Part shown: positions 1 to 64,000 of the stretch, in pieces | Layout: every line of letters starts with the position of its first letter | Position numbering within the stretch: the stretch's first letter is position 1 | From: Leyella lascolaii | Lineage (GTDB): Bacteria; Bacteroidota; Bacteroidia; Bacteroidales; Bacteroidaceae | Assembly: GCF_900079775.1 (NCBI RefSeq) | Contig: NZ_LT556036.1 | Location: forward strand, 497,234-561,233 | Direction: 5' to 3' | Length of the DNA: 64,000 bases | The notes under the pieces: model-generated | What the model was told of the DNA's origin: nothing | What the model saw: only the letters and a program-made list of their open reading frames with translations | The model's database searches: none | Translations under genes and position numbers: made by a program

Positions 1-66
1 GATTCGGCAGAAAATCTCAGACATGGCATTTATATTGTGAACGGCAGAAAAACAGTAATAAAATAA
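1..66 (+). CDS. C-terminal end of a secreted protein with a sorting-domain-like tail (partial)
   Basis: An open frame enters from the left edge and stops at TAA 64-66, so only 21 residues are visible. They end in LRHGIYIVNGRKTVIK. The pattern L-x-x-G-I-Y-I-V-N-G-[KR]-K-x-x-x-K is the usual ending of the Por/type IX secretion C-terminal domain of Bacteroidetes secreted proteins, in which a final beta hairpin carries the sorting signal. The body of the protein lies outside the window, so its function cannot be told. The identification rests on this short tail alone. Confidence 0.6.
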   Translation, partial: DSAENLRHGIYIVNGRKTVIK

Positions 67-81
67 CAGTAAAACAAATAC

Positions 82-270
82 ATGAAAAAGACATATATCG
101 TCCCGGCTATTTGCCTGCTCCACATCCCGGCAGTGCTTTTAAGCGGTTCAGGCAGTTCCGCAAAGATGGAAGGAGGACATTTCCTTGACATAAATGATGA
201 GGAGTCGTCCGAAGGTGAGGGACGAGCAAAGAAAAATGACAGTGACTGGGACAGCTGGGACAACGATTGA
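82..270 (+). CDS. Small Bacteroidales peptide of the MKKxYxxP type
   Basis: This 62-residue ORF starts MKKTYIVPAICLLHIPAVLL and ends in the acidic, Trp-rich tail DWDSWDND. Many Prevotella and Bacteroides genomes encode 50-80 residue proteins with the same plan: an MKKxYxxP start, a short hydrophobic stretch, and an acidic end containing a WD or WDD motif. Their function is unknown. The hydrophobic stretch at residues 8-22 could be a weak export or membrane signal. The gene lies 15 bp after the preceding secreted-protein gene and may be transcribed with it. There is no clear ribosome binding site, as is normal in this phylum. The call rests on the family-like ends, not on a known activity. Confidence 0.5.
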   Translation: MKKTYIVPAICLLHIPAVLLSGSGSSAKMEGGHFLDINDEESSEGEGRAKKNDSDWDSWDND

Positions 271-354
271 CATATAGGATTTCTTATGAGAATTGATATG
301 ATGTATGACAGTTCTCCTATGGACTTCCGTGAATAAATACAAGCTAACAATTGA

Positions 355-394
355 ATAAAAAAGTAGGAAGGAAACGATTTGTTTCCCTCCTACT
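355..394 (-). terminator. Terminator of valS (minus strand)
   Basis: Arms at 362-375 and 381-394 (AGTAGGAAGGAAAC / GTTTCCCTCCTACT, one G-T type mismatch) enclose a 5-nt loop. Read on the minus strand the hairpin is followed by a run of T. It lies about 40 bp beyond the valS stop codon. Confidence 0.75.
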
Positions 395-436
395 CTATTT
401 ATATACTTACAAATAAGCGAATTAGTCTGTAATCGA

Positions 437-3070
437 CTATTTCAAAGCTTTCAGAGACTCTCTGATTACAGCGATTTTTTCCTCGCTATCTTTTTTCTTT
501 TTGCGTTCCATTGCAACAACAGCCTCGGGTGCATTGGAAACGAACTTCTCATTTGTAAGTTTCTTGTTAATACCATTAAGGAAACCTTCAAGATGTTTTA
601 GCTGAGCTTCAAGTTTTTCTATTTCGGCTTTTACATCTATCATGTCACCCAATGGAATGGCAAACTCGTCAGTACCTACCATAAAAGATGCAGCCGTAGC
701 ATCTTTGGCACTTACAACCTTTACGTCTTTCAGATTTGCCATTTTACTTATTACGCTCATATATTTCCCGTAGCCATTAGAGCCTATGCAGTGCAGCTCC
801 AACGCATCTTTAAATGGGATGTTTCTTTGATTACGTACAGTACGTATGTTACTTACAATCTGTCTTACATTTTCCATCCCTGTGGATAATGTGTTATCCG
901 AATCTGTCGGTGCCGCCAATTCCAATCTGTCGCGCATAATGGATTCACCGTCTTTTCTGTCATATATATGTTGCCACAATTCCTCTGTGATAAATGGCAT
1001 AAACGGGTGCAGCATTTTTAACAAAGTCTCGAAAAACTTCAAGGTTGCATCATATGTTGCGTTGTCTATCGGCTGTCCATATTCCGGTTTCACCATTTCA
1101 AGATACCAGCTTGAGAAATCATCCCAAAACAGACGGTAAACAACCATGAGCGCCTCTGATATGCGGTATTTCAAAAACAGCTCATTTAGCTCATCATTAG
1201 CCTTTCTGAGCCTTGCTTCAAACCATTCTACCGCAATCTCATTAATCGACGGCTGTTCTGCTTCAGTTTTTTGCCATCCTTTCACAAGACGGAACGCGTT
1301 CCATATCTTGTTATTGAAATTGCGCCCTTGCTCGCAAAGACTCTCATCAAAAAGAATATCATTGCCGGCTGGTGCTGAAAGCATCATACCCATACGTACA
1401 CCGTCCGCACCATATTTGTCAATGAGCATCAATGGGTCTGGAGAATTTCCAAGACTCTTTGACATCTTGCGTCCCAACTTATCACGTACAATACCGGTGA
1501 AGTACACATTGCGGAACGGCATTGTCTTACGATATTCATATCCTGCCATAATCATTCTGGCGACCCAAAAGAATATAATATCCGGACCGGTTACAAGATC
1601 ACTTGTCGGATAATAATATTTTATTTCTTCATTGTCTGGATGTTCTATCCCATCGAACACAGCTATAGGCCATAGCCAGCTTGAGAACCATGTATCCAGA
1701 CAGTCACTGTCCTGCTCAAGAGAATCTGAGGTAAGTAAAGGATTCTTTTCCTGCGCCATTTGTAATGCCTTTTCTTTACTTTCGGCTACGACAAAGTCGC
1801 GTTTTCCATCAGATGTGTTGAAATAGTATGCGGGGATACGGTGCCCCCACCATAACTGACGGCTTATACACCAATCCTTGATATTCTCAAGCCAGTGACG
1901 ATAGGTATTTTTATATTTTGCAGGATAAAATTTTATCTCATCATTCATTACCGGAGGCAAGGCAATTTCAGAAAAATGTGACATCTTCAAAAACCACTGT
2001 GTGGATAATTTTGGTTCTATTGGCACATTTGTACGTTCAGAGAATCCTACCTTATTATTGTAGTCTTCCACTTTCTCCATCAGACCGGCTTTTTTCAAGT
2101 CCTGCTCTATTCTCAACCTAACGTCCATTCTATCCATACCGACGTATAGTCCAGCAGCTTCACTTATTGTACCATTATCATTGAATATGTCAATCGTTTC
2201 AAGATTATGTTTCAGTCCGAGTGCATGGTCATTTATATCATGTGCAGGAGTAACTTTCAAACATCCTGTTCCAAATTCTATATCAACATACTCATCTTCA
2301 ATAACCGGAATCTGACGTCCCACAAGTGGAACAATAACATGCTTACCGCGAAGCCACTGATTTTTAGGATCATTCGGATTGATACACATGGCAGTATCGC
2401 CCATAATGGTTTCAGGACGTGTGGTTGCCACAACTGCGTATTTGCCAGGCTCTTCAACAACCATGTATCGCAGATAATACAGTTTCGAGTGCTCTTCCTT
2501 GTATATAACCTCTTCATCAGAAAGGGCTGTCTGCGCTTTCGGATCCCAGTTAACCATGCGTGCTCCACGATAAATAAGACCTTTGTTATAAAGGTCGCAG
2601 AATACTTTAATTACCCCTCTTGAGCGGGTCTCATCCATGGTGAAAGCCGTACGGTCCCAATCGCAACTTGCTCCGAGTCTGCGTAATTGCTTAAGAATAA
2701 TGCCTCCGTGCTCATTTGTCCATTCCCACGCATGTTTAAGAAACTCATCGCGTGTTATGTCTTTTTTGCTTATGCCTTCTTTGGCAAGTTTATTGACGAC
2801 TTTAGCTTCAGTGGCGATTGACGCATGGTCTGTTCCTGGCACCCAGCAGGCATTTTTTCCTTCCATCCGTGCACGGCGTACAAGTATGTCTTGAATGGTA
2901 TTATTAAGCATGTGTCCCATGTGGAGCACACCTGTTACATTTGGCGGTGGGATAACCACTGTGTATGGTTTTCTACCGTCCGGCTTACTACTGAACATCT
3001 TTTTATCCAGCCAATACTGATACCATTTAGACTCCACCGATTGTGGATCATATTTACTTGCCAGTTCCAT
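437..3070 (-). CDS. valS: Valyl-tRNA synthetase
   Basis: This enzyme charges tRNA-Val with valine in the cytoplasm. At 877 residues it has the family's normal length. The class I signatures are clear: [13 protein letters not shown] near residues 41-53 is the HIGH box, and [12 protein letters not shown] near residue 533 is the KMSKS loop. [13 protein letters not shown] is typical of ValRS. An editing domain (CP1) fills the segment between about residues 190 and 340. The C-terminal 60-70 residues are lysine- and glutamate-rich and match the ValRS coiled-coil tRNA-binding arm. The gene stands alone on the minus strand, divergent from mazG, and ends in a good hairpin terminator. The start ATG at 3070 follows a Bacteroidetes -7 box by about 35 bp. 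Confidence 0.98.
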
Positions 3071-3104
3071 ATATTTTTTATTTGGTTTTCTACATAAAAA
3101 CGAT

Positions 3105-3113
3105 GCAAAATTA
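3105..3113 (-). promoter_or_regulatory. -7 box of the valS promoter
   Basis: On the minus strand this reads TAATTTTGC, a match to the Bacteroidetes sigma-ABfr -7 consensus TAnnTTTG. It sits 35 bp upstream of the valS ATG. No clear -33 TTTG is visible. Confidence 0.6.
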
Positions 3114-3135
3114 GTAAAAATACATTGAAATGTAG

Positions 3136-3144
3136 TATATTTGC
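3136..3144 (+). promoter_or_regulatory. -7 box of the mazG promoter
   Basis: TATATTTGC matches TAnnTTTG plus the frequent trailing C. It lies 19 bp before the mazG ATG, so the 5' leader would be very short. Confidence 0.6.
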
Positions 3145-3162
3145 ATAATTAATAATTAAATT

Positions 3163-4017
3163 ATGCATTCTAAAGAAGAAAAACTACAGGCATTCGGACG
3201 TTTTCTTGATGTGTTGGATACGCTAAGGGAAAAGTGTCCATGGGACAAGAAGCAGACAAACGAAAGCCTGCGACCGAATACAATAGAAGAGGTATACGAA
3301 TTGTGTGATGCTCTGTTAAAAGATGACGGGCAGAATATATGCAAGGAACTTGGCGACGTTTTGCTTCATGTTTGTTTTTATGCAAAGATAGGTGACGAAC
3401 AGGGACGCTTTGACATTGCCGACGTGTGCAATATGCTTACCGACAAATTGATTTTCAGACATCCACATGTTTACAGTAAATCACAAGTCGGTGCTCCTAA
3501 CCCACTCCCTCTTCCCTATGGTGAAAACGTGCCCAATGCAGAGTCAAACCACTCAATCACTTCTGCTGAAGTTTGTGAGAATTGGGAACAGATAAAACTA
3601 AAGGAAAAAAACGGAAACAAACGTGTTCTATCCGGTGTGCCAGATACACTGCCTTCGCTTATCAAGGCATATCGCATACAGGAAAAAGCCAGAAATGTAG
3701 GATTTGACTGGGAAGACAAGCAAGATGTATGGGCTAAAGTTGAAGAAGAGCTTGGGGAGCTGAAAAGCGAATTTAAAAATGAAAACAACCACCGTACTTT
3801 AAAAGAATATGGTGATTTCCTGTTCTGTGTAATTAACGCGGGCCGTCTGTACAAACTTAATCCAGACACTGCATTGGAGTATACAAACCAGAAATTTATC
3901 CGCCGTTTCAATTATATAGAAGAGCAGAGCCGTTTAGAAGGTAAGTCTATAAAAGACATGACTCTAGGTGAAATGGATGAATTATGGAACAAAGCAAAGT
4001 CTCTTGAAAAAGACTAA
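3163..4017 (+). CDS. mazG: Nucleoside triphosphate pyrophosphohydrolase MazG
   Basis: MazG hydrolyses NTPs and dNTPs to the monophosphate and pyrophosphate, and is thought to clear aberrant nucleotides and affect (p)ppGpp pools. The 284-residue protein has two tandem MazG folds, as in E. coli. The N-terminal copy carries the metal-binding acidic helices EEVYELCDA (residues 42-50) and KELGDVLLHV (61-70), giving the EExxE...ExxD pattern. CPWDKKQT near residue 25 is a MazG hallmark. The C-terminal copy shows VEEELGELKSEF and EYGDFLFCVIN. It is divergent from valS, each gene with its own -7 box. The next gene begins 85 bp downstream. Confidence 0.95.
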   Translation: MHSKEEKLQAFGRFLDVLDTLREKCPWDKKQTNESLRPNTIEEVYELCDALLKDDGQNICKELGDVLLHVCFYAKIGDEQGRFDIADVCNMLTDKLIFRHPHVYSKSQVGAPNPLPLPYGENVPNAESNHSITSAEVCENWEQIKLKEKNGNKRVLSGVPDTLPSLIKAYRIQEKARNVGFDWEDKQDVWAKVEEELGELKSEFKNENNHRTLKEYGDFLFCVINAGRLYKLNPDTALEYTNQKFIRRFNYIEEQSRLEGKSIKDMTLGEMDELWNKAKSLEKD

Positions 4018-4102
4018 TCACAACATTTCAATATAACCAATGTGTTATTTTCCGTAAGACGGTAATATTATTGCAACAGATAACTAATTATACAGTAGCT
4101 AT

Positions 4103-4660
4103 ATGAAACATTCTTGCTTTATAATAATTGCAACTCTTTTTTCATGCATTATGTTAGGATGTATGGACAAAAAGAACTCAAATGAGATGTTGAAAGTTGA
4201 AGAAAAGACGTCTTCAGAACCAGACACCACTATATACGGTGTATGTGGAGAAGGGACAGCCATGCACACTTTACAGCTTATAACAGATGTAGGAGACACG
4301 TTAGAGTTTGCTCTTCTCGACAAATATGATATGCAGGCAAATGTTCAGGGTGGACTGATGTCTGGTGACAGAATGGCAGTTGTTGGGGCTGATATTAATG
4401 GAGAAAGAGTGGCTTCAAAAGTCATCAATGTCACAACCTTGCTTGGCAAATGGGTAAGTCTGGATAAAAATTTTGAAATAGAAGAAGGGGGCACAGTGAA
4501 GTCGAACGTAAAAGCTGAGACAAAATCGTGGACTTCATGGAAAATATTCAATGGACATTTGCTTCTGAATAAGGATACTTTTGATATAATTTCTCTTGGT
4601 GCGGATTCGCTGTATCTTGAGAATAACAACGGTATATTTGTATACAAAAGACAGCAGTAA
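4103..4660 (+). CDS. Lipocalin-like lipoprotein
   Basis: This 185-residue protein has a lipoprotein signal peptide: a basic start, a hydrophobic core, and the lipobox IMLGC with the modified Cys near residue 20. The C-terminal half (GKWVSLDKNFEIEEGG through WTSWKIFNGHLLL to DSLYLENNNGIFVYK) has the beta-strand rhythm of the small lipocalin-like domains common in Prevotella lipoproteins. Its ligand is unknown. It probably sits on the periplasmic membrane surface or on the outer membrane. Only 18 bp separate it from rnz, so the two are probably co-transcribed. The lipoprotein nature is well supported; the lipocalin assignment is by pattern only. Confidence 0.75.
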   Translation: MKHSCFIIIATLFSCIMLGCMDKKNSNEMLKVEEKTSSEPDTTIYGVCGEGTAMHTLQLITDVGDTLEFALLDKYDMQANVQGGLMSGDRMAVVGADINGERVASKVINVTTLLGKWVSLDKNFEIEEGGTVKSNVKAETKSWTSWKIFNGHLLLNKDTFDIISLGADSLYLENNNGIFVYKRQQ

Positions 4661-4678
4661 ATATATATTCTGTAATAT

Positions 4679-5593
4679 ATGGAACCGTTTAAAGTACACA
4701 TTCTTGGTTGTGGAAGCGCATTACCGACTCTGAGGCATAATCCATCTTCACAGGTGGTGGAAATACGCGGGAAGTTTTTTATGGTAGACTGCGGTGAGGG
4801 AACACAAACGCAGTTGCGTCGTTCAAAAATAAAATTTACAAAAATTAATGCGGTGTTTATATCTCATGCCCACGGAGACCACTGTTTCGGACTGATTGGA
4901 ATGATTTCTACATTCGGAATGCTTGGACGCACTGCCCCACTTCATGTATATGCGCCGGCAGGCTTGAGAGAGATAATGAAAAAGCAAATTGAATACTTCT
5001 GTAATGGATTTGAGTATGAGGTTATTTTCCATGATGTAGATACGTCTGCAAACAAAATAATATATGAGGACAGAAGTTTATCCGTTGAGACTGTTCCCCT
5101 ATCGCATCGGATGCCATGCAGCGGATATATATTTCGCGAAAAACCGACATTGCCCCATATCCTGCGTGATATGGCAGATTATTATAATGTGCCAGTTTCA
5201 CAATTCAACAATATAAAAAATGGAGCCGACTGGATTGATAATGAGGGCAATATTATTCCCTATACCAGACTCACAAAACCTTCAGAATCGGCTCGGAGTT
5301 ATGCATATTGCAGCGACACGAGATACATGCCAGAACTTCATGAATATCTGAAAGGAGTCAATGTCCTGTATCATGAGTCTACATATTTGAACGAAGATGA
5401 GGGAATGGCAAGGCAGTTTTTTCACAGTACAGCGTCGCAAGCGGCACAGGTCGCGTCGGATGCCGGAGTAAACACTCTTGTTTTAGGACACTATAGCGCA
5501 CGTTATAACGATGAAAGCATATTGTTATCTGAGGCAAAAGAAATATTTCCAAACAGTATATTAAGTGATGAAGGTCTGACCATCGATATATAG
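4679..5593 (+). CDS. rnz: Ribonuclease Z (tRNA 3'-processing)
   Basis: RNase Z removes the 3' trailer of tRNA precursors. The 304-residue protein is the normal short form (RNase Z-S). The zinc-binding metallo-beta-lactamase motif HAHGDH occupies residues 63-68. LGCGSALPT at the N terminus, VDCGEGTQTQLRRSKIK, the later PLSHRMPCSGYIF segment and the C-terminal LGHYSARY with its zinc-ligand His all match the family. The gene follows the lipoprotein closely, and the next gene has its own promoter, so a small two-gene unit is likely. Confidence 0.96.
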   Translation: MEPFKVHILGCGSALPTLRHNPSSQVVEIRGKFFMVDCGEGTQTQLRRSKIKFTKINAVFISHAHGDHCFGLIGMISTFGMLGRTAPLHVYAPAGLREIMKKQIEYFCNGFEYEVIFHDVDTSANKIIYEDRSLSVETVPLSHRMPCSGYIFREKPTLPHILRDMADYYNVPVSQFNNIKNGADWIDNEGNIIPYTRLTKPSESARSYAYCSDTRYMPELHEYLKGVNVLYHESTYLNEDEGMARQFFHSTASQAAQVASDAGVNTLVLGHYSARYNDESILLSEAKEIFPNSILSDEGLTIDI

Positions 5594-5657
5594 TTAAATA
5601 AACATAAATGATGCTATGATGCTGAAGCAATGTCTTTTATGTTATATTGAAAATTAT

Positions 5658-5666
5658 TATATTTGC
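5658..5666 (+). promoter_or_regulatory. -7 box opening the envelope cluster
   Basis: TATATTTGC matches the Bacteroidetes -7 consensus. It falls after the first in-frame ATG of the downstream ORF (5616) and 21 bp before the ATG at 5688, so it argues that translation begins at 5688. Confidence 0.65.
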
Positions 5667-5687
5667 GTTCAGATAAACTTTGATAAA

Positions 5688-5996
5688 ATGGCAAAATATA
5701 TACTAAGCACACTTTTTTTAATACTATTTATCGCAGCTACACCTGTTTATGCTGTATCGGCTACAGAACCGGCATCAGTGGAGTCACCAAATACAGAAAT
5801 AACAATATCTGTCAATGGCTCAAAAATTCGTGTGACGGGAGCTAACGGTTGTACACTTTCCGTATACAATGTTACAGGAGTTCGCGTTATGAGTGTGAAA
5901 ATTGACAGTGCCGACAAACAGTATGACCTTGATCTTCCCAAAGGCTGTTATATTCTGCAAATAGGAAAAACGGTGCGTAAAATATCCATCAGATAA
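5688..5996 (+). CDS. Stand-alone mini-protein resembling a type IX sorting domain
   Basis: From the ATG at 5688 this is a 102-residue protein with a clear signal peptide (KYILSTLFLILFIAATPVYA). Its remaining 80 residues look like an isolated C-terminal sorting domain: EITISVNGSKIRVTGA, then CTLSVYNVTGVRV, then DLDLPKGCYILQIGKTVRKI. In normal type IX cargo this beta-sandwich domain ends a larger protein; here no cargo precedes it. The longer frame to 5616 would place the promoter box inside the gene, so I reject that start. The next gene starts 5 bp after this stop, so they are co-transcribed. It could be a decoy, an adaptor, or the remnant of a larger protein. Confidence 0.7.
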   Translation: MAKYILSTLFLILFIAATPVYAVSATEPASVESPNTEITISVNGSKIRVTGANGCTLSVYNVTGVRVMSVKIDSADKQYDLDLPKGCYILQIGKTVRKISIR

Positions 5997-6001
5997 ATAT
6001 T

Positions 6002-7558
6002 TTGCGGTTAGGAAGACATATTATATCGTTTACTATATTGATGCTTTCTGTGTGCTCATGTCATGAAAGAAAGTATGATACAGACTTGTCATTGGAATAC
6101 TTTTCTGAAATAAGTTCAGAGAGATATTCTGTTGACAACTCTTTATTAAAAGAAAAAATACAACATCTTATTCTATCTGATAGAGATAAAAGTGAATTAG
6201 ATGTCTCTGTCAGAAAATATTATAAAGATAATGATGTTCTTTTGTGGGTTACACGCAGTGGTATAAATTCCAAGGCAGACACGCTCTTGAAATATTTGAA
6301 TGATGTAAGACACATCGGTTTTAATCCTGAAAAATTCTATTACTCCCAGATTAGAAACGATATTAAAACTCTAAGAAATCTGGATTTCAATGATACTGAC
6401 AATATAAATTCTGTTATTGCCAGATTAGAATATTATATGACAAAAGCGTATGTCAGATATTGCACCGGACAGCGTTACGGATTTGTGAATCCAGCGATTC
6501 TTTATAATACATTGGAGAAGGATGATTCCGATACTACCAACACAAGATTTATACGGCTTTATGATATACCTATGCAACATCCGGACCGTACATACTATAA
6601 TGAGGCTTTCCGTAAGATATTGAATGACAGCATTGGTGTTTTTCTTGGCGAATCATCACCTCAAAATCGTTTGTATGATGTATTGGTGACACGCTTAGAC
6701 AATATAAAAAATAAGTCAAAAATAAAATATATATGTAATATAGAGCGCGCAAGGTGGAGGTTGTCTGATTATCCCGGTAAATACAAGAAATATGTTTTCA
6801 TTAATATACCTTCGCAGACACTGGAAGCTGTAGATGGAGACGAACGTATTCCAATGAAAATTATATTCGGAAAGACATCCACAAAAACACCTCTATTAAT
6901 AAGCAAAATAAACCGCATTGATTTTAATCCAAAGTGGATTATTCCGCAAAGTATAATAAGAAAGGACGTTGTAAAGCATGTTGATGACATAGATTATTTC
7001 ATCAGAAACAACTTCTATGTGACTGAAAAGAAGACTGGAGAAGTTATTGATTTGTCGGATGTTACAAAGGAGATGCTTTTGTCAAATGATTATCGGGTAA
7101 TACAAGAAGGCGGATCGGGCAACTCTTTAGGTCGCGTCATCTTCAGATTCAACAACAATTTCTCTGTCTTTCTTCATGATACTTCCAGTCCGAATGTATT
7201 TACAAGAACCGACCGAAGAGCGTCTCATGGCTGTATCCGCGTGGAAAAACCTTTTGAACTGGCGGTTTTCATGTTACATGAGAAAGAGGACAACACAATC
7301 GAGAGAATAAAATACTCGATGACAAATGACAACCATGTAAAAGAGCAAAGTGAGAAAAGGAACACTCATAAAGTAAAAACAGAATTAGCATTGACGGATG
7401 CCGGGTTATATCTGAGCAGTCTTAAAATAAATCCCACAGTGCCGCTGTTCATAACATATTACACGGTGTATCCTGTGGAAAATAGCGGGATAAGAGAATA
7501 TAATGATATATATGGATACGATCAGGTGATTTACGACCACTTGAAACGTTTCATGTAA
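6002..7558 (+). CDS. L,D-transpeptidase lipoprotein (YkuD domain)
   Basis: This 518-residue protein cross-links peptidoglycan through L,D bonds or anchors proteins to it. The C-terminal YkuD domain carries the catalytic motif SHGCIRVEKP with the active Cys near residue 410; VFLHDTSSPNVF supplies the upstream conserved His. The N-terminal 250 residues match the scaffold domain of YcbB-type enzymes. The signal peptide ends in a lipobox-like VCSC near residue 20. No ATG gives a full signal peptide; the best start is TTG 6002, since the next ATG (6041) would leave only a stump. Unlike many homologues, the C terminus extends about 85 residues beyond the catalytic domain. The ECF sigma gene starts 1 bp after the stop. 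Confidence 0.9.
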   Translation: MRLGRHIISFTILMLSVCSCHERKYDTDLSLEYFSEISSERYSVDNSLLKEKIQHLILSDRDKSELDVSVRKYYKDNDVLLWVTRSGINSKADTLLKYLNDVRHIGFNPEKFYYSQIRNDIKTLRNLDFNDTDNINSVIARLEYYMTKAYVRYCTGQRYGFVNPAILYNTLEKDDSDTTNTRFIRLYDIPMQHPDRTYYNEAFRKILNDSIGVFLGESSPQNRLYDVLVTRLDNIKNKSKIKYICNIERARWRLSDYPGKYKKYVFINIPSQTLEAVDGDERIPMKIIFGKTSTKTPLLISKINRIDFNPKWIIPQSIIRKDVVKHVDDIDYFIRNNFYVTEKKTGEVIDLSDVTKEMLLSNDYRVIQEGGSGNSLGRVIFRFNNNFSVFLHDTSSPNVFTRTDRRASHGCIRVEKPFELAVFMLHEKEDNTIERIKYSMTNDNHVKEQSEKRNTHKVKTELALTDAGLYLSSLKINPTVPLFITYYTVYPVENSGIREYNDIYGYDQVIYDHLKRFM

Positions 7559-7559
7559 A

Positions 7560-8102
7560 ATGAGTAAAAAGGATACAAATAAAACGTCTGAAAATATATC
7601 GGATAATTTGAAAAAGTCTTTTTCCGATATAGTGAGCCAATACAGTGAACCGTTGTATTGGAAGATAAGACATATTGTACTGAATCACGATGACGCAAAC
7701 GACATTTTACAGAACGTATTCATTAAAGCCTGGAAAAACATAGACGACTTCCAGAACAGAGCGAAAATATCGACGTGGCTATATCGTATAGCTATAAATG
7801 AATCGCTTGACTTTATAAGAAAGCAAAAATCCAATGCTGTTATTGAATCCGATGCGGACAATAATATTGCGAACAGACTTATTGCAGATGAATATTTTGA
7901 TGGAGATAAAACGGTAGCAATGCTCCAGCAAGCCATTGCGACATTGCCTGAAGTACAGAGAGTTGTCTTCAATCTGAGGTATTATGACGAAATGAAATAT
8001 TCAGAAATGAGCAAGATTTTAAATACGACAGAAGGTGCGCTGAAGGCAAGCTATCATATTGCAGTGAAGAAAATAACTGAATATTTTAAATCGCAAGATT
8101 AA
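7560..8102 (+). CDS. ECF-type RNA polymerase sigma factor
   Basis: This 180-residue protein has the two-domain ECF plan. Region 2 is seen as DANDILQNVFIKAWKN with STWLYRIAINESLDFIRK (about residues 42-90). Region 4 is LPEVQRVVFNLRYYDEMKYSEMSKIL plus the helix-turn-helix TTEGALKASYHIAVKK (about 128-172). It presumably directs a set of envelope genes. It is translationally close to the L,D-transpeptidase (1 bp gap) and is followed by a small membrane protein in the position of an anti-sigma factor. Members of this Bacteroidetes group often regulate their own operon, but no second promoter is visible here. Confidence 0.94.
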   Translation: MSKKDTNKTSENISDNLKKSFSDIVSQYSEPLYWKIRHIVLNHDDANDILQNVFIKAWKNIDDFQNRAKISTWLYRIAINESLDFIRKQKSNAVIESDADNNIANRLIADEYFDGDKTVAMLQQAIATLPEVQRVVFNLRYYDEMKYSEMSKILNTTEGALKASYHIAVKKITEYFKSQD

Positions 8103-8145
8103 ACTTTCAGGATAGATATACGTCAAAATTACAAAAGACAGATAT

Positions 8146-8514
8146 ATGGGCACGAACGAAAAATTCTTAAACTCACAATTCGGAAATAAAAGACCGTTCA
8201 AGGTTCCAGACGGATACTTTGAGTGTCTTACGTCTCAGATTGTGGACAACTTGCCGGAGAAATCCTTAGATGGCTCTGCAATCAAGCTGTCGAAACCATC
8301 GGTATGGCGAGTATGGCGTTATATTGCCGTTGCCGCTTGTATATGTGGTGTAATATTCGGAGTGACCGCATATCTTTACAATGCTCCTAAAGGTATTGAG
8401 CATACGCTTCATTCGTCAGTGACGGATGACACCTACTATGATGTTGTAGATTATGTGACAGACTATGGTATGATGGACAATGATGACATCTATGCATTAT
8501 TATCAGAAAATTAA
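8146..8514 (+). CDS. Single-pass membrane protein, putative anti-sigma factor
   Basis: The 122-residue protein has about 60 cytoplasmic residues, one membrane helix (YIAVAACICGVIFGVTAYLY, about residues 65-84) and a short acidic outer tail. FKVPDGYFECLTSQIVDNLP near the start is a motif often found in small membrane proteins encoded just after ECF sigma genes in Bacteroidetes. Position and topology suggest a sigma-binding partner; no zinc anti-sigma HxxxCxxC motif is present. The tail (DDTYYDVVDYVTDYGMMDND) is rich in Asp and Tyr. The role is inferred from context. Confidence 0.65.
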   Translation: MGTNEKFLNSQFGNKRPFKVPDGYFECLTSQIVDNLPEKSLDGSAIKLSKPSVWRVWRYIAVAACICGVIFGVTAYLYNAPKGIEHTLHSSVTDDTYYDVVDYVTDYGMMDNDDIYALLSEN

Positions 8515-8527
8515 AAAAATAAGTATT

Positions 8528-8962
8528 TTGAAGACAAAAATTATATTTATACTTTCTTTTCTTTGTGTTATCAGCTCAGGTCTATATGCGCAGGAACGTC
8601 AACGCTTCAGTCCCGAACGTTTTGAGGCAGAGCTGGAACAGTTCATTACGACAGACGCATGCCTTACTCCGGAGGAATCTGCCCGTTTCTTTCCTTTGTA
8701 TCGTGAAATGCGGAAGAAACAGAGATATATCCTTGATAAGAACAGATTTATGCGTCACATTGATTTCAATGATGATAAGGAGTGTGCGGAAGCCATCAGG
8801 AACAATGACGCCAATGATATAGAGTTGAAGAAATGCCAACGTGAATATCATGAGAAATTCATGAAGATACTGCCGGCGTCAAAAGTTTTTCGTATAATTC
8901 GTTCTGAAGACAAGTTTCACAGAAGAGTTTTCAGAAAAGCTTTCAACAGACGCGGCAAATAG
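8528..8962 (+). CDS. Spy/CpxP-like periplasmic protein
   Basis: Starting at TTG 8528 gives 144 residues with a clean signal peptide (KIIFILSFLCVISSGLYAQ) and a 14-bp gap after the previous stop. A longer frame with ATG starts at 8480 or 8492 would overlap the upstream gene and bury the signal peptide. The mature protein is helical, highly charged and basic at its end (RRVFRKAFNRRGK). The motif LTPEESARFFPLYREMRKKQR recalls the LTxxQ repeats of Spy and CpxP chaperones and metal sensors. In Bacteroidetes such proteins often follow an ECF sigma gene and a small membrane protein, as here. It probably senses or buffers envelope stress. The link to Spy is by pattern only. Confidence 0.65.
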   Translation: MKTKIIFILSFLCVISSGLYAQERQRFSPERFEAELEQFITTDACLTPEESARFFPLYREMRKKQRYILDKNRFMRHIDFNDDKECAEAIRNNDANDIELKKCQREYHEKFMKILPASKVFRIIRSEDKFHRRVFRKAFNRRGK

Positions 8963-8964
8963 AG

Positions 8965-9699
8965 ATGACAAACAGATATTTTGTTTATCTGTCATATGAC
9001 GGTACGTCATATCATGGATGGCAGATTCAGCCAAACGGCAAGTCGGTACAGGAAACCTTGCAGAATGCGTTGTCTTTGATTTTACGTAGCGACATTTCTG
9101 TTGTTGGAGCCGGACGTACTGATACTGGAGTACATGCCCGACTGATGGTTGCACATTTCGACACAGACATTACTTTCGATGAAGAAAATCTTGCATATAA
9201 GTTGAACCGTATACTCCCGCCAGACATCTCGGTTTCAAGAATAGAACAGGTGCATGGCGATATGCATGCACGCTTCAGTGCAAAATCGCGTACATACCAC
9301 TATTATGTACATACACAAAAGGATCCGTTTTGCAGAAATTACTCCTGTGAGCTGCATTATAATCTGGATTTTAAAAAGATGAATGAGGCAGCCCGACACT
9401 TGCTTGATATAGACGACTTCGGGGCTTTTTGCAAAAGCCATTCCGATGTAAAGACTACCCTATGTAAGGTTTATGAGGCAGAGTGGATATGCGACGGCTC
9501 CTATAGATGGCATTTCCGTATTACTGCAAACCGTTTTCTAAGAAACATGGTAAGGGCGGTGGTCGGCACTCTGATTGATGTCGGGCGTAACAGAATAACG
9601 TTGTCTGAGTTTGATGACATAGTCGCCGGGCGTAACCGTTCCGCAGCCGGTGAGAGTATGCCCGGGAATGCACTGTTTCTTGAGAATGTCGAATATTAG
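8965..9699 (+). CDS. truA: tRNA pseudouridine(38-40) synthase TruA
   Basis: TruA converts uridines 38-40 of the tRNA anticodon stem to pseudouridine. The 244-residue protein has the family's normal length. The catalytic motif GRTDTGVHA lies near residues 50-58, with Asp 53 as nucleophile. YDGTSYHGWQIQPNGKSVQ at the N terminus and FLRNMVRAVVGTLIDVGR near the C terminus are signature segments. The start ATG is 2 bp after the stop of the Spy-like gene, so truA is probably read from the same transcript as the ECF sigma cluster. Confidence 0.97.
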   Translation: MTNRYFVYLSYDGTSYHGWQIQPNGKSVQETLQNALSLILRSDISVVGAGRTDTGVHARLMVAHFDTDITFDEENLAYKLNRILPPDISVSRIEQVHGDMHARFSAKSRTYHYYVHTQKDPFCRNYSCELHYNLDFKKMNEAARHLLDIDDFGAFCKSHSDVKTTLCKVYEAEWICDGSYRWHFRITANRFLRNMVRAVVGTLIDVGRNRITLSEFDDIVAGRNRSAAGESMPGNALFLENVEY

Positions 9700-9726
9700 A
9701 ATACCAGCACTTTAAATTTTCTGTAT

Positions 9727-10644
9727 ATGTGGCTTTTCATGGCATTTGTATCAGCTGCGCTGTTGGGTTTTTATGATGTGTTCAAGAAAAAAGCCCTGTC
9801 TGGCAATGCTGTTCTCCCTGTACTGTTCATCAATACACTTATCTGCTCTCTGTTGTTTTTACCGTTTATTGTCATATCATCGGTATCCCCAATACTTGAA
9901 GAGACATCTTTTTATGTTCCGGTATGCGATTGGGAGTTTCATAAATTTGTTGTTCTGAAAAGTGTTATTGTGCTGACATCGTGGCTGTTTGGCTATTTTG
10001 CCATGAAACATCTGCCACTCACAATAGTGGGACCAATAAACGCTACCCGTCCGGTGATGGTTTTAGTGGGTGCGATACTGGTGTTTGGAGAGTCTCTGAA
10101 CATATACCAATGGATTGGTGTCATACTTGCAGTCATCTCTTTTTTCATGCTTAGCCGTAGCGGAAAGAAAGAGGGTCTTGATTTCGGGCACAATAAATGG
10201 ATTCTGTTTCTCATTCTTAGTGCGGTATTCGGTGCAATAAGCGGTCTTTATGATAAGTATCTTATGACATCGCAGGAACATGGAGGTGCCGGTTTGCCGC
10301 GAATGTTTGTACAGAGCTGGTATAATATATACCAGTGCATTATGATGGGATGCATGCTTATGCTGATATGGTGGCCGTTGCGCAAACGTACAACTCCTTT
10401 TCGCTGGCATTGGAGCATTATATTCATCAGTATTTTTTTAAGTGCCGCTGATTTCATATATTTCTATTCACTCAGCCTGACTGATTCTATGATTTCCATA
10501 GTTTCAATGGTAAGGCGCGGTAGTGTGGTTGTGAGCTTTTTGTTCGGTGCGCTGCTCTTTCATGAGAAGAATCTCAAGGGAAAAGCGGTTGACCTGTTGT
10601 TAGTGCTGTTGGGTATGGTATTCCTATATATAGGAAGCCGCTGA
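9727..10644 (+). CDS. EamA/DMT-family transporter
   Basis: The 305-residue protein has about ten predicted membrane helices in two EamA halves, the usual DMT plan. LPLTIVGPINATRPVMVLVGAILVFGESLN ends the first half; DSMISIVSMVRRGSVVVSFLFGALLFHEKNLKGKAVDLLLVLLGMVFLYIGS ends the second. The substrate cannot be told; DMT carriers export amino acids, nucleosides or other metabolites. It lies 27 bp after truA and is the last gene before a 1 kb non-coding gap. Confidence 0.87.
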   Translation: MWLFMAFVSAALLGFYDVFKKKALSGNAVLPVLFINTLICSLLFLPFIVISSVSPILEETSFYVPVCDWEFHKFVVLKSVIVLTSWLFGYFAMKHLPLTIVGPINATRPVMVLVGAILVFGESLNIYQWIGVILAVISFFMLSRSGKKEGLDFGHNKWILFLILSAVFGAISGLYDKYLMTSQEHGGAGLPRMFVQSWYNIYQCIMMGCMLMLIWWPLRKRTTPFRWHWSIIFISIFLSAADFIYFYSLSLTDSMISIVSMVRRGSVVVSFLFGALLFHEKNLKGKAVDLLLVLLGMVFLYIGSR

Positions 10645-10807
10645 CAAAGTGCATCAACCATGTAGTGACTTCAGCCATTGCGAGTGACGGATAAGGATTA
10701 TAAAAACTCATGCAGAATTATACTTTTAAATATGCATCCAAACATATTTGCAGTATTTAAAGTTTTTATCCATAGATGAATAGGGCGTCAAGGCTTGTTT
10801 TTCACTT

Positions 10808-10940
10808 GTTTGTCTGCTCTTCATCCTCTCCCCTACCGTTGCGTAGTCTTGATTCCCTATTTTTCCCGGTGAAACCCACTGTACATTTGATAAAAGCAGA
10901 AACCAATCCGCTTGACATCTGTACAAAATACGGATGAAAC
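10808..10940 (-). repeat. Dispersed degenerate repeat, copy C
   Basis: Read on the minus strand, this segment shares the word AGGATGAAGAGCAGACAA and the run of partly conserved blocks (ATTT.GTAC.G, GCGGATTGG, TCTGCTTTTATC, ATGTAC) with the inverted pair at 30706-30882 and 31433-31613. It is more diverged than those two are from each other. The minus strand reads through much of it without a stop. Confidence 0.55.
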
Positions 10941-11214
10941 CTATTGTTATATTCGGATAAAACATGGAAAAGCAAAAATGACTACAAGAATAAAGATGAA
11001 GAAAGATGACTCATATAAGCGGAAGCAGGTATCTCGCTAAATAGCAGTATAGTAGAAATAAATGGAAAATACGTATAGTGATAAGTCGCTGAGAATCGTT
11101 CAGAAGCAAACGGACAGCCGTCGGTCAATTTTATCCCATTTATTTGTCTGGATGTGCAATGTGTTGTATATCAGTATTTTGTTTGTTCTGTATCTTTAAA
11201 AGCTTGTTCATTCA

Positions 11215-11310
11215 TGCCGGAAAAGTCTTTTCCGGCACACAGGAAAGCCTCTATTAGCATGCTATAAAGGCTATATCGGAACATGACATAGCCTTTCCGG
11301 TGGCGGCAAG
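11215..11310. repeat. AAAGCCTTT-type repeat cluster
   Basis: Units GGAAAAGTCTTTTCCGG, GGAAAGCCTCTATTAGC, ATAAAGGCTATATCGG and ACATAGCCTTTCCGG are spaced about 20-25 bp apart. They match the clusters near 31.1 and 53.1 kb in unit and arrangement. Confidence 0.5.
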
Positions 11311-11642
11311 GAGTATTTATGACATGTAGAACAGAACCTGATTCTACGCAAAAAGAACAGAAATTGCGACTTTTGGGCGAGAAAGACAACTCTGGACACG
11401 ACTTTTAATGGCATTCTGAGGGGAGAGTTCCTCCGGACGGACTATGTGTCATAATCCATTCATTTCTCTTTTGCACAAATATTTTGTCAATATTTTTTAC
11501 TACAGGTATCACCGTATATACTATGCATTTTTAATCCAAATATCTGCTTATAGAAAATATGATATACATAAAAGCTTATGTCTCTTTCCGCTGATATTCT
11601 GTTAATATGATATAATTATGGGTGACATGAAAATATTTTTTG

Positions 11643-11651
11643 TATTTTTGT
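11643..11651 (+). promoter_or_regulatory. -7 box of the serS promoter
   Basis: TATTTTTGT matches TAnnTTTG and lies 40 bp before the serS ATG, downstream of an AT-rich stretch. Confidence 0.55.
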
Positions 11652-11691
11652 AAGTTGTTAATATGTATCTGATTTTTTAAATTTACAGCAC

Positions 11692-12981
11692 ATGCTTACA
11701 CTTAAACTCATAAACGAGGAGACAGAACGTGTTATTAAGGGATTAAAGAAAAAACACTTTGAGAATGCTGAAGACGCCATCGCTGAAGTCATAGAAACAG
11801 ACCGGCGCCGGCGCGAAGCCCAGCAGAAACTGGACAGTAATCTTTCTGAGACAAAAAAACTGTCTGCACGCATCGGAATGCTGATGAAAGACGGCAAAAA
11901 AGATGAGGCGGAGGAAATAAAGAAAAATGTCACAGCTCTTAAAGAGATAAGCAAACAACTGGAGGCAGAAAAAGCCCAATGTGAGAAAGACCTCACCTTG
12001 CAGCTTTGCTCCATACCAAACATACCAAATGATGATGTGCCGGAAGGACGTGACGCAAGTGACAATGTAGTGGTGAAGGAAGGAGGCTGCATGCCTGAAT
12101 TGCCGGAGGATGCGTTATGCCACTGGGATCTATGCAAGAAATTCAATCTCATAGATTTTGATCTCGGAGTTAAAATCACCGGAGCCGGATTCCCTGTATA
12201 TATAGGTAAGATGGCACGTTTTCAGAGAGCTCTTGAGGCATTTTTCCTTGAAGAGGCACGCAAGAGCGGATATCTGGAGGTTCAACCCCCATACGTGGTA
12301 AACGAGGCTTCCGGGTATGGTACCGGACAGTTACCAGATAAAGAGGGACAGATGTATCATTGCAATCTTGACAATCTGTATCTCATTCCTACGGCAGAGG
12401 TTCCTGTAACAAATATATTCCGCGACGAGATTCTTGACGAGAAAGATCTTCCTATAAAAAGATGTGCTTATTCCGCATGCTTCCGCCGTGAAGCCGGATC
12501 GTATGGTAAAGACGTGAGGGGACTGAACCGTTTGCATCAATTTGACAAGGTTGAGATAGTACGCATAGACACGCCGGAGCATTCATATCAGTCGCTTGAC
12601 GAGATGCTTGCTCATGTTGAGGGACTTTGTAAGAAGCTGGAACTCCCCTATCACATCCTGCGTCTTTGCGGAGGTGATATGAGTTTTACTTCTGCAATAT
12701 GCTACGACTTTGAGGTTTGGAGCGCAGCTCAGAAGAAGTGGCTTGAAGTCTCATCTGTATCAAACTTCGAAAGCTATCAGGCAAACCGTCTGCACTGCAG
12801 ATATCGTAAGGCTGACACAAAGAAGATAGAACTGTGCCATACTCTCAACGGTTCCGCTCTTGCTCTGCCGAGAATTGTCGCTACAATTCTTGAAAACAAC
12901 CAGACGCCGGATGGAATAAGGGTGCCAAAGGCATTGGTGCCGTATTGCGGTTTCGACATGATAGACGATAATAACTTCTGA
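11692..12981 (+). CDS. serS: Seryl-tRNA synthetase
   Basis: The enzyme charges tRNA-Ser and also tRNA-Sec where present. The 429-residue protein has the standard two parts: an N-terminal antiparallel coiled-coil arm (about residues 25-105, dense in Lys and Glu) that grips the long variable arm of tRNA-Ser, and a class II catalytic core. TAEVPVTN, the motif 2 segment CFRREAGSYGKDVRGLNRLHQFDKVE, and motif 3 NGSALALPRIVATILEN are all present. The last matches the family, with Ala in place of the more usual Gly-Leu. The gene stands alone between a promoter at 11643 and a hairpin at 13004. Confidence 0.98.
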   Translation: MLTLKLINEETERVIKGLKKKHFENAEDAIAEVIETDRRRREAQQKLDSNLSETKKLSARIGMLMKDGKKDEAEEIKKNVTALKEISKQLEAEKAQCEKDLTLQLCSIPNIPNDDVPEGRDASDNVVVKEGGCMPELPEDALCHWDLCKKFNLIDFDLGVKITGAGFPVYIGKMARFQRALEAFFLEEARKSGYLEVQPPYVVNEASGYGTGQLPDKEGQMYHCNLDNLYLIPTAEVPVTNIFRDEILDEKDLPIKRCAYSACFRREAGSYGKDVRGLNRLHQFDKVEIVRIDTPEHSYQSLDEMLAHVEGLCKKLELPYHILRLCGGDMSFTSAICYDFEVWSAAQKKWLEVSSVSNFESYQANRLHCRYRKADTKKIELCHTLNGSALALPRIVATILENNQTPDGIRVPKALVPYCGFDMIDDNNF

Positions 12982-13003
12982 TTTGGAATCCTTCTCACAA
13001 TAG

Positions 13004-13040
13004 CCGTATATTGCAAATCTCTCTGATTTGCAATATACGG
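13004..13040. terminator. Perfect 16-bp hairpin after serS
   Basis: Arms CCGTATATTGCAAATC (13004-13019) and its exact reverse complement (13025-13040) enclose the loop TCTCT. It has no T tract on either side, so it may act as a terminator only partly, or serve as an mRNA 3'-end stabiliser. Confidence 0.65.
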
Positions 13041-13076
13041 AATGTCTCCGACCGGCAGTCTGCATCATAATCAGAT

Positions 13077-15467
13077 ATGCCAGAACAAAACAAATACAAT
13101 AACATTTCACACTTTATGAACAAAATTCTCCGTAAAGAACAATTTTCAGAAAATGTATTTTTATTTGAAATAGAGGCACCGCTGATTGCAAAAAGCAGAA
13201 AGGCAGGCAATTTCATAATAATAAGAGTTGACAAGAACGGTGAGCGTATACCTCTCACCATTGCGGATGCGGACGTAAATAAGGGCACTATTACTATAGT
13301 TGTACAGCGCGTCGGACTGTCATCACAGAAACTTTGCGGGCTCAATGAAGGTGACGTCATTGCCGATGTTGTAGGTCCGCTTGGAAATCCTACACACATA
13401 GAAAACTTCGGAACTGTTGTGTGTGCGGGAGGTGGTGTCGGTGTTGCCCCGATGCTTCCGATAATCAGGGCTTTGAAAGCAGCGGGAAACCGCGTTCTGT
13501 CTGTTATCGCCGGCAGAAACAAAGACCTCATAATACTTGAGAACGAGGTAAGGGCAAGCAGTGACGAACTGATAATCATGACAGACGATGGCTCATATGG
13601 AGAAAAGGGGGTTGTTACAGTCGGTATTGAGACGTTTATCAAGCAGGAACATGTAGACAAGGTGTTTGCCATAGGTCCTCCTGTTATGATGAAATTCTGC
13701 TGCATGCTTACGCAGAAGTATAATATACCTACAGATGTCTCGCTAAATACGATCATGGTGGACGGAACCGGTATGTGCGGAGCATGCAGACTTACAATCG
13801 GAGGAAAGACAAAGTTTGTATGTATTGACGGTCCGGAATTTGACGGAGCTCTTGTTGATTGGGATGAGATGCTCAAGCGGATGGGCACCTTCAAAAGAGC
13901 GGAGCAAGAAGAGATGGAACACTATGAGCAGCATCTCAATAGTGTCAGCCCCGACATAAATGTCAGCACATCAAATATAAAAATGGATGTAGAGGCGACA
14001 TCGGAGACCATAGAGCAGCTTACTGACCGCAACTCTCAGTGGCGAAAAGACTTACGCGCTGCAATTAAAGCAAAAGACCGTATGGCAATACCTCGGGTTG
14101 TGATGCCGGAGCTCGATGCGGAATACCGTTCCCATACACGCACAGAAGAGGTGAACAAGGGACTTACAAAGGAAATGGCTATGACTGAGGCAAGAAGATG
14201 TCTGGACTGTGCAAGACCGTCTTGTGTCACCGGATGTCCGGTAAGCATCGATATTCCGTCCTTCATAAAGAACATAGAACGCGGACAGTTCATAGCAGCT
14301 GCCAAAGTATTGAAAAACACCTCGTCGCTTCCTGCCGTATGCGGCCGCGTTTGTCCACAGGAAAAACAGTGTGAAAGCAAGTGCGTGCACTTGAAGACTG
14401 GAGAACCGGCTGTCGCTATAGGATATTTGGAACGTTTTGCAGCCGATTATGAAAGAGAAAGCGGCAACATCGTACTTCCGGAAATAAAGCCTTCCAATGG
14501 TGCTAAAATAGCTGTGGTAGGCTCCGGACCGGCAGGATTGAGCTTTGCGGGGGATATGGCTAAAAAGGGATATGAGGTTACCGTATTTGAGGCACTGCAT
14601 GAAATAGGAGGTGTGCTGAAATATGGAATTCCAGAATTCCGCCTGCCAAACAGAATTGTTGACGTTGAGATAGAAAATCTCAGGAAAATGGGAGTGGCTT
14701 TCATTACAGACTGTATAATAGGTAAGACTATTAGTATTGAACAATTGGAAAGTGAAGGCTTCAGAGGCATATTCATAGCATCAGGAGCCGGTCTTCCCAA
14801 CTTTATGGGCATACCGGGAGAAAACTCCATCAACATAATGTCCTCCAATGAATATCTCACACGTGTAAATCTTATGGACGCGGCAAATCCTTCAACAGAC
14901 ACACCTATAAATATAGGACACAATGTTCTTGTTGTGGGTGGCGGAAACACTGCCATGGATTCATGTCGCACTGCAAGACGTCTTGGTGGAAATGTGACAT
15001 TGGTGTACAGACGTTCGGAAAAAGAAATGCCCGCACGTTTGGAAGAAGTGAAACACGCAAAGGAAGAAGGGATAAAATTCATGACGCTACATAATCCTAT
15101 TGAATATATTGCCGACAAAAATGGTGCCGTAAAACAGGTAAGACTGCAAGAAATGAGGCTTTGCGAACCGGATGAGAGCGGTCGTCGTAGCCCGGAACCT
15201 ATACCCGGTGCGATTAAAACAATGGACATAGATCAGGTCATTGTCGCCGTAGGCGTCTCCCCCAACCCATTGGTTCCAAAATCTGTCAAAGGTCTTGAAC
15301 TTGGGCGTAAGAACACAATCGTCGTAAATGAGGAAATGCAAAGTTCACGTCCAGAAATATATGCAGGTGGAGATATTGTCAGAGGCGGAGCTACCGTAAT
15401 ACTCGCCATGGGTGACGGACGTCGTGCTGCCGACAATATGGATAAGCAGCTTTCCGGAATAAAATAA
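13077..15467 (+). CDS. Fused NfnAB-like enzyme (NAD-binding flavoprotein subunit + NADPH glutamate synthase small subunit)
   Basis: A single 796-residue chain joins two proteins that are separate in many anaerobes. The first 280 residues are a ferredoxin-NADP reductase-type FAD/NAD module with a [2Fe-2S] site around MCGACRLTIGGKTKFVC (near residue 232), as in DHOD-B PyrK and NfnA. Residues from about 330 are a GltD/NfnB-type module: 4Fe-4S cysteines in CLDCARPSCVTGCP and CGRVCPQEKQCESKC, an FAD fold VVGSGPAGLSFAGD, and an NADPH fold VVGGGNTAMDSCRTARRLGG. Such enzymes act as ferredoxin-dependent transhydrogenases in electron bifurcation, or as glutamate synthase partners; no gltB-type large subunit is nearby. 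An internal ATG at 13116 (MNKILRKEQFSENVF) fits the family start better and may be the true one. Confidence 0.9.
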   Translation: MPEQNKYNNISHFMNKILRKEQFSENVFLFEIEAPLIAKSRKAGNFIIIRVDKNGERIPLTIADADVNKGTITIVVQRVGLSSQKLCGLNEGDVIADVVGPLGNPTHIENFGTVVCAGGGVGVAPMLPIIRALKAAGNRVLSVIAGRNKDLIILENEVRASSDELIIMTDDGSYGEKGVVTVGIETFIKQEHVDKVFAIGPPVMMKFCCMLTQKYNIPTDVSLNTIMVDGTGMCGACRLTIGGKTKFVCIDGPEFDGALVDWDEMLKRMGTFKRAEQEEMEHYEQHLNSVSPDINVSTSNIKMDVEATSETIEQLTDRNSQWRKDLRAAIKAKDRMAIPRVVMPELDAEYRSHTRTEEVNKGLTKEMAMTEARRCLDCARPSCVTGCPVSIDIPSFIKNIERGQFIAAAKVLKNTSSLPAVCGRVCPQEKQCESKCVHLKTGEPAVAIGYLERFAADYERESGNIVLPEIKPSNGAKIAVVGSGPAGLSFAGDMAKKGYEVTVFEALHEIGGVLKYGIPEFRLPNRIVDVEIENLRKMGVAFITDCIIGKTISIEQLESEGFRGIFIASGAGLPNFMGIPGENSINIMSSNEYLTRVNLMDAANPSTDTPINIGHNVLVVGGGNTAMDSCRTARRLGGNVTLVYRRSEKEMPARLEEVKHAKEEGIKFMTLHNPIEYIADKNGAVKQVRLQEMRLCEPDESGRRSPEPIPGAIKTMDIDQVIVAVGVSPNPLVPKSVKGLELGRKNTIVVNEEMQSSRPEIYAGGDIVRGGATVILAMGDGRRAADNMDKQLSGIK

Positions 15468-15481
15468 TCGAGTCGATATAG

Positions 15482-15524
15482 AAATCTTTGCGGGATACAG
15501 AATAATCTGTCCTGCAAAGATTTT
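15482..15524 (+). terminator. Terminator of the NfnAB-like gene
   Basis: AAATCTTTGCGGGATACAGA pairs with TCTGTCCTGCAAAGATTT, with one bulge, and is followed by TTTT. It lies 15 bp after the stop codon and overlaps the earliest possible start (TTG 15523) of the next gene, which is one reason to prefer the ATG at 15562. Confidence 0.75.
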
Positions 15525-15561
15525 GCATACTATAAATCTCTACTTAACCATAACTTTTGAC

Positions 15562-17574
15562 ATGATGTTAACTGATAATCTAAAAACAGGAATCATTGTA
15601 ATTATATTATATCTGTTTTGTACACCGACATCGGCACAGACTGATACAACACAACCATGGGTAAAATATTTCGAGCAGCTTATTGATATTGAGGACATGG
15701 ATGACGAGAATGTCCAAAACATGTATGAGAGTCTTCTGTCTCTTTCTGAAAACAAAATCAATCTTAATAAAGCCACACGTGAAGACCTTGAACAAATAGT
15801 GTTTCTTACTCCCCAACAGATAGAGGAAATATCTGAATATATATACAAGTATGGTCCGGTACATACATGGGGAGAACTGGCAATGATAGAATCTCTGGAT
15901 GCGATAAGAAGACGGCTTCTGTCATATTTTGTATATATTGATTATGAAGAGAAAAAAGATTTTCCGACAATCGGCAACATCATTAAATATGGTAAAAATG
16001 ACTTTATCGCAGCAGTGAAGATACCAATGTACGAACGTAAAGGTGATAAAAACGGATTCATGGGGTATAAATACAAACATTGGTTCAGGTACACGTTCAA
16101 GTACGGTCAATACTTACAGGCTGGACTTACCGGATCACAAGATTCGGGAGAACCGTTTTTTGCTGGAAAAAACAGTATTGGATATGACTATTATTCATTT
16201 TATCTGTTAATACGTAAATTAGGAAAACTCAAGGCTTTGGCTGCAGGAAGATATCGTCTGAGGTTTGGAATGGGGCTCATTATGAACAATGACTTTTCAT
16301 TTGGGAAAATGGCTGCTTTTTCTACATACGGTTCAAATAATGTGGTAAGGGCACATTCATCACGGTCGGCTGCAAATTATTTGCAAGGGTGTGCCGCTAC
16401 ATATAACATAATAAAAGGACTTGATGTAACAGCCTTTGCTTCTTACAGAAATATTGATGCAACTCCTGGAAAAGAGCCGAACACGATAACTACTATTATA
16501 GAATCTGGTTACCATCGTACTCAAACAGAAATGTCGCATAAAAACAACACAAGTCACTCTCTTATTGGAGGGAATGTAAGGTATTTTAAAAGCGGATATC
16601 ACATCGCAATAACTTCTTTTTATACTTATCTGAATAAAAGGCTAAAGCCAAATGTCTCGCAGATATACAGACAGTTCTACCCTTCGGGAAAAAATTTCAC
16701 AAATACAAGTATAGACTATGGTTATACCGGTCACAAACTGTCTGTTGACGGTGAATCCGCAATAGACGGCAGGTTTTCACTGGCTACTATTAACCGCATT
16801 ATGTACCAGCCGATAAGCGAACTTTCATTAACATTGCTTCAACGTTTTTATTCATATAAATTCAGAACCTTGTTCGGACAGTGCTTTAATGACGGAGGGC
16901 GTATACAAAACGAAAGTGGAATTTATATGGGTGTGAACTGGACTCCGTCTTCAGACTTTTCTATAATGTATTATTTTGATTATGCCTACTTTCCATGGGC
17001 TAAATATCAGACAAGCACATCTTCGCATTCTATAGATAATTTTATATCCGGAGCTTTCAGACATAACGGTTTTTATTTAACTTCCCGTTATAGACTCAGA
17101 TTGAGACAGAAAGATAACGCCAGCAAAAATTCTCTTATACAAAAAACAGAACACAGAGGTAGAATATCGTGTGGATATGACAATGAGAGATGGCATTATG
17201 GCGTACAATGTGATGTAGCTGACAGCAAGACTGAAGATAATAGTTTTGGTTGGATGGTTTCACAGAATATAGGATACAAATACAGGATGATTAACGCAAA
17301 TATGGCATTCGGATACTTTGATACAGACAACTATGACAGCAGAATATATTGTTATGAGAAAGGTCTGCTATACAGTTTCTCTTATCCGAGTTATTATGGA
17401 AACGGAATACGGTATTCTATATATATTCGTACTGACATAAAAAATAAGATAATGATAATATGTAAGTTCGCATCCACAAAATATTTTGACAGAAAAAAGA
17501 TTTCATCATCTTATCAGGAGGTCGACGGTTCTTCAATGAGTGACATAGAGGCTCAATTAAGATGGAAATTTTAA
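15562..17574 (+). CDS. Exported helix-hairpin-helix / outer-membrane-like protein
   Basis: From ATG 15562 this is 670 residues with a signal peptide (KTGIIVIILYLFCTPTSAQ). After a short acidic linker comes a ComEA-type helix-hairpin-helix segment (INLNKATREDLEQIVFLTPQQ, then ISEYIYKYGPVHTWGELAMI). The remaining 500 residues alternate aromatic and polar residues in short strands (for example GLIMNNDFSFGKMAAFSTYG, then YRLRLRQKDNASKN) and end in the aromatic LRWKF, as outer-membrane beta barrels do. Homologues are common in Bacteroidetes as helix-hairpin-helix domain proteins of unknown role. The helix-hairpin-helix motif may bind DNA or another partner at the cell surface; this is inference. 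Confidence 0.82.
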   Translation: MMLTDNLKTGIIVIILYLFCTPTSAQTDTTQPWVKYFEQLIDIEDMDDENVQNMYESLLSLSENKINLNKATREDLEQIVFLTPQQIEEISEYIYKYGPVHTWGELAMIESLDAIRRRLLSYFVYIDYEEKKDFPTIGNIIKYGKNDFIAAVKIPMYERKGDKNGFMGYKYKHWFRYTFKYGQYLQAGLTGSQDSGEPFFAGKNSIGYDYYSFYLLIRKLGKLKALAAGRYRLRFGMGLIMNNDFSFGKMAAFSTYGSNNVVRAHSSRSAANYLQGCAATYNIIKGLDVTAFASYRNIDATPGKEPNTITTIIESGYHRTQTEMSHKNNTSHSLIGGNVRYFKSGYHIAITSFYTYLNKRLKPNVSQIYRQFYPSGKNFTNTSIDYGYTGHKLSVDGESAIDGRFSLATINRIMYQPISELSLTLLQRFYSYKFRTLFGQCFNDGGRIQNESGIYMGVNWTPSSDFSIMYYFDYAYFPWAKYQTSTSSHSIDNFISGAFRHNGFYLTSRYRLRLRQKDNASKNSLIQKTEHRGRISCGYDNERWHYGVQCDVADSKTEDNSFGWMVSQNIGYKYRMINANMAFGYFDTDNYDSRIYCYEKGLLYSFSYPSYYGNGIRYSIYIRTDIKNKIMIICKFASTKYFDRKKISSSYQEVDGSSMSDIEAQLRWKF

Positions 17575-17660
17575 GGGACGCAATAAAAAACTCATAATGT
17601 ATTTACAGAAAATTCACATTTATTTTAATAATATAGATATGTCCGCAACTTTTTTTACTT

Positions 17661-17668
17661 TAATTTTG
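17661..17668 (+). promoter_or_regulatory. -7 box before DUF4491-rlmH
   Basis: TAATTTTG matches the -7 consensus exactly and lies 33 bp before the ATG of the DUF4491 gene. Confidence 0.6.
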
Positions 17669-17700
17669 TATCGGATAAAATAATACAAAAAAATCACGAA

Positions 17701-18006
17701 ATGGAATTATATTACGCAGGTATAGTAATTGCTATATGCACGTTCTTAATTATTGGAATGTTTCATCCTATTGTAATAAAGGTTGAATACTATTATGGTA
17801 CAAAACCTTGGTGGTTGTTTCTACTCGTTGGAATTGTATGTATTATATTTGCATTATTTATTGAGAACATTCTTCTGTCATCTGTTCTTGGGGTGTTTGG
17901 CGCATCATCATTGTGGAGTATTGGTGAGCTGTTTGAACAGCGCAAAAGAGTAAAAAAAGGCTGGTTTCCCATGAACCCTAAACGAGCAGGTGAGTATGAG
18001 AATTAA
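17701..18006 (+). CDS. DUF4491 family membrane protein
   Basis: The 101-residue protein has three predicted membrane helices (about residues 4-26, 37-56 and 58-75). The segments GMFHPIVIKVEYYYGTKPWW and LGVFGASSLWSIGELFEQ, with the end RVKKGWFPMNPKR, are characteristic of DUF4491, a Bacteroidetes family of unknown function. It overlaps the start of rlmH (rlmH ATG at 17996), a pairing usual in the phylum, so translation of the two is probably coupled. Confidence 0.88.
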   Translation: MELYYAGIVIAICTFLIIGMFHPIVIKVEYYYGTKPWWLFLLVGIVCIIFALFIENILLSSVLGVFGASSLWSIGELFEQRKRVKKGWFPMNPKRAGEYEN

Positions 18007-18466
18007 ATTAATAATGATAGGTAAAACTACCGATAAGTTATATATAAATGCAATCAATGATTATATAAGTCGTATAGGGCACTATAATAACTTCTCCGTT
18101 CAAATAATTCCGGGACTGAAAAATACAAAAAATTTAAGTCATGAACAGCAAAAGCAAAATGAAGGATACTTAATACAAAAGGAGTTGAGTCCTTCTGATA
18201 AAGTGATTCTTCTGGATGAGAACGGAAAAGAATTTAAGAGCGTAGAATTTGCCAGATGGTTGGAAAATAAACAACAGACAACGCAGAAACTTGTTTTTGT
18301 GATTGGTGGACCTTATGGGTTTTCTGACGATATATATAATAGAGCTGATGAAAAAATATCATTATCAAAGATGACATTCTCCCATCAAATGGTAAGGCTT
18401 ATATTTGTAGAACAGTTATATCGTGCATGCACCATTATTAAAGGCGAGTCGTACCACCATGAATGA
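17996..18466 (+). CDS. rlmH: 23S rRNA (pseudouridine1915-N3)-methyltransferase RlmH
   Basis: RlmH methylates pseudouridine 1915 of helix 69 in the 23S rRNA. The 156-residue protein is a small SPOUT fold of normal length. FVIGGPYGFSDDIYNRADEKISLSKMTFSHQMVRLIFVEQLYRA holds the trefoil-knot SAM site, and the end GESYHHE is the near-invariant YHH[EK] tail. The ATG at 17996 is preferred over an upstream GTG (17990) because it gives the family start MRIKLIMIGKT. It overlaps the DUF4491 gene by 11 bp. Confidence 0.96.
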   Translation: MRIKLIMIGKTTDKLYINAINDYISRIGHYNNFSVQIIPGLKNTKNLSHEQQKQNEGYLIQKELSPSDKVILLDENGKEFKSVEFARWLENKQQTTQKLVFVIGGPYGFSDDIYNRADEKISLSKMTFSHQMVRLIFVEQLYRACTIIKGESYHHE

Positions 18467-18475
18467 AATTCAATG

Positions 18476-18515
18476 AAAAAGCCTTTGGATGAAATATAAT
18501 ATCCAAAGGCTTTTT
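18476..18515. terminator. Bidirectional terminator between rlmH and nqrF
   Basis: Arms AAAAAGCCTTTGGAT (18476-18490) and ATCCAAAGGCTTTTT (18501-18515) are perfect complements with a 10-nt loop. A on one side and T on the other give a U tract in both directions, suited to the two converging genes. Confidence 0.9.
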
Positions 18516-18531
18516 CTTATAGAATAATTTA

Positions 18532-19800
18532 TTATCCTCCGAAATTGTCGTACATAATTGATTCAGGATCTACACCCAAGCTGTCAAGCATATTCACAAC
18601 AGCTTTGCTCATCGGTCCAGGACCACACATATAATATTCTATATCTTCGGGGGCTTCATGATTTTTCAAATACGTCTCATACATCACTTGATGAACAAAT
18701 CCGGCTGTATATTTGACACCTGCAGCATCTGCCGCCGGATCCGGTCTGTCCAATGCAAGATGAAAATGGAAGTTGGAGAATGTTTTTTCCAGTTCAAGAA
18801 AATCATTAAGATAAAAAACTTCATTCAATGCCCGTGCACCATAAAAATAATGCATTTCTCTGTCATGTGTAGCCAATGTTTTTGTCATATGCATTATTTG
18901 TGCTCTCAGAGGAGCCATTCCGGCTCCACCGCCTACCCATATCATTTCTTTCTTAGAATCAAAATGAGGATGGAATTCTCCGTAAGGTCCACTCATAAGA
19001 ACCTTATCTCCAGGCTTCAACGTGAATATATAAGAAGATGCGATACCTGGATTGACATCCATAAATCCGCTGCGATCAGGCTTGAATGGAGGTGTCGCAA
19101 TTCTTACGGTCAACATAAACACATCGCCTTCTGCCGGATAGTTTGCCATAGAATATGCCCTTATTGTCGGCTCCGGGTTTACACATTTCAATGAGAACAG
19201 TCCGAATTTTTCCCATGACGGCATATACTCATCACCTATCAAAGATTTATCAATGTCTTTGTCATATGACATTGAAAATGCCGGTATCTTTATTTGAGCA
19301 TAGGAACCTGGAATGAAGTCCATATGAGCACCTTCCGGTAATTTAACCTTAAATTCCTTAATAAAGGTAGCTACATTCTTATTTGAAATAACGGTACACT
19401 CATATTCTTTTACGCCAAGAACACTTTCATTTACTTTGATTTTCATATCATTCTTGACTTTTACCTGACATCCCAGGCGCCAATGGTCTTTCTGTTGTTT
19501 TCTGCTGAAATGGGAAACCTCAGAAGGAAGTATCTCCCCTCCTCCTTCCAATACCTGGCATTTGCATTGACCGCATGAACCCTTACCTCCACAAGCAGAT
19601 GACAGGTAAATGCCATTGTCTGAAAGGGTGTTTAATAACGTTGAACCTGAATTCACCTCAACGACTTTGTCATCATTGATTGTTATTTTAACCTTGCCCG
19701 ATGACACCAGAAATGTCTTTGCTACAAGCAAAATAATTACAAGTGAGAGAACAACGATTAGAAATACCCCTATACTTGCCAATATCATATTTATATCCAT
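18532..19800 (-). CDS. nqrF: Na+-translocating NADH:quinone reductase subunit F
   Basis: NqrF takes electrons from NADH and passes them through FAD and a [2Fe-2S] cluster into the sodium-pumping complex. The 422-residue protein has one N-terminal membrane helix, then a plant-type ferredoxin domain with CGGKGSCGQC (C-x5-C-x2-C) and a later Cys in RLGCQV. The FAD-binding segment RAYSMANYP, the NADH-binding GGGAGMAPLRAQ and the C-terminal DNFGG complete the family pattern. It is the last gene of the nqrABCDEF operon and shares a terminator with rlmH. Confidence 0.97.
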   Translation of the reverse strand: MDINMILASIGVFLIVVLSLVIILLVAKTFLVSSGKVKITINDDKVVEVNSGSTLLNTLSDNGIYLSSACGGKGSCGQCKCQVLEGGGEILPSEVSHFSRKQQKDHWRLGCQVKVKNDMKIKVNESVLGVKEYECTVISNKNVATFIKEFKVKLPEGAHMDFIPGSYAQIKIPAFSMSYDKDIDKSLIGDEYMPSWEKFGLFSLKCVNPEPTIRAYSMANYPAEGDVFMLTVRIATPPFKPDRSGFMDVNPGIASSYIFTLKPGDKVLMSGPYGEFHPHFDSKKEMIWVGGGAGMAPLRAQIMHMTKTLATHDREMHYFYGARALNEVFYLNDFLELEKTFSNFHFHLALDRPDPAADAAGVKYTAGFVHQVMYETYLKNHEAPEDIEYYMCGPGPMSKAVVNMLDSLGVDPESIMYDNFGG

Positions 19801-19811
19801 TGTAATTCAAT

Positions 19812-20438
19812 TTAAATGTTCAAACCTGAGAAACACATGAAGGCCATCGCCATCAAACCAACTACTATAAATGTTATACCTAATCCTCTCAGAGGAGCCG
19901 GCACATTTGAATATGCCATCTTTTCACGGACCGCAGCAAGCCCCACAATAGCAAGTAACCAACCTAAGCCAGACCCTAATGCATAAGATATTGCATCACC
20001 TATATTACCTATCATTTTAGGATCGCTCTCACTCAATGTTATCCTCTGTTGCATAAAAAGCGATGCTCCCATAATGGCACAGTTTACAGCAATCAGTGGA
20101 AGGAAAATACCTAAAGAAGCGTAAAGTGACGGACTGAAACGTTCCACAACCATTTCTACCAACTGTACAATTGCAGCAATAACAGCAATAAAAAGTATGA
20201 AACTCAAGAAACTTAAATCAACACCGTCAACAAGTGCATTTGCTGCAAGAACCTTTGTCTGCAAAAGGTAATTTACAGGTAAAGTCACTACTAAAACAAA
20301 TACGACAGCGATACCCAAGCCTAAGGCTGTCTTTACATTCTTTGAGACAGCCAGATATGAACACATTCCTAAAAAGAATGCAAATATCATATTATCCACA
20401 AATATAGAGCGGACGAATAAGCTAAATAAATGTTCCAT
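19812..20438 (-). CDS. nqrE: Na+-NQR subunit E
   Basis: The 208-residue integral membrane subunit has six predicted helices. It starts [33 protein letters not shown], in which the Cys after LGM is one of the pair that, with NqrD, holds the membrane iron centre. The later segment [15 protein letters not shown] contains the second conserved Cys. Length and order match NqrE. It lies 11 bp upstream of nqrF. Confidence 0.97.
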
Positions 20439-20492
20439 TATAACTGGATATAATTATATATTAAACAAATTTTGATTTAAACAGCATCTGAA

Positions 20493-21131
20493 TTATTGAT
20501 TCTGTAATTCTTTATGATGTGCGCGTTGATACCATATGATACATGCACATATGATAAGTGCCATTGGCGGCATAAGCATGAGTCCGTTATTGATATAGCC
20601 AATGTCTTTTATGCAATCATAATTCAATATATTAAACCCTAATAATGTACCGGAGCCCAAAAGTTCACGAATAAATGCAACTATTATCAGTATTTTCGCA
20701 TATCCGAGTCCATTCCCAATTCCGTCAAGACATGACTCCCATGGTCCGTTCTGCATTGCAAATGCTTCAAGACGTCCCATCAGAATGCAATTTGTAATAA
20801 TCAGCCCGACATAAACAGAGAGCTGCACACTCACATCATATGCAAACGCCTTCAGTATTTCACTTACAATTGTAACCAATGCAGCAACTATAACAAGCTG
20901 GACTATAATACGAATTCTATTTGGAATTGTCTTACGCAACAGTGAAATAACAACATTGGAAAACATAGTTATTATGGTTACAGAAAGTCCCATTACTATG
21001 GCAGGTTCTAATTTGGCGGTTACAGCAAGAGCCGAACATATTCCCAGAACCTGAACTGTAACAGGGTTGTTTATCCCTAAAGGTGTAAATAAAACATCTT
21101 TATTCTTCTGTGATAATAAATGCTGTTTCAT
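20493..21131 (-). CDS. nqrD: Na+-NQR subunit D
   Basis: This 212-residue membrane subunit is paired with NqrE and homologous to RnfE. Visible family blocks are [17 protein letters not shown] (with the conserved Cys), [34 protein letters not shown] and [12 protein letters not shown]. It has about six membrane helices. It lies 54 bp upstream of nqrE and 9 bp downstream of nqrC. Confidence 0.97.
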
Positions 21132-21140
21132 ATCTCCTTT

Positions 21141-21818
21141 TTACTTTTTTGTTAAAAAATTCTTATAATTACTCAAACAGTTTTTTAACATCAGATTCAC
21201 ACCGTCTGATGTGATTGTTCCACCGGAAATACCATCAACCTGACATTCCGGATTCTCAACCTTGCCATTTTTCACCACGCCCAATACTATTTGACCGTTA
21301 TCTACAGCCTTCTTGCCAGAGAAAAGAGTCTGAAAGTGTTCTGTTGCAATTTCTGCACCAAGTCCAGGCGTTTCACTCGCATGTGAGAAATAAACTCCAT
21401 AGACAGTATTTTTATCACTGTTTAGTGCGACGTATCCCCATATTGCACCCCACAGTCCTGTACCATAAACAGGGAATACATATTTAGTGTCTCCATCTTT
21501 TTCTGCAACAAATACATGAAAACGCTTATTTGTCTTCACTTCTTTCTCATATGCTGTAGAAAAACCATCTTGATTTTCTGTCAATGTTCCGTCAGCCTGC
21601 ATTAGCATATCTTGTTTTACATATTTCTTATATGTATTCTCAACATCTTCTACATTTCTAACGTTAAGTGCGGAAAGAATCTGCTTCTTTGTATCAAACT
21701 CAACATTCCTGTTCTGTCTGTCACGTAAAGAAGAACTTACAAATGCAAGCATAAATGCGACAATAACAACCATCACTGCCGCGTATATGATTGTATAACT
21801 ATTACTATTTGTCTTCAT
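21141..21818 (-). CDS. nqrC: Na+-NQR subunit C (covalent FMN)
   Basis: NqrC carries FMN bound through a phosphodiester to a threonine. In this 225-residue protein the attachment motif reads SGGTITS (Thr near residue 201), close to the usual SGATxT. One membrane helix (residues 9-27) anchors the soluble domain. VYFSHASETPGLGAEIATEHFQ is a second family block. The order nqrC-nqrD with a 9-bp gap is standard. Confidence 0.96.
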   Translation of the reverse strand: MKTNSNSYTIIYAAVMVVIVAFMLAFVSSSLRDRQNRNVEFDTKKQILSALNVRNVEDVENTYKKYVKQDMLMQADGTLTENQDGFSTAYEKEVKTNKRFHVFVAEKDGDTKYVFPVYGTGLWGAIWGYVALNSDKNTVYGVYFSHASETPGLGAEIATEHFQTLFSGKKAVDNGQIVLGVVKNGKVENPECQVDGISGGTITSDGVNLMLKNCLSNYKNFLTKK

Positions 21819-21834
21819 TGATATCTTACTTTAA

Positions 21835-23013
21835 TTATTTTGAACAAATGGCACGTTTCTCACGATGTTTGATGTTTTGCTGCACCACAAAATAATCAAT
21901 CAAAGGAGCAAATATATTCATTAATAAAATTGCCAACATCATGCCCTCTGGATAACCGGTATTGAGGACTCGGATAATTATTGCCATCATTCCAATCAAT
22001 AATCCATATATGTATTTCCCTGTTTCCGTACGTGCTGCTGTTACTGGATCTGTTGCCATGAATACAGCACCAAAACAAAATCCCCCAAGAACAAGATGTT
22101 CATACCAAGGCATGTGTGCCATAGATGTATCCGGACCTACTGTGTTAAATATGAAAGCCATCAATGCTCCACCAACAAAAACTGAAGACATTATTTTCCA
22201 GCTGGCTATTCCTGTCCATATTAACAATATAGCACCTATAGCTATTGCAATGACACTTGTCTCACCAATGGAGCCGGGAATCAGACCGTAAATCATATCC
22301 ATGGAAAAATCAGGAACGACTCCGGTAGTTGCCGTAGACCCAAGTGGTGTGGCGACGGTAAGACCATCAATCTGCTGACCTATTCCTAACATAGAATCAC
22401 CAGATACCCACACTGCATCACCTGACATTTTTGTAGGGTATCCAAAAAACATAAATATACGTGCTGCAAGTGCAACATTAAATATATTCATTCCAGTTCC
22501 ACCAAATACCTCTTTTACAAATATTACAGAGAAAGCAACAGCTATCGCAAGAATCCATAGTGGGCAGTCAACAGGAATTATCATTGGAATAAGTATTCCG
22601 GAAACAAGAAATCCTTCCTGTATTTCTTCTTTTTTCCATTGAGCAACTATGAATTCTATACCCAAACCAACAATGTATGATACAAGTATTTTGGGTAATA
22701 CCGCCATTAGACCATAAACAAATATTTGAAAGAATGACGCAGATAGAAGAGCGTCTGAACCAATCGCCTTGAAATGCTGATAGCCAACATTATACATACC
22801 AAACAACAACGCCGGCATAAGTGATATAACAACAATAGACATAATTCTTTTGCTGTCTATTGCATCATGAATCATCGCTCCACTTTTAGATGTAGTATTT
22901 GGAACATATAAAAATGTCTCAAATCCATCAAAGACAGATCTAAACGCGTGCAACTTACCTCCTTCTTCAAAATTTGGCTTTATCCTATTTAGATAATTTC
23001 TTAAAGCTTTCAT
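21835..23013 (-). CDS. nqrB: Na+-NQR subunit B (covalent FMN, sodium channel)
   Basis: The 392-residue subunit has about ten membrane helices and forms the sodium path. The FMN-bearing loop appears as DGLTVATPLG, with a Thr in the expected place, where many homologues read SGAT. GGTGMNIFNVALAARIFMFFGYP and GGFCFGAVFMATDPVTAARTETGKYIYG are conserved blocks. The N-terminal FEEGGKLHAFRSVFDGFETFLYVP is typical. It lies between nqrA and nqrC with gaps of 20 and 16 bp. Confidence 0.96.
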   Translation of the reverse strand: MKALRNYLNRIKPNFEEGGKLHAFRSVFDGFETFLYVPNTTSKSGAMIHDAIDSKRIMSIVVISLMPALLFGMYNVGYQHFKAIGSDALLSASFFQIFVYGLMAVLPKILVSYIVGLGIEFIVAQWKKEEIQEGFLVSGILIPMIIPVDCPLWILAIAVAFSVIFVKEVFGGTGMNIFNVALAARIFMFFGYPTKMSGDAVWVSGDSMLGIGQQIDGLTVATPLGSTATTGVVPDFSMDMIYGLIPGSIGETSVIAIAIGAILLIWTGIASWKIMSSVFVGGALMAFIFNTVGPDTSMAHMPWYEHLVLGGFCFGAVFMATDPVTAARTETGKYIYGLLIGMMAIIIRVLNTGYPEGMMLAILLMNIFAPLIDYFVVQQNIKHREKRAICSK

Positions 23014-23033
23014 TTTATATATTTTTTATTATA

Positions 23034-24383
23034 CTACTCCATTTCCTTACGCAATGAGTCTAAACCTTTTCTGACTATCTGCTGTAATTCCAACTTTGAG
23101 GAATCCACAAATTCTGCCACAGCAAAATCTTCCGGAGAAACTTCATAAATGCCAAGAGCTTCCATTTTGTCAATATCTCCGCAGAGTATTGCTTTTATGA
23201 GATACTCAGGATATATGTTCATTGGAAAGACCTTATCGTACTCACCGCTCATAATCATGTTACGTTTTCCTCCTTTTATGCGGGCATCCAGGACATACTC
23301 TTTTTTCTTTCCCAAAAGCCATGAGAAATAACTATGATTAACTGAAAAGTCGTTGATACGCGGCATAATCCATCCAAACATTTCATTGACGTCATCACCC
23401 TCTGGTATCGCTGTTATTTCAGAAACGTGTGCTCCAAGATAGTCATCAGTGCTACTTTTCCTGCCTACGAGAGGATTACCGTTTATTATCCTGACATGAG
23501 CATTATTCTTTAATTGTCCTTCCAGAATCGATGAAAGCTTTTGTCCCACTTTAACATCAGCGTATGCAGGATTGTTGATTTCGCTACCGGCAATCGCAAT
23601 TGTATGTGTGAGATCCACTTTGCCTTTATTAAAAAGACGACCGAAAAAAATAACAGATGTAGGATCTACAGTCCATACAATATCGCCTTTATTGATTGGT
23701 GATATATGATTTATTTGGACTCCAACGTTGCCGGCTGGGCACGGACCGTCAAACACATTAATATCCACGTTCTGAGCATTTCTGAGTGCTTCTGACGATT
23801 GGTTTACTCCGACACCAAGATATGTTTTTGCTATTTTGGACAAGGCTGTCAGTCCCGTCTGGAAATCTTCTTCATTCCCTTCAAGTTCATACTCGAAATC
23901 GGCAGCAAGAGGCATATCTCTAAATGCACTGACGAAAATCGCCTTGGGTTTGGTTGTTGGAACCGCTGATATCGCATAAGGTAACTTGTTGATATAGCCA
24001 AATAGTCCGGCTTCAATCAGTGCGGTTATAACATCCGAACCGTCAAGAGATGATACATTCTTGCAACCATAGTCCGTATATACCTGTTCGTCGTCTGCAT
24101 TTATTTTTACCCATAATATTTTTCTACGCTCTCCACGTACAATTGCTGACACCATGCCACTTACAGGTGAGGCGAATCTAACTTCCGGACAATTCTTATT
24201 GACAAATAAAGCATCTCCAGCCTTGACATGATCACCTTCATGAACAATCATTTTAGGTGTAACACCGACAAAATAATCAGGAACAAGCCCAAATTCAGTA
24301 CATTTGCCGACACGTACTTTCTGTCTGACAGCTTTTCCTTTCAAATTAATGTCTAAGCCCTTTCGTAACTTAATCACATTCAT
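23034..24383 (-). CDS. nqrA: Na+-NQR subunit A
   Basis: NqrA is the soluble subunit on the cytoplasmic face and is implicated in ubiquinone or menaquinone binding. The 449-residue protein starts MNVIKLRKGLDINLKGKA, the usual NqrA opening. PKMIVHEGDHVKAGDALFVNKNCPEVRFASPVSGMVSAIVRGERR is the barrel-sandwich segment shared with RnfC, but the ferredoxin cysteines of RnfC are absent, as expected for NqrA. As first gene of the operon it has its own promoter, divergent from that of tamB. Confidence 0.97.
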   Translation of the reverse strand: MNVIKLRKGLDINLKGKAVRQKVRVGKCTEFGLVPDYFVGVTPKMIVHEGDHVKAGDALFVNKNCPEVRFASPVSGMVSAIVRGERRKILWVKINADDEQVYTDYGCKNVSSLDGSDVITALIEAGLFGYINKLPYAISAVPTTKPKAIFVSAFRDMPLAADFEYELEGNEEDFQTGLTALSKIAKTYLGVGVNQSSEALRNAQNVDINVFDGPCPAGNVGVQINHISPINKGDIVWTVDPTSVIFFGRLFNKGKVDLTHTIAIAGSEINNPAYADVKVGQKLSSILEGQLKNNAHVRIINGNPLVGRKSSTDDYLGAHVSEITAIPEGDDVNEMFGWIMPRINDFSVNHSYFSWLLGKKKEYVLDARIKGGKRNMIMSGEYDKVFPMNIYPEYLIKAILCGDIDKMEALGIYEVSPEDFAVAEFVDSSKLELQQIVRKGLDSLRKEME

Positions 24384-24471
24384 AATATATTGTTATTTGT
24401 ATAAAGATTATCTTAAAATTGATTGTGAAATATGCCTTTTTAACTTATTTTTTCACTATGACGCAATCGAT

Positions 24472-24501
24472 GCAAAATTAACAAAAATAAGTCATAACAA
24501 A
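24472..24501 (-). promoter_or_regulatory. Promoter of the nqrABCDEF operon
   Basis: On the minus strand the -7 box is TAATTTTGC (24472-24480) and a TTTG at 24498-24501 lies 17 bp upstream as the -33 element. The leader to the nqrA ATG is about 80 nt. Confidence 0.65.
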
Positions 24502-24521
24502 AAGAAAAAGGATTCTTTTAT

Positions 24522-24552
24522 TTTGTACAGAAAGAAAAATGATGTAATTTTG
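24522..24552 (+). promoter_or_regulatory. Promoter of tamB
   Basis: TTTG (24522-24525), 19 bp, TAATTTTG (24545-24552): a near-ideal Bacteroidetes promoter. It lies 20 bp before the TTG start of tamB and back to back with the nqr promoter. Confidence 0.75.
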
Positions 24553-24572
24553 AAATCTCTTATTAATATTGA

Positions 24573-27500
24573 TTGATTATCAGCGTGCTAAAACGGCTAA
24601 TACACACCACTGTATGGACAATTATTAGTCTGTACATCATTATTGTAATACTTTTACACATACCTACCATTCAAGGACATATCGGTTCTTGGACGGCAGA
24701 TGCCTTGTCAAAAAAGATTGGAACAAAAGTATCAATTGGTCGTATAGATCTTGGCTTTATAAATAGACTTATTATTGATGATATCTGTATACTTGACCAA
24801 AAGAATAAAAATTTATTAAAGGCATCAAGAGCATCAATAAAAATAAATTTCATCCCACTTTTGGAGAAGCGTATATCCATTTCATCTGTACAGATATTCG
24901 GAATGGATGCAAATTTGTACAAGGAGTCCAATATGTCAAAAACCAATTTTCAGTTTGTATTAGACTCTCTTTCAAATAAAAATAAAAACAACAGCAGCTC
25001 TATTGATTTGCAGATCAATTCAATTGTAATTAGACATGGCTCAATTAAATATAGATGTATGTCTGAAAAAATAAAGACCAATACTTTTTCATTAAATAAC
25101 ATCAATCTAAAACACATAAGCGGACATATTATACTTGATAAACTTAGCAATGATTCTTTAGACGTTAAAGTAAAAAGACTGTCTTTTGAAGAACATTCTG
25201 GTCTTATATTAAAAAAATTATCTTTTAAACTTTCAGCAAGCAAGAATAATTTTAAATTAGATAATCTCAATGTAGAGATGCCGGCATCAAAACTGCATGT
25301 AGATTCAATTGATGCTGCGTATATATTAGAAAAGAACAGACTGAATTTTTCATCAATAACATTCAGAGGAAGTTTGTCTGATTCATATCTTACGCCATCA
25401 GACATCGCGTTCTGCCAACCTTTGCTTAAAGACATCAATAATAAAATATATTTTAATGCAAATTTGTATGGACGTGAAGGCAACATCTATGTAACTCGTC
25501 TAAGAATTCATGAAAAAGAAAATCTTTTTAATTTAAAATCTGATTTGCATTTTAAGAAAAATGCATCAGATTTTAATTGGTCAATTAATAAATTCGCATT
25601 AGAAACAAATGGTAAAAACATAAAGACATTATTAAATAATATTCCTGAGGTAAAAATACCAGAAATAATTTTCAGGCTGGGTAATATAGAAATTACCGGA
25701 ATGTCTCACAGCGTTAATGATGACATGACCGTTTCCGGAGTCATACAAACAGACTTAGGTGCTACAGATATTGACATTACAAAAAGAAGAAAAACAACAA
25801 GCGGGATAATCAATGCAAGAAACATAGATGTCAAGACTTTGACTGACAACGGCAAGTTTGGTTTTGTAAATGCTCAAATAGAATTCAACACCTCTTCGTC
25901 ATCAAAAATTAATCTGAGCGGAAACATATCTTCTTTTGATTACAACCGATATACGTATCATAAATTAATGGTAGACGGTACCTACGATAATGGGAATATC
26001 GAGGGAAAATTAGCTCTTAATGATCCGAATGCGCAGATAAATTTGGCAGGAAATGTGAACGTGAAAAATAGTATTAAAATACAGAATTTAAATGCAAATA
26101 TAAAAGACTTCTCACCTTCGGCTTTAAATCTATCTGACAAATGGCCACAGACAAAATTCAGTATGAAACTAACAGCTGATATAGAGGGTAATGACATTTC
26201 AGATATTATAGGCCAGCTGCGTATATCAAATTTTTCTATGGTATCTCCGCAAACTGAATACAAAATAGACTCTCTATATATAAATGCAGAAGGTATTGGT
26301 AATAAAAGACGGGTTATTGCTAACAGTGACTTCTGTAATATTGATATGTTTGGAAATATCAATTATATTACTATTCCTCAGAGTATTATCGGATTAATTC
26401 ATAGTAAACTTCCTACAATGCCGTGGTATACTGGCATAAAGGCACAGCGAAATAATGATTTTACAATTAATGCGACAATAAGAAACTCTAAATGGATGAG
26501 TGCTCTATTAGGAATACCTATAGAACTCTATGAGCCGGTGACGCTAAACGGTGAATTAAGCGATAAAAATAATGCCTTACGCATTGATTGTCAAATGCCG
26601 TCATTTGCTTATAACTCAGTTAAATATAAAGATGCAACGCTAAGGGTAAGTACAATCGGTGACATAATGAATACGTATGCCGGAATAAAAAAAATATCCG
26701 ACAAAGGGAAATTATTCTCATATAGAGTAAAGGCTACTGCAGGCGGTAATGAACTTGACACTGAAATCAGTATAAACGAAAACGAAAATCACCCCTTAAA
26801 AGGGACAATAAATGCAAACACATTCTTTTATAAAAATGCAGAAGGACATGCCACCGCAAATATAAATATAAAAGAATCCAACATTAATATTGATGACACA
26901 ATTTGGCATGTAAAACCATCAAATATCATATACAACAAAAACTATTTGGAAATCAATAATTTCTCTGTAGAACACAGCAAGCAGCATGTCTCTGTAACAG
27001 GTAAAGCAACTAAAAATCAATCCGATTCTATCCGCATTGATTTCAAGGATATAAATATAAATTATATTCTTGATATGGTTAATTTTCATTCGGTGGAATT
27101 TGACGGATTTGCAACAGGAAAAGCTTACTTAAAAGACTTGTCTGGGAAAAATCCTTATTTATTTGCAGATTTAACTGTAAATAACTTCCTATTTGAGAAA
27201 GGAAGGATGGGAACTCTTAAGGCAAAAGCAATGTTTAATAATACAGAAAAACAGATAGACATAAACGCCGTGGCGACAGACGGACAGAAACGTAAGACAT
27301 CCATATTAGGATATGTGTCTCCTCAGAAAAATTATATTGATTTGAATATCAATGCACATAATACAAGGCTTGAATTTATGGAAAGTTTCTGCAGCAGTTT
27401 CATGCATGATGTCGATGCACGGGCAAATGGCTCTGTAAGGCTCTCCGGTTCACTCGATAATATAAACCTTACAGGTATGCTTGTTGCAGACGGAACGCTG

Positions 27501-28976
27501 GGAATAACTCCTCTTAACACAAATTATACTCTAAGAAATGATACAATAAGATTTATACCGGATGAAATAGAATTTAGAAACGATAGCATCTTTGACAAAG
27601 ATGGAAATACTGGCATAGTGGAAGGAAATATTCATCATAAGCATCTCACAAACCTCAGTTATGACCTGTCTGTCGTATCAGACAATCTGTTGGCGTTTAA
27701 TACGGACGGTGAAAATGGGGACTCGTTCTATGGTACTGTATATGCAACAGGAGACTGTAAGATAAAAGGACGAAGCGGAGAAGTCGTAATGGACATCAAT
27801 GTTGTTCCTGAAGATAAAAGTATTATAGTTTATGATGTAAGCAGTCAGAACGATGTGTCTACTAATGAATTCATACAATGGAAAACGCCTGTGGAAGAAA
27901 AGAAAGAATTAGAAACTTCAGTACACAGTGCGGATATAGACAGCATATCTGAAGGCAGACAGACTTCTTCAGATATACGTCTTAATTTCCTTTTAGATTG
28001 CAATCCTTCAATGACGATAAAAGTACTGATGGACAGACAGTCCGGTGACTATATTTCCCTCAATGGTAATGGAGCACTCCGTGCAACATATTATAACAAA
28101 GGGTCTTTTGATTTGTTTGGAAATTATACTGTTGAACGTGGTATCTATAAACTTACTATAAGAGATATAATAAAGAAGGAGTTCACCTTCCAGAGAGGCG
28201 GAACTATAAAATTTGTAGGTAATCCATTCAATTCGTCATTAGATTTGAAAGCAATTTATGTCCTTAATGGTGTAAGTTTGTCTGACCTTAATATAGGAAA
28301 TTCTTTTTCTAATAACAACGTGAGGGTGAACTGCCTCATGAATGTTACAGGGACTCCTGATGCACCGCGGGTTTCCTTTGATTTAGACATGCCCACACTA
28401 AGTAATGATGCGAAGCAAATGGTTGCAAGTGTTATAAATGCCGAGGAAGAAATGAATCAACAGGTTTTATATTTGCTGACAGTTGGTCGTTTCTACACCC
28501 AAAACAGCAATAATAATTCGTCTGCCGGTGGCCCAACATCGCGCAACCAGGCTTCACTTGCCATGCAGAGCATATTGAGCGGAACAATCAGTCAGCAATT
28601 GAATAATATCCTTGGTAATATTATTAACAGTAGTGACTGGAACTTCGGTGCAAATATATCTACAGGAACCGAGGGTTTCAATGATGCGGAATACGAAGGT
28701 ATACTGTCCGGACGGTTATTGAATAATAGATTGCTGATAAACGGACAGTTCGGATATCGCGATAACGCTAATGCCACAACGAGTTTCATAGGTGATTTTG
28801 ATTTAAGATATCTGCTCTTTCCCAACGGTAATCTTTCGATAAATGTATATAATAAAACAAATGACCGTTACTTTACAAAAAACAGCCTGAACACTCAGGG
28901 GATCGGTTTAATTATGAAGAAAGATTTTAACGGTATAGGAGATCTGTTCAGAAAGAAGAAGAAAAATAAAAAGTAG
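24573..28976 (+). CDS. tamB: TamB-like translocation and assembly module protein
   Basis: TamB is a very long periplasm-spanning protein, anchored in the inner membrane, that works in outer-membrane biogenesis and probably in lipid transport. The 1467-residue protein has one N-terminal membrane helix (about residues 11-29), then over 1,000 residues of repetitive beta structure, and a C-terminal DUF490 domain near residues 1080-1467. NYTVERGIYKLTIRDIIKKEFTFQRGG, then IKFVGNPFNSSLDLKAIY, is the conserved core of that domain. The start is TTG 24573 or GTG 24585; there is no in-frame ATG before the helix, and the promoter lies just upstream. The C terminus is Lys-rich (FRKKKKNKK). No tamA/bamA-type gene is adjacent. 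Confidence 0.93.
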   Translation: MIISVLKRLIHTTVWTIISLYIIIVILLHIPTIQGHIGSWTADALSKKIGTKVSIGRIDLGFINRLIIDDICILDQKNKNLLKASRASIKINFIPLLEKRISISSVQIFGMDANLYKESNMSKTNFQFVLDSLSNKNKNNSSSIDLQINSIVIRHGSIKYRCMSEKIKTNTFSLNNINLKHISGHIILDKLSNDSLDVKVKRLSFEEHSGLILKKLSFKLSASKNNFKLDNLNVEMPASKLHVDSIDAAYILEKNRLNFSSITFRGSLSDSYLTPSDIAFCQPLLKDINNKIYFNANLYGREGNIYVTRLRIHEKENLFNLKSDLHFKKNASDFNWSINKFALETNGKNIKTLLNNIPEVKIPEIIFRLGNIEITGMSHSVNDDMTVSGVIQTDLGATDIDITKRRKTTSGIINARNIDVKTLTDNGKFGFVNAQIEFNTSSSSKINLSGNISSFDYNRYTYHKLMVDGTYDNGNIEGKLALNDPNAQINLAGNVNVKNSIKIQNLNANIKDFSPSALNLSDKWPQTKFSMKLTADIEGNDISDIIGQLRISNFSMVSPQTEYKIDSLYINAEGIGNKRRVIANSDFCNIDMFGNINYITIPQSIIGLIHSKLPTMPWYTGIKAQRNNDFTINATIRNSKWMSALLGIPIELYEPVTLNGELSDKNNALRIDCQMPSFAYNSVKYKDATLRVSTIGDIMNTYAGIKKISDKGKLFSYRVKATAGGNELDTEISINENENHPLKGTINANTFFYKNAEGHATANINIKESNINIDDTIWHVKPSNIIYNKNYLEINNFSVEHSKQHVSVTGKATKNQSDSIRIDFKDININYILDMVNFHSVEFDGFATGKAYLKDLSGKNPYLFADLTVNNFLFEKGRMGTLKAKAMFNNTEKQIDINAVATDGQKRKTSILGYVSPQKNYIDLNINAHNTRLEFMESFCSSFMHDVDARANGSVRLSGSLDNINLTGMLVADGTLGITPLNTNYTLRNDTIRFIPDEIEFRNDSIFDKDGNTGIVEGNIHHKHLTNLSYDLSVVSDNLLAFNTDGENGDSFYGTVYATGDCKIKGRSGEVVMDINVVPEDKSIIVYDVSSQNDVSTNEFIQWKTPVEEKKELETSVHSADIDSISEGRQTSSDIRLNFLLDCNPSMTIKVLMDRQSGDYISLNGNGALRATYYNKGSFDLFGNYTVERGIYKLTIRDIIKKEFTFQRGGTIKFVGNPFNSSLDLKAIYVLNGVSLSDLNIGNSFSNNNVRVNCLMNVTGTPDAPRVSFDLDMPTLSNDAKQMVASVINAEEEMNQQVLYLLTVGRFYTQNSNNNSSAGGPTSRNQASLAMQSILSGTISQQLNNILGNIINSSDWNFGANISTGTEGFNDAEYEGILSGRLLNNRLLINGQFGYRDNANATTSFIGDFDLRYLLFPNGNLSINVYNKTNDRYFTKNSLNTQGIGLIMKKDFNGIGDLFRKKKKNKK

Positions 28977-29079
28977 CAAAATTCACATGAACGGTACTTG
29001 AATGCATCTTTAATGCTGGCATTCTGCCGTATACAAATATTATTCATTTATAAAATGCTGTTTTATTAAGATTGCAATT

Positions 29080-29823
29080 ATGAAAACAAAACGTGCCATA
29101 ATAGTCGGTGCGACTTCGGGTATAGGGTATGCCACGGCAAAACTGCTTGCTTCCAATGGATGGATTGTTGGTATCGCAGGGCGCAGAGAGGACTTACTTT
29201 TACAGATACAACACAGTCATTGTGGCATTGTTGCTACACAAAGAATAGATATAACCGAGGATGATGCAACAGAAGGGCTTATGCGTCTTATTCATAAGGT
29301 AGGCGGAATGGATATGTATTTTCACAGTTCAGGTATAGGTTACCAGAATGCATCACTTGAAGCGTCCAAAGAACTTGCAACAGTATCAACAAATGTACTT
29401 GGGTTCACAAGAATGACGGATTTTGCTTTCGAATATTTTCACAACCATCCGGATACAGATGGAATAATAGCTGTTATAAGCAGTATAGCCGGTACAAAAG
29501 GTCTTGGCGTTGCACCTGCGTATTCTGCAAGTAAAAAATATATAAATACATATTTGGAGAGTCTTGCACAACTCTGTAGCATCAGAAGCATTAAAAATAT
29601 ACATATTCTTGACATACGTCCAGGATTCGTAAAGACACCATTTCTTGGAGATGAATGCCATTATCCAATGCAACTTGATGCAGACTACGTTGCAAGGTGT
29701 ATATGTAAAGCCATCGAGCATCGTAAATGTGTAATTACAATAGATTGGAGATACCGAATTTTAGTATTTCTGTGGCATCTGATTCCAAGATGTATCTGGA
29801 CTAAAATGAAAATCGGCTCCTGA
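29080..29823 (+). CDS. Short-chain dehydrogenase/reductase
   Basis: The 247-residue protein is a classical SDR oxidoreductase. The NAD(P)-binding glycines are in GATSGIG (residues 10-16). The RR following AGRR near residue 35 suggests NADPH preference. The catalytic Ser is in the ISSIAG block near 134-135, and Tyr 148 and Lys 152 lie in YSASKKY. The substrate is unknown. The last 30 residues are hydrophobic and basic (YRILVFLWHLIPRCIW), suggesting membrane association. It lies alone between tamB and trmO. Confidence 0.92.
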   Translation: MKTKRAIIVGATSGIGYATAKLLASNGWIVGIAGRREDLLLQIQHSHCGIVATQRIDITEDDATEGLMRLIHKVGGMDMYFHSSGIGYQNASLEASKELATVSTNVLGFTRMTDFAFEYFHNHPDTDGIIAVISSIAGTKGLGVAPAYSASKKYINTYLESLAQLCSIRSIKNIHILDIRPGFVKTPFLGDECHYPMQLDADYVARCICKAIEHRKCVITIDWRYRILVFLWHLIPRCIWTKMKIGS

Positions 29824-29908
29824 CTTTCTGCTTCATCAAATATATGATTTCATTGCCGGAACATTTAAATGTGATGAGCAATAAAATTTCTTAGAAAAAA
29901 CTTATACA

Positions 29909-30601
29909 ATGGACATAAAACCTATAGCACATTTTCACTCTCCATTTTCTTCAAAATTCGGTATACCAAAACAAAGTGGGCTTGTTGAATGTTTGAGGGG
30001 TACTATCGTCTTTGAACATAAATACAGAAATCGGGATTTTATACGTGGACTTGACGGTTTCGACTACATTTGGCTAATTTGGGGATTCTCTGCAAATCCA
30101 CACAAAATATCCGCACCTGTTGTAAGACCTCCGGTGTTGGGTGGTAATGAGAAAGTTGGAGTTTTTGCCTCACGCTCACCTTTCCGCCCCAATGCACTCG
30201 GGTTATCATCGGTTCGCATAGAGTCAGTCGAACAGGATATTCAAAATGGTCCCATAATCAATGTCCTCGGTGCGGATCTTATGGATGGTACTCCTATATA
30301 TGATATAAAACCATATATCAGTTATGCAGACTCACATGAAAATGTGCGTTGTGGATTCACCGATAATATCGTACTTAGTAAGCTTAATGTGAATATGCCT
30401 GAAAATATAGAAAGTCTCTTTACAAGAGATGAACTTCTGTCATTATATAAAGTTCTCGAGCTTGATCCACGTCCTCGCTATCAGAACGCCTCTGAAAAGA
30501 TATACGGGATGCCGTATGCTGGATATGACATTCACTTTCGTGTAGATGGTGGTGTGCTCACGGTAATTGATGCAGTACGATTGCGAAGGCATTTATGTTG
30601 A
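29909..30601 (+). CDS. trmO: tRNA (N6-threonylcarbamoyladenosine37-N6)-methyltransferase TrmO
   Basis: TrmO (formerly TsaA/YaeB) adds the N6 methyl group to t6A37 in certain tRNAs. The 230-residue protein shows the TrmO beta-barrel signatures IAHFHSPFSSKFGIPKQSGL, LDGFDYIWLIWGF, VGVFASRSPFRPNALGLSSVRI and DLMDGTPIYDIKPYISYADS. Length and order match. A 1.2 kb non-coding gap follows. Confidence 0.96.
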   Translation: MDIKPIAHFHSPFSSKFGIPKQSGLVECLRGTIVFEHKYRNRDFIRGLDGFDYIWLIWGFSANPHKISAPVVRPPVLGGNEKVGVFASRSPFRPNALGLSSVRIESVEQDIQNGPIINVLGADLMDGTPIYDIKPYISYADSHENVRCGFTDNIVLSKLNVNMPENIESLFTRDELLSLYKVLELDPRPRYQNASEKIYGMPYAGYDIHFRVDGGVLTVIDAVRLRRHLC

Positions 30602-30705
30602 TTTGTATTAAACAATATGTTTTGAATTCTCATGATATTAATTGTATGTAGCATAGCTGAATTTTTGATAAATCTTCATTCTGACTATAAAGCCGAATAG
30701 CATAA

Positions 30706-30882
30706 GACTTCCATTCTTATTTCGTGCTGCTGTAAGCCGGATTATATTCAGCTTTGTCGAAGATGTACCGGACTACATTGAGAAAAAGCTAAAGACTATA
30801 TTGCGGCAGCATTGCGTAAGAAGGATGAAGAGCAGACAATAAACCTTAAATTTATAATAGGCATCCTGATGATTTGGGTTTA
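30706..30882 (+). repeat. Dispersed degenerate repeat, copy A (left arm of an inverted pair)
   Basis: Copy A and the reverse complement of copy B (31433-31613) share identical words such as ACTTCCATTCTTATTTCGT, CGAAGATGTACCG, GAAGGATGAAGAGCAG and AATAAACCTTAAATTT, then GATTTGGGTTTA, in the same order and spacing. One frame reads KKDEEQTINLKF in A and KKDEEQAINLKF in B, hinting at decayed coding sequence. The frame is broken elsewhere. Confidence 0.75.
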
Positions 30883-31084
30883 ATGTCAAGATATTGACTT
30901 TCTTGCATATTGCTCTGTCTGCGATAATATGATGTTTGACTTTAGTGTGCTTTCATATATTCATACGTTTATGAAAGTAAAAAATATTGACAGCGGAAAC
31001 TATTAGAAGAGAGATTGAAAAACGATGGCATCTGTATATATAACGGATATGCATTCATTTATGGCTTATTGAAAACTCTGTCAC

Positions 31085-31200
31085 GGTGTGGAAGAGCCTT
31101 TCCTGTTTTCTGAGGCTGCGTTGTCGTGGTGTGACATAGCCTGTTATGCGATGCGAAAAAGGCTTTATCAGGCTGCGAAACATGCTTTATGAGAGGACTG
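31085..31200. repeat. AAAGCCTTT-type repeat cluster
   Basis: Units GGAAGAGCCTTTCCTG, GACATAGCCTGTTATG, GAAAAAGGCTTTATCAGG and GAAACATGCTTTATGAG lie between the arms of the inverted pair A/B. They resemble the clusters at 11.2 and 53.1 kb. Confidence 0.5.
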
Positions 31201-31432
31201 AAAAGGGAGTGAAAACAATCTGTTAGGTGTAACTGTCTGTCGTACATGATGTTGACGTATATGTTCAAAACTCCGGATTTTGCGATAGGTTTGATTGTTG
31301 TGAGCCACGATGGCATTCTCGTTAAGTATACGTTGGTATAATATTCGGCTTTGGTAATACATATTATATATTTATGCTTTGACACACAGTCAATGATTTT
31401 CTGTTTCACAGACGTGGTGAGAGCAGTAATGA

Positions 31433-31613
31433 TAAACCCAAATCGTCGTTAGAACACCTCATACAAATTTAAGGTTTATTGCCTGCTCTTCATCCTTCTT
31501 CCGCATTGATGCCATCATCTTGTCTTCGGCTTTTGCTCGACATAGTACGGTACATCTTCGATAAAGCTGAAGACAATCCGTCTGACCACAAGTACGAAAT
31601 AAGAATGGAAGTA
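31433..31613 (-). repeat. Dispersed degenerate repeat, copy B (right arm of an inverted pair)
   Basis: This is the inverted partner of copy A. Read on the minus strand it carries all the shared words in order, with substitutions spread between them. Divergence between the arms rules out a recent duplication. Confidence 0.75.
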
Positions 31614-31805
31614 TAATGACAGATTCGAGATAAAATACACGGTCTTGTAGAATAAAAGGCAAACCAATACGAATAACAAGCCAACTGGAAAAATAAATTA
31701 TTCAAAAAAGATGCGTATATCAAAAATTTTTACTTTATTTGTATTTGTAATAGTTATGTATAAACTAAATACAAACAATTTATTCACTAATTCACTATAT
31801 CTAAT

Positions 31806-32192
31806 ATGACAAAGGTTAAAGAAGTTTACCGTTGTGCTATTTGTGGTAACATAGTAGAGATTATGCATATGGCAGGAGGCACACTGACATGTTGCGGGCA
31901 ACCCATGGAGCTTCTTACAGAGAACACCGTTGACGCTGCAAAAGAAAAGCATGTACCGGTAGTTGAGGCTATTGAGGGTGGTTATAAAGTTAAAGTCGGA
32001 AGCGTTGAACATCCTATGCAGGACAACCACTATATAGAATGGATTGAACTTGTAGAGGAAAATAAAATACAGCGAGTTCATTTAAAACCTGGAGACAAAC
32101 CGGAAGCTGTTTTCTACACAGATTGCAAGAATGTTTACGCACGCGAATATTGTAATTTACACGGTCATTGGAGCTCAAAAAAAACTGAATAA
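31806..32192 (+). CDS. dfx: Desulfoferrodoxin (superoxide reductase)
   Basis: Superoxide reductase reduces superoxide to peroxide without making oxygen, protecting anaerobes. The 128-residue protein is the two-iron class (2Fe-SOR). The rubredoxin-like centre I ligands are C10, C13, C29 and C30 (YRCAICGN, LTCCGQPM). Centre II ligands are H49, H69, H75, C116 and H119. The catalytic Glu 47 and Lys 48 of EKH are both present. It stands alone between two repeat-bearing gaps and ends in a strong hairpin terminator at 32229. Confidence 0.96.
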   Translation: MTKVKEVYRCAICGNIVEIMHMAGGTLTCCGQPMELLTENTVDAAKEKHVPVVEAIEGGYKVKVGSVEHPMQDNHYIEWIELVEENKIQRVHLKPGDKPEAVFYTDCKNVYAREYCNLHGHWSSKKTE

Positions 32193-32228
32193 ACATTTTA
32201 TGTTGTTTTTGTGAACAATAACTTATAA

Positions 32229-32285
32229 AATAAGAATAGCCATGGATAATAGTTCTGATATTATAACTTGGCTATTCTTATTTTT
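32229..32285 (+). terminator. Terminator of dfx
   Basis: Arms AATAAGAATAGCCA (32229-32242) and TGGCTATTCTTATT (32269-32282) are perfect complements and are followed by a T run. The 26-nt loop can form an inner AT stem. Confidence 0.85.
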
Positions 32286-32480
32286 GGTGTCTTTAAAAAT
32301 AAAATTCCCACATTTATATTTTCTCCAAATAAGAGCATCTCAAATTAAAGGTTAATGCCATTAGCCATTCATACATATATCACATATATGCTTATCAGCC
32401 CTTCATTCATTTACATACTGCTGGCGTCATGTTACTTTATGACTCAATCTTAATATAACACATTACATCAGGTTGAAACT

Positions 32481-32530
32481 TAGAAAGCAAGAATGTCTGT
32501 CGCTGCATCACGAAATATGGATGAAGTATT
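32481..32530 (-). repeat. Dispersed degenerate repeat, fragment D
   Basis: On the minus strand this begins ACTTCATCCATATTTCGTGATGC and then resembles the first 45-50 bp of copy A, with scattered changes. It is the weakest member of the set. Confidence 0.35.
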
Positions 32531-32607
32531 ATGCCCTGTTGTGACTAAAACAAAAATCAGCTCCGGGTAGAGCCGATAATAATAAATTATTATTCATAAA
32601 TGGATAA

Positions 32608-32668
32608 ATAATAAGGAGAATGTCGGTCTTTCAATAAAATTGAATGAACACGACAAACTCCTTATTAT
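32608..32668 (-). terminator. Long hairpin downstream of the EF-G2-like gene
   Basis: ATAATAAGGAG (32608-32618) pairs exactly with CTCCTTATTAT (32658-32668). The stem continues inward through TGTCG/CGACA after a 2-bp mismatch, and the loop has an inner TTCAAT/ATTGAA stem. It probably blocks read-through between the converging genes. Confidence 0.7.
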
Positions 32669-32685
32669 CGTATCTACTTTATCTG

Positions 32686-32728
32686 TGCTTTATAATAAAA
32701 AATTATATCAGTAATTTTATATAAAGCA
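32686..32728 (-). terminator. AT-rich hairpin just after the EF-G2-like stop
   Basis: TGCTTTAT (32686-32693) pairs with ATAAAGCA (32721-32728), with further pairing of AAATTA and TAATTT inside. It lies 13 bp beyond the stop codon of the minus-strand gene. Confidence 0.6.
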
Positions 32729-32741
32729 TATCGCAAGCAAC

Positions 32742-34904
32742 TTATTCGTTTTCGGCATCAAGTTCTTTCTCATGTTCTGCGATAAGAGTCTGCTGCATCT
32801 CATTCGGAACAAGTTCATAACTTGCAAACTTCGTGTTGAACGAAGCGCGTCCTCCTGTTATACTACTTAATGATATCGAATAACTGCTAAGTTCTTTCAA
32901 TGGGATTTTTGCTTGCAATTTCTGATATCCGGCTTCGCTGTCCATACCCATAATAAGTGCACGACGGCTTTGCAGATCGCTCATTACATCGCCCATATAG
33001 TCTGATGGGACATATACCTCCAGATCATATATTGGTTCCAAAATTTTCGGACCGGCTTCCTTAAACGCAAGAGAAAACGCATTACGTGCCGCAAGCATGA
33101 ACGATAGTTCATTTGAATCAACAGGGTGCATTTTACCATCATAAACAATGACTCTCACGTCACGTGCGTAGCTTCCGGTCAGTGGTCCGTGTTCCATTCT
33201 TTCCATTATACCTTTAAGTATTGCCGGCATGAAGCGTGCGTCTATTGCACCGCCAACTACCGAATTAATGAAAACAAGCTTTCCGCCCCATTCCAGATCT
33301 ATCTCTTCGCGACCTTTTATGTTGACTTTAAGCTCCTGACCGTTTATTTTATATGATACAGGATCCGGCATGCCTTCGGCATAAGGTTCTACAATAAGAT
33401 GTACCTCACCGAACTGTCCGGCTCCTCCCGATTGTTTTTTATGTCTGTAATCAGCGCGTGCCGTTTTTGTAATGGTCTCTCTATAAGGAATCTTAGGCTC
33501 TTCGAACTTAACCTGTAGTTTTTCATTGTTTTCCAATCGCCACTTCAATGTACGCAGATGGAATTCTCCCTGACCGTGTACTATTGTCTGTCTCAGTTCC
33601 TTACTCTGTTCTATCACCCATGTCGGATCCTCCTGTCTCATCCTCAACATTGCAGCCATCAGTTTTTCAGTATCGGCAGAATTGACCGCTCTTATTGCGC
33701 GTGAATATTTGGAATTCGGATAACTGATAAAATCAAATTTCCACTCACAGTCTTTCCCGTTAAGAGTATTACCGGTTTTTACATCCTTCAGTTTCACCGT
33801 GCATCCTATATCTCCTGCATTAAGTTGTTCCACAGGTATTCGGTTCGCACCTGCACATGCGTATATTTGTCCTATCCTTTCTTTCGAGCCACGGTCTGAG
33901 TTGGTTAGGTCATCACCGGTTTTGACACAACCACTCATAACTTTAAAATAACTTACTTCACCGATGTGCGGTTCAACGCCTGTCTTAAAGAAATATATTG
34001 ATTCCGGTCCGTTAGAATCCGGCGTTATCTCTTCACCGCGGGTGTTGTGCAGTTTTGGCATTTCACTGACAAATGGAACAACATTTCCAAGAAATTCCAT
34101 CAGACGTCTTACTCCCATATCTTTGCCGGCACATACACAGAAAACCGGGAATATGGAACGTGTTACGAGTCCCTTGCGTATACCTTCCCTCATTTCATCC
34201 TCTGTCAGTGTCTCTTCCTCGAAAAATTTCTCCATAAGACTCTCATCATTCTCAGCAGCCGCCTCGACAAGAATTTTATGCAGTTCCATTGCCTTTTCTT
34301 TTTCTTCCTCTGGAATTTCCTCTATAATCGGCATACCTCCGTCAGGACTCCAAGAATATTTCTTCATCAGCAATACATCTATCAACGCGTTGAATCCGCT
34401 TCCGGTACTGATCGGATATTGAATCTGTACGCATTTAGATCCGTATATGCTCTTCATATTCGATATTACGTTATCGAAATCGCATTTATCTGAGTCAAGC
34501 TGATTAATAAGAAATATAACAGGTTTCTTAAGTTTTTCAGTATATCTGAAGTTGTTTTGTGTTCCGACTTCGGGACCATATTGTCCGTTTATAAGAATCA
34601 CTGCTTGGTCTGTAACATTCAGTGCTGTAATCGCACCTCCGATAAAATCATCTGATCCCGGACAGTCTATTATATTAAGTTTCTTATTATTCCACTCTAC
34701 ATGAAAAACGGTCGGGAAAACCGAGTATCCGTATTCCTGTTCAACCGGGAAATAATCACTTACTGTATTTTTTGCTTCTATTGTACCACGGCGTTTGATT
34801 ATTCCGCTTCCATAAAGCATCGACTCGGCAAGTGTAGTCTTGCCTGAACCCGCACTGCCAAGCAATGCAATGTTCTTAATTTCGTTGGTTTGATATATTC
34901 TCAT
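32742..34904 (-). CDS. fusA2: EF-G paralogue, EF-G2 type, with altered GTPase site
   Basis: The 720-residue protein has the full EF-G domain plan: G domain, domain II, domain IV with GGAGQFGEVHLIVEP, and domain V. The GTPase motifs are unusual. The P-loop is GSAGSGKT (residues 16-23), switch II reads DCPGSDDF (80-87) where EF-G has DTPGHVDF, so the catalytic His is Ser 84, and NQLD (134-137) replaces NKxD. In Bacteroides thetaiotaomicron a paralogue called EF-G2 lacks GTPase activity, is induced by carbon starvation and is needed for gut colonisation; this gene looks like its orthologue. The start is ATG 34904, divergent from hemW. I see no clear -7 box for it. Confidence 0.88.
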   Translation of the reverse strand: MRIYQTNEIKNIALLGSAGSGKTTLAESMLYGSGIIKRRGTIEAKNTVSDYFPVEQEYGYSVFPTVFHVEWNNKKLNIIDCPGSDDFIGGAITALNVTDQAVILINGQYGPEVGTQNNFRYTEKLKKPVIFLINQLDSDKCDFDNVISNMKSIYGSKCVQIQYPISTGSGFNALIDVLLMKKYSWSPDGGMPIIEEIPEEEKEKAMELHKILVEAAAENDESLMEKFFEEETLTEDEMREGIRKGLVTRSIFPVFCVCAGKDMGVRRLMEFLGNVVPFVSEMPKLHNTRGEEITPDSNGPESIYFFKTGVEPHIGEVSYFKVMSGCVKTGDDLTNSDRGSKERIGQIYACAGANRIPVEQLNAGDIGCTVKLKDVKTGNTLNGKDCEWKFDFISYPNSKYSRAIRAVNSADTEKLMAAMLRMRQEDPTWVIEQSKELRQTIVHGQGEFHLRTLKWRLENNEKLQVKFEEPKIPYRETITKTARADYRHKKQSGGAGQFGEVHLIVEPYAEGMPDPVSYKINGQELKVNIKGREEIDLEWGGKLVFINSVVGGAIDARFMPAILKGIMERMEHGPLTGSYARDVRVIVYDGKMHPVDSNELSFMLAARNAFSLAFKEAGPKILEPIYDLEVYVPSDYMGDVMSDLQSRRALIMGMDSEAGYQKLQAKIPLKELSSYSISLSSITGGRASFNTKFASYELVPNEMQQTLIAEHEKELDAENE

Positions 34905-35042
34905 ATCAAAAGATTTAATGAGTTAATATTTTTGTCTAAGGTAATAAGAGATAAAAACTCTTACGGCCGACTAAGTTAAATAAATTTATGTCAATTGCAA
35001 AAGAAAATATTGAAAAACTGTCAGCGTTTTAAAACATATTAG

Positions 35043-35051
35043 TATTTTTGC
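35043..35051 (+). promoter_or_regulatory. -7 box of the hemW promoter
   Basis: TATTTTTGC matches the consensus. The leader to the hemW ATG would be about 60 nt, AT-rich and without notable structure. Confidence 0.5.
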
Positions 35052-35119
35052 ATTGAATTTTGTGGTTAATCAAACATTTTCAATACGTATTTAATATAAT
35101 ATATTGTCGTTAATTCAAT

Positions 35120-36259
35120 ATGGCGGGTCTATATGTACATATCCCCTTTTGCGCTACACGATGTTCTTATTGCGGTTTCTACAGTACGACAAAACTCGAT
35201 TTGCAGGATAGATATGTGGATAGTCTGTGCCGTGAGATTGCACTAAGGAAGGAATATTTATCATCCTACTCTACCGATAGCAAAGCTGCCAATACAATCA
35301 TCCGCACTATATATATAGGTGGTGGAACTCCATCACAATTATCCCGTTATAGCCTTGAAAAATTATTCCATGCAATAGATACATATCTGGAATGTTCACC
35401 GGAAGAGGTCACGATGGAAGTAAATCCGGATGATGTCACAAATGATCTTGCTGAGACCATATCTGCATTGCATATAAATAGGGTCAGTATGGGGGCGCAG
35501 ACATTTGATGACAATCGGCTGAAATTTCTAAATCGTAGACACAAATCATTTCAGGTGGAACGGGCTATTGACATTTTGCATGAACATGGTGTAGGAAACA
35601 TCAGCATTGATCTAATGTTTGGATTCCCCGGTCAGACATGTGACTCATGGAAAGAGGATGTAAGACGCGCGATAAGTCTTGACATACAACATATCTCGGC
35701 ATACAGTCTGATGTACGAGGAAGGAACCAGACTGTATCGTATGCTGAAAGAAAACATGATAAAAGAGATAGATGAAGAGGTCAGTCTAAATATGTACAAT
35801 GAACTGATAAATATATTGTGTTATGCCGGATATGAACATTATGAGATAAGTAATTTTGCAAAAAAGGGATATAGGGCACTGCACAACAGTTCATATTGGC
35901 ATGACATTCCTTATCTGGGAATAGGAGCCGCAGCACATTCTTACAACATAAAATCGAGACAATGGAATGTATCTGACATTAATAAATATATTGAATCAAT
36001 ATCACACGACACTGTACCTTTTACATTTGAACCTATTGACGCCGACACACATTATAACGACATTGTAACAACAGAATTACGCACGTCGGAAGGTATAGAT
36101 TTGTCGCAGCTTGATGACAAGTATATGCAGTATATCGTAAAACAAGCCGCAAGACATGTTGCTGATAAAACGGTTGTCATAAATGACGGGCATTTGAAAC
36201 TTACACACGAAGGACTATATATCAGTGATATGATAATGAGTGATTTAATGAAAGTATGA
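35120..36259 (+). CDS. hemW: HemW-like radical SAM protein
   Basis: HemW, formerly taken for an oxygen-independent coproporphyrinogen oxidase, binds heme and is thought to deliver it to respiratory enzymes. The 379-residue protein has the radical SAM cluster motif C-x3-C-x2-C at C11, C15 and C18 (FCATRCSYC). The following Phe of GFYS in place of a fourth Cys is typical of HemW rather than HemN. IYIGGGTPSQLS, then TMEVNPDD and RVSMGAQTF, and FPGQT are conserved blocks. The C-terminal HemN domain is present. It is followed at 6 bp by a small membrane protein. Confidence 0.94.
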   Translation: MAGLYVHIPFCATRCSYCGFYSTTKLDLQDRYVDSLCREIALRKEYLSSYSTDSKAANTIIRTIYIGGGTPSQLSRYSLEKLFHAIDTYLECSPEEVTMEVNPDDVTNDLAETISALHINRVSMGAQTFDDNRLKFLNRRHKSFQVERAIDILHEHGVGNISIDLMFGFPGQTCDSWKEDVRRAISLDIQHISAYSLMYEEGTRLYRMLKENMIKEIDEEVSLNMYNELINILCYAGYEHYEISNFAKKGYRALHNSSYWHDIPYLGIGAAAHSYNIKSRQWNVSDINKYIESISHDTVPFTFEPIDADTHYNDIVTTELRTSEGIDLSQLDDKYMQYIVKQAARHVADKTVVINDGHLKLTHEGLYISDMIMSDLMKV

Positions 36260-36265
36260 CAAGAT

Positions 36266-36619
36266 ATGGACAAATTGGAATTTGAAAGATATTGGACAGA
36301 GAACCGTGAGAAAATACTCAATGCAAACAGTGAATACAGGAAGGTTCGGGATAGCTATAAATCTTTGTCCGGTGCCGACTATCTGCTTTATGCCATACCG
36401 GTCGTTGCAGGCATAGTATTCATGGACAGTTGTAAGTTCATAGAGCAGGAACTCTTGAAATGGTTTGTAGGGGCTGTTGTCGTCATAGTGTGTTTTGTGC
36501 TATGTGTATGGGTAAAGGTGCTTATATCAGGCAATAACTCACCATTGGAGGTTGAGAATAAAATAAAATCACAGTTAAAAGTGAAGTTATTAAAAGAAGA
36601 TAAGAGCGAAGAAATATAA
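36266..36619 (+). CDS. Small membrane protein of unknown function
   Basis: The 117-residue protein has a charged N terminus (DKLEFERYWTENREKILN), two membrane helices (about residues 40-55 and 66-87) and a Lys-rich cytoplasmic-type tail. I do not recognise the family. Its start lies 6 bp after the hemW stop, so it is probably co-transcribed with hemW. Confidence 0.75.
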   Translation: MDKLEFERYWTENREKILNANSEYRKVRDSYKSLSGADYLLYAIPVVAGIVFMDSCKFIEQELLKWFVGAVVVIVCFVLCVWVKVLISGNNSPLEVENKIKSQLKVKLLKEDKSEEI

Positions 36620-36630
36620 AATAATTTGAT

Positions 36631-36639
36631 TATCTTTGC
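36631..36639 (+). promoter_or_regulatory. -7 box upstream of engB
   Basis: TATCTTTGC matches TAnnTTTG with the trailing C. It implies a leader of about 140 nt before the engB ATG. Short ATG-initiated frames occur in that leader but look incidental. Confidence 0.55.
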
Positions 36640-36787
36640 TTGCCGTTCTGTATATAAAGCACGGTTCATATGTTGCATTTCATTTATAAAATATGTATTT
36701 TATGATGTATATGTGTGTATGAAAAACGATGACGGCATACAACATCTTATTTTATGTATAATACTATTTAAAATATTGACATAACAC

Positions 36788-37411
36788 ATGGAAATCAAAA
36801 GTTCTGAGTTTGTTATCTCTGCACCTAACGTAAACCAATGTCCGAATGACATAAAAGCAGAGTATGCCTTTATCGGAAGATCGAATGTTGGGAAATCAAG
36901 TCTGATAAATATGTTGTGCAACCACAAAGGTCTTGCAAAGACCTCTTCCACACCGGGAAAAACACTATTGATAAATCATTTCATAATAAATAAAGAATGG
37001 TATCTGGTAGACCTGCCTGGATATGGATTTGCAAAACGGTCGAAAACAGTACAGAAGAAACTTCAGAACATGATATCGTCATACATACTTCAACGTGAAC
37101 AGCTGGTCAATACCTTCGTCCTTGTTGATATACGACATTCCCCCATGGCAATTGATGTGGACTTCATAAACTGGCTCGGACAAAGCAATGTGCCGTTTGC
37201 CATAGTATTCACAAAAGCCGACAAACTGACTCCATCCAAGGCGAGGCAGAATGCTGAGGCATGGATGGAAAAACTTAAAGAAAGCTGGGAAGAGCTACCA
37301 CCCTATTTCGTCACCAGTTCTGAAAAAAGAACTGGACGCGACGAGATTCTCAATTATATTGAGAGTATAAATAAGTCATTGAAAGGTGACAGCTCTGAAA
37401 TAATAATCTGA
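36788..37411 (+). CDS. yihA: Ribosome biogenesis GTPase EngB (YihA/YsxC)
   Basis: This essential GTPase acts in late assembly of the large ribosomal subunit. The 207-residue protein has G1 GRSNVGKS (residues 30-37), G2 around SSTPGKT, G3 DLPGYGFA, G4 TKADK and G5 TSS. These motifs and the length define EngB. The ABC-F gene starts 8 bp after its stop, so the two form an operon linked to translation. Confidence 0.96.
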
Positions 37412-37419
37412 AAAACAAA

Positions 37420-39192
37420 ATGATTCCATATATTGACGTACAAAATCTTTCCAAATCGTTTGGCGCACATGTCCTTTTCGAGAATATTTCATTTTCAATT
37501 TCTGAGGGACAACATGTCGGACTGATTGCAAAAAACGGTATAGGCAAAACCACGTTGTTGTCAATACTCACAGGCAAGGAAGGCTATGATTCTGGAGACA
37601 TCATATTCAAGCGGGATCTGAAAATTGGCATACTTGAGCAGAATCCTGTGTTCAATCCGGAAGAATCGGTACTTGACGCATGCTTCAACCATAACGGGGA
37701 GTCTGAAAAAGTTCTTCGTGCAAAGCAGATACTCACACAGCTGAAAATAAAAGACCTCAATCAGCCTATGGGCGAGCTTAGCGGCGGACAGCAAAAACGT
37801 ATTGCATTGGCAAATGTGCTGATTACCGAGCCGGATTTGCTGATACTTGACGAGCCGACTAACCATCTTGACCTTGAGATGATTGTCTGGCTCGAAGGCT
37901 ACCTCTCCCGGGGCAACAAGACATTACTGATGGTGACACACGACCGATATTTCCTTGACCGTGTATGTAATATCATTCTTGAATTGGACAATAAAACAAT
38001 TTATACATATAGAGGCAACTATGAATATTATATAGAAAAAAGACAGGAACGCGTCAACGCCACCATGGCGGAAATAGCAAGAGCCAATAATCTCTATCGT
38101 CGCGAACTTGAATGGATGCGTCGTATGCCACAGGCAAGAGGTCATAAAGCTCGATACAGAGAGGATGCGTTCTATGAGCTTGAGGCAAGAGCGAAGCAAC
38201 GGATTGAAGAACGGCAGATGCGCCTTAAATCAAAAAACGTATATATCGGTTCAAAAATATTCGAATGCCAATATGTTTCTAAGGCATGGTCGGAAGAAAA
38301 GGTTATCTTGAAAGACTTCTACTATAACTTCAGCCGTTTTGAAAAAATGGGAATCATCGGAAACAATGGCAGCGGTAAGTCCACTTTTATAAAGCTTCTT
38401 TTAGGAATAATACAACCGGACAGTGGAAAATTTGACATCGGTGATACCGTAAGATTCGGATATTTTTCACAGGAGGGATTAAAGTTCAATGAGGAGCAGA
38501 GAGTCATTGACGTAATATCTGAAATTGCCGATTTCATCGATTATGGAGGTGGTAAGCATATAACCGCGTCACAATTGCTGCAACACTTTCTTTTCACACC
38601 GGAGCAACAGTATGACTATGTGTATAAATTGAGTGGCGGAGAGCGTCGCAAACTCTATTTATGTACGATACTCATGCGCAACCCTAATTTTCTTGTACTC
38701 GATGAGCCGACAAACGATTTGGACATTCCCACTCTGCAGGTCTTGGAAGAATATTTGCAGGATTTCCCCGGATGTGTCATCATAGTCAGTCATGACCGGT
38801 ATTTTATGGATAAGATAGTAGATCACCTCTTGGTCTTTCAAGGGAACGGAGTGATACAGGATTTCCCCGGCAATTACACACAATACAGGGAATGGAGTGC
38901 CTTGAAGCCCAAAGAACTAAAAGAGAAAAACCAGCCTTTGGAGAAAAAGAGTAGAAAAGTCCAGGATGTTTCTGTACGGAAAAAAATGACATTTAAGGAG
39001 AAACGTGAGTTTGAGCAGCTTGAGAAAGACATTGCCGCACTTGAGAAAGAGCAGAAAATCATAGAAGAAGAACTGTGTAGCGGGAAACTGACAATTGACG
39101 AACTTACGGAAAAGAGCAAGCGTCTCCCGGTATTGAAAGACGAACTTGACGAAAAAAGTATGAGATGGCTCGAACTTTCTGAACTTGCCTGA
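37420..39192 (+). CDS. ABC-F family ATPase (Uup type)
   Basis: ABC-F proteins have two ATP-binding cassettes and no membrane domain; most act on the ribosome. In this 590-residue protein the first cassette shows AKNGIGKTTLL, LSGGQQKR and LLILDEPTNHLD; the second shows GNNGSGKST, LSGGERRK and LVLDEPTNDLD. A charged linker of about 80 residues joins them. The C-terminal 80 residues form a Lys/Glu-rich coiled coil, typical of Uup, which has been tied to ribosome rescue and DNA branch-point metabolism. It is the last gene of the engB operon and ends in a perfect hairpin. Confidence 0.92.
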   Translation: MIPYIDVQNLSKSFGAHVLFENISFSISEGQHVGLIAKNGIGKTTLLSILTGKEGYDSGDIIFKRDLKIGILEQNPVFNPEESVLDACFNHNGESEKVLRAKQILTQLKIKDLNQPMGELSGGQQKRIALANVLITEPDLLILDEPTNHLDLEMIVWLEGYLSRGNKTLLMVTHDRYFLDRVCNIILELDNKTIYTYRGNYEYYIEKRQERVNATMAEIARANNLYRRELEWMRRMPQARGHKARYREDAFYELEARAKQRIEERQMRLKSKNVYIGSKIFECQYVSKAWSEEKVILKDFYYNFSRFEKMGIIGNNGSGKSTFIKLLLGIIQPDSGKFDIGDTVRFGYFSQEGLKFNEEQRVIDVISEIADFIDYGGGKHITASQLLQHFLFTPEQQYDYVYKLSGGERRKLYLCTILMRNPNFLVLDEPTNDLDIPTLQVLEEYLQDFPGCVIIVSHDRYFMDKIVDHLLVFQGNGVIQDFPGNYTQYREWSALKPKELKEKNQPLEKKSRKVQDVSVRKKMTFKEKREFEQLEKDIAALEKEQKIIEEELCSGKLTIDELTEKSKRLPVLKDELDEKSMRWLELSELA

Positions 39193-39280
39193 CGTTATTA
39201 CATTTAATATAATAACCCTCTGTATGATATCATCTGACAGTCATACAATAATCTTATTGTAGAAGATTATTCTCATACTT

Positions 39281-39319
39281 AAAAGAGGTTATGTCAAAAC
39301 CGTTGACATAACCTCTTTT
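39281..39319 (+). terminator. Terminator after the ABC-F gene
   Basis: AAAAGAGGTTATGTCAA (39281-39297) and TTGACATAACCTCTTTT (39303-39319) are perfect complements with a 5-nt loop. The A and T flanks allow action in both directions. Confidence 0.85.
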
Positions 39320-39582
39320 ATATAATCTGTCTTGTACTTATATTATTTAACGAGATTCTGTCAAATACTGAGCAAAACTCCATAATTCAGACAGACAGCG
39401 ATAAATTGTCTCTTATCAAAAGTATTGCTAGCTCAGAGATTCAAAGTTCCTTTGGATTTGTTACTCATGTCCGGAAACCACTTATATCTGTCTTGCAATT
39501 CGATGTGTGTACAGCCCGCCTGTGTAAAGCCCTTAGTCACTTTGCTGGGAAACAACAGGACATACAGAAAGTGGTTACAGCC
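39320..39582 (-). other. Intergenic stretch with an in-frame extension of the lipoprotein gene
   Basis: No independent gene can be supported. On the minus strand the frame of the lipoprotein gene continues past its TGA for 49 codons, with a protein-like composition (for example THIELQDRYKWFPDMSNKSK), before a second TGA. It has no ATG at its start. Confidence 0.45.
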
Positions 39583-40248
39583 TCATTTCTTGACGGGATT
39601 ATACAAGTCTGCTATCTTCTGCAAATCAGTTGGGTCTATTTCTTTGTTTTTAAGTTTTTCACACAGAACCGGGTCATCTGCGAGATATTCCATAAGTAAA
39701 TTACGCTGATATTTATTCCCGCTCTTGTAATAGCCTATCACTTGTCCAATCTCCTCTCCTGTTTTGCGTGCCACATAAAAAATCTCTCCATTTGCTACAC
39801 TGGAGATTTTCAGGATGCCACTACTTGGAATACTGTATTTATAGCTGCAACAATAGAATTCCACGTGATCGCCTTGCGCCTCAACAGACATCCACTGCGG
39901 CTCTATCTTTTTCTTCTTTTTTGTAGAGAACACCTTGTTTGCCATGTATGGATAGCATACGAGGAAGTGGCAATTTTCAGGATGAGTTTTTTTCCAAACA
40001 CCGAGAACTGCTATGTCCGTGTTCTTTAGTTTTAGCTTTTCACCGTTTGTTGTCGTGATGTTTACTGTCTTCGTGTTTGATTTCGGCATTCTGACACGTC
40101 CTGTATACTCAGTGCCGTCCTTCATTACAATTCGACCTTCCTCCTGGTCAGTCGCGTCTTTCACTATGTCATAAATCTGGCAACTGCTTAACAACGGAAT
40201 TGCAAGACAGAGCAATCCGATTGTTTTGATTGTTTTGATTGCTTTCAT
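39583..40248 (-). CDS. Hypothetical lipoprotein
   Basis: The 221-residue protein begins with a basic N terminus, a hydrophobic core and the lipobox LLSSC (Cys near residue 23). The early part, RIVMKDGTEYTGRVRMPKSNTKTVNITTTNGEKLKLKNTDI, resembles small beta-barrel segments seen in Bacteroidetes periplasmic proteins. The rest is mixed alpha/beta with a Lys run (STKKKKK). I do not recognise the family. It stands alone on the minus strand; no convincing promoter is seen. The frame continues after the TGA for 49 codons. Confidence 0.75.
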   Translation of the reverse strand: MKAIKTIKTIGLLCLAIPLLSSCQIYDIVKDATDQEEGRIVMKDGTEYTGRVRMPKSNTKTVNITTTNGEKLKLKNTDIAVLGVWKKTHPENCHFLVCYPYMANKVFSTKKKKKIEPQWMSVEAQGDHVEFYCCSYKYSIPSSGILKISSVANGEIFYVARKTGEEIGQVIGYYKSGNKYQRNLLMEYLADDPVLCEKLKNKEIDPTDLQKIADLYNPVKK

Positions 40249-40949
40249 AATAGCTCATAGCCTCCAGTCCTCAAAGACCTTTACTAATTAAACATGAAGC
40301 GTAGAACTGAAATGCCATGTCCTGACTGAATGTCAATGAAAACCCGTGTTCGGATATTAAAACAGACTGTACACGTTATTACATTGCGAGAACCATTATG
40401 CTGTCCTATACACGTATTGTGTGATTTTCAGGATTTCAATCACAAGGTTAAGCATCACGCCCCTTCTTTTCCTTTTGTGTCTTAGAAAGAGTTACATAAA
40501 CTCCGACAGCAAATCTACGAAAAAAGCCCACACTCTCCAAATTATAAATAGATTATTTTATCACATCGAAAAAAATTATCATGACCTCATGATTTCTCTT
40601 TAGATTCTACAGTTACTTTGCGCTTTTGCAACACCATCCACTTCGTTTCAGACAAGGTCCATTCTGTTTATGAAATCTTTTTTTCGTGGCAGCCCATAAT
40701 CCGGTTGTCTATGTAAATCACATCATCCACGGCATTAGAATACGTTTACCTGATGTTTTTAATTCAAGCAGTTTTCTAATTATGAAACCTCATTAAAGTG
40801 CCGTTTGTTTCCTTGCCTTCAAAACTTATGACAAGAAACAAGTCCAAATGTCTTAATCAAGAAGGACAGCGCTGGAAATATGAATCTGGAAGCCATATTT
40901 CCGCACTGTTTGAAACTATTTTACAAAGAAATATCAGGCATATATCCCG
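40249..40949. other. Non-coding gap, nothing recognised
   Basis: About 700 bp between the lipoprotein and cupin genes, AT-rich, with stops in all frames. A 60-codon frame at 40421 and a 63-codon frame at 40798 look accidental. I see no hairpin, tRNA or promoter that I would defend. Confidence 0.5.
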
Positions 40950-41279
40950 TCAGAACTGGGGGACAATGGCAAGATACTCTATGTCGTAATCGTTCACATT
41001 TTGAAGGCAATGTGTGTGTCCTTTCGGGCAATAGTGTACTTGTCCTTCATTTACCTGCTCTATATTACCGTCGTAAACCACCCTCGCATTTCCTTTAATC
41101 ATGTAGATTATCTCACAGCTGTCATCATGCGTGTGTGCTCCTATGGACGCACCGGCTCTTAATATGTGGCGCATGATTTTGCAATTATCATCTGTGTGGC
41201 TTTGCATGACCAACTCTCCACTGCCGCCTTTAAATTCCTCAAGGATGTTTTTCTCAATTAAGTTAAAATCTATAATCAT
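40950..41279 (-). CDS. Cupin-domain protein
   Basis: The 109-residue protein is a single small beta-barrel cupin. Motif 1 appears as GAHTHDDSCEIIYMIKGNA with metal ligands H49, H51 and E56; motif 2 as YCPKGHTHCLQN with H88. Small cupins bind metals, sugars or metabolites, and some act as sensors. The substrate is unknown. It follows the MFS gene at 75 bp and may belong to the panB transcript. Confidence 0.86.
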   Translation of the reverse strand: MIIDFNLIEKNILEEFKGGSGELVMQSHTDDNCKIMRHILRAGASIGAHTHDDSCEIIYMIKGNARVVYDGNIEQVNEGQVHYCPKGHTHCLQNVNDYDIEYLAIVPQF

Positions 41280-41354
41280 ATCTGATAAGTTTAATATTTG
41301 CGTTTTAGAAATACATTTAATGCCGGTTCTTTTTTTCAGGAATCACTGTTAAAG

Positions 41355-42470
41355 TCAATAACAGTTTAAAAACGACTGTAAGATTTTGTGAAACTGGGCC
41401 ATAATCTGATTGTCTATAAACATATAACTTATGCAGATTCCTCCTGCAAATCCTCCCTCGCAGGCAAGGAAGTACGAACTTATTGCTGTGCTACGTTCAC
41501 AATGTATCCCCGCGTCTATGTATTTGTGAAGCACATATGAACCGATATATCCTGTACCACAACCAAGTAAAAGTGGTACCGTATAATCTGTAAAGGGCAG
41601 ACATCTGCACAAAATGATGAATATGAATGCTGTAAGCATGCATACAAGTCCTATAATGCCGGATAATCTTTTTTTACTTCTTACAAAATAATGACCGCCA
41701 ATCATTGCTATGGAAAAACCTGCGGACAGAAAACCATAAAACATTACGGAATCCGTAAGGCTGACTATCAACCCAATAACAACATATATTGCTGCAAGTA
41801 AAATAAAATATTTTATGTCATGTGAATAAAAAAATCTGTCTGTAGAGATAATATTCACATTCTCGTCCGGACTCTTGAACGGAAATCTAATCATGCATAC
41901 CAAGAGAATAGCTACAGCTATACATGCATTTGCCATTACATCTGTATCTATACTGTCTGTCATGGTCATGGCAATAACAGCTACAGCAGGGCCGACAGAT
42001 AATGAGAAGCGCGACACCCATGATGCCGCGATATTAGCATCCGTACGGTTGTATGACTCACATTTGTCAATCATCAGCACGCCGGTAAGCGTTCTTTTCG
42101 AAAGACTGTAAAAGCATCCAAACAGAAAACATGAAATTTTTAATAGAATACCGGCAGACTCATCTGCCATTCTGCTTTCATATCCATACACGGACATGAA
42201 CAATAATACAGAAAGCATTCCGGCGGTGGAAAATATGAACACCTTATTACGTCTGTAGCGCTGTATTAGCCAGTTGGTAAACGGACCTATCGCAAAAAGC
42301 CCTATGCCAAACATGCTCACAGCAACTCCTAATCCTTTTTGTATAGTACATTCTGAATTTATGTATCTTTGCAGATATACGGATGCTGTAATCATAAGCT
42401 CGGCAATTATAAGGATGATAAAGTCCTTACGCCACAGTTTCTTATGCGAAGGCATGCTAAACGAGTCCAT
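41355..42470 (-). CDS. MFS-like transporter
   Basis: The 371-residue protein has about ten to twelve hydrophobic helices and the spacing of a major facilitator carrier. The loop NWLIQRYRRNKVFIFS after helix 2 has the basic character of MFS motif A. CFLFGCFYSLSKRTLTGVLMIDKCESYNRTDANIAASWVSRFSLSVGP covers the next helices. The length is a little short for the superfamily. The substrate is unknown. Its start lies 10 bp after the panB stop. Confidence 0.75.
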   Translation of the reverse strand: MDSFSMPSHKKLWRKDFIILIIAELMITASVYLQRYINSECTIQKGLGVAVSMFGIGLFAIGPFTNWLIQRYRRNKVFIFSTAGMLSVLLFMSVYGYESRMADESAGILLKISCFLFGCFYSLSKRTLTGVLMIDKCESYNRTDANIAASWVSRFSLSVGPAVAVIAMTMTDSIDTDVMANACIAVAILLVCMIRFPFKSPDENVNIISTDRFFYSHDIKYFILLAAIYVVIGLIVSLTDSVMFYGFLSAGFSIAMIGGHYFVRSKKRLSGIIGLVCMLTAFIFIILCRCLPFTDYTVPLLLGCGTGYIGSYVLHKYIDAGIHCERSTAISSYFLACEGGFAGGICISYMFIDNQIMAQFHKILQSFLNCY

Positions 42471-42480
42471 ATCCTTTTAA

Positions 42481-43302
42481 TCAGTAGCTTTCGGATTCGT
42501 TCGGAAAAGAAACAGTCTTCACATCATTAATGTAACAGCCTACAGCATCGGTCATGACTGTATATAAGTCGGCATATTGGCGCAGGAATTTAGGTCTGAA
42601 TCCACGGTTCATGCCCAACATATCCGAATAGACGAGGACCTGCCCGTCTGTACCGTTACCTGCTCCGATACCTATTGTCGCACAGTTTACATTTTCTGTT
42701 ATCTTTGCAGCGAGTACGGCAGGAACTTTTTCAAGTACGATTGCAAAGCACCCCGCTTTGTCAAGAGCTTCAGCGTCAGCGATAAGCTTCTCCGCCTCAG
42801 CCTCTTCTTTTGCCCTAAGTCCGTAGCCTCCGAACTTGTGAACGCTCTGTGGAGTGAGCCCGAGATGACCGCACACAGGAATGCCTGCGTCTATTATTGC
42901 CTTCACGGTCTCTATTATTTCAATTCCACCCTCGAGTTTTAATGCGTCCACTCCGCTTTCTTTCATTATCTTTATGGCATTTCTAACGCCTTCTTCACGT
43001 GAAACCTGATAACTTCCGAAAGGCATGTCGCATAAGATAAGCGCATGGCTTGCAGCGCGTGCCACGGCACGTGCATGGTATATCATCTGCTCCACAGAAA
43101 TCGGTATTGTATTTTCATTGCCTGCCATAACATTAGATGCGGAGTCACCAATCAATATACAATCCACTCCTGCCGCATCTATAATTGATGCGGTGGTGTA
43201 GTCATAAGCTGTAAGCATTGCTATTTTCTCTCCAGCCTGTTTCATCTTAAAGAAAGCCGGAGCAGTAACCTTTTTTTTGCTTGTACTTAAATATTCTGAC
43301 AT
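42481..43302 (-). CDS. panB: 3-methyl-2-oxobutanoate hydroxymethyltransferase PanB
   Basis: PanB makes ketopantoate from alpha-ketoisovalerate in pantothenate and CoA synthesis. The 273-residue protein carries the family blocks MLTAYDYTTASIIDAAGVD, ILIGDSASNVMAG, LILCDMPFGSYQ, ALKLEGG, PVCGHLGLTPQS and TIGIGAGNGTDGQVLVYSDMLGM. I choose the ATG at 43302 (MSEYLSTSKKK), not the upstream 43326 start, because the -7 box lies over 43323-43331. It is the first gene of a minus-strand unit with the MFS carrier and perhaps the cupin. No other pan gene is nearby. Confidence 0.97.
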   Translation of the reverse strand: MSEYLSTSKKKVTAPAFFKMKQAGEKIAMLTAYDYTTASIIDAAGVDCILIGDSASNVMAGNENTIPISVEQMIYHARAVARAASHALILCDMPFGSYQVSREEGVRNAIKIMKESGVDALKLEGGIEIIETVKAIIDAGIPVCGHLGLTPQSVHKFGGYGLRAKEEAEAEKLIADAEALDKAGCFAIVLEKVPAVLAAKITENVNCATIGIGAGNGTDGQVLVYSDMLGMNRGFRPKFLRQYADLYTVMTDAVGCYINDVKTVSFPNESESY

Positions 43303-43322
43303 ATCTCTTTTTTTATTGACGT

Positions 43323-43355
43323 GCAAAATTACAATAAAAGGACAAAACTGACAAA
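43323..43355 (-). promoter_or_regulatory. Promoter of panB
   Basis: On the minus strand TTTG (43352-43355), 20 bp, TAATTTTGC (43323-43331) forms a good Bacteroidetes promoter and sets the panB start at 43302. Confidence 0.7.
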
Positions 43356-43437
43356 AGAAAAGTAATATTATGTGAATTTGGTGTCAAATACCAGGAATTA
43401 AATGTGAAATGTCCGCATTCATTTGATTAATTCTTCG

Positions 43438-43446
43438 TACCTTTGC
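43438..43446 (+). promoter_or_regulatory. -7 box before the DUF3298 lipoprotein
   Basis: TACCTTTGC matches the consensus. It implies a leader of about 130 nt, which holds a 33-codon ORF and a small hairpin. Confidence 0.55.
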
Positions 43447-43466
43447 ACAAATAGTGCAGTCTCATT

Positions 43467-43568
43467 ATGTATACGAACTGTTTGATTTTTTTGAATGCAT
43501 TCTTCATATATAATCCACTTGAAGGTTACTGGCAAAATGTGCCAGCCTGCCTTATGGAAAAAGGATAA
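43467..43568 (+). CDS. Possible 33-residue leader peptide
   Basis: An ATG ORF begins about 15-20 nt after the predicted transcription start, runs 33 codons (begins MYTNCLIFLNAFFIY, ends CLMEKG) and stops 15 bp before the lipoprotein ATG. It includes the hairpin CTGGCA/TGCCAG (43529-43545). It may be a leader peptide or chance; there is no family to compare. Confidence 0.25.
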   Translation: MYTNCLIFLNAFFIYNPLEGYWQNVPACLMEKG

Positions 43569-43583
43569 ATTAATTGTAACAAT

Positions 43584-44384
43584 ATGAAAAAGATATTTAC
43601 GGTTTTCCTGTTTGCGGCATTATTAATCTCCTGTCATAGGAAAAATGCCATTGAAAGAGGAGATTTCAATATAGACAGTATCGTGTCAGACTCGTCATTG
43701 AGACTTACCGACGGACTTGATTCTCCAGAATGCTCTATACACATAAGCGTGCAGTATTTAAATGGCGGGAATGGGCAAATGCTTAACCGCTCTTTTTTAA
43801 GTAATGGAATAATGTTGCCAGATTATACAGAATATTCCAATGGTGACGGAATACGTAAGTCTGTGGATTCATTTGTTGCCGGATATTTGTCTGACTATAT
43901 GGATTTTTACAAAAAGATATATGAGAATGACAGGACTCATCCGGAACTATATAGCAACAGATATGCATTAAATACGTACATCTTATCAGAGAAAGAAGAC
44001 GTCATTACTTACATGGCGAAACTGACATCTTACGGAGGCGGGCTTTACGAGACGAGACAGACGCTGGTCAAGAACTTTTATGCTGATACGGGAAAATTTA
44101 TATCATTGGACGATATTTTCATTCACGGATATGAGAAAATGTTAAAAGACATCATATTAAATAAATTCTATAACATGTTTGATGTTGACAATATTGAAGG
44201 ACTTAAAAAAAGATATATATTTGCAGACGGGAATATATATGTACCGGATAATTTCATTATTGAAAAAGATGGAATATCTTTTATATATTGTCAGGATGAG
44301 ATAGCACCGCATGAGGAGGGTGAAATCAGAATAAAGGTAAACGATTCAGAGATAGAGAATCTGAAAAAAGTAGAAATTAAATAA
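43584..44384 (+). CDS. DUF3298 (RsiV-like) lipoprotein
   Basis: The 266-residue protein has a lipoprotein signal with the lipobox LLISC (Cys near residue 17). Its body matches the DUF3298/RsiV C-terminal fold of Bacteroidetes: LTSYGGGLYETRQTLVKNFYADTGKFISLDDIF in the middle, and ISFIYCQDEIAPHEEGEIRIKV near the end. In Bacillus RsiV this region binds lysozyme and controls sigma V, but here there is no membrane helix or sigma gene, so the role is unknown. The rsmG start lies 12 bp after the stop. Confidence 0.86.
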   Translation: MKKIFTVFLFAALLISCHRKNAIERGDFNIDSIVSDSSLRLTDGLDSPECSIHISVQYLNGGNGQMLNRSFLSNGIMLPDYTEYSNGDGIRKSVDSFVAGYLSDYMDFYKKIYENDRTHPELYSNRYALNTYILSEKEDVITYMAKLTSYGGGLYETRQTLVKNFYADTGKFISLDDIFIHGYEKMLKDIILNKFYNMFDVDNIEGLKKRYIFADGNIYVPDNFIIEKDGISFIYCQDEIAPHEEGEIRIKVNDSEIENLKKVEIK

Positions 44385-44396
44385 TTATTTTCCTCC

Positions 44397-45017
44397 ATGA
44401 ATGAGATTCTTGAATATTTCCCCAATATTACAGATGAGCAGCGTTCCCAAATGGAAATGCTGAGACCTCTATATTGTGAATGGAACAGCAAAATAAACGT
44501 AATATCACGAAAGGATATTGAAAACATTTATTCACATCACGTGCTCCATTCTCTTGCTATAGCAAAAGAGACAAGATTTACACATGGAAGCAGAATACTT
44601 GATTTCGGTACTGGTGGCGGATTTCCGGGCATTCCTCTTGCAATTATGTTCCCTGATTGCCATTTCAAATTGATAGACCGGACTGGAAAAAAGATTAAGG
44701 TAGTGAATGAAGTCGCATGCTCTCTCGGACTGAAAAATATAGAAGCTGAACAAATTTCAGGAGAGGAAGAAAAAGGAAAATACGACTTTGTTGTAAGCCG
44801 GGCAGTGATGCCATTACCGGATCTGATGAAAATCATAAAGAAAAACATATCAGACAAACAGAGAAATGCAATTGCGAACGGATTGCTATGTCTCAAGGGA
44901 GGAAATATAGATTCAGAAATTCACAACTACAGACATATTAGCCAAATTACGGATATCAGCAAGATATTCCGTGGAGAATGGTTTAAGAACAAATACGTAA
45001 TATACATTCCAATATGA
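44397..45017 (+). CDS. rsmG: 16S rRNA (guanine527-N7)-methyltransferase RsmG
   Basis: RsmG (GidB) methylates G527 in the 530 loop of 16S rRNA; its loss gives low-level streptomycin resistance. The 206-residue protein shows the SAM-binding motif LDFGTGGGFPGIPLAI near residue 65, IDRTGKKIKVV, and the catalytic-region VVSRAVMPLPDL. WNSKINVISRKDIENIYSHHVLHSL in the N-terminal part is typical. The downstream MBL gene overlaps its end by 4 bp (45014-45017). Confidence 0.96.
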   Translation: MNEILEYFPNITDEQRSQMEMLRPLYCEWNSKINVISRKDIENIYSHHVLHSLAIAKETRFTHGSRILDFGTGGGFPGIPLAIMFPDCHFKLIDRTGKKIKVVNEVACSLGLKNIEAEQISGEEEKGKYDFVVSRAVMPLPDLMKIIKKNISDKQRNAIANGLLCLKGGNIDSEIHNYRHISQITDISKIFRGEWFKNKYVIYIPI

Positions 45018-45658
45018 TAAAAATAGAACGCTTTGTTTTCAACATGCTACAGGAGAACTGCTATGTTGTAAGCGATGATACCGATGAATGTGTCATTATT
45101 GATTGTGGTGCATTTTATGACTACGAGCGTAAAGCCATTGTAGAATATATAAATGGAAATAAACTGAAGCCAGTACATCTTCTTGTAACGCATGGTCACT
45201 TTGACCATAATTTCGGAAACAATACCATTTATGACGAATTCGGATTGACTCCCGAGGTCGCATCCGCAGACGAAAGCCTGCTTGGAAGCATTGACAGACA
45301 GGCAGAGTCATTATGCAGTATACATATCGACTTCAAATCACCGGTTCCGAAGCGTTTCCTTAAGCGTGAGGACGTAATTTGTTTTGGACATCAAAAGATA
45401 AGCGTAATAGAGACGCCGGGGCATTCTCCTGGTTCTGTCACGTTTTATTGTGAAAAGGAGAACATCGCGTTTACTGGTGACACTTTGTTCAAGAACTCTA
45501 TAGGACGTACTGATTTCTCGGGCGGTAGTATGATGCAGATTATACAGAGTCTTAGAATGCTTGCGCAATTACCTGATGAGACAGTGATACTGCCCGGACA
45601 CGGTGAGAAAACAACAATAGGAGACGAGTTGGCTCATAATCCTTATATGGAAAGATAA
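45014..45658 (+). CDS. Metallo-beta-lactamase fold hydrolase
   Basis: The 214-residue protein has the glyoxalase II-like HTHGHFDH-type motif (H60, H62, D64, H65), a later His in ETPGHSPGS, the bridging Asp in FTGDTLF, and a final His in LPGHGEKT. The length and DSTIGRTDFSGGS-like segment (here FKNSIGRTDFSGGS) place it with hydroxyacylglutathione hydrolase-like proteins of unknown substrate. Its start overlaps the stop of rsmG by 4 bp, so translation is coupled. ruvC follows at 4 bp. Confidence 0.93.
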   Translation: MIKIERFVFNMLQENCYVVSDDTDECVIIDCGAFYDYERKAIVEYINGNKLKPVHLLVTHGHFDHNFGNNTIYDEFGLTPEVASADESLLGSIDRQAESLCSIHIDFKSPVPKRFLKREDVICFGHQKISVIETPGHSPGSVTFYCEKENIAFTGDTLFKNSIGRTDFSGGSMMQIIQSLRMLAQLPDETVILPGHGEKTTIGDELAHNPYMER

Positions 45659-45662
45659 AGAA

Positions 45663-46226
45663 GTGAAAGAAAAACTGATATTAGGCATAGATCCCGGTAC
45701 AAATGTTATGGGTTATGGCTTATTACATGTTTATGGCAATAAGGCAAAACTTGGTAATATGGGTGTTTGGGATATGCGCAGAATGGTCGACCCATACTTG
45801 CGACTCGGTTATATTTTCGAACAGGTGACAGAAATAATATGCAAGTATCTTCCTGACGAGATGGCTATAGAAGCACCTTTTTACGGCAAGAATGTACAGT
45901 CTATGTTAAAACTTGGACGTTCGCAAGGTGTTGCCATAGCAGCTGCAATACATCATAATCTTCCAATTTACGAATATGCTCCGTTGAAAATAAAAATGGC
46001 TATAACCGGTCAAGGACAGGCGTCAAAAGAACAAGTTGCTGATATGTTGAAGCGTCTTTTAAAGATTACTGATGACCAAATGCCTCATTTTATGGACGCT
46101 ACAGATGCCTTGGGAGTGGCATATTGTCACTTTTTGCAGAAAAGCGACATTGAGACAGGTGTTCATTATAAAGGATGGAAGGAGTATATAAGAAAGAATC
46201 AGGAGCGTATATGCAAAAAGTTATAG
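45663..46226 (+). CDS. ruvC: Holliday junction resolvase RuvC
   Basis: RuvC cuts Holliday junctions during recombination. The 187-residue protein shows the four acidic catalytic residues: D10 in GIDPGTN, E70 in AIEAPFYGKN, and D145/D148 in HFMDATDALGVAYCH. The start codon is GTG, 4 bp after the MBL stop. ruvA and ruvB are not nearby, as is usual in Bacteroidetes. The end overlaps the ABC ATPase start by 16 bp. Confidence 0.96.
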   Translation: MKEKLILGIDPGTNVMGYGLLHVYGNKAKLGNMGVWDMRRMVDPYLRLGYIFEQVTEIICKYLPDEMAIEAPFYGKNVQSMLKLGRSQGVAIAAAIHHNLPIYEYAPLKIKMAITGQGQASKEQVADMLKRLLKITDDQMPHFMDATDALGVAYCHFLQKSDIETGVHYKGWKEYIRKNQERICKKL

Positions 46227-47704
46227 AAATAAAAGACGGCATAGCAAGAAAGCCTGAATGGCGGATGAAGACTCCTGTCAATTTTGAGTTACTTTCAGGA
46301 GAACAGATGGCTGTTATCGGAAAGAATGCAAGCGGGAAATCTATGTTTATAGATATGCTGACCGGAAAGCATCCGCTTGTCTCTGACAATAGCCTGAAAT
46401 ATGATTTCTCGCCAGACAATCATGAGTACGCGTCAGATAATATAAAGTATATCAGATTCAAGGATTCATACGGATCTGATACTGACCGGGCATACTATAT
46501 GCAGCAAAGATGGAATCAGGGTGAACTTGGAGATTCTTATATTACAGTTGCACACAAGGTGAAAACAGAATATGGGAACCTTTTAAAAAAAGTGGCGGAG
46601 GATGACGCGTATATGAGATTGTACAATATGTTTTCCATTGATGCAATCATGGATAAAAGAATCATCTCGCTATCCAGTGGAGAACTTCGCCGGCTTATAC
46701 TTGCATTGGCAATACTGAATCAACCTCGTATTCTTATTATAGACAATCCTTTTATAGGTCTGGACTGTCAGACGCGAGAGATGTTAAAAGCCATTCTGAA
46801 AACGTTATGTGAGACACAGATAATACAATTAATACTTGTTGTTAATGACCATAAAGAAATTCCTGATTTTATAACGCATGTAATAGAGGTCTGTAAGATG
46901 TCTGTCATGCCTAAACAGACAAGGGTGGAATATGTTTCAAGACATAACATAACAGCAGCAGAAGATGCATCTCATGGATATTACCGAAGGAGTGAAATAA
47001 TCAAACTTCCCTATGGAAGTGATAAAAAATCTTTTTCCTACGAATACGCAATACGTATGCGTGATGTCACAATCTCATATGGTAACAATCTTATATTGAA
47101 TAAAATCAACTGGTGTGTGAAAAATGGCGAGCGATGGGCTATTACAGGAAGAAACGGTAGCGGCAAATCCACATTATTAAGCATTGTGTGTGCTGACAAT
47201 CCTCAGAGCTACGCCTGTGATGTCACACTATTTGATAAAAGAAGAGGTTGTGGAGAAAGCATTTGGGAAATTAAAAGACACATTGGTTATGTATCGCCAG
47301 AAATGCATAGAGCGTTCAAGCATGACATACCTGCGATAAACATAGTTCGCAGTGGATTGGATGATTCCAAGGTCATAAACCGACGTCTTACAGAAGTGAC
47401 TTCTGCTTTGTGCCACTTTTGGATGGACCGTTTCGGCATAGAACACTTGGCAGAACGTACATTCCTTAAAATGTCCAGCGGAGAGCAGCGTCTTGTGTTG
47501 CTGGCACGTGCTTTTGTGAAAGATCCCGAACTGCTTATATTGGATGAGCCTTTGCATGGATTGGACTACGAAAATAAGACCCTTGTGAATAACATAATAG
47601 ATGCCTTTTGTGAGCGTAAAAACAAAACATTAATAGTTGTGACCCACTATAAGGAGGAATTGCCAAAATGTGTTGACAGAGAACTGAAATTAGAAAAATC
47701 ATAA
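46211..47704 (+). CDS. Double-cassette ABC ATPase, ModF-like
   Basis: From the ATG at 46211 the protein has 497 residues and two ATP-binding cassettes without membrane segments. Cassette 1 has GKNASGKSMF, LSSGELRR and ILIIDNPFIGLD, with Asn where the Walker B Glu normally lies, so it may be hydrolytically weak. Cassette 2 has GRNGSGKSTLL, MSSGEQRLVLLARA and LLILDEPLHGLD, which looks fully active. This matches the ModF family, of uncertain role despite the link to molybdate. A longer frame to 46175 lies within ruvC and is less likely. It overlaps ruvC and probably shares its transcript. Confidence 0.88.
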   Translation: MQKVIEIKDGIARKPEWRMKTPVNFELLSGEQMAVIGKNASGKSMFIDMLTGKHPLVSDNSLKYDFSPDNHEYASDNIKYIRFKDSYGSDTDRAYYMQQRWNQGELGDSYITVAHKVKTEYGNLLKKVAEDDAYMRLYNMFSIDAIMDKRIISLSSGELRRLILALAILNQPRILIIDNPFIGLDCQTREMLKAILKTLCETQIIQLILVVNDHKEIPDFITHVIEVCKMSVMPKQTRVEYVSRHNITAAEDASHGYYRRSEIIKLPYGSDKKSFSYEYAIRMRDVTISYGNNLILNKINWCVKNGERWAITGRNGSGKSTLLSIVCADNPQSYACDVTLFDKRRGCGESIWEIKRHIGYVSPEMHRAFKHDIPAINIVRSGLDDSKVINRRLTEVTSALCHFWMDRFGIEHLAERTFLKMSSGEQRLVLLARAFVKDPELLILDEPLHGLDYENKTLVNNIIDAFCERKNKTLIVVTHYKEELPKCVDRELKLEKS

Positions 47705-47740
47705 AATATTTAAGTATATAAATTTACAGAATTATTCATT

Positions 47741-48208
47741 ATGAAAAAATTATTATTGCTTTTATCAGTCTGTATTATGACATTGAACGTATCCGCACAG
47801 GATATATTTAATGAGGTAAAAAAAATGAAAGACAACGCAGAGGCTTTGATGAACGATAAGACAAAAGATCTTGAAACAAGGAAAATAGCATGTTTCAAAT
47901 ATGACGTATTATATTATCTTATTGGAAAAGCTGCAACGGAGGACACTTTTACAGAATACGAACTGGGAGTGCAAGCCAATGCGATGATAGATTTCGTGAA
48001 CCTATATCTGAAACGTCTTGCTGACGAAGATAAAAAGAAAGACAGGGAAATAGTAATGGCGAAATTCAAGAATGCAACGATCCAAAATGCGTTGTTCAAT
48101 GACACGGACAAAGAACTGGTCTATGCCTATGTTGATAACGAGAAATACATAACACAGTTCTCATTGGATACAGACTGGCCAAAGGCATTGGAGGCAGTCA
48201 GGAAATAG
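47741..48208 (+). CDS. Exported protein of unknown function
   Basis: The 155-residue protein begins with a clear signal peptide (KKLLLLLSVCIMTLNVSAQ). The mature part is helical and rich in Lys, Asp and Glu (KKMKDNAEALMNDKTKDLETRKIACFKYDVLYYL). I do not recognise the family. Its 3' end overlaps the end of the converging membrane-protein gene by 11 bp. Confidence 0.8.
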   Translation: MKKLLLLLSVCIMTLNVSAQDIFNEVKKMKDNAEALMNDKTKDLETRKIACFKYDVLYYLIGKAATEDTFTEYELGVQANAMIDFVNLYLKRLADEDKKKDREIVMAKFKNATIQNALFNDTDKELVYAYVDNEKYITQFSLDTDWPKALEAVRK

Positions 48209-49325
48209 CATATTGGTAATAATACCAATATGTATTTCCATACGTATCGCGAAGTTTGTTCTTACGTTCTTCAGTATCTGTGATATCGTGTTCCATATTT
48301 TGGTAATCTTGAAAATCAGCATCCATAATGCTGTTTTTGAATATTACCTTTGGTGCCGTGTGTGAATGGACATACAAAGTGAGTGCCTCGCGGTAGTGCT
48401 TAGGCAAAAAGTCATTAATGTCATAATATTTGGTTATATTCTCAACAAATGCGTCCAGATTCTTATCCATAAGATATCCGCAAAGAATATAATCTGCCGC
48501 CTGTTTGTTTCTCCCCCTGCCATGCCTTATAAATTCAATACTGTTATGAATTTGATTGCCTGGTATTTTTAGGTTCAAGTGATGATATATTTCATCAAAT
48601 CCGAATTTGGAGGTCAACGTGCTATCAGGCAGCAAAGACACGGAACCTCCTCGTAACGGATACTCGAACAGCCTTTCTGCAAGCATATTCTTTTTTGACA
48701 AGGTATAGACAATGAGTGTTGTGAGCTGTCTGTCTGACGTTTCCAACTTAACGATTGTGGAGAGTGCCTCGTCATAATCTTTCTCACAAAGACTTTGTAA
48801 TACATGGAGACGGGCGTGAAACAGCCTGTCACTATTGCTGAAAGCGCAAACATACATGAACTGTACGGTTATAATCAAGAGATTAATCCATAAGTTCTTA
48901 ATGAATGAGTTGTTATTTATTTTCTCACTGTTGGTTCTTATAAAGTTACGTATACATTTTGAAAATATCACATACAGGCATACCGCAATCAGGGACATGC
49001 ATGCTATAAATCCGAAAGAAAGATTGAGGTCTTCTGTTTGTCTTCCGCCTGTTATAAATGTCAGAAGTATTGCGGAAGGGAGAAATGTCCATGCGGAAAA
49101 TGTATGGAATTCCTTGTTTCTTCTTATAGCAAGCAGATTGACCGATAAAAGAAGGAGAGCTGTCAATACAGCTCCCCATAAATGATTGTAATGTGTCTGA
49201 CCGTCTGAATATGTATACTGCATCAGCGACAAAAGGTCTGCCTGATAATAATACAGATAACAGAAGCAGAACGATACGAATACTATATTACATATGGTGT
49301 ATGTAAGAAAATTTCTTTTATTCAT
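48198..49325 (-). CDS. Membrane protein, DUF6057-like
   Basis: The 375-residue protein has about five membrane helices in the first 170 residues, then a soluble region with a helical, TPR-like feel (HARLHVLQSLCEKDYDEALSTIVKLETSDRQLTTLIVYTLSKK). This plan recalls the DUF6057 family of Bacteroidetes, but I am not sure of the match, and it is shorter than most. It follows glgB at 6 bp and is probably the last gene of the MORN-glgB unit. It ends NTYWYYYQYAIS. Confidence 0.75.
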   Translation of the reverse strand: MNKRNFLTYTICNIVFVSFCFCYLYYYQADLLSLMQYTYSDGQTHYNHLWGAVLTALLLLSVNLLAIRRNKEFHTFSAWTFLPSAILLTFITGGRQTEDLNLSFGFIACMSLIAVCLYVIFSKCIRNFIRTNSEKINNNSFIKNLWINLLIITVQFMYVCAFSNSDRLFHARLHVLQSLCEKDYDEALSTIVKLETSDRQLTTLIVYTLSKKNMLAERLFEYPLRGGSVSLLPDSTLTSKFGFDEIYHHLNLKIPGNQIHNSIEFIRHGRGRNKQAADYILCGYLMDKNLDAFVENITKYYDINDFLPKHYREALTLYVHSHTAPKVIFKNSIMDADFQDYQNMEHDITDTEERKNKLRDTYGNTYWYYYQYAIS

Positions 49326-49331
49326 GTAATG

Positions 49332-51380
49332 TCAGTTCTTCTTTAATACAACAGCCGAGCGTGCTGGTATGTACAGCTTCAGCCATTCCTTGCGTTCGTT
49401 GACGTATGCCTCATCGTAGTTAGTCAGATGTGATATTGTGTCATCAGCGAAACCGTTGCCTCCGAATTCTTTAGCGTCTGTGTTCAGCACCACATCATAC
49501 GAGCCTGTGGGAACAAGAAAGCCATAATCCGTAAACGAACGTGTAGGATTGAAATTAAACACGAAAATCAAGTCTCCACGCATAAACGCTAATATCTGGT
49601 CTCCGTCATTGTGCCATATTTCCGTAACAGGTGTCTTCTGTATGTTTTTTACACTTTTGAGCACCTTTATCATCTGCCTGTCAAAGTCGCCTAAGAAATG
49701 ATAGTCGAGTTCCTTATTGTCCACAAGGTTCCATTGTCTTCGTGCATATCTGTAGCTCCATCCGTTACCTTCACGCGGAAAATCTATCCATTCAGGATGT
49801 CCAAACTCATTTCCCATGAAATTAAGATAACCGCCATTGATTGTAGACGCAGTGGCAAGCCTGATCATTTTGTGCAAGGCGATTCCGCGATTGACAGTGC
49901 CGGTCTCGTCACCTTTCTTGAAATGCCAGTACATGTCAGCGTCTATCAGCCGGAAAATGATGGTCTTGTCTCCGACCAGAGCCTGATCGTGGCTTTCACA
50001 ATAGCTGATAGTCTTTTCATCACTGCGCCTGTTGGTTGTCTCCCATAATATTGAGCTTGGCTTCCAGGCTTCGTCCGGCAGTTCCTTTATTGTCTTTATC
50101 CAATAATCAGGTATGTTCATTGCCATGCGGTAATCAAAGCCATAACCGCCATCAGTGAATTTTGCGGCAAGTCCAGGCATGCCGCTTACCTCTTCTGCTA
50201 TTGTGATGGCATTCGGGTTGACCTGATGTATAAGGATATTGGCAAGTGTCAGATAACATATTGCATTGTCGTCTTCATGCCCATTGAAATAATCACCGTA
50301 TCCGCAGAAAGCCTCCCCCAGCCCATGGCTGTAATACAGCATTGACGTCACACCGTCAAACCTGAATCCGTCGAAATGGAATTCCTCAAGCCAATATTTA
50401 CAGTTGGACAGCAGGAAGTGAAGCACTTCGTCTTTTCCATAGTCAAAGCACAGACTGTCCCATGCCGGATGCTCGTGTCTGTCTCCCGGGTAAAAATACT
50501 GGTTAGGGTCGCCAGCCAGATTGCCCAATCCCTCACATTCGTTTTTTACAGCGTGGCTGTGCACGATGTCCATAATTACCGCAATACCGTTCTGGTGGGC
50601 TGTGTCAATAAGCAATTTCAGCTCTTCCGGTGTTCCGAAGCGGCTCGATGCTGCAAAGAAACTACTCACGTGATATCCGAACGAGCCATAGTAAGGATGT
50701 TCCTGTATTGCCATAATCTGTATACAGTTATACCCGTCTTCAATTATTCTCGGCAGTACATTGAGCCGGAATTCATTATATGTACCGACTTTCTCCGCAT
50801 CCTGAGCCATACCGATATGGCACTCGTATATCAGCAAAGGCGACGTGTTTGGCTTGAACTTTGACTTTTTCCATTTATATGGAACGTCCGGATTCCATAC
50901 TTGTGCTGAGAATATTTTTGTCTCATTATCCTGAACAACTCTCTGGCACCATGCGGGTATGCGCTCTCCATATCCACCGTCCCAATACACATGCATCTTG
51001 TAAAGGTCGCCATGCTTTATAGCCTTCTCGCTCAGCTTAAGCTCCCAGTTTCCATAAGCGTCAAGTCGTTTCGCCTCATATTTCTCTGTTTCCTTCCAAT
51101 TATTGAAGTCGCCTACAAGAAACAGTCTTGTAGCATTAGGCGCCCACTCGCGGAACACCCAGCCACGTGACAGTTTGTGCAGTCCATAATATTTATGACC
51201 GTTTGCAAAGTCTGTCAGAGCCTGCTTGCCATTGTTTGTCAGCATGGAAAGTTTCCATAAAGCATGTTCGTGTCTTCCACGAATGGCGTTCTCGTAATCC
51301 TTCAGATAAGGATCGTTCTTTATAAGCGCAAGCTGCTTGACGGCTGCTGTGTCTGCTGTCTTTTTTGTTTTTGCTGCCAT
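49332..51380 (-). CDS. glgB: 1,4-alpha-glucan branching enzyme
   Basis: GlgB introduces alpha-1,6 branches into glycogen. The 682-residue protein has an N-terminal CBM48-like domain, a GH13 (subfamily 8, eukaryote-like) TIM barrel and an all-beta C-terminal domain. Active-site regions are MDIVHSHAVKN, GFRFDGVTSMLY with the nucleophile Asp near residue 341, AEEVSGMPG with the acid Glu, and SYCESHDQALVGDK. The gene lies 24 bp after the MORN gene and 6 bp before the membrane-protein gene, so they form an operon. No other glycogen gene is in the window. Confidence 0.96.
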   Translation of the reverse strand: MAAKTKKTADTAAVKQLALIKNDPYLKDYENAIRGRHEHALWKLSMLTNNGKQALTDFANGHKYYGLHKLSRGWVFREWAPNATRLFLVGDFNNWKETEKYEAKRLDAYGNWELKLSEKAIKHGDLYKMHVYWDGGYGERIPAWCQRVVQDNETKIFSAQVWNPDVPYKWKKSKFKPNTSPLLIYECHIGMAQDAEKVGTYNEFRLNVLPRIIEDGYNCIQIMAIQEHPYYGSFGYHVSSFFAASSRFGTPEELKLLIDTAHQNGIAVIMDIVHSHAVKNECEGLGNLAGDPNQYFYPGDRHEHPAWDSLCFDYGKDEVLHFLLSNCKYWLEEFHFDGFRFDGVTSMLYYSHGLGEAFCGYGDYFNGHEDDNAICYLTLANILIHQVNPNAITIAEEVSGMPGLAAKFTDGGYGFDYRMAMNIPDYWIKTIKELPDEAWKPSSILWETTNRRSDEKTISYCESHDQALVGDKTIIFRLIDADMYWHFKKGDETGTVNRGIALHKMIRLATASTINGGYLNFMGNEFGHPEWIDFPREGNGWSYRYARRQWNLVDNKELDYHFLGDFDRQMIKVLKSVKNIQKTPVTEIWHNDGDQILAFMRGDLIFVFNFNPTRSFTDYGFLVPTGSYDVVLNTDAKEFGGNGFADDTISHLTNYDEAYVNERKEWLKLYIPARSAVVLKKN

Positions 51381-51404
51381 GGTTAAAATTTTAACTGTTT
51401 TATG

Positions 51405-52511
51405 TTAGTCTTCATATCTTAATCCGGATTCGTAATACCCTTGTTTTATTATTTTGCCGTTACGGTCTTTCTCTATAAACTTCCCGTCACGAAGGTCATC
51501 CACATACGAACCTTCAAAGCGCGTTCCGTCTTTGTTTTCCTCTATTGCATTACCGTTTCTCATACCATTCTTGTACATTCCCTTAAAACGGCTGCCGTCG
51601 GCATAGTGGATTATTATCTCTCCGTCAACTTTACCATTCTTGAATGTACCCTCAAACACATCACCGTTCTTCTTTACAAGTTTTCCCTTCCCGTTTTGCA
51701 GATCGTTTTGCCATTGTCCAGTATATGAGTTTCCGTTCTGCCATACGTATGTGCCCTGACCGTCTTTGTCGCCCTCTTTGAACATTCCGGTGTATTTGTC
51801 TCCGTTCACATATTTGAATATACCGGTACCGGTTCTTTCCCCCTGCACATAATCGCCTTCGTACACATCGCCGTTCTGGAATTTATATATTCCTTTCCCG
51901 TTCTGTATGTCATTCAGCCATTCTCCTGTATAGACATCACCATCTGCATATTTGTTTGTCCCTTTACCTGAACGCTGGTTGTTTATCCACATTCCATCGT
52001 ATGTGGTACCGTCTCCCCAATCAAAGAAACCTTTGCCGTTCTTCTGGTCGTCTTTCCATTCCCCTTCATAGTATGCGCCTCCGGCAAACGTATATTTCCC
52101 CTTTCCCTGACGCTTGTCCTTATGCCAGTTCCCTTCATATTTATCGCCGTTATAGTAGTACATCACTCCATATCCCTGCTGATAATCACGGAACCACAGC
52201 CCCACATATTTGTTGTTGTTCATGAAATAATATGTTCCATAACCATGCTGCTGGTCCTGAAACCACTCTCCTTCATACTTTTCTCCGTCAGAAAAAGAAT
52301 ATATTCCTTTGCCCTGACGCTTTCCCTTTACATATTCTCCTTCGTATGTATCCCCGTTCTTGAAGGTGGTCTTGCCTTTGCCGTTAGGTTTGCCGGACTG
52401 CATTTCGCCTTTATATAATCCATTGTCCCGTGTGACGCACGATCCTAATGTTATTTTTTGGGCATGGGTGACTAATGGTATGAAAAACAAAAGTATGGAT
52501 AAGAAACGCAT
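51405..52511 (-). CDS. Exported MORN-repeat protein
   Basis: The 368-residue protein has a signal peptide (RFLSILLFFIPLVTHAQ) and then about 14 MORN repeats of 23 residues, each with a Y-x-G-x-W/Y core (TYEGEY, KYEGEW, YYEGEW, TYDGMW, VYTGEW, VYEGDY, SYTGQW and so on). MORN repeats form an extended beta sheet that can bind lipids or act as a scaffold. The start is ATG 52511; an upstream GTG (52517) is unlikely. The gene heads an operon with glgB. Its role is unknown; a periplasmic scaffold is an inference. Confidence 0.88.
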   Translation of the reverse strand: MRFLSILLFFIPLVTHAQKITLGSCVTRDNGLYKGEMQSGKPNGKGKTTFKNGDTYEGEYVKGKRQGKGIYSFSDGEKYEGEWFQDQQHGYGTYYFMNNNKYVGLWFRDYQQGYGVMYYYNGDKYEGNWHKDKRQGKGKYTFAGGAYYEGEWKDDQKNGKGFFDWGDGTTYDGMWINNQRSGKGTNKYADGDVYTGEWLNDIQNGKGIYKFQNGDVYEGDYVQGERTGTGIFKYVNGDKYTGMFKEGDKDGQGTYVWQNGNSYTGQWQNDLQNGKGKLVKKNGDVFEGTFKNGKVDGEIIIHYADGSRFKGMYKNGMRNGNAIEENKDGTRFEGSYVDDLRDGKFIEKDRNGKIIKQGYYESGLRYED

Positions 52512-52544
52512 ATTCACTTTTCTGATTAATTGATATGTTTATGC

Positions 52545-52573
52545 CAAAAGTATGAAATTTACATGATATCTCA
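52545..52573 (-). promoter_or_regulatory. Promoter of the MORN-glgB operon
   Basis: On the minus strand TTTG (52570-52573), 17 bp, TACTTTTG (52545-52552). The leader to the ATG is about 30 nt. Confidence 0.6.
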
Positions 52574-53389
52574 AAAATAATTTAGTTTTTTTTGAAAAAA
52601 ACAGTGCAAGTAAACGCAACGAAAGCCTGCCTTCAAATTGCCGGGCTCAGCCTGTTATATTCTAAAATACACATTAGACGGTTATCTGTTTACAGCATTT
52701 GTGGCTGTATAATGAATAAGGACATTATTAAGATTCCATCTCATGGTTTATACCATTATGCGTATCAGGCCGTTCCGCATACTGTGCAAACAGAGCAAAA
52801 TACATGATTAAGTGTATCATTTCTGTTATATGCAATCCCCCTACCCTTATTGCCAATATTGAATATTTATACTCTTTTGATATGCAAAAATGATGTTCGC
52901 AAATCTGCAAAACAGAAAACCGGCAGCTGCTGTGTTGAAAGCAGATTGTGAATAAGCTCCACTGTTGTATCCGTTTTTTCTTGACAATGATTAAAGCACG
53001 ATGCCACAGACATGCAGGAAAGGCTTGTTCGCGGTTCAGAACGGACTTTTACATACGCTCATAAAGCCTTTACCGAATGACGAAAAAGGCTTTTTCACGA
53101 GTCCAAACAGCCTCTTTCATGAGCGCGGAAATAGTAAGGCAATGTGTCTGAAACCATAAATCGCTGACTGAGATGCAGTTATGTAATACTCCGGGAAATA
53201 AGATATTTACAGCCGAATGCGGATTATATGGCAAAGATTGCCTTATTTTGACACTTCACAATGGATAAATATGCGCTTTCAGCATCGTTTTCCGCATATA
53301 TATTCAAAGATGCATCCGACATACAGACTGTCAAAAACAACAGTACGCACTACAAATTCAGCCAATGTCGAATAAATGGAATAAAGACT
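52574..53389. other. Non-coding gap with AAAGCCTTT-type units
   Basis: About 0.8 kb with no supportable gene. A 71-codon frame at 52592 (TTG start) has no gene-like feature. At about 53025-53120 lie four AAAGGCTT/AAAGCCTTT/AAAAAGGCTTT/CAGCCTCTTT units in alternating sense, like those in the gaps at 11.2 and 31.1 kb. A 108-codon frame at 53261 is a shadow of the tilS end. Confidence 0.6.
53028..53120. repeat. AAAGCCTTT-type repeat cluster
   Basis: Units GGAAAGGCTTGTTC, CATAAAGCCTTTACC, GAAAAAGGCTTTTTCACG and ACAGCCTCTTTCATG are spaced about 20-40 bp apart and alternate in direction. Each is a short imperfect palindrome. Confidence 0.5.
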
Positions 53390-54742
53390 TTAATGATTTT
53401 TCAGGACAATCTTCAATATCATATTTGTTTTGTCCGTCACTTTATATCGGTTGTCCGGACGTTCGTTTACGAGCCACATGATTTCTCCGTTTGCGTTTGT
53501 AATGACGAGTTGCTCTTCCTTCTCGAAACCGCTTCTCTTGATGTCGGTCATGTAATCGCTTATAAGTTTCGACCCTCTCATTCCTAATGGACAGAATCTG
53601 TCGCCATTCTGGAGTGGTCGTATTGTCAGCGGGAACTCTATCTTTCCGGCATCCAGACAAGCACAGTCTGACGACTTATCTATCTTATAATCAGCATCTT
53701 TAATTTCTTGAATAAATGTAAACTTTAAGTTTTCACCATACACATATACACCTGGTTCAATTACTTTCATGTGTCTCATGGTGAACGACTTGTTACGCTT
53801 TCTTATAAGCAAATAACCCCTGTCCGAAAGCAATTCATAATCCTCGGAGTACCATCTCCTTCCGCTGGAACCTTCCATATGCTCAAAGATTTGTCTTATG
53901 ACAGCCGGGCTGAAATTGTATTTCCTAAGGATGTGAAACAGAGCGTACTCCGGAGATGGCTGTGATTTCAGCTTGGATATATCTATCTTTCCTGCATTGA
54001 AAGCCTCAGTTACTGACCGGCTGATTGAAGAATCAAATACTTTTATTGATTCAGATATGTTAAGAGAGGTGCTGAATATATTTTTTCTTACATTAGGATT
54101 GATGGTCTCTAATAACGGAATGACATTCAGTCTGATTTTATTCCGCATAACATCATCAACAAGATTGGTGCTGTCTGTGACATAATCCTGACCAAGCGAA
54201 TTAAGATAATCCTCAATGTCTTTTCTGCCAACACACAATAACGGACGTATTATGTGCCCGTTAATCGGCTGTATTCCTTTAAGTCCGTTTATCCCCGTGC
54301 CACGTATAAGATTCATCAATAACGTTTCTATGCTGTCATCCTGATGGTGTGCCACACATATCGCCTCCGCACCAATGTCTTGTCTGAGCTGCTCAAAATA
54401 CCGGTATCTCAACTCCCTCGCAGCCATTTCGATGCTTATTTTTCTGGCTTCCACATACGAACGGGTGTCAAAATGGCAGCGATGAAGCTTTATGCCCAGT
54501 CTTTCGCATAATGCGACACAGAAATTCTCATCTCTGTCAGACTCTTTCCCGCGCAGATGGAAATTGCATGTGACAGCTTCCGTATCAATCCCCATCTTTT
54601 TCATCACCAATAAAAGAGCCACACTGTCAGCCCCGCCGGAGAGTGCAACAAGATATTTACAATCTGTCTTGAACAAGCCGTTTCTTATGGAAAAACTTGT
54701 TACAGACTCAGTAAAACGGTTTTCTATATTCTCATTCGACAT
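53390..54742 (-). CDS. tilS: tRNA(Ile)-lysidine synthase TilS
   Basis: TilS modifies C34 of tRNA-Ile(CAU) to lysidine so that it reads AUA. The 450-residue protein has the PP-loop SGGADS at residues 35-40 and the family blocks CNFHLRGKESDRDENF, VAHHQDDSIETLLMNLIRGTGINGLKGI and RPLL. The C-terminal TilS domain shows FPLTIRPLQNGDRFCPLGMRGSKLISDYMTDIK. The start overlaps the end of the methyltransferase gene by 11 bp, so translation is coupled. Confidence 0.96.
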   Translation of the reverse strand: MSNENIENRFTESVTSFSIRNGLFKTDCKYLVALSGGADSVALLLVMKKMGIDTEAVTCNFHLRGKESDRDENFCVALCERLGIKLHRCHFDTRSYVEARKISIEMAARELRYRYFEQLRQDIGAEAICVAHHQDDSIETLLMNLIRGTGINGLKGIQPINGHIIRPLLCVGRKDIEDYLNSLGQDYVTDSTNLVDDVMRNKIRLNVIPLLETINPNVRKNIFSTSLNISESIKVFDSSISRSVTEAFNAGKIDISKLKSQPSPEYALFHILRKYNFSPAVIRQIFEHMEGSSGRRWYSEDYELLSDRGYLLIRKRNKSFTMRHMKVIEPGVYVYGENLKFTFIQEIKDADYKIDKSSDCACLDAGKIEFPLTIRPLQNGDRFCPLGMRGSKLISDYMTDIKRSGFEKEEQLVITNANGEIMWLVNERPDNRYKVTDKTNMILKIVLKNH

Positions 54743-55916
54743 ATAAAACCAGTCCTTTCAAATATTCTCCTTCCGGATGATATATGTTTATCGGGTGATC
54801 GGACGGCTGGTGCAACTGGTGAAGAATCCTCACCTTGCGGTTTGCCTGAACCGCCGCAGTAAACACAGCGTTCCTGAAATTGTCCTTTGTTATTATCTGT
54901 GAGCAACTGAATGTGAACAGTATTCCTCCCGATTTTATGTGTTGAAGACCTTTCTGGTTCAGTCTGGTATATCCTTTTAATGCATTGTGTATCGCATTAC
55001 GGTGCTTCGCAAAAGCCGGCGGATCCAATATTACAAGGTCGTATTGTTCCTGACAGTTATGGTCAAGATATTTGAATGCGTCTTCGCAGAATGCCGTGTG
55101 GCGTTTGTCGTCAGGGAAATTCAATGCGACATTCTGGTTTGTCAGTTCTATGGCTTTTGAACTGCTGTCAACGGAATGCACTGTTTTTGCGCCTCCACGC
55201 ATGGCATACACGGAAAAGCCTCCCGTGTAACAGAACATATTCAGCACGTTTTTGTCCCTCGAATACATCTCAAGCAGTTTGCGGTTCTCGCGCTGGTCCA
55301 CAAAAAAACCTGTTTTCTGACCTTTCAGCCAGTCAACGTGGAACTTGAGCCCGTTTTCAATTGTCACGTCAGTATTCATACTGCCATATATGAAACCGTT
55401 GCTGCTGTCTATTTCAGCTTTATATGGCAGGGTTGTCTCACTCTTGTAGTACACATTCTTTATTCTTCCGCCTGTAACTGCGACGATAGCTTTGCATATG
55501 TCGTGCCTGAATACATGGATCCCTACATTGTGAGCCTGCATAACGGCGGTGTCGCCGTAACAGTCTACTATAAGCCCCGGAATATAGTCTCCCTCACCAT
55601 GAAACAGCCTGAACGTGGTGTTATAGTCCTCGTTGATTATTCCAAGGGCTTTTCTCATGGAGTATGCGGCAGACAGGCGTCTGTACCAGAATTCATCATT
55701 AATCTCGATGTCTGAGAAAGAAAGCACCCTCACGGCTATTGACCCTATCTGGAAAAAACCGGTTGCAATGAATGCATTGTCATTGGTAAAAACTCGTACG
55801 ATGTCTCCGTCTTCTATGTTTTCATCCATAGAATTAATTGCACCGGAAAATATCCATGGGTGAAATCTTTTAAGACTGTCCTCTTTCCCACGTTTTAAGT
55901 ATACTGATTTATACAT
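54732..55916 (-). CDS. Class I SAM-dependent rRNA methyltransferase, RlmI-like
   Basis: The 394-residue protein resembles RlmI, which makes m5C1962 in 23S rRNA. An N-terminal PUA domain (YLKRGKEDSLKRFHPWIFSGAI) is followed by a middle domain and a Rossmann methyltransferase fold: NMFCYTGGFSVYAMRGGA for SAM, LVILDPPAFAKHR for the catalytic loop, and FTFSCSQ with the expected catalytic Cys. The ATG at 55916 is used; the upstream 55922 codon is TTG. It overlaps the exonuclease gene by 8 bp and tilS by 11 bp. Confidence 0.93.
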   Translation of the reverse strand: MYKSVYLKRGKEDSLKRFHPWIFSGAINSMDENIEDGDIVRVFTNDNAFIATGFFQIGSIAVRVLSFSDIEINDEFWYRRLSAAYSMRKALGIINEDYNTTFRLFHGEGDYIPGLIVDCYGDTAVMQAHNVGIHVFRHDICKAIVAVTGGRIKNVYYKSETTLPYKAEIDSSNGFIYGSMNTDVTIENGLKFHVDWLKGQKTGFFVDQRENRKLLEMYSRDKNVLNMFCYTGGFSVYAMRGGAKTVHSVDSSSKAIELTNQNVALNFPDDKRHTAFCEDAFKYLDHNCQEQYDLVILDPPAFAKHRNAIHNALKGYTRLNQKGLQHIKSGGILFTFSCSQIITKDNFRNAVFTAAVQANRKVRILHQLHQPSDHPINIYHPEGEYLKGLVLYVE

Positions 55917-56559
55917 TTGCAATAGAATTATTTATATCGTCCTTTATAATCAAAGAATAATCGCCGGTCTCTTTCAGTTTTAGAATTTCCTTATATAACC
56001 TTACGCATGCCCAGGCGTCTGTTGCGGCATAGCTCATCTGTTTGTCGCTCAGCACATCTGCATCCCAGTTTGTCAGTCGCTGTCTTTTACTAATCTTTTG
56101 TTTGAAGATGTTGGCGTACAGTTTTTGCAGGCTTTTGTCCTCAATGCCTATATCTCCTATTATATCCTGTATGTCTATGAACAGTCCCGGTTTGAATTCC
56201 ATTCGTTTTTGCAGTGCGGCAAGATCGTCATGCCAGGACAATCCTACCATTGGAACCTTGGTGTTGCTTAGCAATGATATTACCGATGTTACCATTCCGA
56301 TGTAATTCAGGCGGAACAGGAAACAAATGTCTTCTGTCGCAACCTGTAATAATGAGACCTTGTGTTGTTGCCCTTTTTTAAATGAAGGCCTTGTTTCCGT
56401 ATCAACACCCAAAATATCTTTAGACAACAAAAAAGGTACAGCCTTGTCCGCTTCACGCTCACTGTTCACGGTTATAATCTTTCCGGGAAAGCTCACTAAC
56501 GGCAAATCCTTGATGTATTCTTTGTCTAATCTGTTGTAGATAGTCTTCATTGTCTGCAT
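55909..56559 (-). CDS. 3'-5' exonuclease, DEDDy type
   Basis: The 216-residue protein is a DnaQ/RNase D-like exonuclease. Exo I is GVDTET (D53, E55), Exo II is the Asp in SWHDDLAAL, and Exo III is YAATDAWA with the Tyr of the DEDDy class. There are no HRDC or polymerase domains. Its substrate, DNA or RNA, is unknown; with tilS and the methyltransferase downstream an RNA role is possible. Two ATG starts (56559, 56550) are possible; the first lies only about 5-10 nt from the predicted transcript start. Confidence 0.92.
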   Translation of the reverse strand: MQTMKTIYNRLDKEYIKDLPLVSFPGKIITVNSEREADKAVPFLLSKDILGVDTETRPSFKKGQQHKVSLLQVATEDICFLFRLNYIGMVTSVISLLSNTKVPMVGLSWHDDLAALQKRMEFKPGLFIDIQDIIGDIGIEDKSLQKLYANIFKQKISKRQRLTNWDADVLSDKQMSYAATDAWACVRLYKEILKLKETGDYSLIIKDDINNSIANV

Positions 56560-56571
56560 TTAAAACAATTT

Positions 56572-56580
56572 GCAAAATTA
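56572..56580 (-). promoter_or_regulatory. -7 box of the exonuclease-methyltransferase-tilS operon
   Basis: On the minus strand this reads TAATTTTGC and lies 12 bp from the first ATG, giving a very short or absent leader. It stands back to back with the ftsK promoter. Confidence 0.6.
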
Positions 56581-56623
56581 GAAAAAAGTTACGAATTTAT
56601 GGCTGTTTCCAACTTTTTTACGC

Positions 56624-56632
56624 TATTTTTGC
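56624..56632 (+). promoter_or_regulatory. -7 box of the ftsK promoter
   Basis: TATTTTTGC matches the consensus and lies 22 bp before the ftsK ATG. Confidence 0.6.
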
Positions 56633-56654
56633 ACATAAATAAGAGAACGAAGAA

Positions 56655-59129
56655 ATGGTCAAGAAGAAATCCGAGCGCAAACCGAAAAACATAATGGAGG
56701 CTGTAGGCTTTCAGAATATATTCAACAGTGAAAAAACAGACTTCTTACTGGGACTTATAATATTAATCATCGCGACTTATATCATCATCGCAATGGTTTC
56801 TTTCCTGAATACAGGTCAGGCAGACCAAAGCATACTTGAAGATTTAAGACCGGGAGAATGGCTGAATACAAACAGGACTTTCAAAAACTACTGCGGTAGT
56901 ATCGGAAGTATCATAGCCTACACATTAATAACGGTGAACTTTGGTCTTCCGGCATTTATCATACCGGTATTTCTGATAATAGTCGGACTGAAGATGATGA
57001 AAATCTGTACAATCAATCTTTGGAAGTGGTTCATGTGCCTTGCGATAGTGATGATATGGACATCCGTTTCGTTCGCTAAGTTTTTGGCACCGTTTATGGA
57101 AAACTATATATTCAATCCTGGAGGAAATCATGGACTGTTCTGCGTACAGACCATGGAGAATGTCATAGGTGCGCCGGGACTTACTGCCGTGCTCATATTT
57201 GTGGCAATTGCGTTTCTGACATATTTGAGTTCGGAAACGATAAATATTGTAAGAAAGATTCTCAATCCGGTCGGATATCTTACGAGAAAGATTAAATTTA
57301 CTGTCATAAACAATGCAAATCACGATTCGTCAGAATCATCAGAGACAATATACGAGGATAAAACAAATACAACTATACAGGAAGTGTCTCCTATAAAGGA
57401 TGACACACCGGAAGAAACGGAAATACACACACCCACTGTTATAGACCTCACCGAAGACATCAGCGACAATAACAATAAGGCAAAAGAACCGGAAAAGGAG
57501 AAAACAGATAATCCTGACAGTGGGCTTATTGTTGAGATATCAAAGACAACGGAACGTCCCGATGATAGTAGAAAAATAGAGGATGATGATATAATCAAGA
57601 CACCTATAAACCCCAAAGAACCGTTTACAGGATATAAGTATCCGACAATAGACCTGCTGAAAAAATATGACAATGACGGGAAACCCTTCGTTGACATGGA
57701 TGAAATAAGAGCCAACAATGAGCAGATTGTTAAGGTTCTGAAAAGTTTTGGAGTTGATATAAGTGAAATTAAAGCGACAGTAGGTCCTACAATAACACTA
57801 TATGAGATAACGCCGGCTCCAGGTGTGCGCATATCAAAAATCAGAAATCTTGAGGATGATATAGCGCTAAGCTTGTCAGCTCTCGGCATAAGGATTATAG
57901 CGCCAATCCCAGGGAAAGGTACTATAGGAATCGAAGTCCCGAACCGAAAAGCCAACATCGTTTCAATGGAAAGCATCATTAATTCGAAGAAATTCATAGA
58001 TGCGAAGATGGAGCTGCCCATTGCATTGGGCAAGACCATATCAAATGATGTGCTTATTGTAGACTTGGCTAAAATACCACATCTGCTTGTCGCCGGCGCA
58101 ACGGGTCAAGGTAAATCTGTCGGTCTGAATGCTATAATAACATCATTGCTTTATAAAAAGCACCCGAACGAATTGAAGTTTGTGCTTATTGATCCTAAAA
58201 AGGTTGAGTTCAGCGTGTATTCGCCTATTGCCGACCATTTCATGGCAACACTGCCGGAAAATGACGAAGAGCCTATTATAACGGATGTCTCTAAGGTAGT
58301 ACGCACACTGAACAGCTTGTGCACACTAATGGAACACCGGTATGACATGCTGAAGATGGCAAAGGTCAGGAATATAAAAGAGTACAATCATAAGTTTGTA
58401 AATCATGAGCTTGACCTTACGAAAGGACATGAATTCATGCCTTATATAGTTGTAATTATCGATGAGTTCGGTGATTTGATCATGACAGCCGGAAAAGAGA
58501 TAGAAATGCCGATAGCGCGCATCGCCCAACTTGCACGTGCCGTGGGAATCCATATGGTGATTGCCACACAGCGCCCTACCACAAATATTATAACCGGAAC
58601 GATTAAAGCGAACTTCCCGGGACGAATAGCCTTTAAGGTCACTTCAATGATTGACTCACGCACTATTCTTGACCAACCCGGTGCCAACCAGCTTGTCGGA
58701 CGTGGTGACATGTTGATTCTCGACGGAAGAACACCAAATCCCGTACGTGTGCAATGCGCGTTTGTAGACACTCCTGAAGTCAAAAATATAAATGAATATA
58801 TAGAGTCACAGCCTGGTCCTGTAGAACCCATGGAACTTCCAGAACCGGAAACAAAAGCCGATGGCACATCTAACGGTTCTTCAAACAATGAGATATCTAA
58901 TCTGGATCCTTATTTTGAAGAAGCAGCAAATCATATAGTAACAACACAACAAGGAAGTACAAGCATGATACAGAGAAGGTTCTCCATAGGATATAATCGC
59001 GCCGGAAGGCTTATGGACCAGCTGGAAAAAGCTGGGATTGTAGGAGCCGCTCATGGAAGCAAACCAAGAGAAGTTCTTGTCTCTGACGTAAATCAGTTAA
59101 ACGTTTTATTAAGACAAATAAAAAATTAA
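56655..59129 (+). CDS. ftsK: DNA translocase FtsK
   Basis: FtsK is anchored at the division septum and pumps DNA to finish chromosome segregation. The 824-residue protein has four membrane helices in the first 200 residues, an acidic Pro/Thr/Glu-rich linker (about residues 215-330), the motor with Walker A GATGQGKSVGLNA (near residue 482) and Walker B YIVVIIDEFGDLI, and a C-terminal gamma winged helix (STSMIQRRFSIGYNRAGRLMDQLEKAGIVG) that reads KOPS. The linker is short, as in other Bacteroidetes. It heads a plus-strand operon with the LolA-like gene at 5 bp. Confidence 0.97.
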   Translation: MVKKKSERKPKNIMEAVGFQNIFNSEKTDFLLGLIILIIATYIIIAMVSFLNTGQADQSILEDLRPGEWLNTNRTFKNYCGSIGSIIAYTLITVNFGLPAFIIPVFLIIVGLKMMKICTINLWKWFMCLAIVMIWTSVSFAKFLAPFMENYIFNPGGNHGLFCVQTMENVIGAPGLTAVLIFVAIAFLTYLSSETINIVRKILNPVGYLTRKIKFTVINNANHDSSESSETIYEDKTNTTIQEVSPIKDDTPEETEIHTPTVIDLTEDISDNNNKAKEPEKEKTDNPDSGLIVEISKTTERPDDSRKIEDDDIIKTPINPKEPFTGYKYPTIDLLKKYDNDGKPFVDMDEIRANNEQIVKVLKSFGVDISEIKATVGPTITLYEITPAPGVRISKIRNLEDDIALSLSALGIRIIAPIPGKGTIGIEVPNRKANIVSMESIINSKKFIDAKMELPIALGKTISNDVLIVDLAKIPHLLVAGATGQGKSVGLNAIITSLLYKKHPNELKFVLIDPKKVEFSVYSPIADHFMATLPENDEEPIITDVSKVVRTLNSLCTLMEHRYDMLKMAKVRNIKEYNHKFVNHELDLTKGHEFMPYIVVIIDEFGDLIMTAGKEIEMPIARIAQLARAVGIHMVIATQRPTTNIITGTIKANFPGRIAFKVTSMIDSRTILDQPGANQLVGRGDMLILDGRTPNPVRVQCAFVDTPEVKNINEYIESQPGPVEPMELPEPETKADGTSNGSSNNEISNLDPYFEEAANHIVTTQQGSTSMIQRRFSIGYNRAGRLMDQLEKAGIVGAAHGSKPREVLVSDVNQLNVLLRQIKN

Positions 59130-59134
59130 ATATT

Positions 59135-59740
59135 ATGAAAAGGATTAGTTGTATATTAATATTGCTGATTATCATCGCGTCTGGTGTATTTGCGCAAAAT
59201 GCCACACAAGCCCGCGCGGTATTAGACAAGACTGCGGGAATATTGAATAGAAAAGGCGGTCTGAGCATAAGTTTTTCTATGTCAAATTCAAAAACAGGTA
59301 CTGTTGCTGGTACAATTGCCATCAAAGGAAAGAAATATAATGTCAGGACACCTCAGGCAATAGTATGGTTTAACGGGAAAACACAGTGGACATATATGAA
59401 AAATACAAATGAGGTAAACATTACAACTCCCTCACTGTCACAACAACAAATGATGAATCCATATGCTTTCATAAACATGTACCGTAGCGGATACAGCCTT
59501 TCAATGAAAACACAAAATAAAAACTATGTGGTACATATGACTGGTGAAAACAAAAATATACAGGAGATATATGTTACAATAAATAAAAAAACATATATTC
59601 CATCAGCGATAAAGCTTCGGCAAGGTGCTCAATGGACATCTATAACAATCAGTAATTTCGCTGCAAAAAACCAGTCTGACAACATTTTCACATTCCGTTC
59701 TAAGGATTTCCCAAGTGCGGAAATAGTTGATTTAAGATAA
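59135..59740 (+). CDS. LolA-like outer-membrane lipoprotein carrier
   Basis: LolA carries lipoproteins across the periplasm. The 201-residue protein has a signal peptide (ILILLIIIASGVFAQ) and a half-barrel pattern with TQARAVLDKTAGILNRKGG, then GTIAIKGKKYNVRTPQAIVWFNGKTQWTYMKNTNEVNI, as in LolA and related carriers. The ends differ from E. coli LolA, so I call it LolA-like. It lies 5 bp after ftsK, a pairing known in several Bacteroidetes and similar to the lolA-ftsK neighbourhood of E. coli. Confidence 0.88.
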   Translation: MKRISCILILLIIIASGVFAQNATQARAVLDKTAGILNRKGGLSISFSMSNSKTGTVAGTIAIKGKKYNVRTPQAIVWFNGKTQWTYMKNTNEVNITTPSLSQQQMMNPYAFINMYRSGYSLSMKTQNKNYVVHMTGENKNIQEIYVTINKKTYIPSAIKLRQGAQWTSITISNFAAKNQSDNIFTFRSKDFPSAEIVDLR

Positions 59741-59755
59741 TATACGCAACCGCTG

Positions 59756-61273
59756 ATGAATACATGGGATTTATACAAGGAGTTAAGACGTCATCGCAAA
59801 TATGCCGGAATACGCAATGTTAACATTACAAGAAACAGAACAGCAAAATATGTGATATACGCGTTGTTCGCATTACTTATCATATATTTAATGTTGATTG
59901 CTGTCGGCTTGGCGTTCATTGTCAACGACAAGGATAATAACGAAATATCATCATTGGAACTGATTTCCGCCTTGTTCCCGTATATTCTTATACTGGATTT
60001 CCTTTTCCGCTTTATTATGCAACAAACTCCTTCACAAATAATAAAGCCCTATACACTGTTGCCATTAAAACTTTCTGACTGTATAGATAACTTTATATTC
60101 ACGTCTCTTCTATCACTGGGTAATTTCGTGTGGTTTGCACTTTTGTTGCCATATGCCTTAATGTCAATAGTATTCAGCTACGGACTGCTTCCAACGTTTC
60201 TTTTTTTATTATACTCATTGATTCTAATAATGGCAAACAGTCAATGGTATTTAATTATACGGACGTTGCTAAGTGATACTGTCGCATATTGGCTTATACC
60301 GATTGCTGTATACGCATTGATATTCTCTCCATCGTTCATCGGCAAGGACAGTAATATAGAGCGGATGCTGTATTTCTATTCAGAGTCAGGAACGTTGATA
60401 CAGAACAACAATATATTACCAGTCATTTTCTCGTCGGTTATCCTTGTTGTTCTCGTATTGATAAACAGAAAAATACAGCTTTCACATGTGAAAAAGGAAA
60501 TTTCATCGTCGGAAAGTTCTACGAGCCATAAAATAAATTCATTCTCGTTTTTGGATAAATTCGGAGAACGAGGTTTATATATTCAGCTCGAGATAAAGAC
60601 GATATTACGTAATAAGACACCTCGTAAAGGTCTTATTTACTCCATTCTTTTGGTTGTTTTTTTCAGCTGTATAATTTGCTACACATCGGTCTATGACTCC
60701 AGATATATGACAAATTTCTGGTGTCTTTATAATCTAATCATTTTCGGTTCAACCATGCTTATAAATATAATGGGCAATGAGGGCAACTATTTCGATTTTC
60801 TTATGACAAGACGAGAGAATATTTTGTCTCTCTTAAACGCTAAGTATCTATTATACTCACTGCTTCTCCTGCTTCCGTTCTCATTAATGCTTCCAATTGT
60901 AATAATAGGTAAATGGTCGATGCTGATGTTGGTTTCATATACAATATTTACTGCCGGATTTCAATATTTCATAATATTTCAGATGGCTGTATACAACCGA
61001 CAGACAATCCCGTTAAATACAAAGTTTACAGGTAGGAGCAACATAGAAGGTAACCACTTTCAGATATTGGCAAGCATAATATGCATGCTGTTTCCTCTGG
61101 TTCTGGTTTCCATGTTGCAACTTGTATTTAAAGATAGCATATCATATATTATTATATTAATAATAGGACTTATATTCATATTGACTCATTCATTATGGCT
61201 TCGTAACATATACAAACGTTTTATGAAACGACGCTATACTAATATGGAGGCATTTCGTTCCACACGCCAATGA
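59756..61273 (+). CDS. DUF5687 family membrane protein
   Basis: The 505-residue protein has about twelve membrane helices. LLPLKLSDCIDNFIFTSLLSLGNFVWF, then WYLIIRTLLSDTVAYWLIPI, and FQYFIIFQMAVYNRQTIPLNTKFTGRSNIEGNHFQIL match the Bacteroidetes family DUF5687, which resembles ABC-2 exporter permeases. Usually an ABC ATPase gene is next to it; none is here, so it may work with one encoded elsewhere. It starts 15 bp after the LolA-like gene and its last codons overlap the helicase ATG (61270). Confidence 0.85.
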   Translation: MNTWDLYKELRRHRKYAGIRNVNITRNRTAKYVIYALFALLIIYLMLIAVGLAFIVNDKDNNEISSLELISALFPYILILDFLFRFIMQQTPSQIIKPYTLLPLKLSDCIDNFIFTSLLSLGNFVWFALLLPYALMSIVFSYGLLPTFLFLLYSLILIMANSQWYLIIRTLLSDTVAYWLIPIAVYALIFSPSFIGKDSNIERMLYFYSESGTLIQNNNILPVIFSSVILVVLVLINRKIQLSHVKKEISSSESSTSHKINSFSFLDKFGERGLYIQLEIKTILRNKTPRKGLIYSILLVVFFSCIICYTSVYDSRYMTNFWCLYNLIIFGSTMLINIMGNEGNYFDFLMTRRENILSLLNAKYLLYSLLLLLPFSLMLPIVIIGKWSMLMLVSYTIFTAGFQYFIIFQMAVYNRQTIPLNTKFTGRSNIEGNHFQILASIICMLFPLVLVSMLQLVFKDSISYIIILIIGLIFILTHSLWLRNIYKRFMKRRYTNMEAFRSTRQ

Positions 61274-64000
61274 CTTATAATCCAACAGACAAACACTCCC
61301 TAACCGTATATAAGGCAAGTGCCGGTAGCGGAAAGACATATACATTATCAATAGAATACATAAAACTATTGATAATTCAGCCTCAATGTTACAGGAAAAT
61401 ACTGGCTGTGACATTCACCAACAAGGCTACCGAAGAAATGAAAATCCGTATTCTCAGTCAACTTTATGGTATTTGGAAACTGCTGCCGGATTCCAGAAAC
61501 TATATTGACAGAATAACGAAAGATCTTGACATTTCTGAGTCAATCGCTTCTAAACAGGCTGGCATCGCCTTGCATAATATTATCCATGACTATAGTTATT
61601 TCAGAATAGAGACTATAGATTCTTTCTTTCAGGGAGTATTAAACAATCTTGCAAGAGAGCTTGATCTCACGGCAAACCTAAGGGTGGAACTGAATGATTA
61701 TCAGATAGAACAGTATGCTGTAGACAAACTTATTGAAGAACTTCATAAGAAAGACGAACTGCTTAAGTGGATACTTTCGTACGTTAAGGAAAATATAGAG
61801 GACAATAAAAACTGGAATGTAATAGGAAAGATAAAAAAGTTCGGAGAGAATATCTTCCGTGATTATTATAAAGCAAACAGTTCCAGACTGAACGAAGTCC
61901 TTCAAGATAAAGAAAAACTGCACCGTTTCATTGATTCCTTGAAGACAATAAGACAGCGCATGAAAAATGCGATGAAGGAGCAATGCGAGCGATTCAACTC
62001 GATAATGTCCTCGTCCGGAATTGAAATCAATGATTTGGCGTATGGGAAATCCGGAGCGTGCGGCTATTTCATCAAACTGTCGGAAAGTCAGTTTGATGGC
62101 AGCATTCTTACCAAACGTGTTCAGTCTGTAATCGACAGTCCGGACAAGTGGCTGAAAAAAGGAGGCAAGGACAAAAGCAGACAATCCCTGCTTGAAAATG
62201 TCGTAAACAACAAACTGTGGCCCTTACTTGTAGAAACAGAGCGTTTGCGTTCTGACTTATGGAAACCTTATAAGTCTGCTGAACTCACTCTTCAACACAT
62301 AAACCAGCTTCGCCTGCTAAACAGTATTGAGAACAAAGTGAAGGAACTCAACGCAGACGTCAATCGTTTTCTATTAAGTGACACACAGTTTTTGTTGCAT
62401 TCATTGATAAATGACTCTGACTCACCATTCATTTTTGAGAAAATAGGAACTCAACTTGAATATGTGATGATAGATGAATTTCAAGATACAAGTACTATAC
62501 AATGGAGCAATTTCAAGATACTGCTCGAAGAATGCATGAGCCGTAGTTCGGAAGGGAATCTCATTGTAGGAGATGTCAAGCAGAGCATATACAGATGGCG
62601 TTCCGGAGACTGGCGGCTATTGAACAATATCGAGTCACAATTCACTGACGCAGAACGACGCATGTCAATAAAAACACTTGACACCAATTACCGTTCAAGC
62701 CGTAGAATTATAGAATTCAACAACATATTCTTTAACACTGCGGCAAAGATTGAATACGATAACCAATATAACGAATCGGCAGACGACAGGCTTGCCCGAC
62801 AACTCGCGTGGGCATATAGTGACGTAGCTCAGAAGATTCCCGAAAAGACTAAAGATGAAGGTTTTGTGGATGTGGAACTGTTGCCGCGTGAAGACTATCA
62901 GGAAAAGACTTTGTTACGTATCAAGGAAATTATAGACGACCTTATAAGCAAAGATGTTCCACAGAACCGTATAGCGATAATTGTCCGTTCCAACATAAAT
63001 GCACAGCTTATAGCAGAGTATTTCTCCCAGTATGCCGGTTACATTAAAATTGTGTCAGAAGATGCCTTCAAGATAGAAAGTTCAGTAGCCGTAAATATCA
63101 TTATCAACGCGATGCGTCTGCTGCTTAATCCGGACAATGACATAGCAAAAGCATATCTTGTAAAGGCATACAGAAACAAGATACAACATAAAGAAATAAC
63201 CGATGACGCATATGCAGGAACACATATGTCTGATGAAGAATCACTTCCGGCAGATTTCGTGGATCAACGTACGCATCTGCTTACCAAATCGCTTTATGAC
63301 ATAGTGGAACATATTTTCATATCTTTCCGACTGCACGAACTGAATGAGGAAAGTGCATATATATGTATGTTCTACGACCTGTTACGCAATTTCATAAAAG
63401 ACAACACCCCCGATCTCGATGCATTTATAGAAGAATGGGAGAACAGCATACACGACAAGACCATACAGGCAAACGAGATTGACGGTGTAAGGCTTATAAC
63501 CATACACAAGAGTAAAGGACTTGAGTTTGACAATGTCATAATCCCCTTCTGTGACTGGAAGGTAAATGATTCGGGCACAATATGGTGCTATCCTCAAGAA
63601 GCTCCTTTCAACACATTACCCGTAATTCCGATTGACTACAGTCCAAAGCAGATGAAAGGAACGATATATGAAAATGATTATCTTAATGAATATCTGCAGA
63701 ATACGGTTGATAATCTCAATCTGCTATATGTCGCTTTCACAAGAGCATCCGACAATCTGTTTGTTATCGGAAAACGCAATAGCCCGCAACTACGTTCGTT
63801 CATCATAGAGAAGAGTCTGGCTGCTGTAGCAGAACATTTACCTGATTCTTCGTACGAATGCGACGATGATTCCTCGAGCCCCATAACATTCCATTACGGA
63901 AATACATGTATCCCAAAGAGAAATGACGTCAGGGAATCTTCGCGGAATGTATTCATGCAACCTGTCTTACAGACAGAGACAGACATAGACACATATATCT
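61270..64000 (+). CDS. UvrD/AddA-type helicase-nuclease subunit (partial)
   Basis: The frame is open from ATG 61270 (overlapping the DUF5687 stop by 4 bp, ATGA) to the end of the window, 910 codons so far, so the C terminus is missing. Superfamily 1 helicase motifs are all present: I ASAGSGKTYTL, Ia VTFTNKATEEMK, II DEFQDTS, III GDVKQSIYRWRSGD, IV NYRSS, V TIHKSKGLEFDNVI, VI YVAFTRASDNLFV. This is the RecB/AddA pattern, used in double-strand-break repair. Whether it carries the C-terminal nuclease domain, and whether an addB-like gene follows, cannot be seen here. Confidence 0.93.
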   Translation, partial: MTYNPTDKHSLTVYKASAGSGKTYTLSIEYIKLLIIQPQCYRKILAVTFTNKATEEMKIRILSQLYGIWKLLPDSRNYIDRITKDLDISESIASKQAGIALHNIIHDYSYFRIETIDSFFQGVLNNLARELDLTANLRVELNDYQIEQYAVDKLIEELHKKDELLKWILSYVKENIEDNKNWNVIGKIKKFGENIFRDYYKANSSRLNEVLQDKEKLHRFIDSLKTIRQRMKNAMKEQCERFNSIMSSSGIEINDLAYGKSGACGYFIKLSESQFDGSILTKRVQSVIDSPDKWLKKGGKDKSRQSLLENVVNNKLWPLLVETERLRSDLWKPYKSAELTLQHINQLRLLNSIENKVKELNADVNRFLLSDTQFLLHSLINDSDSPFIFEKIGTQLEYVMIDEFQDTSTIQWSNFKILLEECMSRSSEGNLIVGDVKQSIYRWRSGDWRLLNNIESQFTDAERRMSIKTLDTNYRSSRRIIEFNNIFFNTAAKIEYDNQYNESADDRLARQLAWAYSDVAQKIPEKTKDEGFVDVELLPREDYQEKTLLRIKEIIDDLISKDVPQNRIAIIVRSNINAQLIAEYFSQYAGYIKIVSEDAFKIESSVAVNIIINAMRLLLNPDNDIAKAYLVKAYRNKIQHKEITDDAYAGTHMSDEESLPADFVDQRTHLLTKSLYDIVEHIFISFRLHELNEESAYICMFYDLLRNFIKDNTPDLDAFIEEWENSIHDKTIQANEIDGVRLITIHKSKGLEFDNVIIPFCDWKVNDSGTIWCYPQEAPFNTLPVIPIDYSPKQMKGTIYENDYLNEYLQNTVDNLNLLYVAFTRASDNLFVIGKRNSPQLRSFIIEKSLAAVAEHLPDSSYECDDDSSSPITFHYGNTCIPKRNDVRESSRNVFMQPVLQTETDIDTYI

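Follow-up and report, generated by a model that had tools for sequence, protein, structure and literature searches.

A probable ortholog of Bacteroides thetaiotaomicron EF-G2 with serine at the position of the EF-G catalytic histidine

The 64,000-nucleotide stretch of Leyella lascolaii DNA analyzed here (the window) carries fusA2, a gene for an EF-G2-type protein, on its minus strand (Table 1). The reading frame opens with an ATG at 34904 and closes with a stop codon ending at 32742; the same frame on the plus strand contains many stops and is not open. A divergent hemW gene shares a 215-bp intergenic region with fusA2. Among named relatives, which are the best 80 of at least 589, 78 have at least 900 bp of upstream sequence, and hemW is divergent from fusA2 in 73 of these, the hemW search giving no match upstream of the other five. 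Convergent with fusA2 lies a desulfoferrodoxin gene (31806–32192, plus strand; TIGR00320, 188.2 bits, cut-off 146.9). The segment adjoining hemW (36788–39192) encodes two proteins whose family names point to the ribosome: the ribosome-biogenesis GTPase YsxC, with 226.9 bits against TIGR03598 (cut-off 124.45), and an ABC-F protein, with 418.1 bits against NF000355 (cut-off 380).

Table 1. Features of the fusA2 locus, in window positions.
Feature	Position	Strand	Basis or remark
fusA2 / EF-G2 coding sequence, 720 aa	32742..34904	(-)	ORF, NF058620 score, 79% identity to 8dmf
Domain IV insertion, 26 residues, 515–540	33285..33362	(-)	Alignment to own EF-G; AlphaFold2
G4 motif N134-QLD (EF-G: NKxD)	34494..34505	(-)	Translation, motif tally
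Switch II DCPGSDDF, residues 80–87	34644..34667	(-)	Ser84 codon TCA at 34653–34655
Switch I G2 motif Y58-GYS-61, where EF-G has RGIT	34722..34733	(-)	Motif tally
P-loop GSAGSGKT, residues 16–23; Gly19 at the EF-G monovalent-cation Asp	34836..34859	(-)	Translation, motif tally
Candidate Cur (BT4338)-type site TATGTTTTAAAACGCT	35023..35038	(-)	119–134 nt upstream of ATG
Divergent neighbor hemW	35120..36259	(+)	TIGR00539, 276.8 bits, cut-off 205.4

The best curated model for the window protein is NCBIfam EFG2_Bacteroid (NF058620), which it matches at 1339.9 bits with a cut-off of 1000. Against the canonical EF-G model TIGR00484 (EFG I) it reaches 487.1 bits, below the cut-off of 659.4. The genome encodes a separate canonical EF-G on another contig (L001, 704 aa), which scores 1025.3 bits against TIGR00484 and carries the motifs AHIDAGK, RGIT, DTPGHVDF, and NKMD. 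The two proteins have the same domain order because they are homologous along their whole length (query residues 10–716, 31% identity). However, the canonical protein has the His, RGIT, the P-loop Asp, and NKMD and has no insertion, and the window protein differs from it at every one of these points. A duplicate of canonical EF-G is ruled out by model score, motifs, and tree.

A PDB sequence search returned as its top match a chain common to 7uvp and 8dmf, aligned gap-free over residues 1–713; 8dmf is titled "Cryo-EM structure of the ribosome-bound Bacteroides thetaiotaomicron EF-G2." The AlphaFold2 model of the window protein has a mean pLDDT of 87.3, with values of 56 to 69 over residues 41–60 (switch I). 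With this model, Foldseek placed 8dmf first at 79% identity, and VIA-align placed it fourth by Z (50.6, the first being 51.7) with 718 of 718 residues aligned. No gaps separate B. thetaiotaomicron EF-G2 from the window protein over residues 1–718, and the two have in common Ser84 within DCPGSDDF, YGYS, NQLD, and an insertion of the same length; they differ in the P-loop, where B. thetaiotaomicron EF-G2 has Ala18 and the window protein Ser, and in other scattered changes. A preliminary description of the locus had proposed a counterpart of B. thetaiotaomicron EF-G2, and the gap-free 79% identity, the NF058620 match, and the separate canonical EF-G bear this proposal out. Neither of two contrary outcomes named there, a genome lacking its own canonical EF-G gene or a nearer kinship with tetracycline-protection proteins, was observed. 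Orthology to B. thetaiotaomicron EF-G2 (fusA2, BT2167) within the EFG II subfamily, in a host that is a Prevotella-like member of the Bacteroidaceae, is thus supported at the level of sequence.

Placement in EFG II can be read from the G domain and beyond. The RGITI consensus is absent from the window protein, which reads YGYSV, and absence of RGITI is given as an EFG II characteristic in the portion of PMC3150367 available, where the subfamily includes Thermus EF-G-2 (1wdt). All six type I EFG II markers are present (G16, L25, S61, T308, G352, and K371, corresponding to Gly16, Leu25, Ser61, Thr291, Gly333, and Lys352 in 1WDT numbering). Seven type II markers are tabulated and six could be mapped; five of the six agree, the exception being position 513(543), which has Leu where Glu is expected.

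EF-G2 is widespread among relatives of the host. Genomes with an NF058620 match over the cut-off number 150 of 151 in the family, 134 of 148 in the order, and 15 of 296 in the phylum. The phylum search also returned many more full-length matches at 727 to 996 bits, and relatives therefore reach well past the order. The named loci (the best 80 of at least 589) come from oral as well as gut Prevotellaceae, so the gene is not confined to gut dwellers. In 14 of the 148 order genomes no EF-G2 match reaches the cut-off; three (G495, G522, and G531) hold partial copies at contig ends, and the remaining 11 have matches of canonical-EF-G strength only, which suggests EF-G2 losses or assembly gaps.

For comparison of individual residues we assembled 236 EF-G2 sequences: 151 from the family (150 distinct), 49 from the order outside the family, and 36 from other parts of the phylum. 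The 150 family genomes over the cut-off include the window's own, and 70 others were read; the order sequences were read from the 134 order genomes over the cut-off, and the phylum set is a selection of 36 of the phylum matches. The named loci and the other genomes may repeat species. Motif and insertion tallies omit L002, L003, L005, L006, and L007, each of which is either a different factor or a fragment of the window gene, while no match came from L004 or L008; the motif tally further omits L011, a copy of the window gene, giving 151 family rows, compared with 152 in the insertion tally.

Translation confirms the switch II reading of the preliminary description, which named no strand, with Ser84 in place of the EF-G catalytic His, and likewise the deviating P-loop and G4 motifs, where the canonical EF-G of the same genome has AHIDAGK and NKMD. 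The description's reference to a universal DxPGHxDF, in contrast, does not fit the relatives read from EF-G2 and EFG II. Not one of the 236 EF-G2 sequences has His at residue 84; the position holds S, A, Y, F, L, M, T, P, or G. Within the family it is Ser in 126 sequences and Ala in 25. The counts are S 22, A 11, L 5, F 4, M 3, P 2, G 1, and T 1 in the order set and Y 20, F 6, L 5, T 4, and P 1 in the phylum set. His is also missing from the seven EFG II relatives in the phylum that have no insert (Y 6, L 1), and Thermus EF-G-2 (1wdt) probably has Tyr at this place in switch II. The four canonical EF-Gs fetched alongside, like the host's own EF-G, have His at this position. L243 to L246 were considered as EFG II paralogues and dismissed, their motifs being those of canonical EF-G. 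With 126 Ser, 25 Ala, and no His among 151 family sequences, Ser84 is no isolated error, and the gene, as judged from these comparisons, is an ordinary member of the described Bacteroides-type EF-G2 family in which Ser84 is normal.

The history of residue 84 was followed on a tree of 60 rows from which the trait columns were excluded. We chose to root this tree on canonical EF-G, and a "loss" of His is therefore read from that root. The tree requires one change between His and non-His, 15 changes in the identity of residue 84, two between small and large residues there, and one at Y58; a quick tree with the switch I columns kept likewise gave 15 changes at residue 84 and one at Y58. Besides the window, whose codon is given in Table 1, Ser84 is encoded in the family by TCN codons in 73 sequences and by AGY codons in 52 (n = 125). 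The use of both Ser codon groups suggests that a small residue at 84 has been kept within the family. A Ser-specific catalytic adaptation is weakened as an explanation by the 25 of 151 family members that have Ala, and simple drift is weakened within the family by the restriction to Ser and Ala and by the origin of Ser from both codon groups. In the order set, a small residue at 84 accompanies Y58 in 26 of 27 sequences, compared with 8 of 22 sequences without Y58; as Y58 changes only once on the tree, this coupling is no independent test.

Other parts of the G domain are altered as well. In most translational GTPases the P-loop Asp is a ligand of a monovalent cation. In its place the family has Gly in 149 of 151 sequences and Arg in two, the order set G 41, K 6, and R 2, and the phylum set G 29, K 4, D 2, and S 1, so that Asp occurs in two phylum members. 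A P-loop Gly has already been reported for EFGII (PMC4342817). Switch I reads YGYS in all 151 family sequences, compared with RGIT in the host's own EF-G.

The preliminary description held the tRNA-mimic domains to be intact. Strong Pfam matches to EFG_IV (108.2 bits) and EFG_C (93.5 bits) uphold this in general, but the insertion in domain IV had been missed. It is the only insertion or deletion longer than six residues relative to the host's own EF-G. AlphaFold2 models it as short β-strands (517–520, 523–526, and 531–536), and mean pLDDT in ten-residue blocks over 511–540 is 82–88. Measured from one conserved anchor to another, the segment that holds it has 48 residues in all 152 family rows. 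Of the 49 order sequences, 44 also have 48 residues, four have 39, and one has 64; all 36 phylum sequences have 39, a version with a 17-residue insertion. The segment measures 19 residues in all seven insert-free EFG II relatives, which lack the insertion of the window protein, and 20 to 32 residues in five canonical EF-Gs. Because the reference segment varies among canonical EF-Gs, the size of the insertion depends on the reference, and relative to the 19-residue segment of Thermus EF-G, aligned by eye, it would measure 29. On the tree, the class of insert (none, 17 residues, or at least 26) undergoes three changes, one of them confined to L232. The 64-residue segment belongs to this sequence (genome G534, contig C12), whose near relatives have 39 residues, 25 fewer.

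Han et al. in 2023 reportedly described a 26-residue region, unique to EF-G2, on which ribosome binding depends and to which the lack of GTPase activity is attributed. We presume, from the equal length, that this region and the insertion at residues 515–540 are the same. Among the papers listed by literature searches for Bacteroides EF-G2 or fusA2 and for Prevotella, none described the 26-residue region or dealt with EF-G2 in Prevotella. Elsewhere in the protein, most of the domain IV loop motif (H488, K489, K490, Q491, G493, G494, G496, Q497, and F498) and H593 are invariant among 19 diverse members.

Excerpts of PMC6989115 report a 238-fold increase in fusA2 expression when B. thetaiotaomicron is limited for carbon, and a site bound by BT4338 (Cur) upstream of the gene. 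(PMC13392398 applies the name fusA2 to the EF-G of C. difficile, a different usage.) The candidate site in the window, TATGTTTTAAAACGCT, has three mismatches to the published Cur consensus, all in the last three bases. The intergenic region contains a second three-mismatch match, at 35088–35103, and a scan of the upstream region scored another place, 199 nt upstream, equal to TATGTTTTAAAACGCT. Across the window 13 three-mismatch matches were found, compared with a mean of 9.5 in shuffles, and TATGTTTTAAAACGCT alone therefore proves nothing. Among 145 genes, each with at least 200 bp of upstream sequence, a Cur-like site with at most three mismatches occurs in the 300 bp upstream of 44 of 109 family genes, compared with about 7 in shuffles; the other 65 have no such site. 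The corresponding counts are 5 of 9 for other genes of the order (0.7 expected) and 1 of 27 for phylum genes (1.5 expected). Given this enrichment in the family and order and the weak copy in the window, the association with Cur seems to be ancient within the order and to have decayed in some lineages, perhaps including the window's own. A promoter pattern derived from the window's own site recurs in 21 of 79 named genes (from the best 80 of at least 589), a count that is partly circular, and the argument therefore relies on the published Cur consensus. As to the regulator, there are two CRP-like proteins; with a threshold of E ≤ 0.001, one is matched in 39 and the other in 35 of 41 family genomes, in most cases with low identity; a search for the Cur ortholog found no fitting NCBIfam name, and these two proteins were indistinguishable in it.

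The available text of PMC10294740 and PMC12775393 cites EF-G2, after Han et al., as working without GTP hydrolysis, and the latter cites the B. thetaiotaomicron protein as a catalyst of translocation. By analogy with this ortholog, the window protein would lack GTPase activity, be induced on starvation, and have a role in colonization. We assign a probability of roughly 80% to a joint explanation in which the window gene encodes an EF-G2 ortholog within EFG II that performs GTP-independent translocation, with insertion-linked silencing of the GTPase and Cur-type control. In this mechanism, a Cur-type regulator would switch fusA2 on, and the protein would bind ribosomes and, when carbon is short, drive slow translocation without GTP hydrolysis, both as reported for B. 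thetaiotaomicron. Silencing of the GTPase would depend on the insertion in combination with the changed G domain rather than on Ser84 by itself.

The preliminary description implied a simpler cause, namely that losing the His meant losing the GTPase. As a sufficient or diagnostic explanation this is unsupported: among the Bacteroidota sequences read, the His is absent from every EF-G2 and from all seven insert-free EFG II relatives, and the tree has a single change between His and non-His. In passages of PMC4532990, E. coli EF-G H91A hydrolyzes GTP on the ribosome at 28/s compared with 202/s for wild type, and phosphate release falls from 28/s to 0.32/s; complete loss of GTPase activity in H91A is also cited there from other reports. 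An H92A variant is described in the accessible part of a 2025 single-molecule study (PMC12775393) as highly deficient in hydrolysis and phosphate release and nevertheless capable of multi-turnover translocation. Within EFG II, excerpts of PMC3150367 report that Thermus EF-G-2 binds and hydrolyzes GTP and that M. smegmatis EF-G-2 is without ribosome-dependent GTPase activity. Given the activity of H91A and the mixed GTPase behavior within EFG II, the His position is not diagnostic and Ser84 is no safe sign of a lost GTPase; loss of the His may well contribute to its absence.

Could the window protein instead be an EFG II factor that, like Thermus EF-G-2, still hydrolyzes GTP slowly on the ribosome and so is not energy-saving? 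The disagreement between Thermus and M. smegmatis EF-G-2 and the 28/s retained by H91A are in keeping with such a factor, and Ser61 preserves a hydroxyl at the place of the switch I Thr. We consider it unlikely, however, as the nearest characterized relative, 79% identical, is cited in those portions of PMC10294740 and PMC12775393 as lacking GTPase activity and has the catalytic motifs and the insertion in common with the window protein. Considerably less probable is a storage or recycling factor that occupies ribosomes without translocation, the G-domain changes marking a lost elongation role. The 15 changes at residue 84 do indicate a weakly constrained G domain, but the invariance of most of the domain IV loop motif and of H593 speaks against this reading, as does the translocation activity cited for the B. 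thetaiotaomicron ortholog in the excerpt of PMC12775393. A tetracycline ribosomal-protection protein, the identity implied by the molecule name "Tetracycline resistance protein TetQ" on the 79% identical PDB chain (7uvp), deserves almost no credence: the G domain and other EF-G-like domains of Tet(Q) and Tet(M) are homologous to those of the window protein, but every tetracycline-protection model listed scores far under its cut-off (tet_protect, NF012153, 253.9 bits against 775; Tet(Q), 122.1 bits against 1425) while EFG2_Bacteroid passes, and 8dmf, an entry with an identical chain sequence, bears B. thetaiotaomicron EF-G2 in its title. Because of that title, the name TetQ on the 7uvp/8dmf sequence is misleading, and it may misdirect the annotation of orthologs such as the window gene. 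As a separate observation, contig C5 of the host genome holds at about 458302–460867 a Tet-type protection-like locus (L005/L007), in which matches to the EF-G profile repeat the start of the G domain and are spread over more than one open frame; the locus includes a masked stretch.

If the window protein is a GTP-independent EF-G2, its features may have been acquired in order, and we offer the following sequence of events tentatively. Loss of the His could have come first without being decisive, GTP-independence in Bacteroidota could have arisen through a domain IV insertion gained in two steps (17, then 26 residues), and later, in one Bacteroidales clade, Y58 could have appeared in switch I and selection could have kept residue 84 small (Ser or Ala), which the encoding of Ser by both TCN and AGY codons fits better than drift.

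Overall, the gene is a further copy of a described factor and therefore adds little alone. Its comparison with relatives carries two cautions, that a missing His is insufficient to call an EF-G GTPase-dead and that the PDB name TetQ is likewise unsafe. The comparison also separates loss of the His, common to every EF-G2 and every insert-free EFG II protein read from the phylum, from the more narrowly distributed insertion and switch I change. If the tentative sequence of events given above is true, an energy-saving factor would exist well beyond gut Bacteroides, with intermediates alive in other classes. Living intermediates could reveal which change silences the GTPase.
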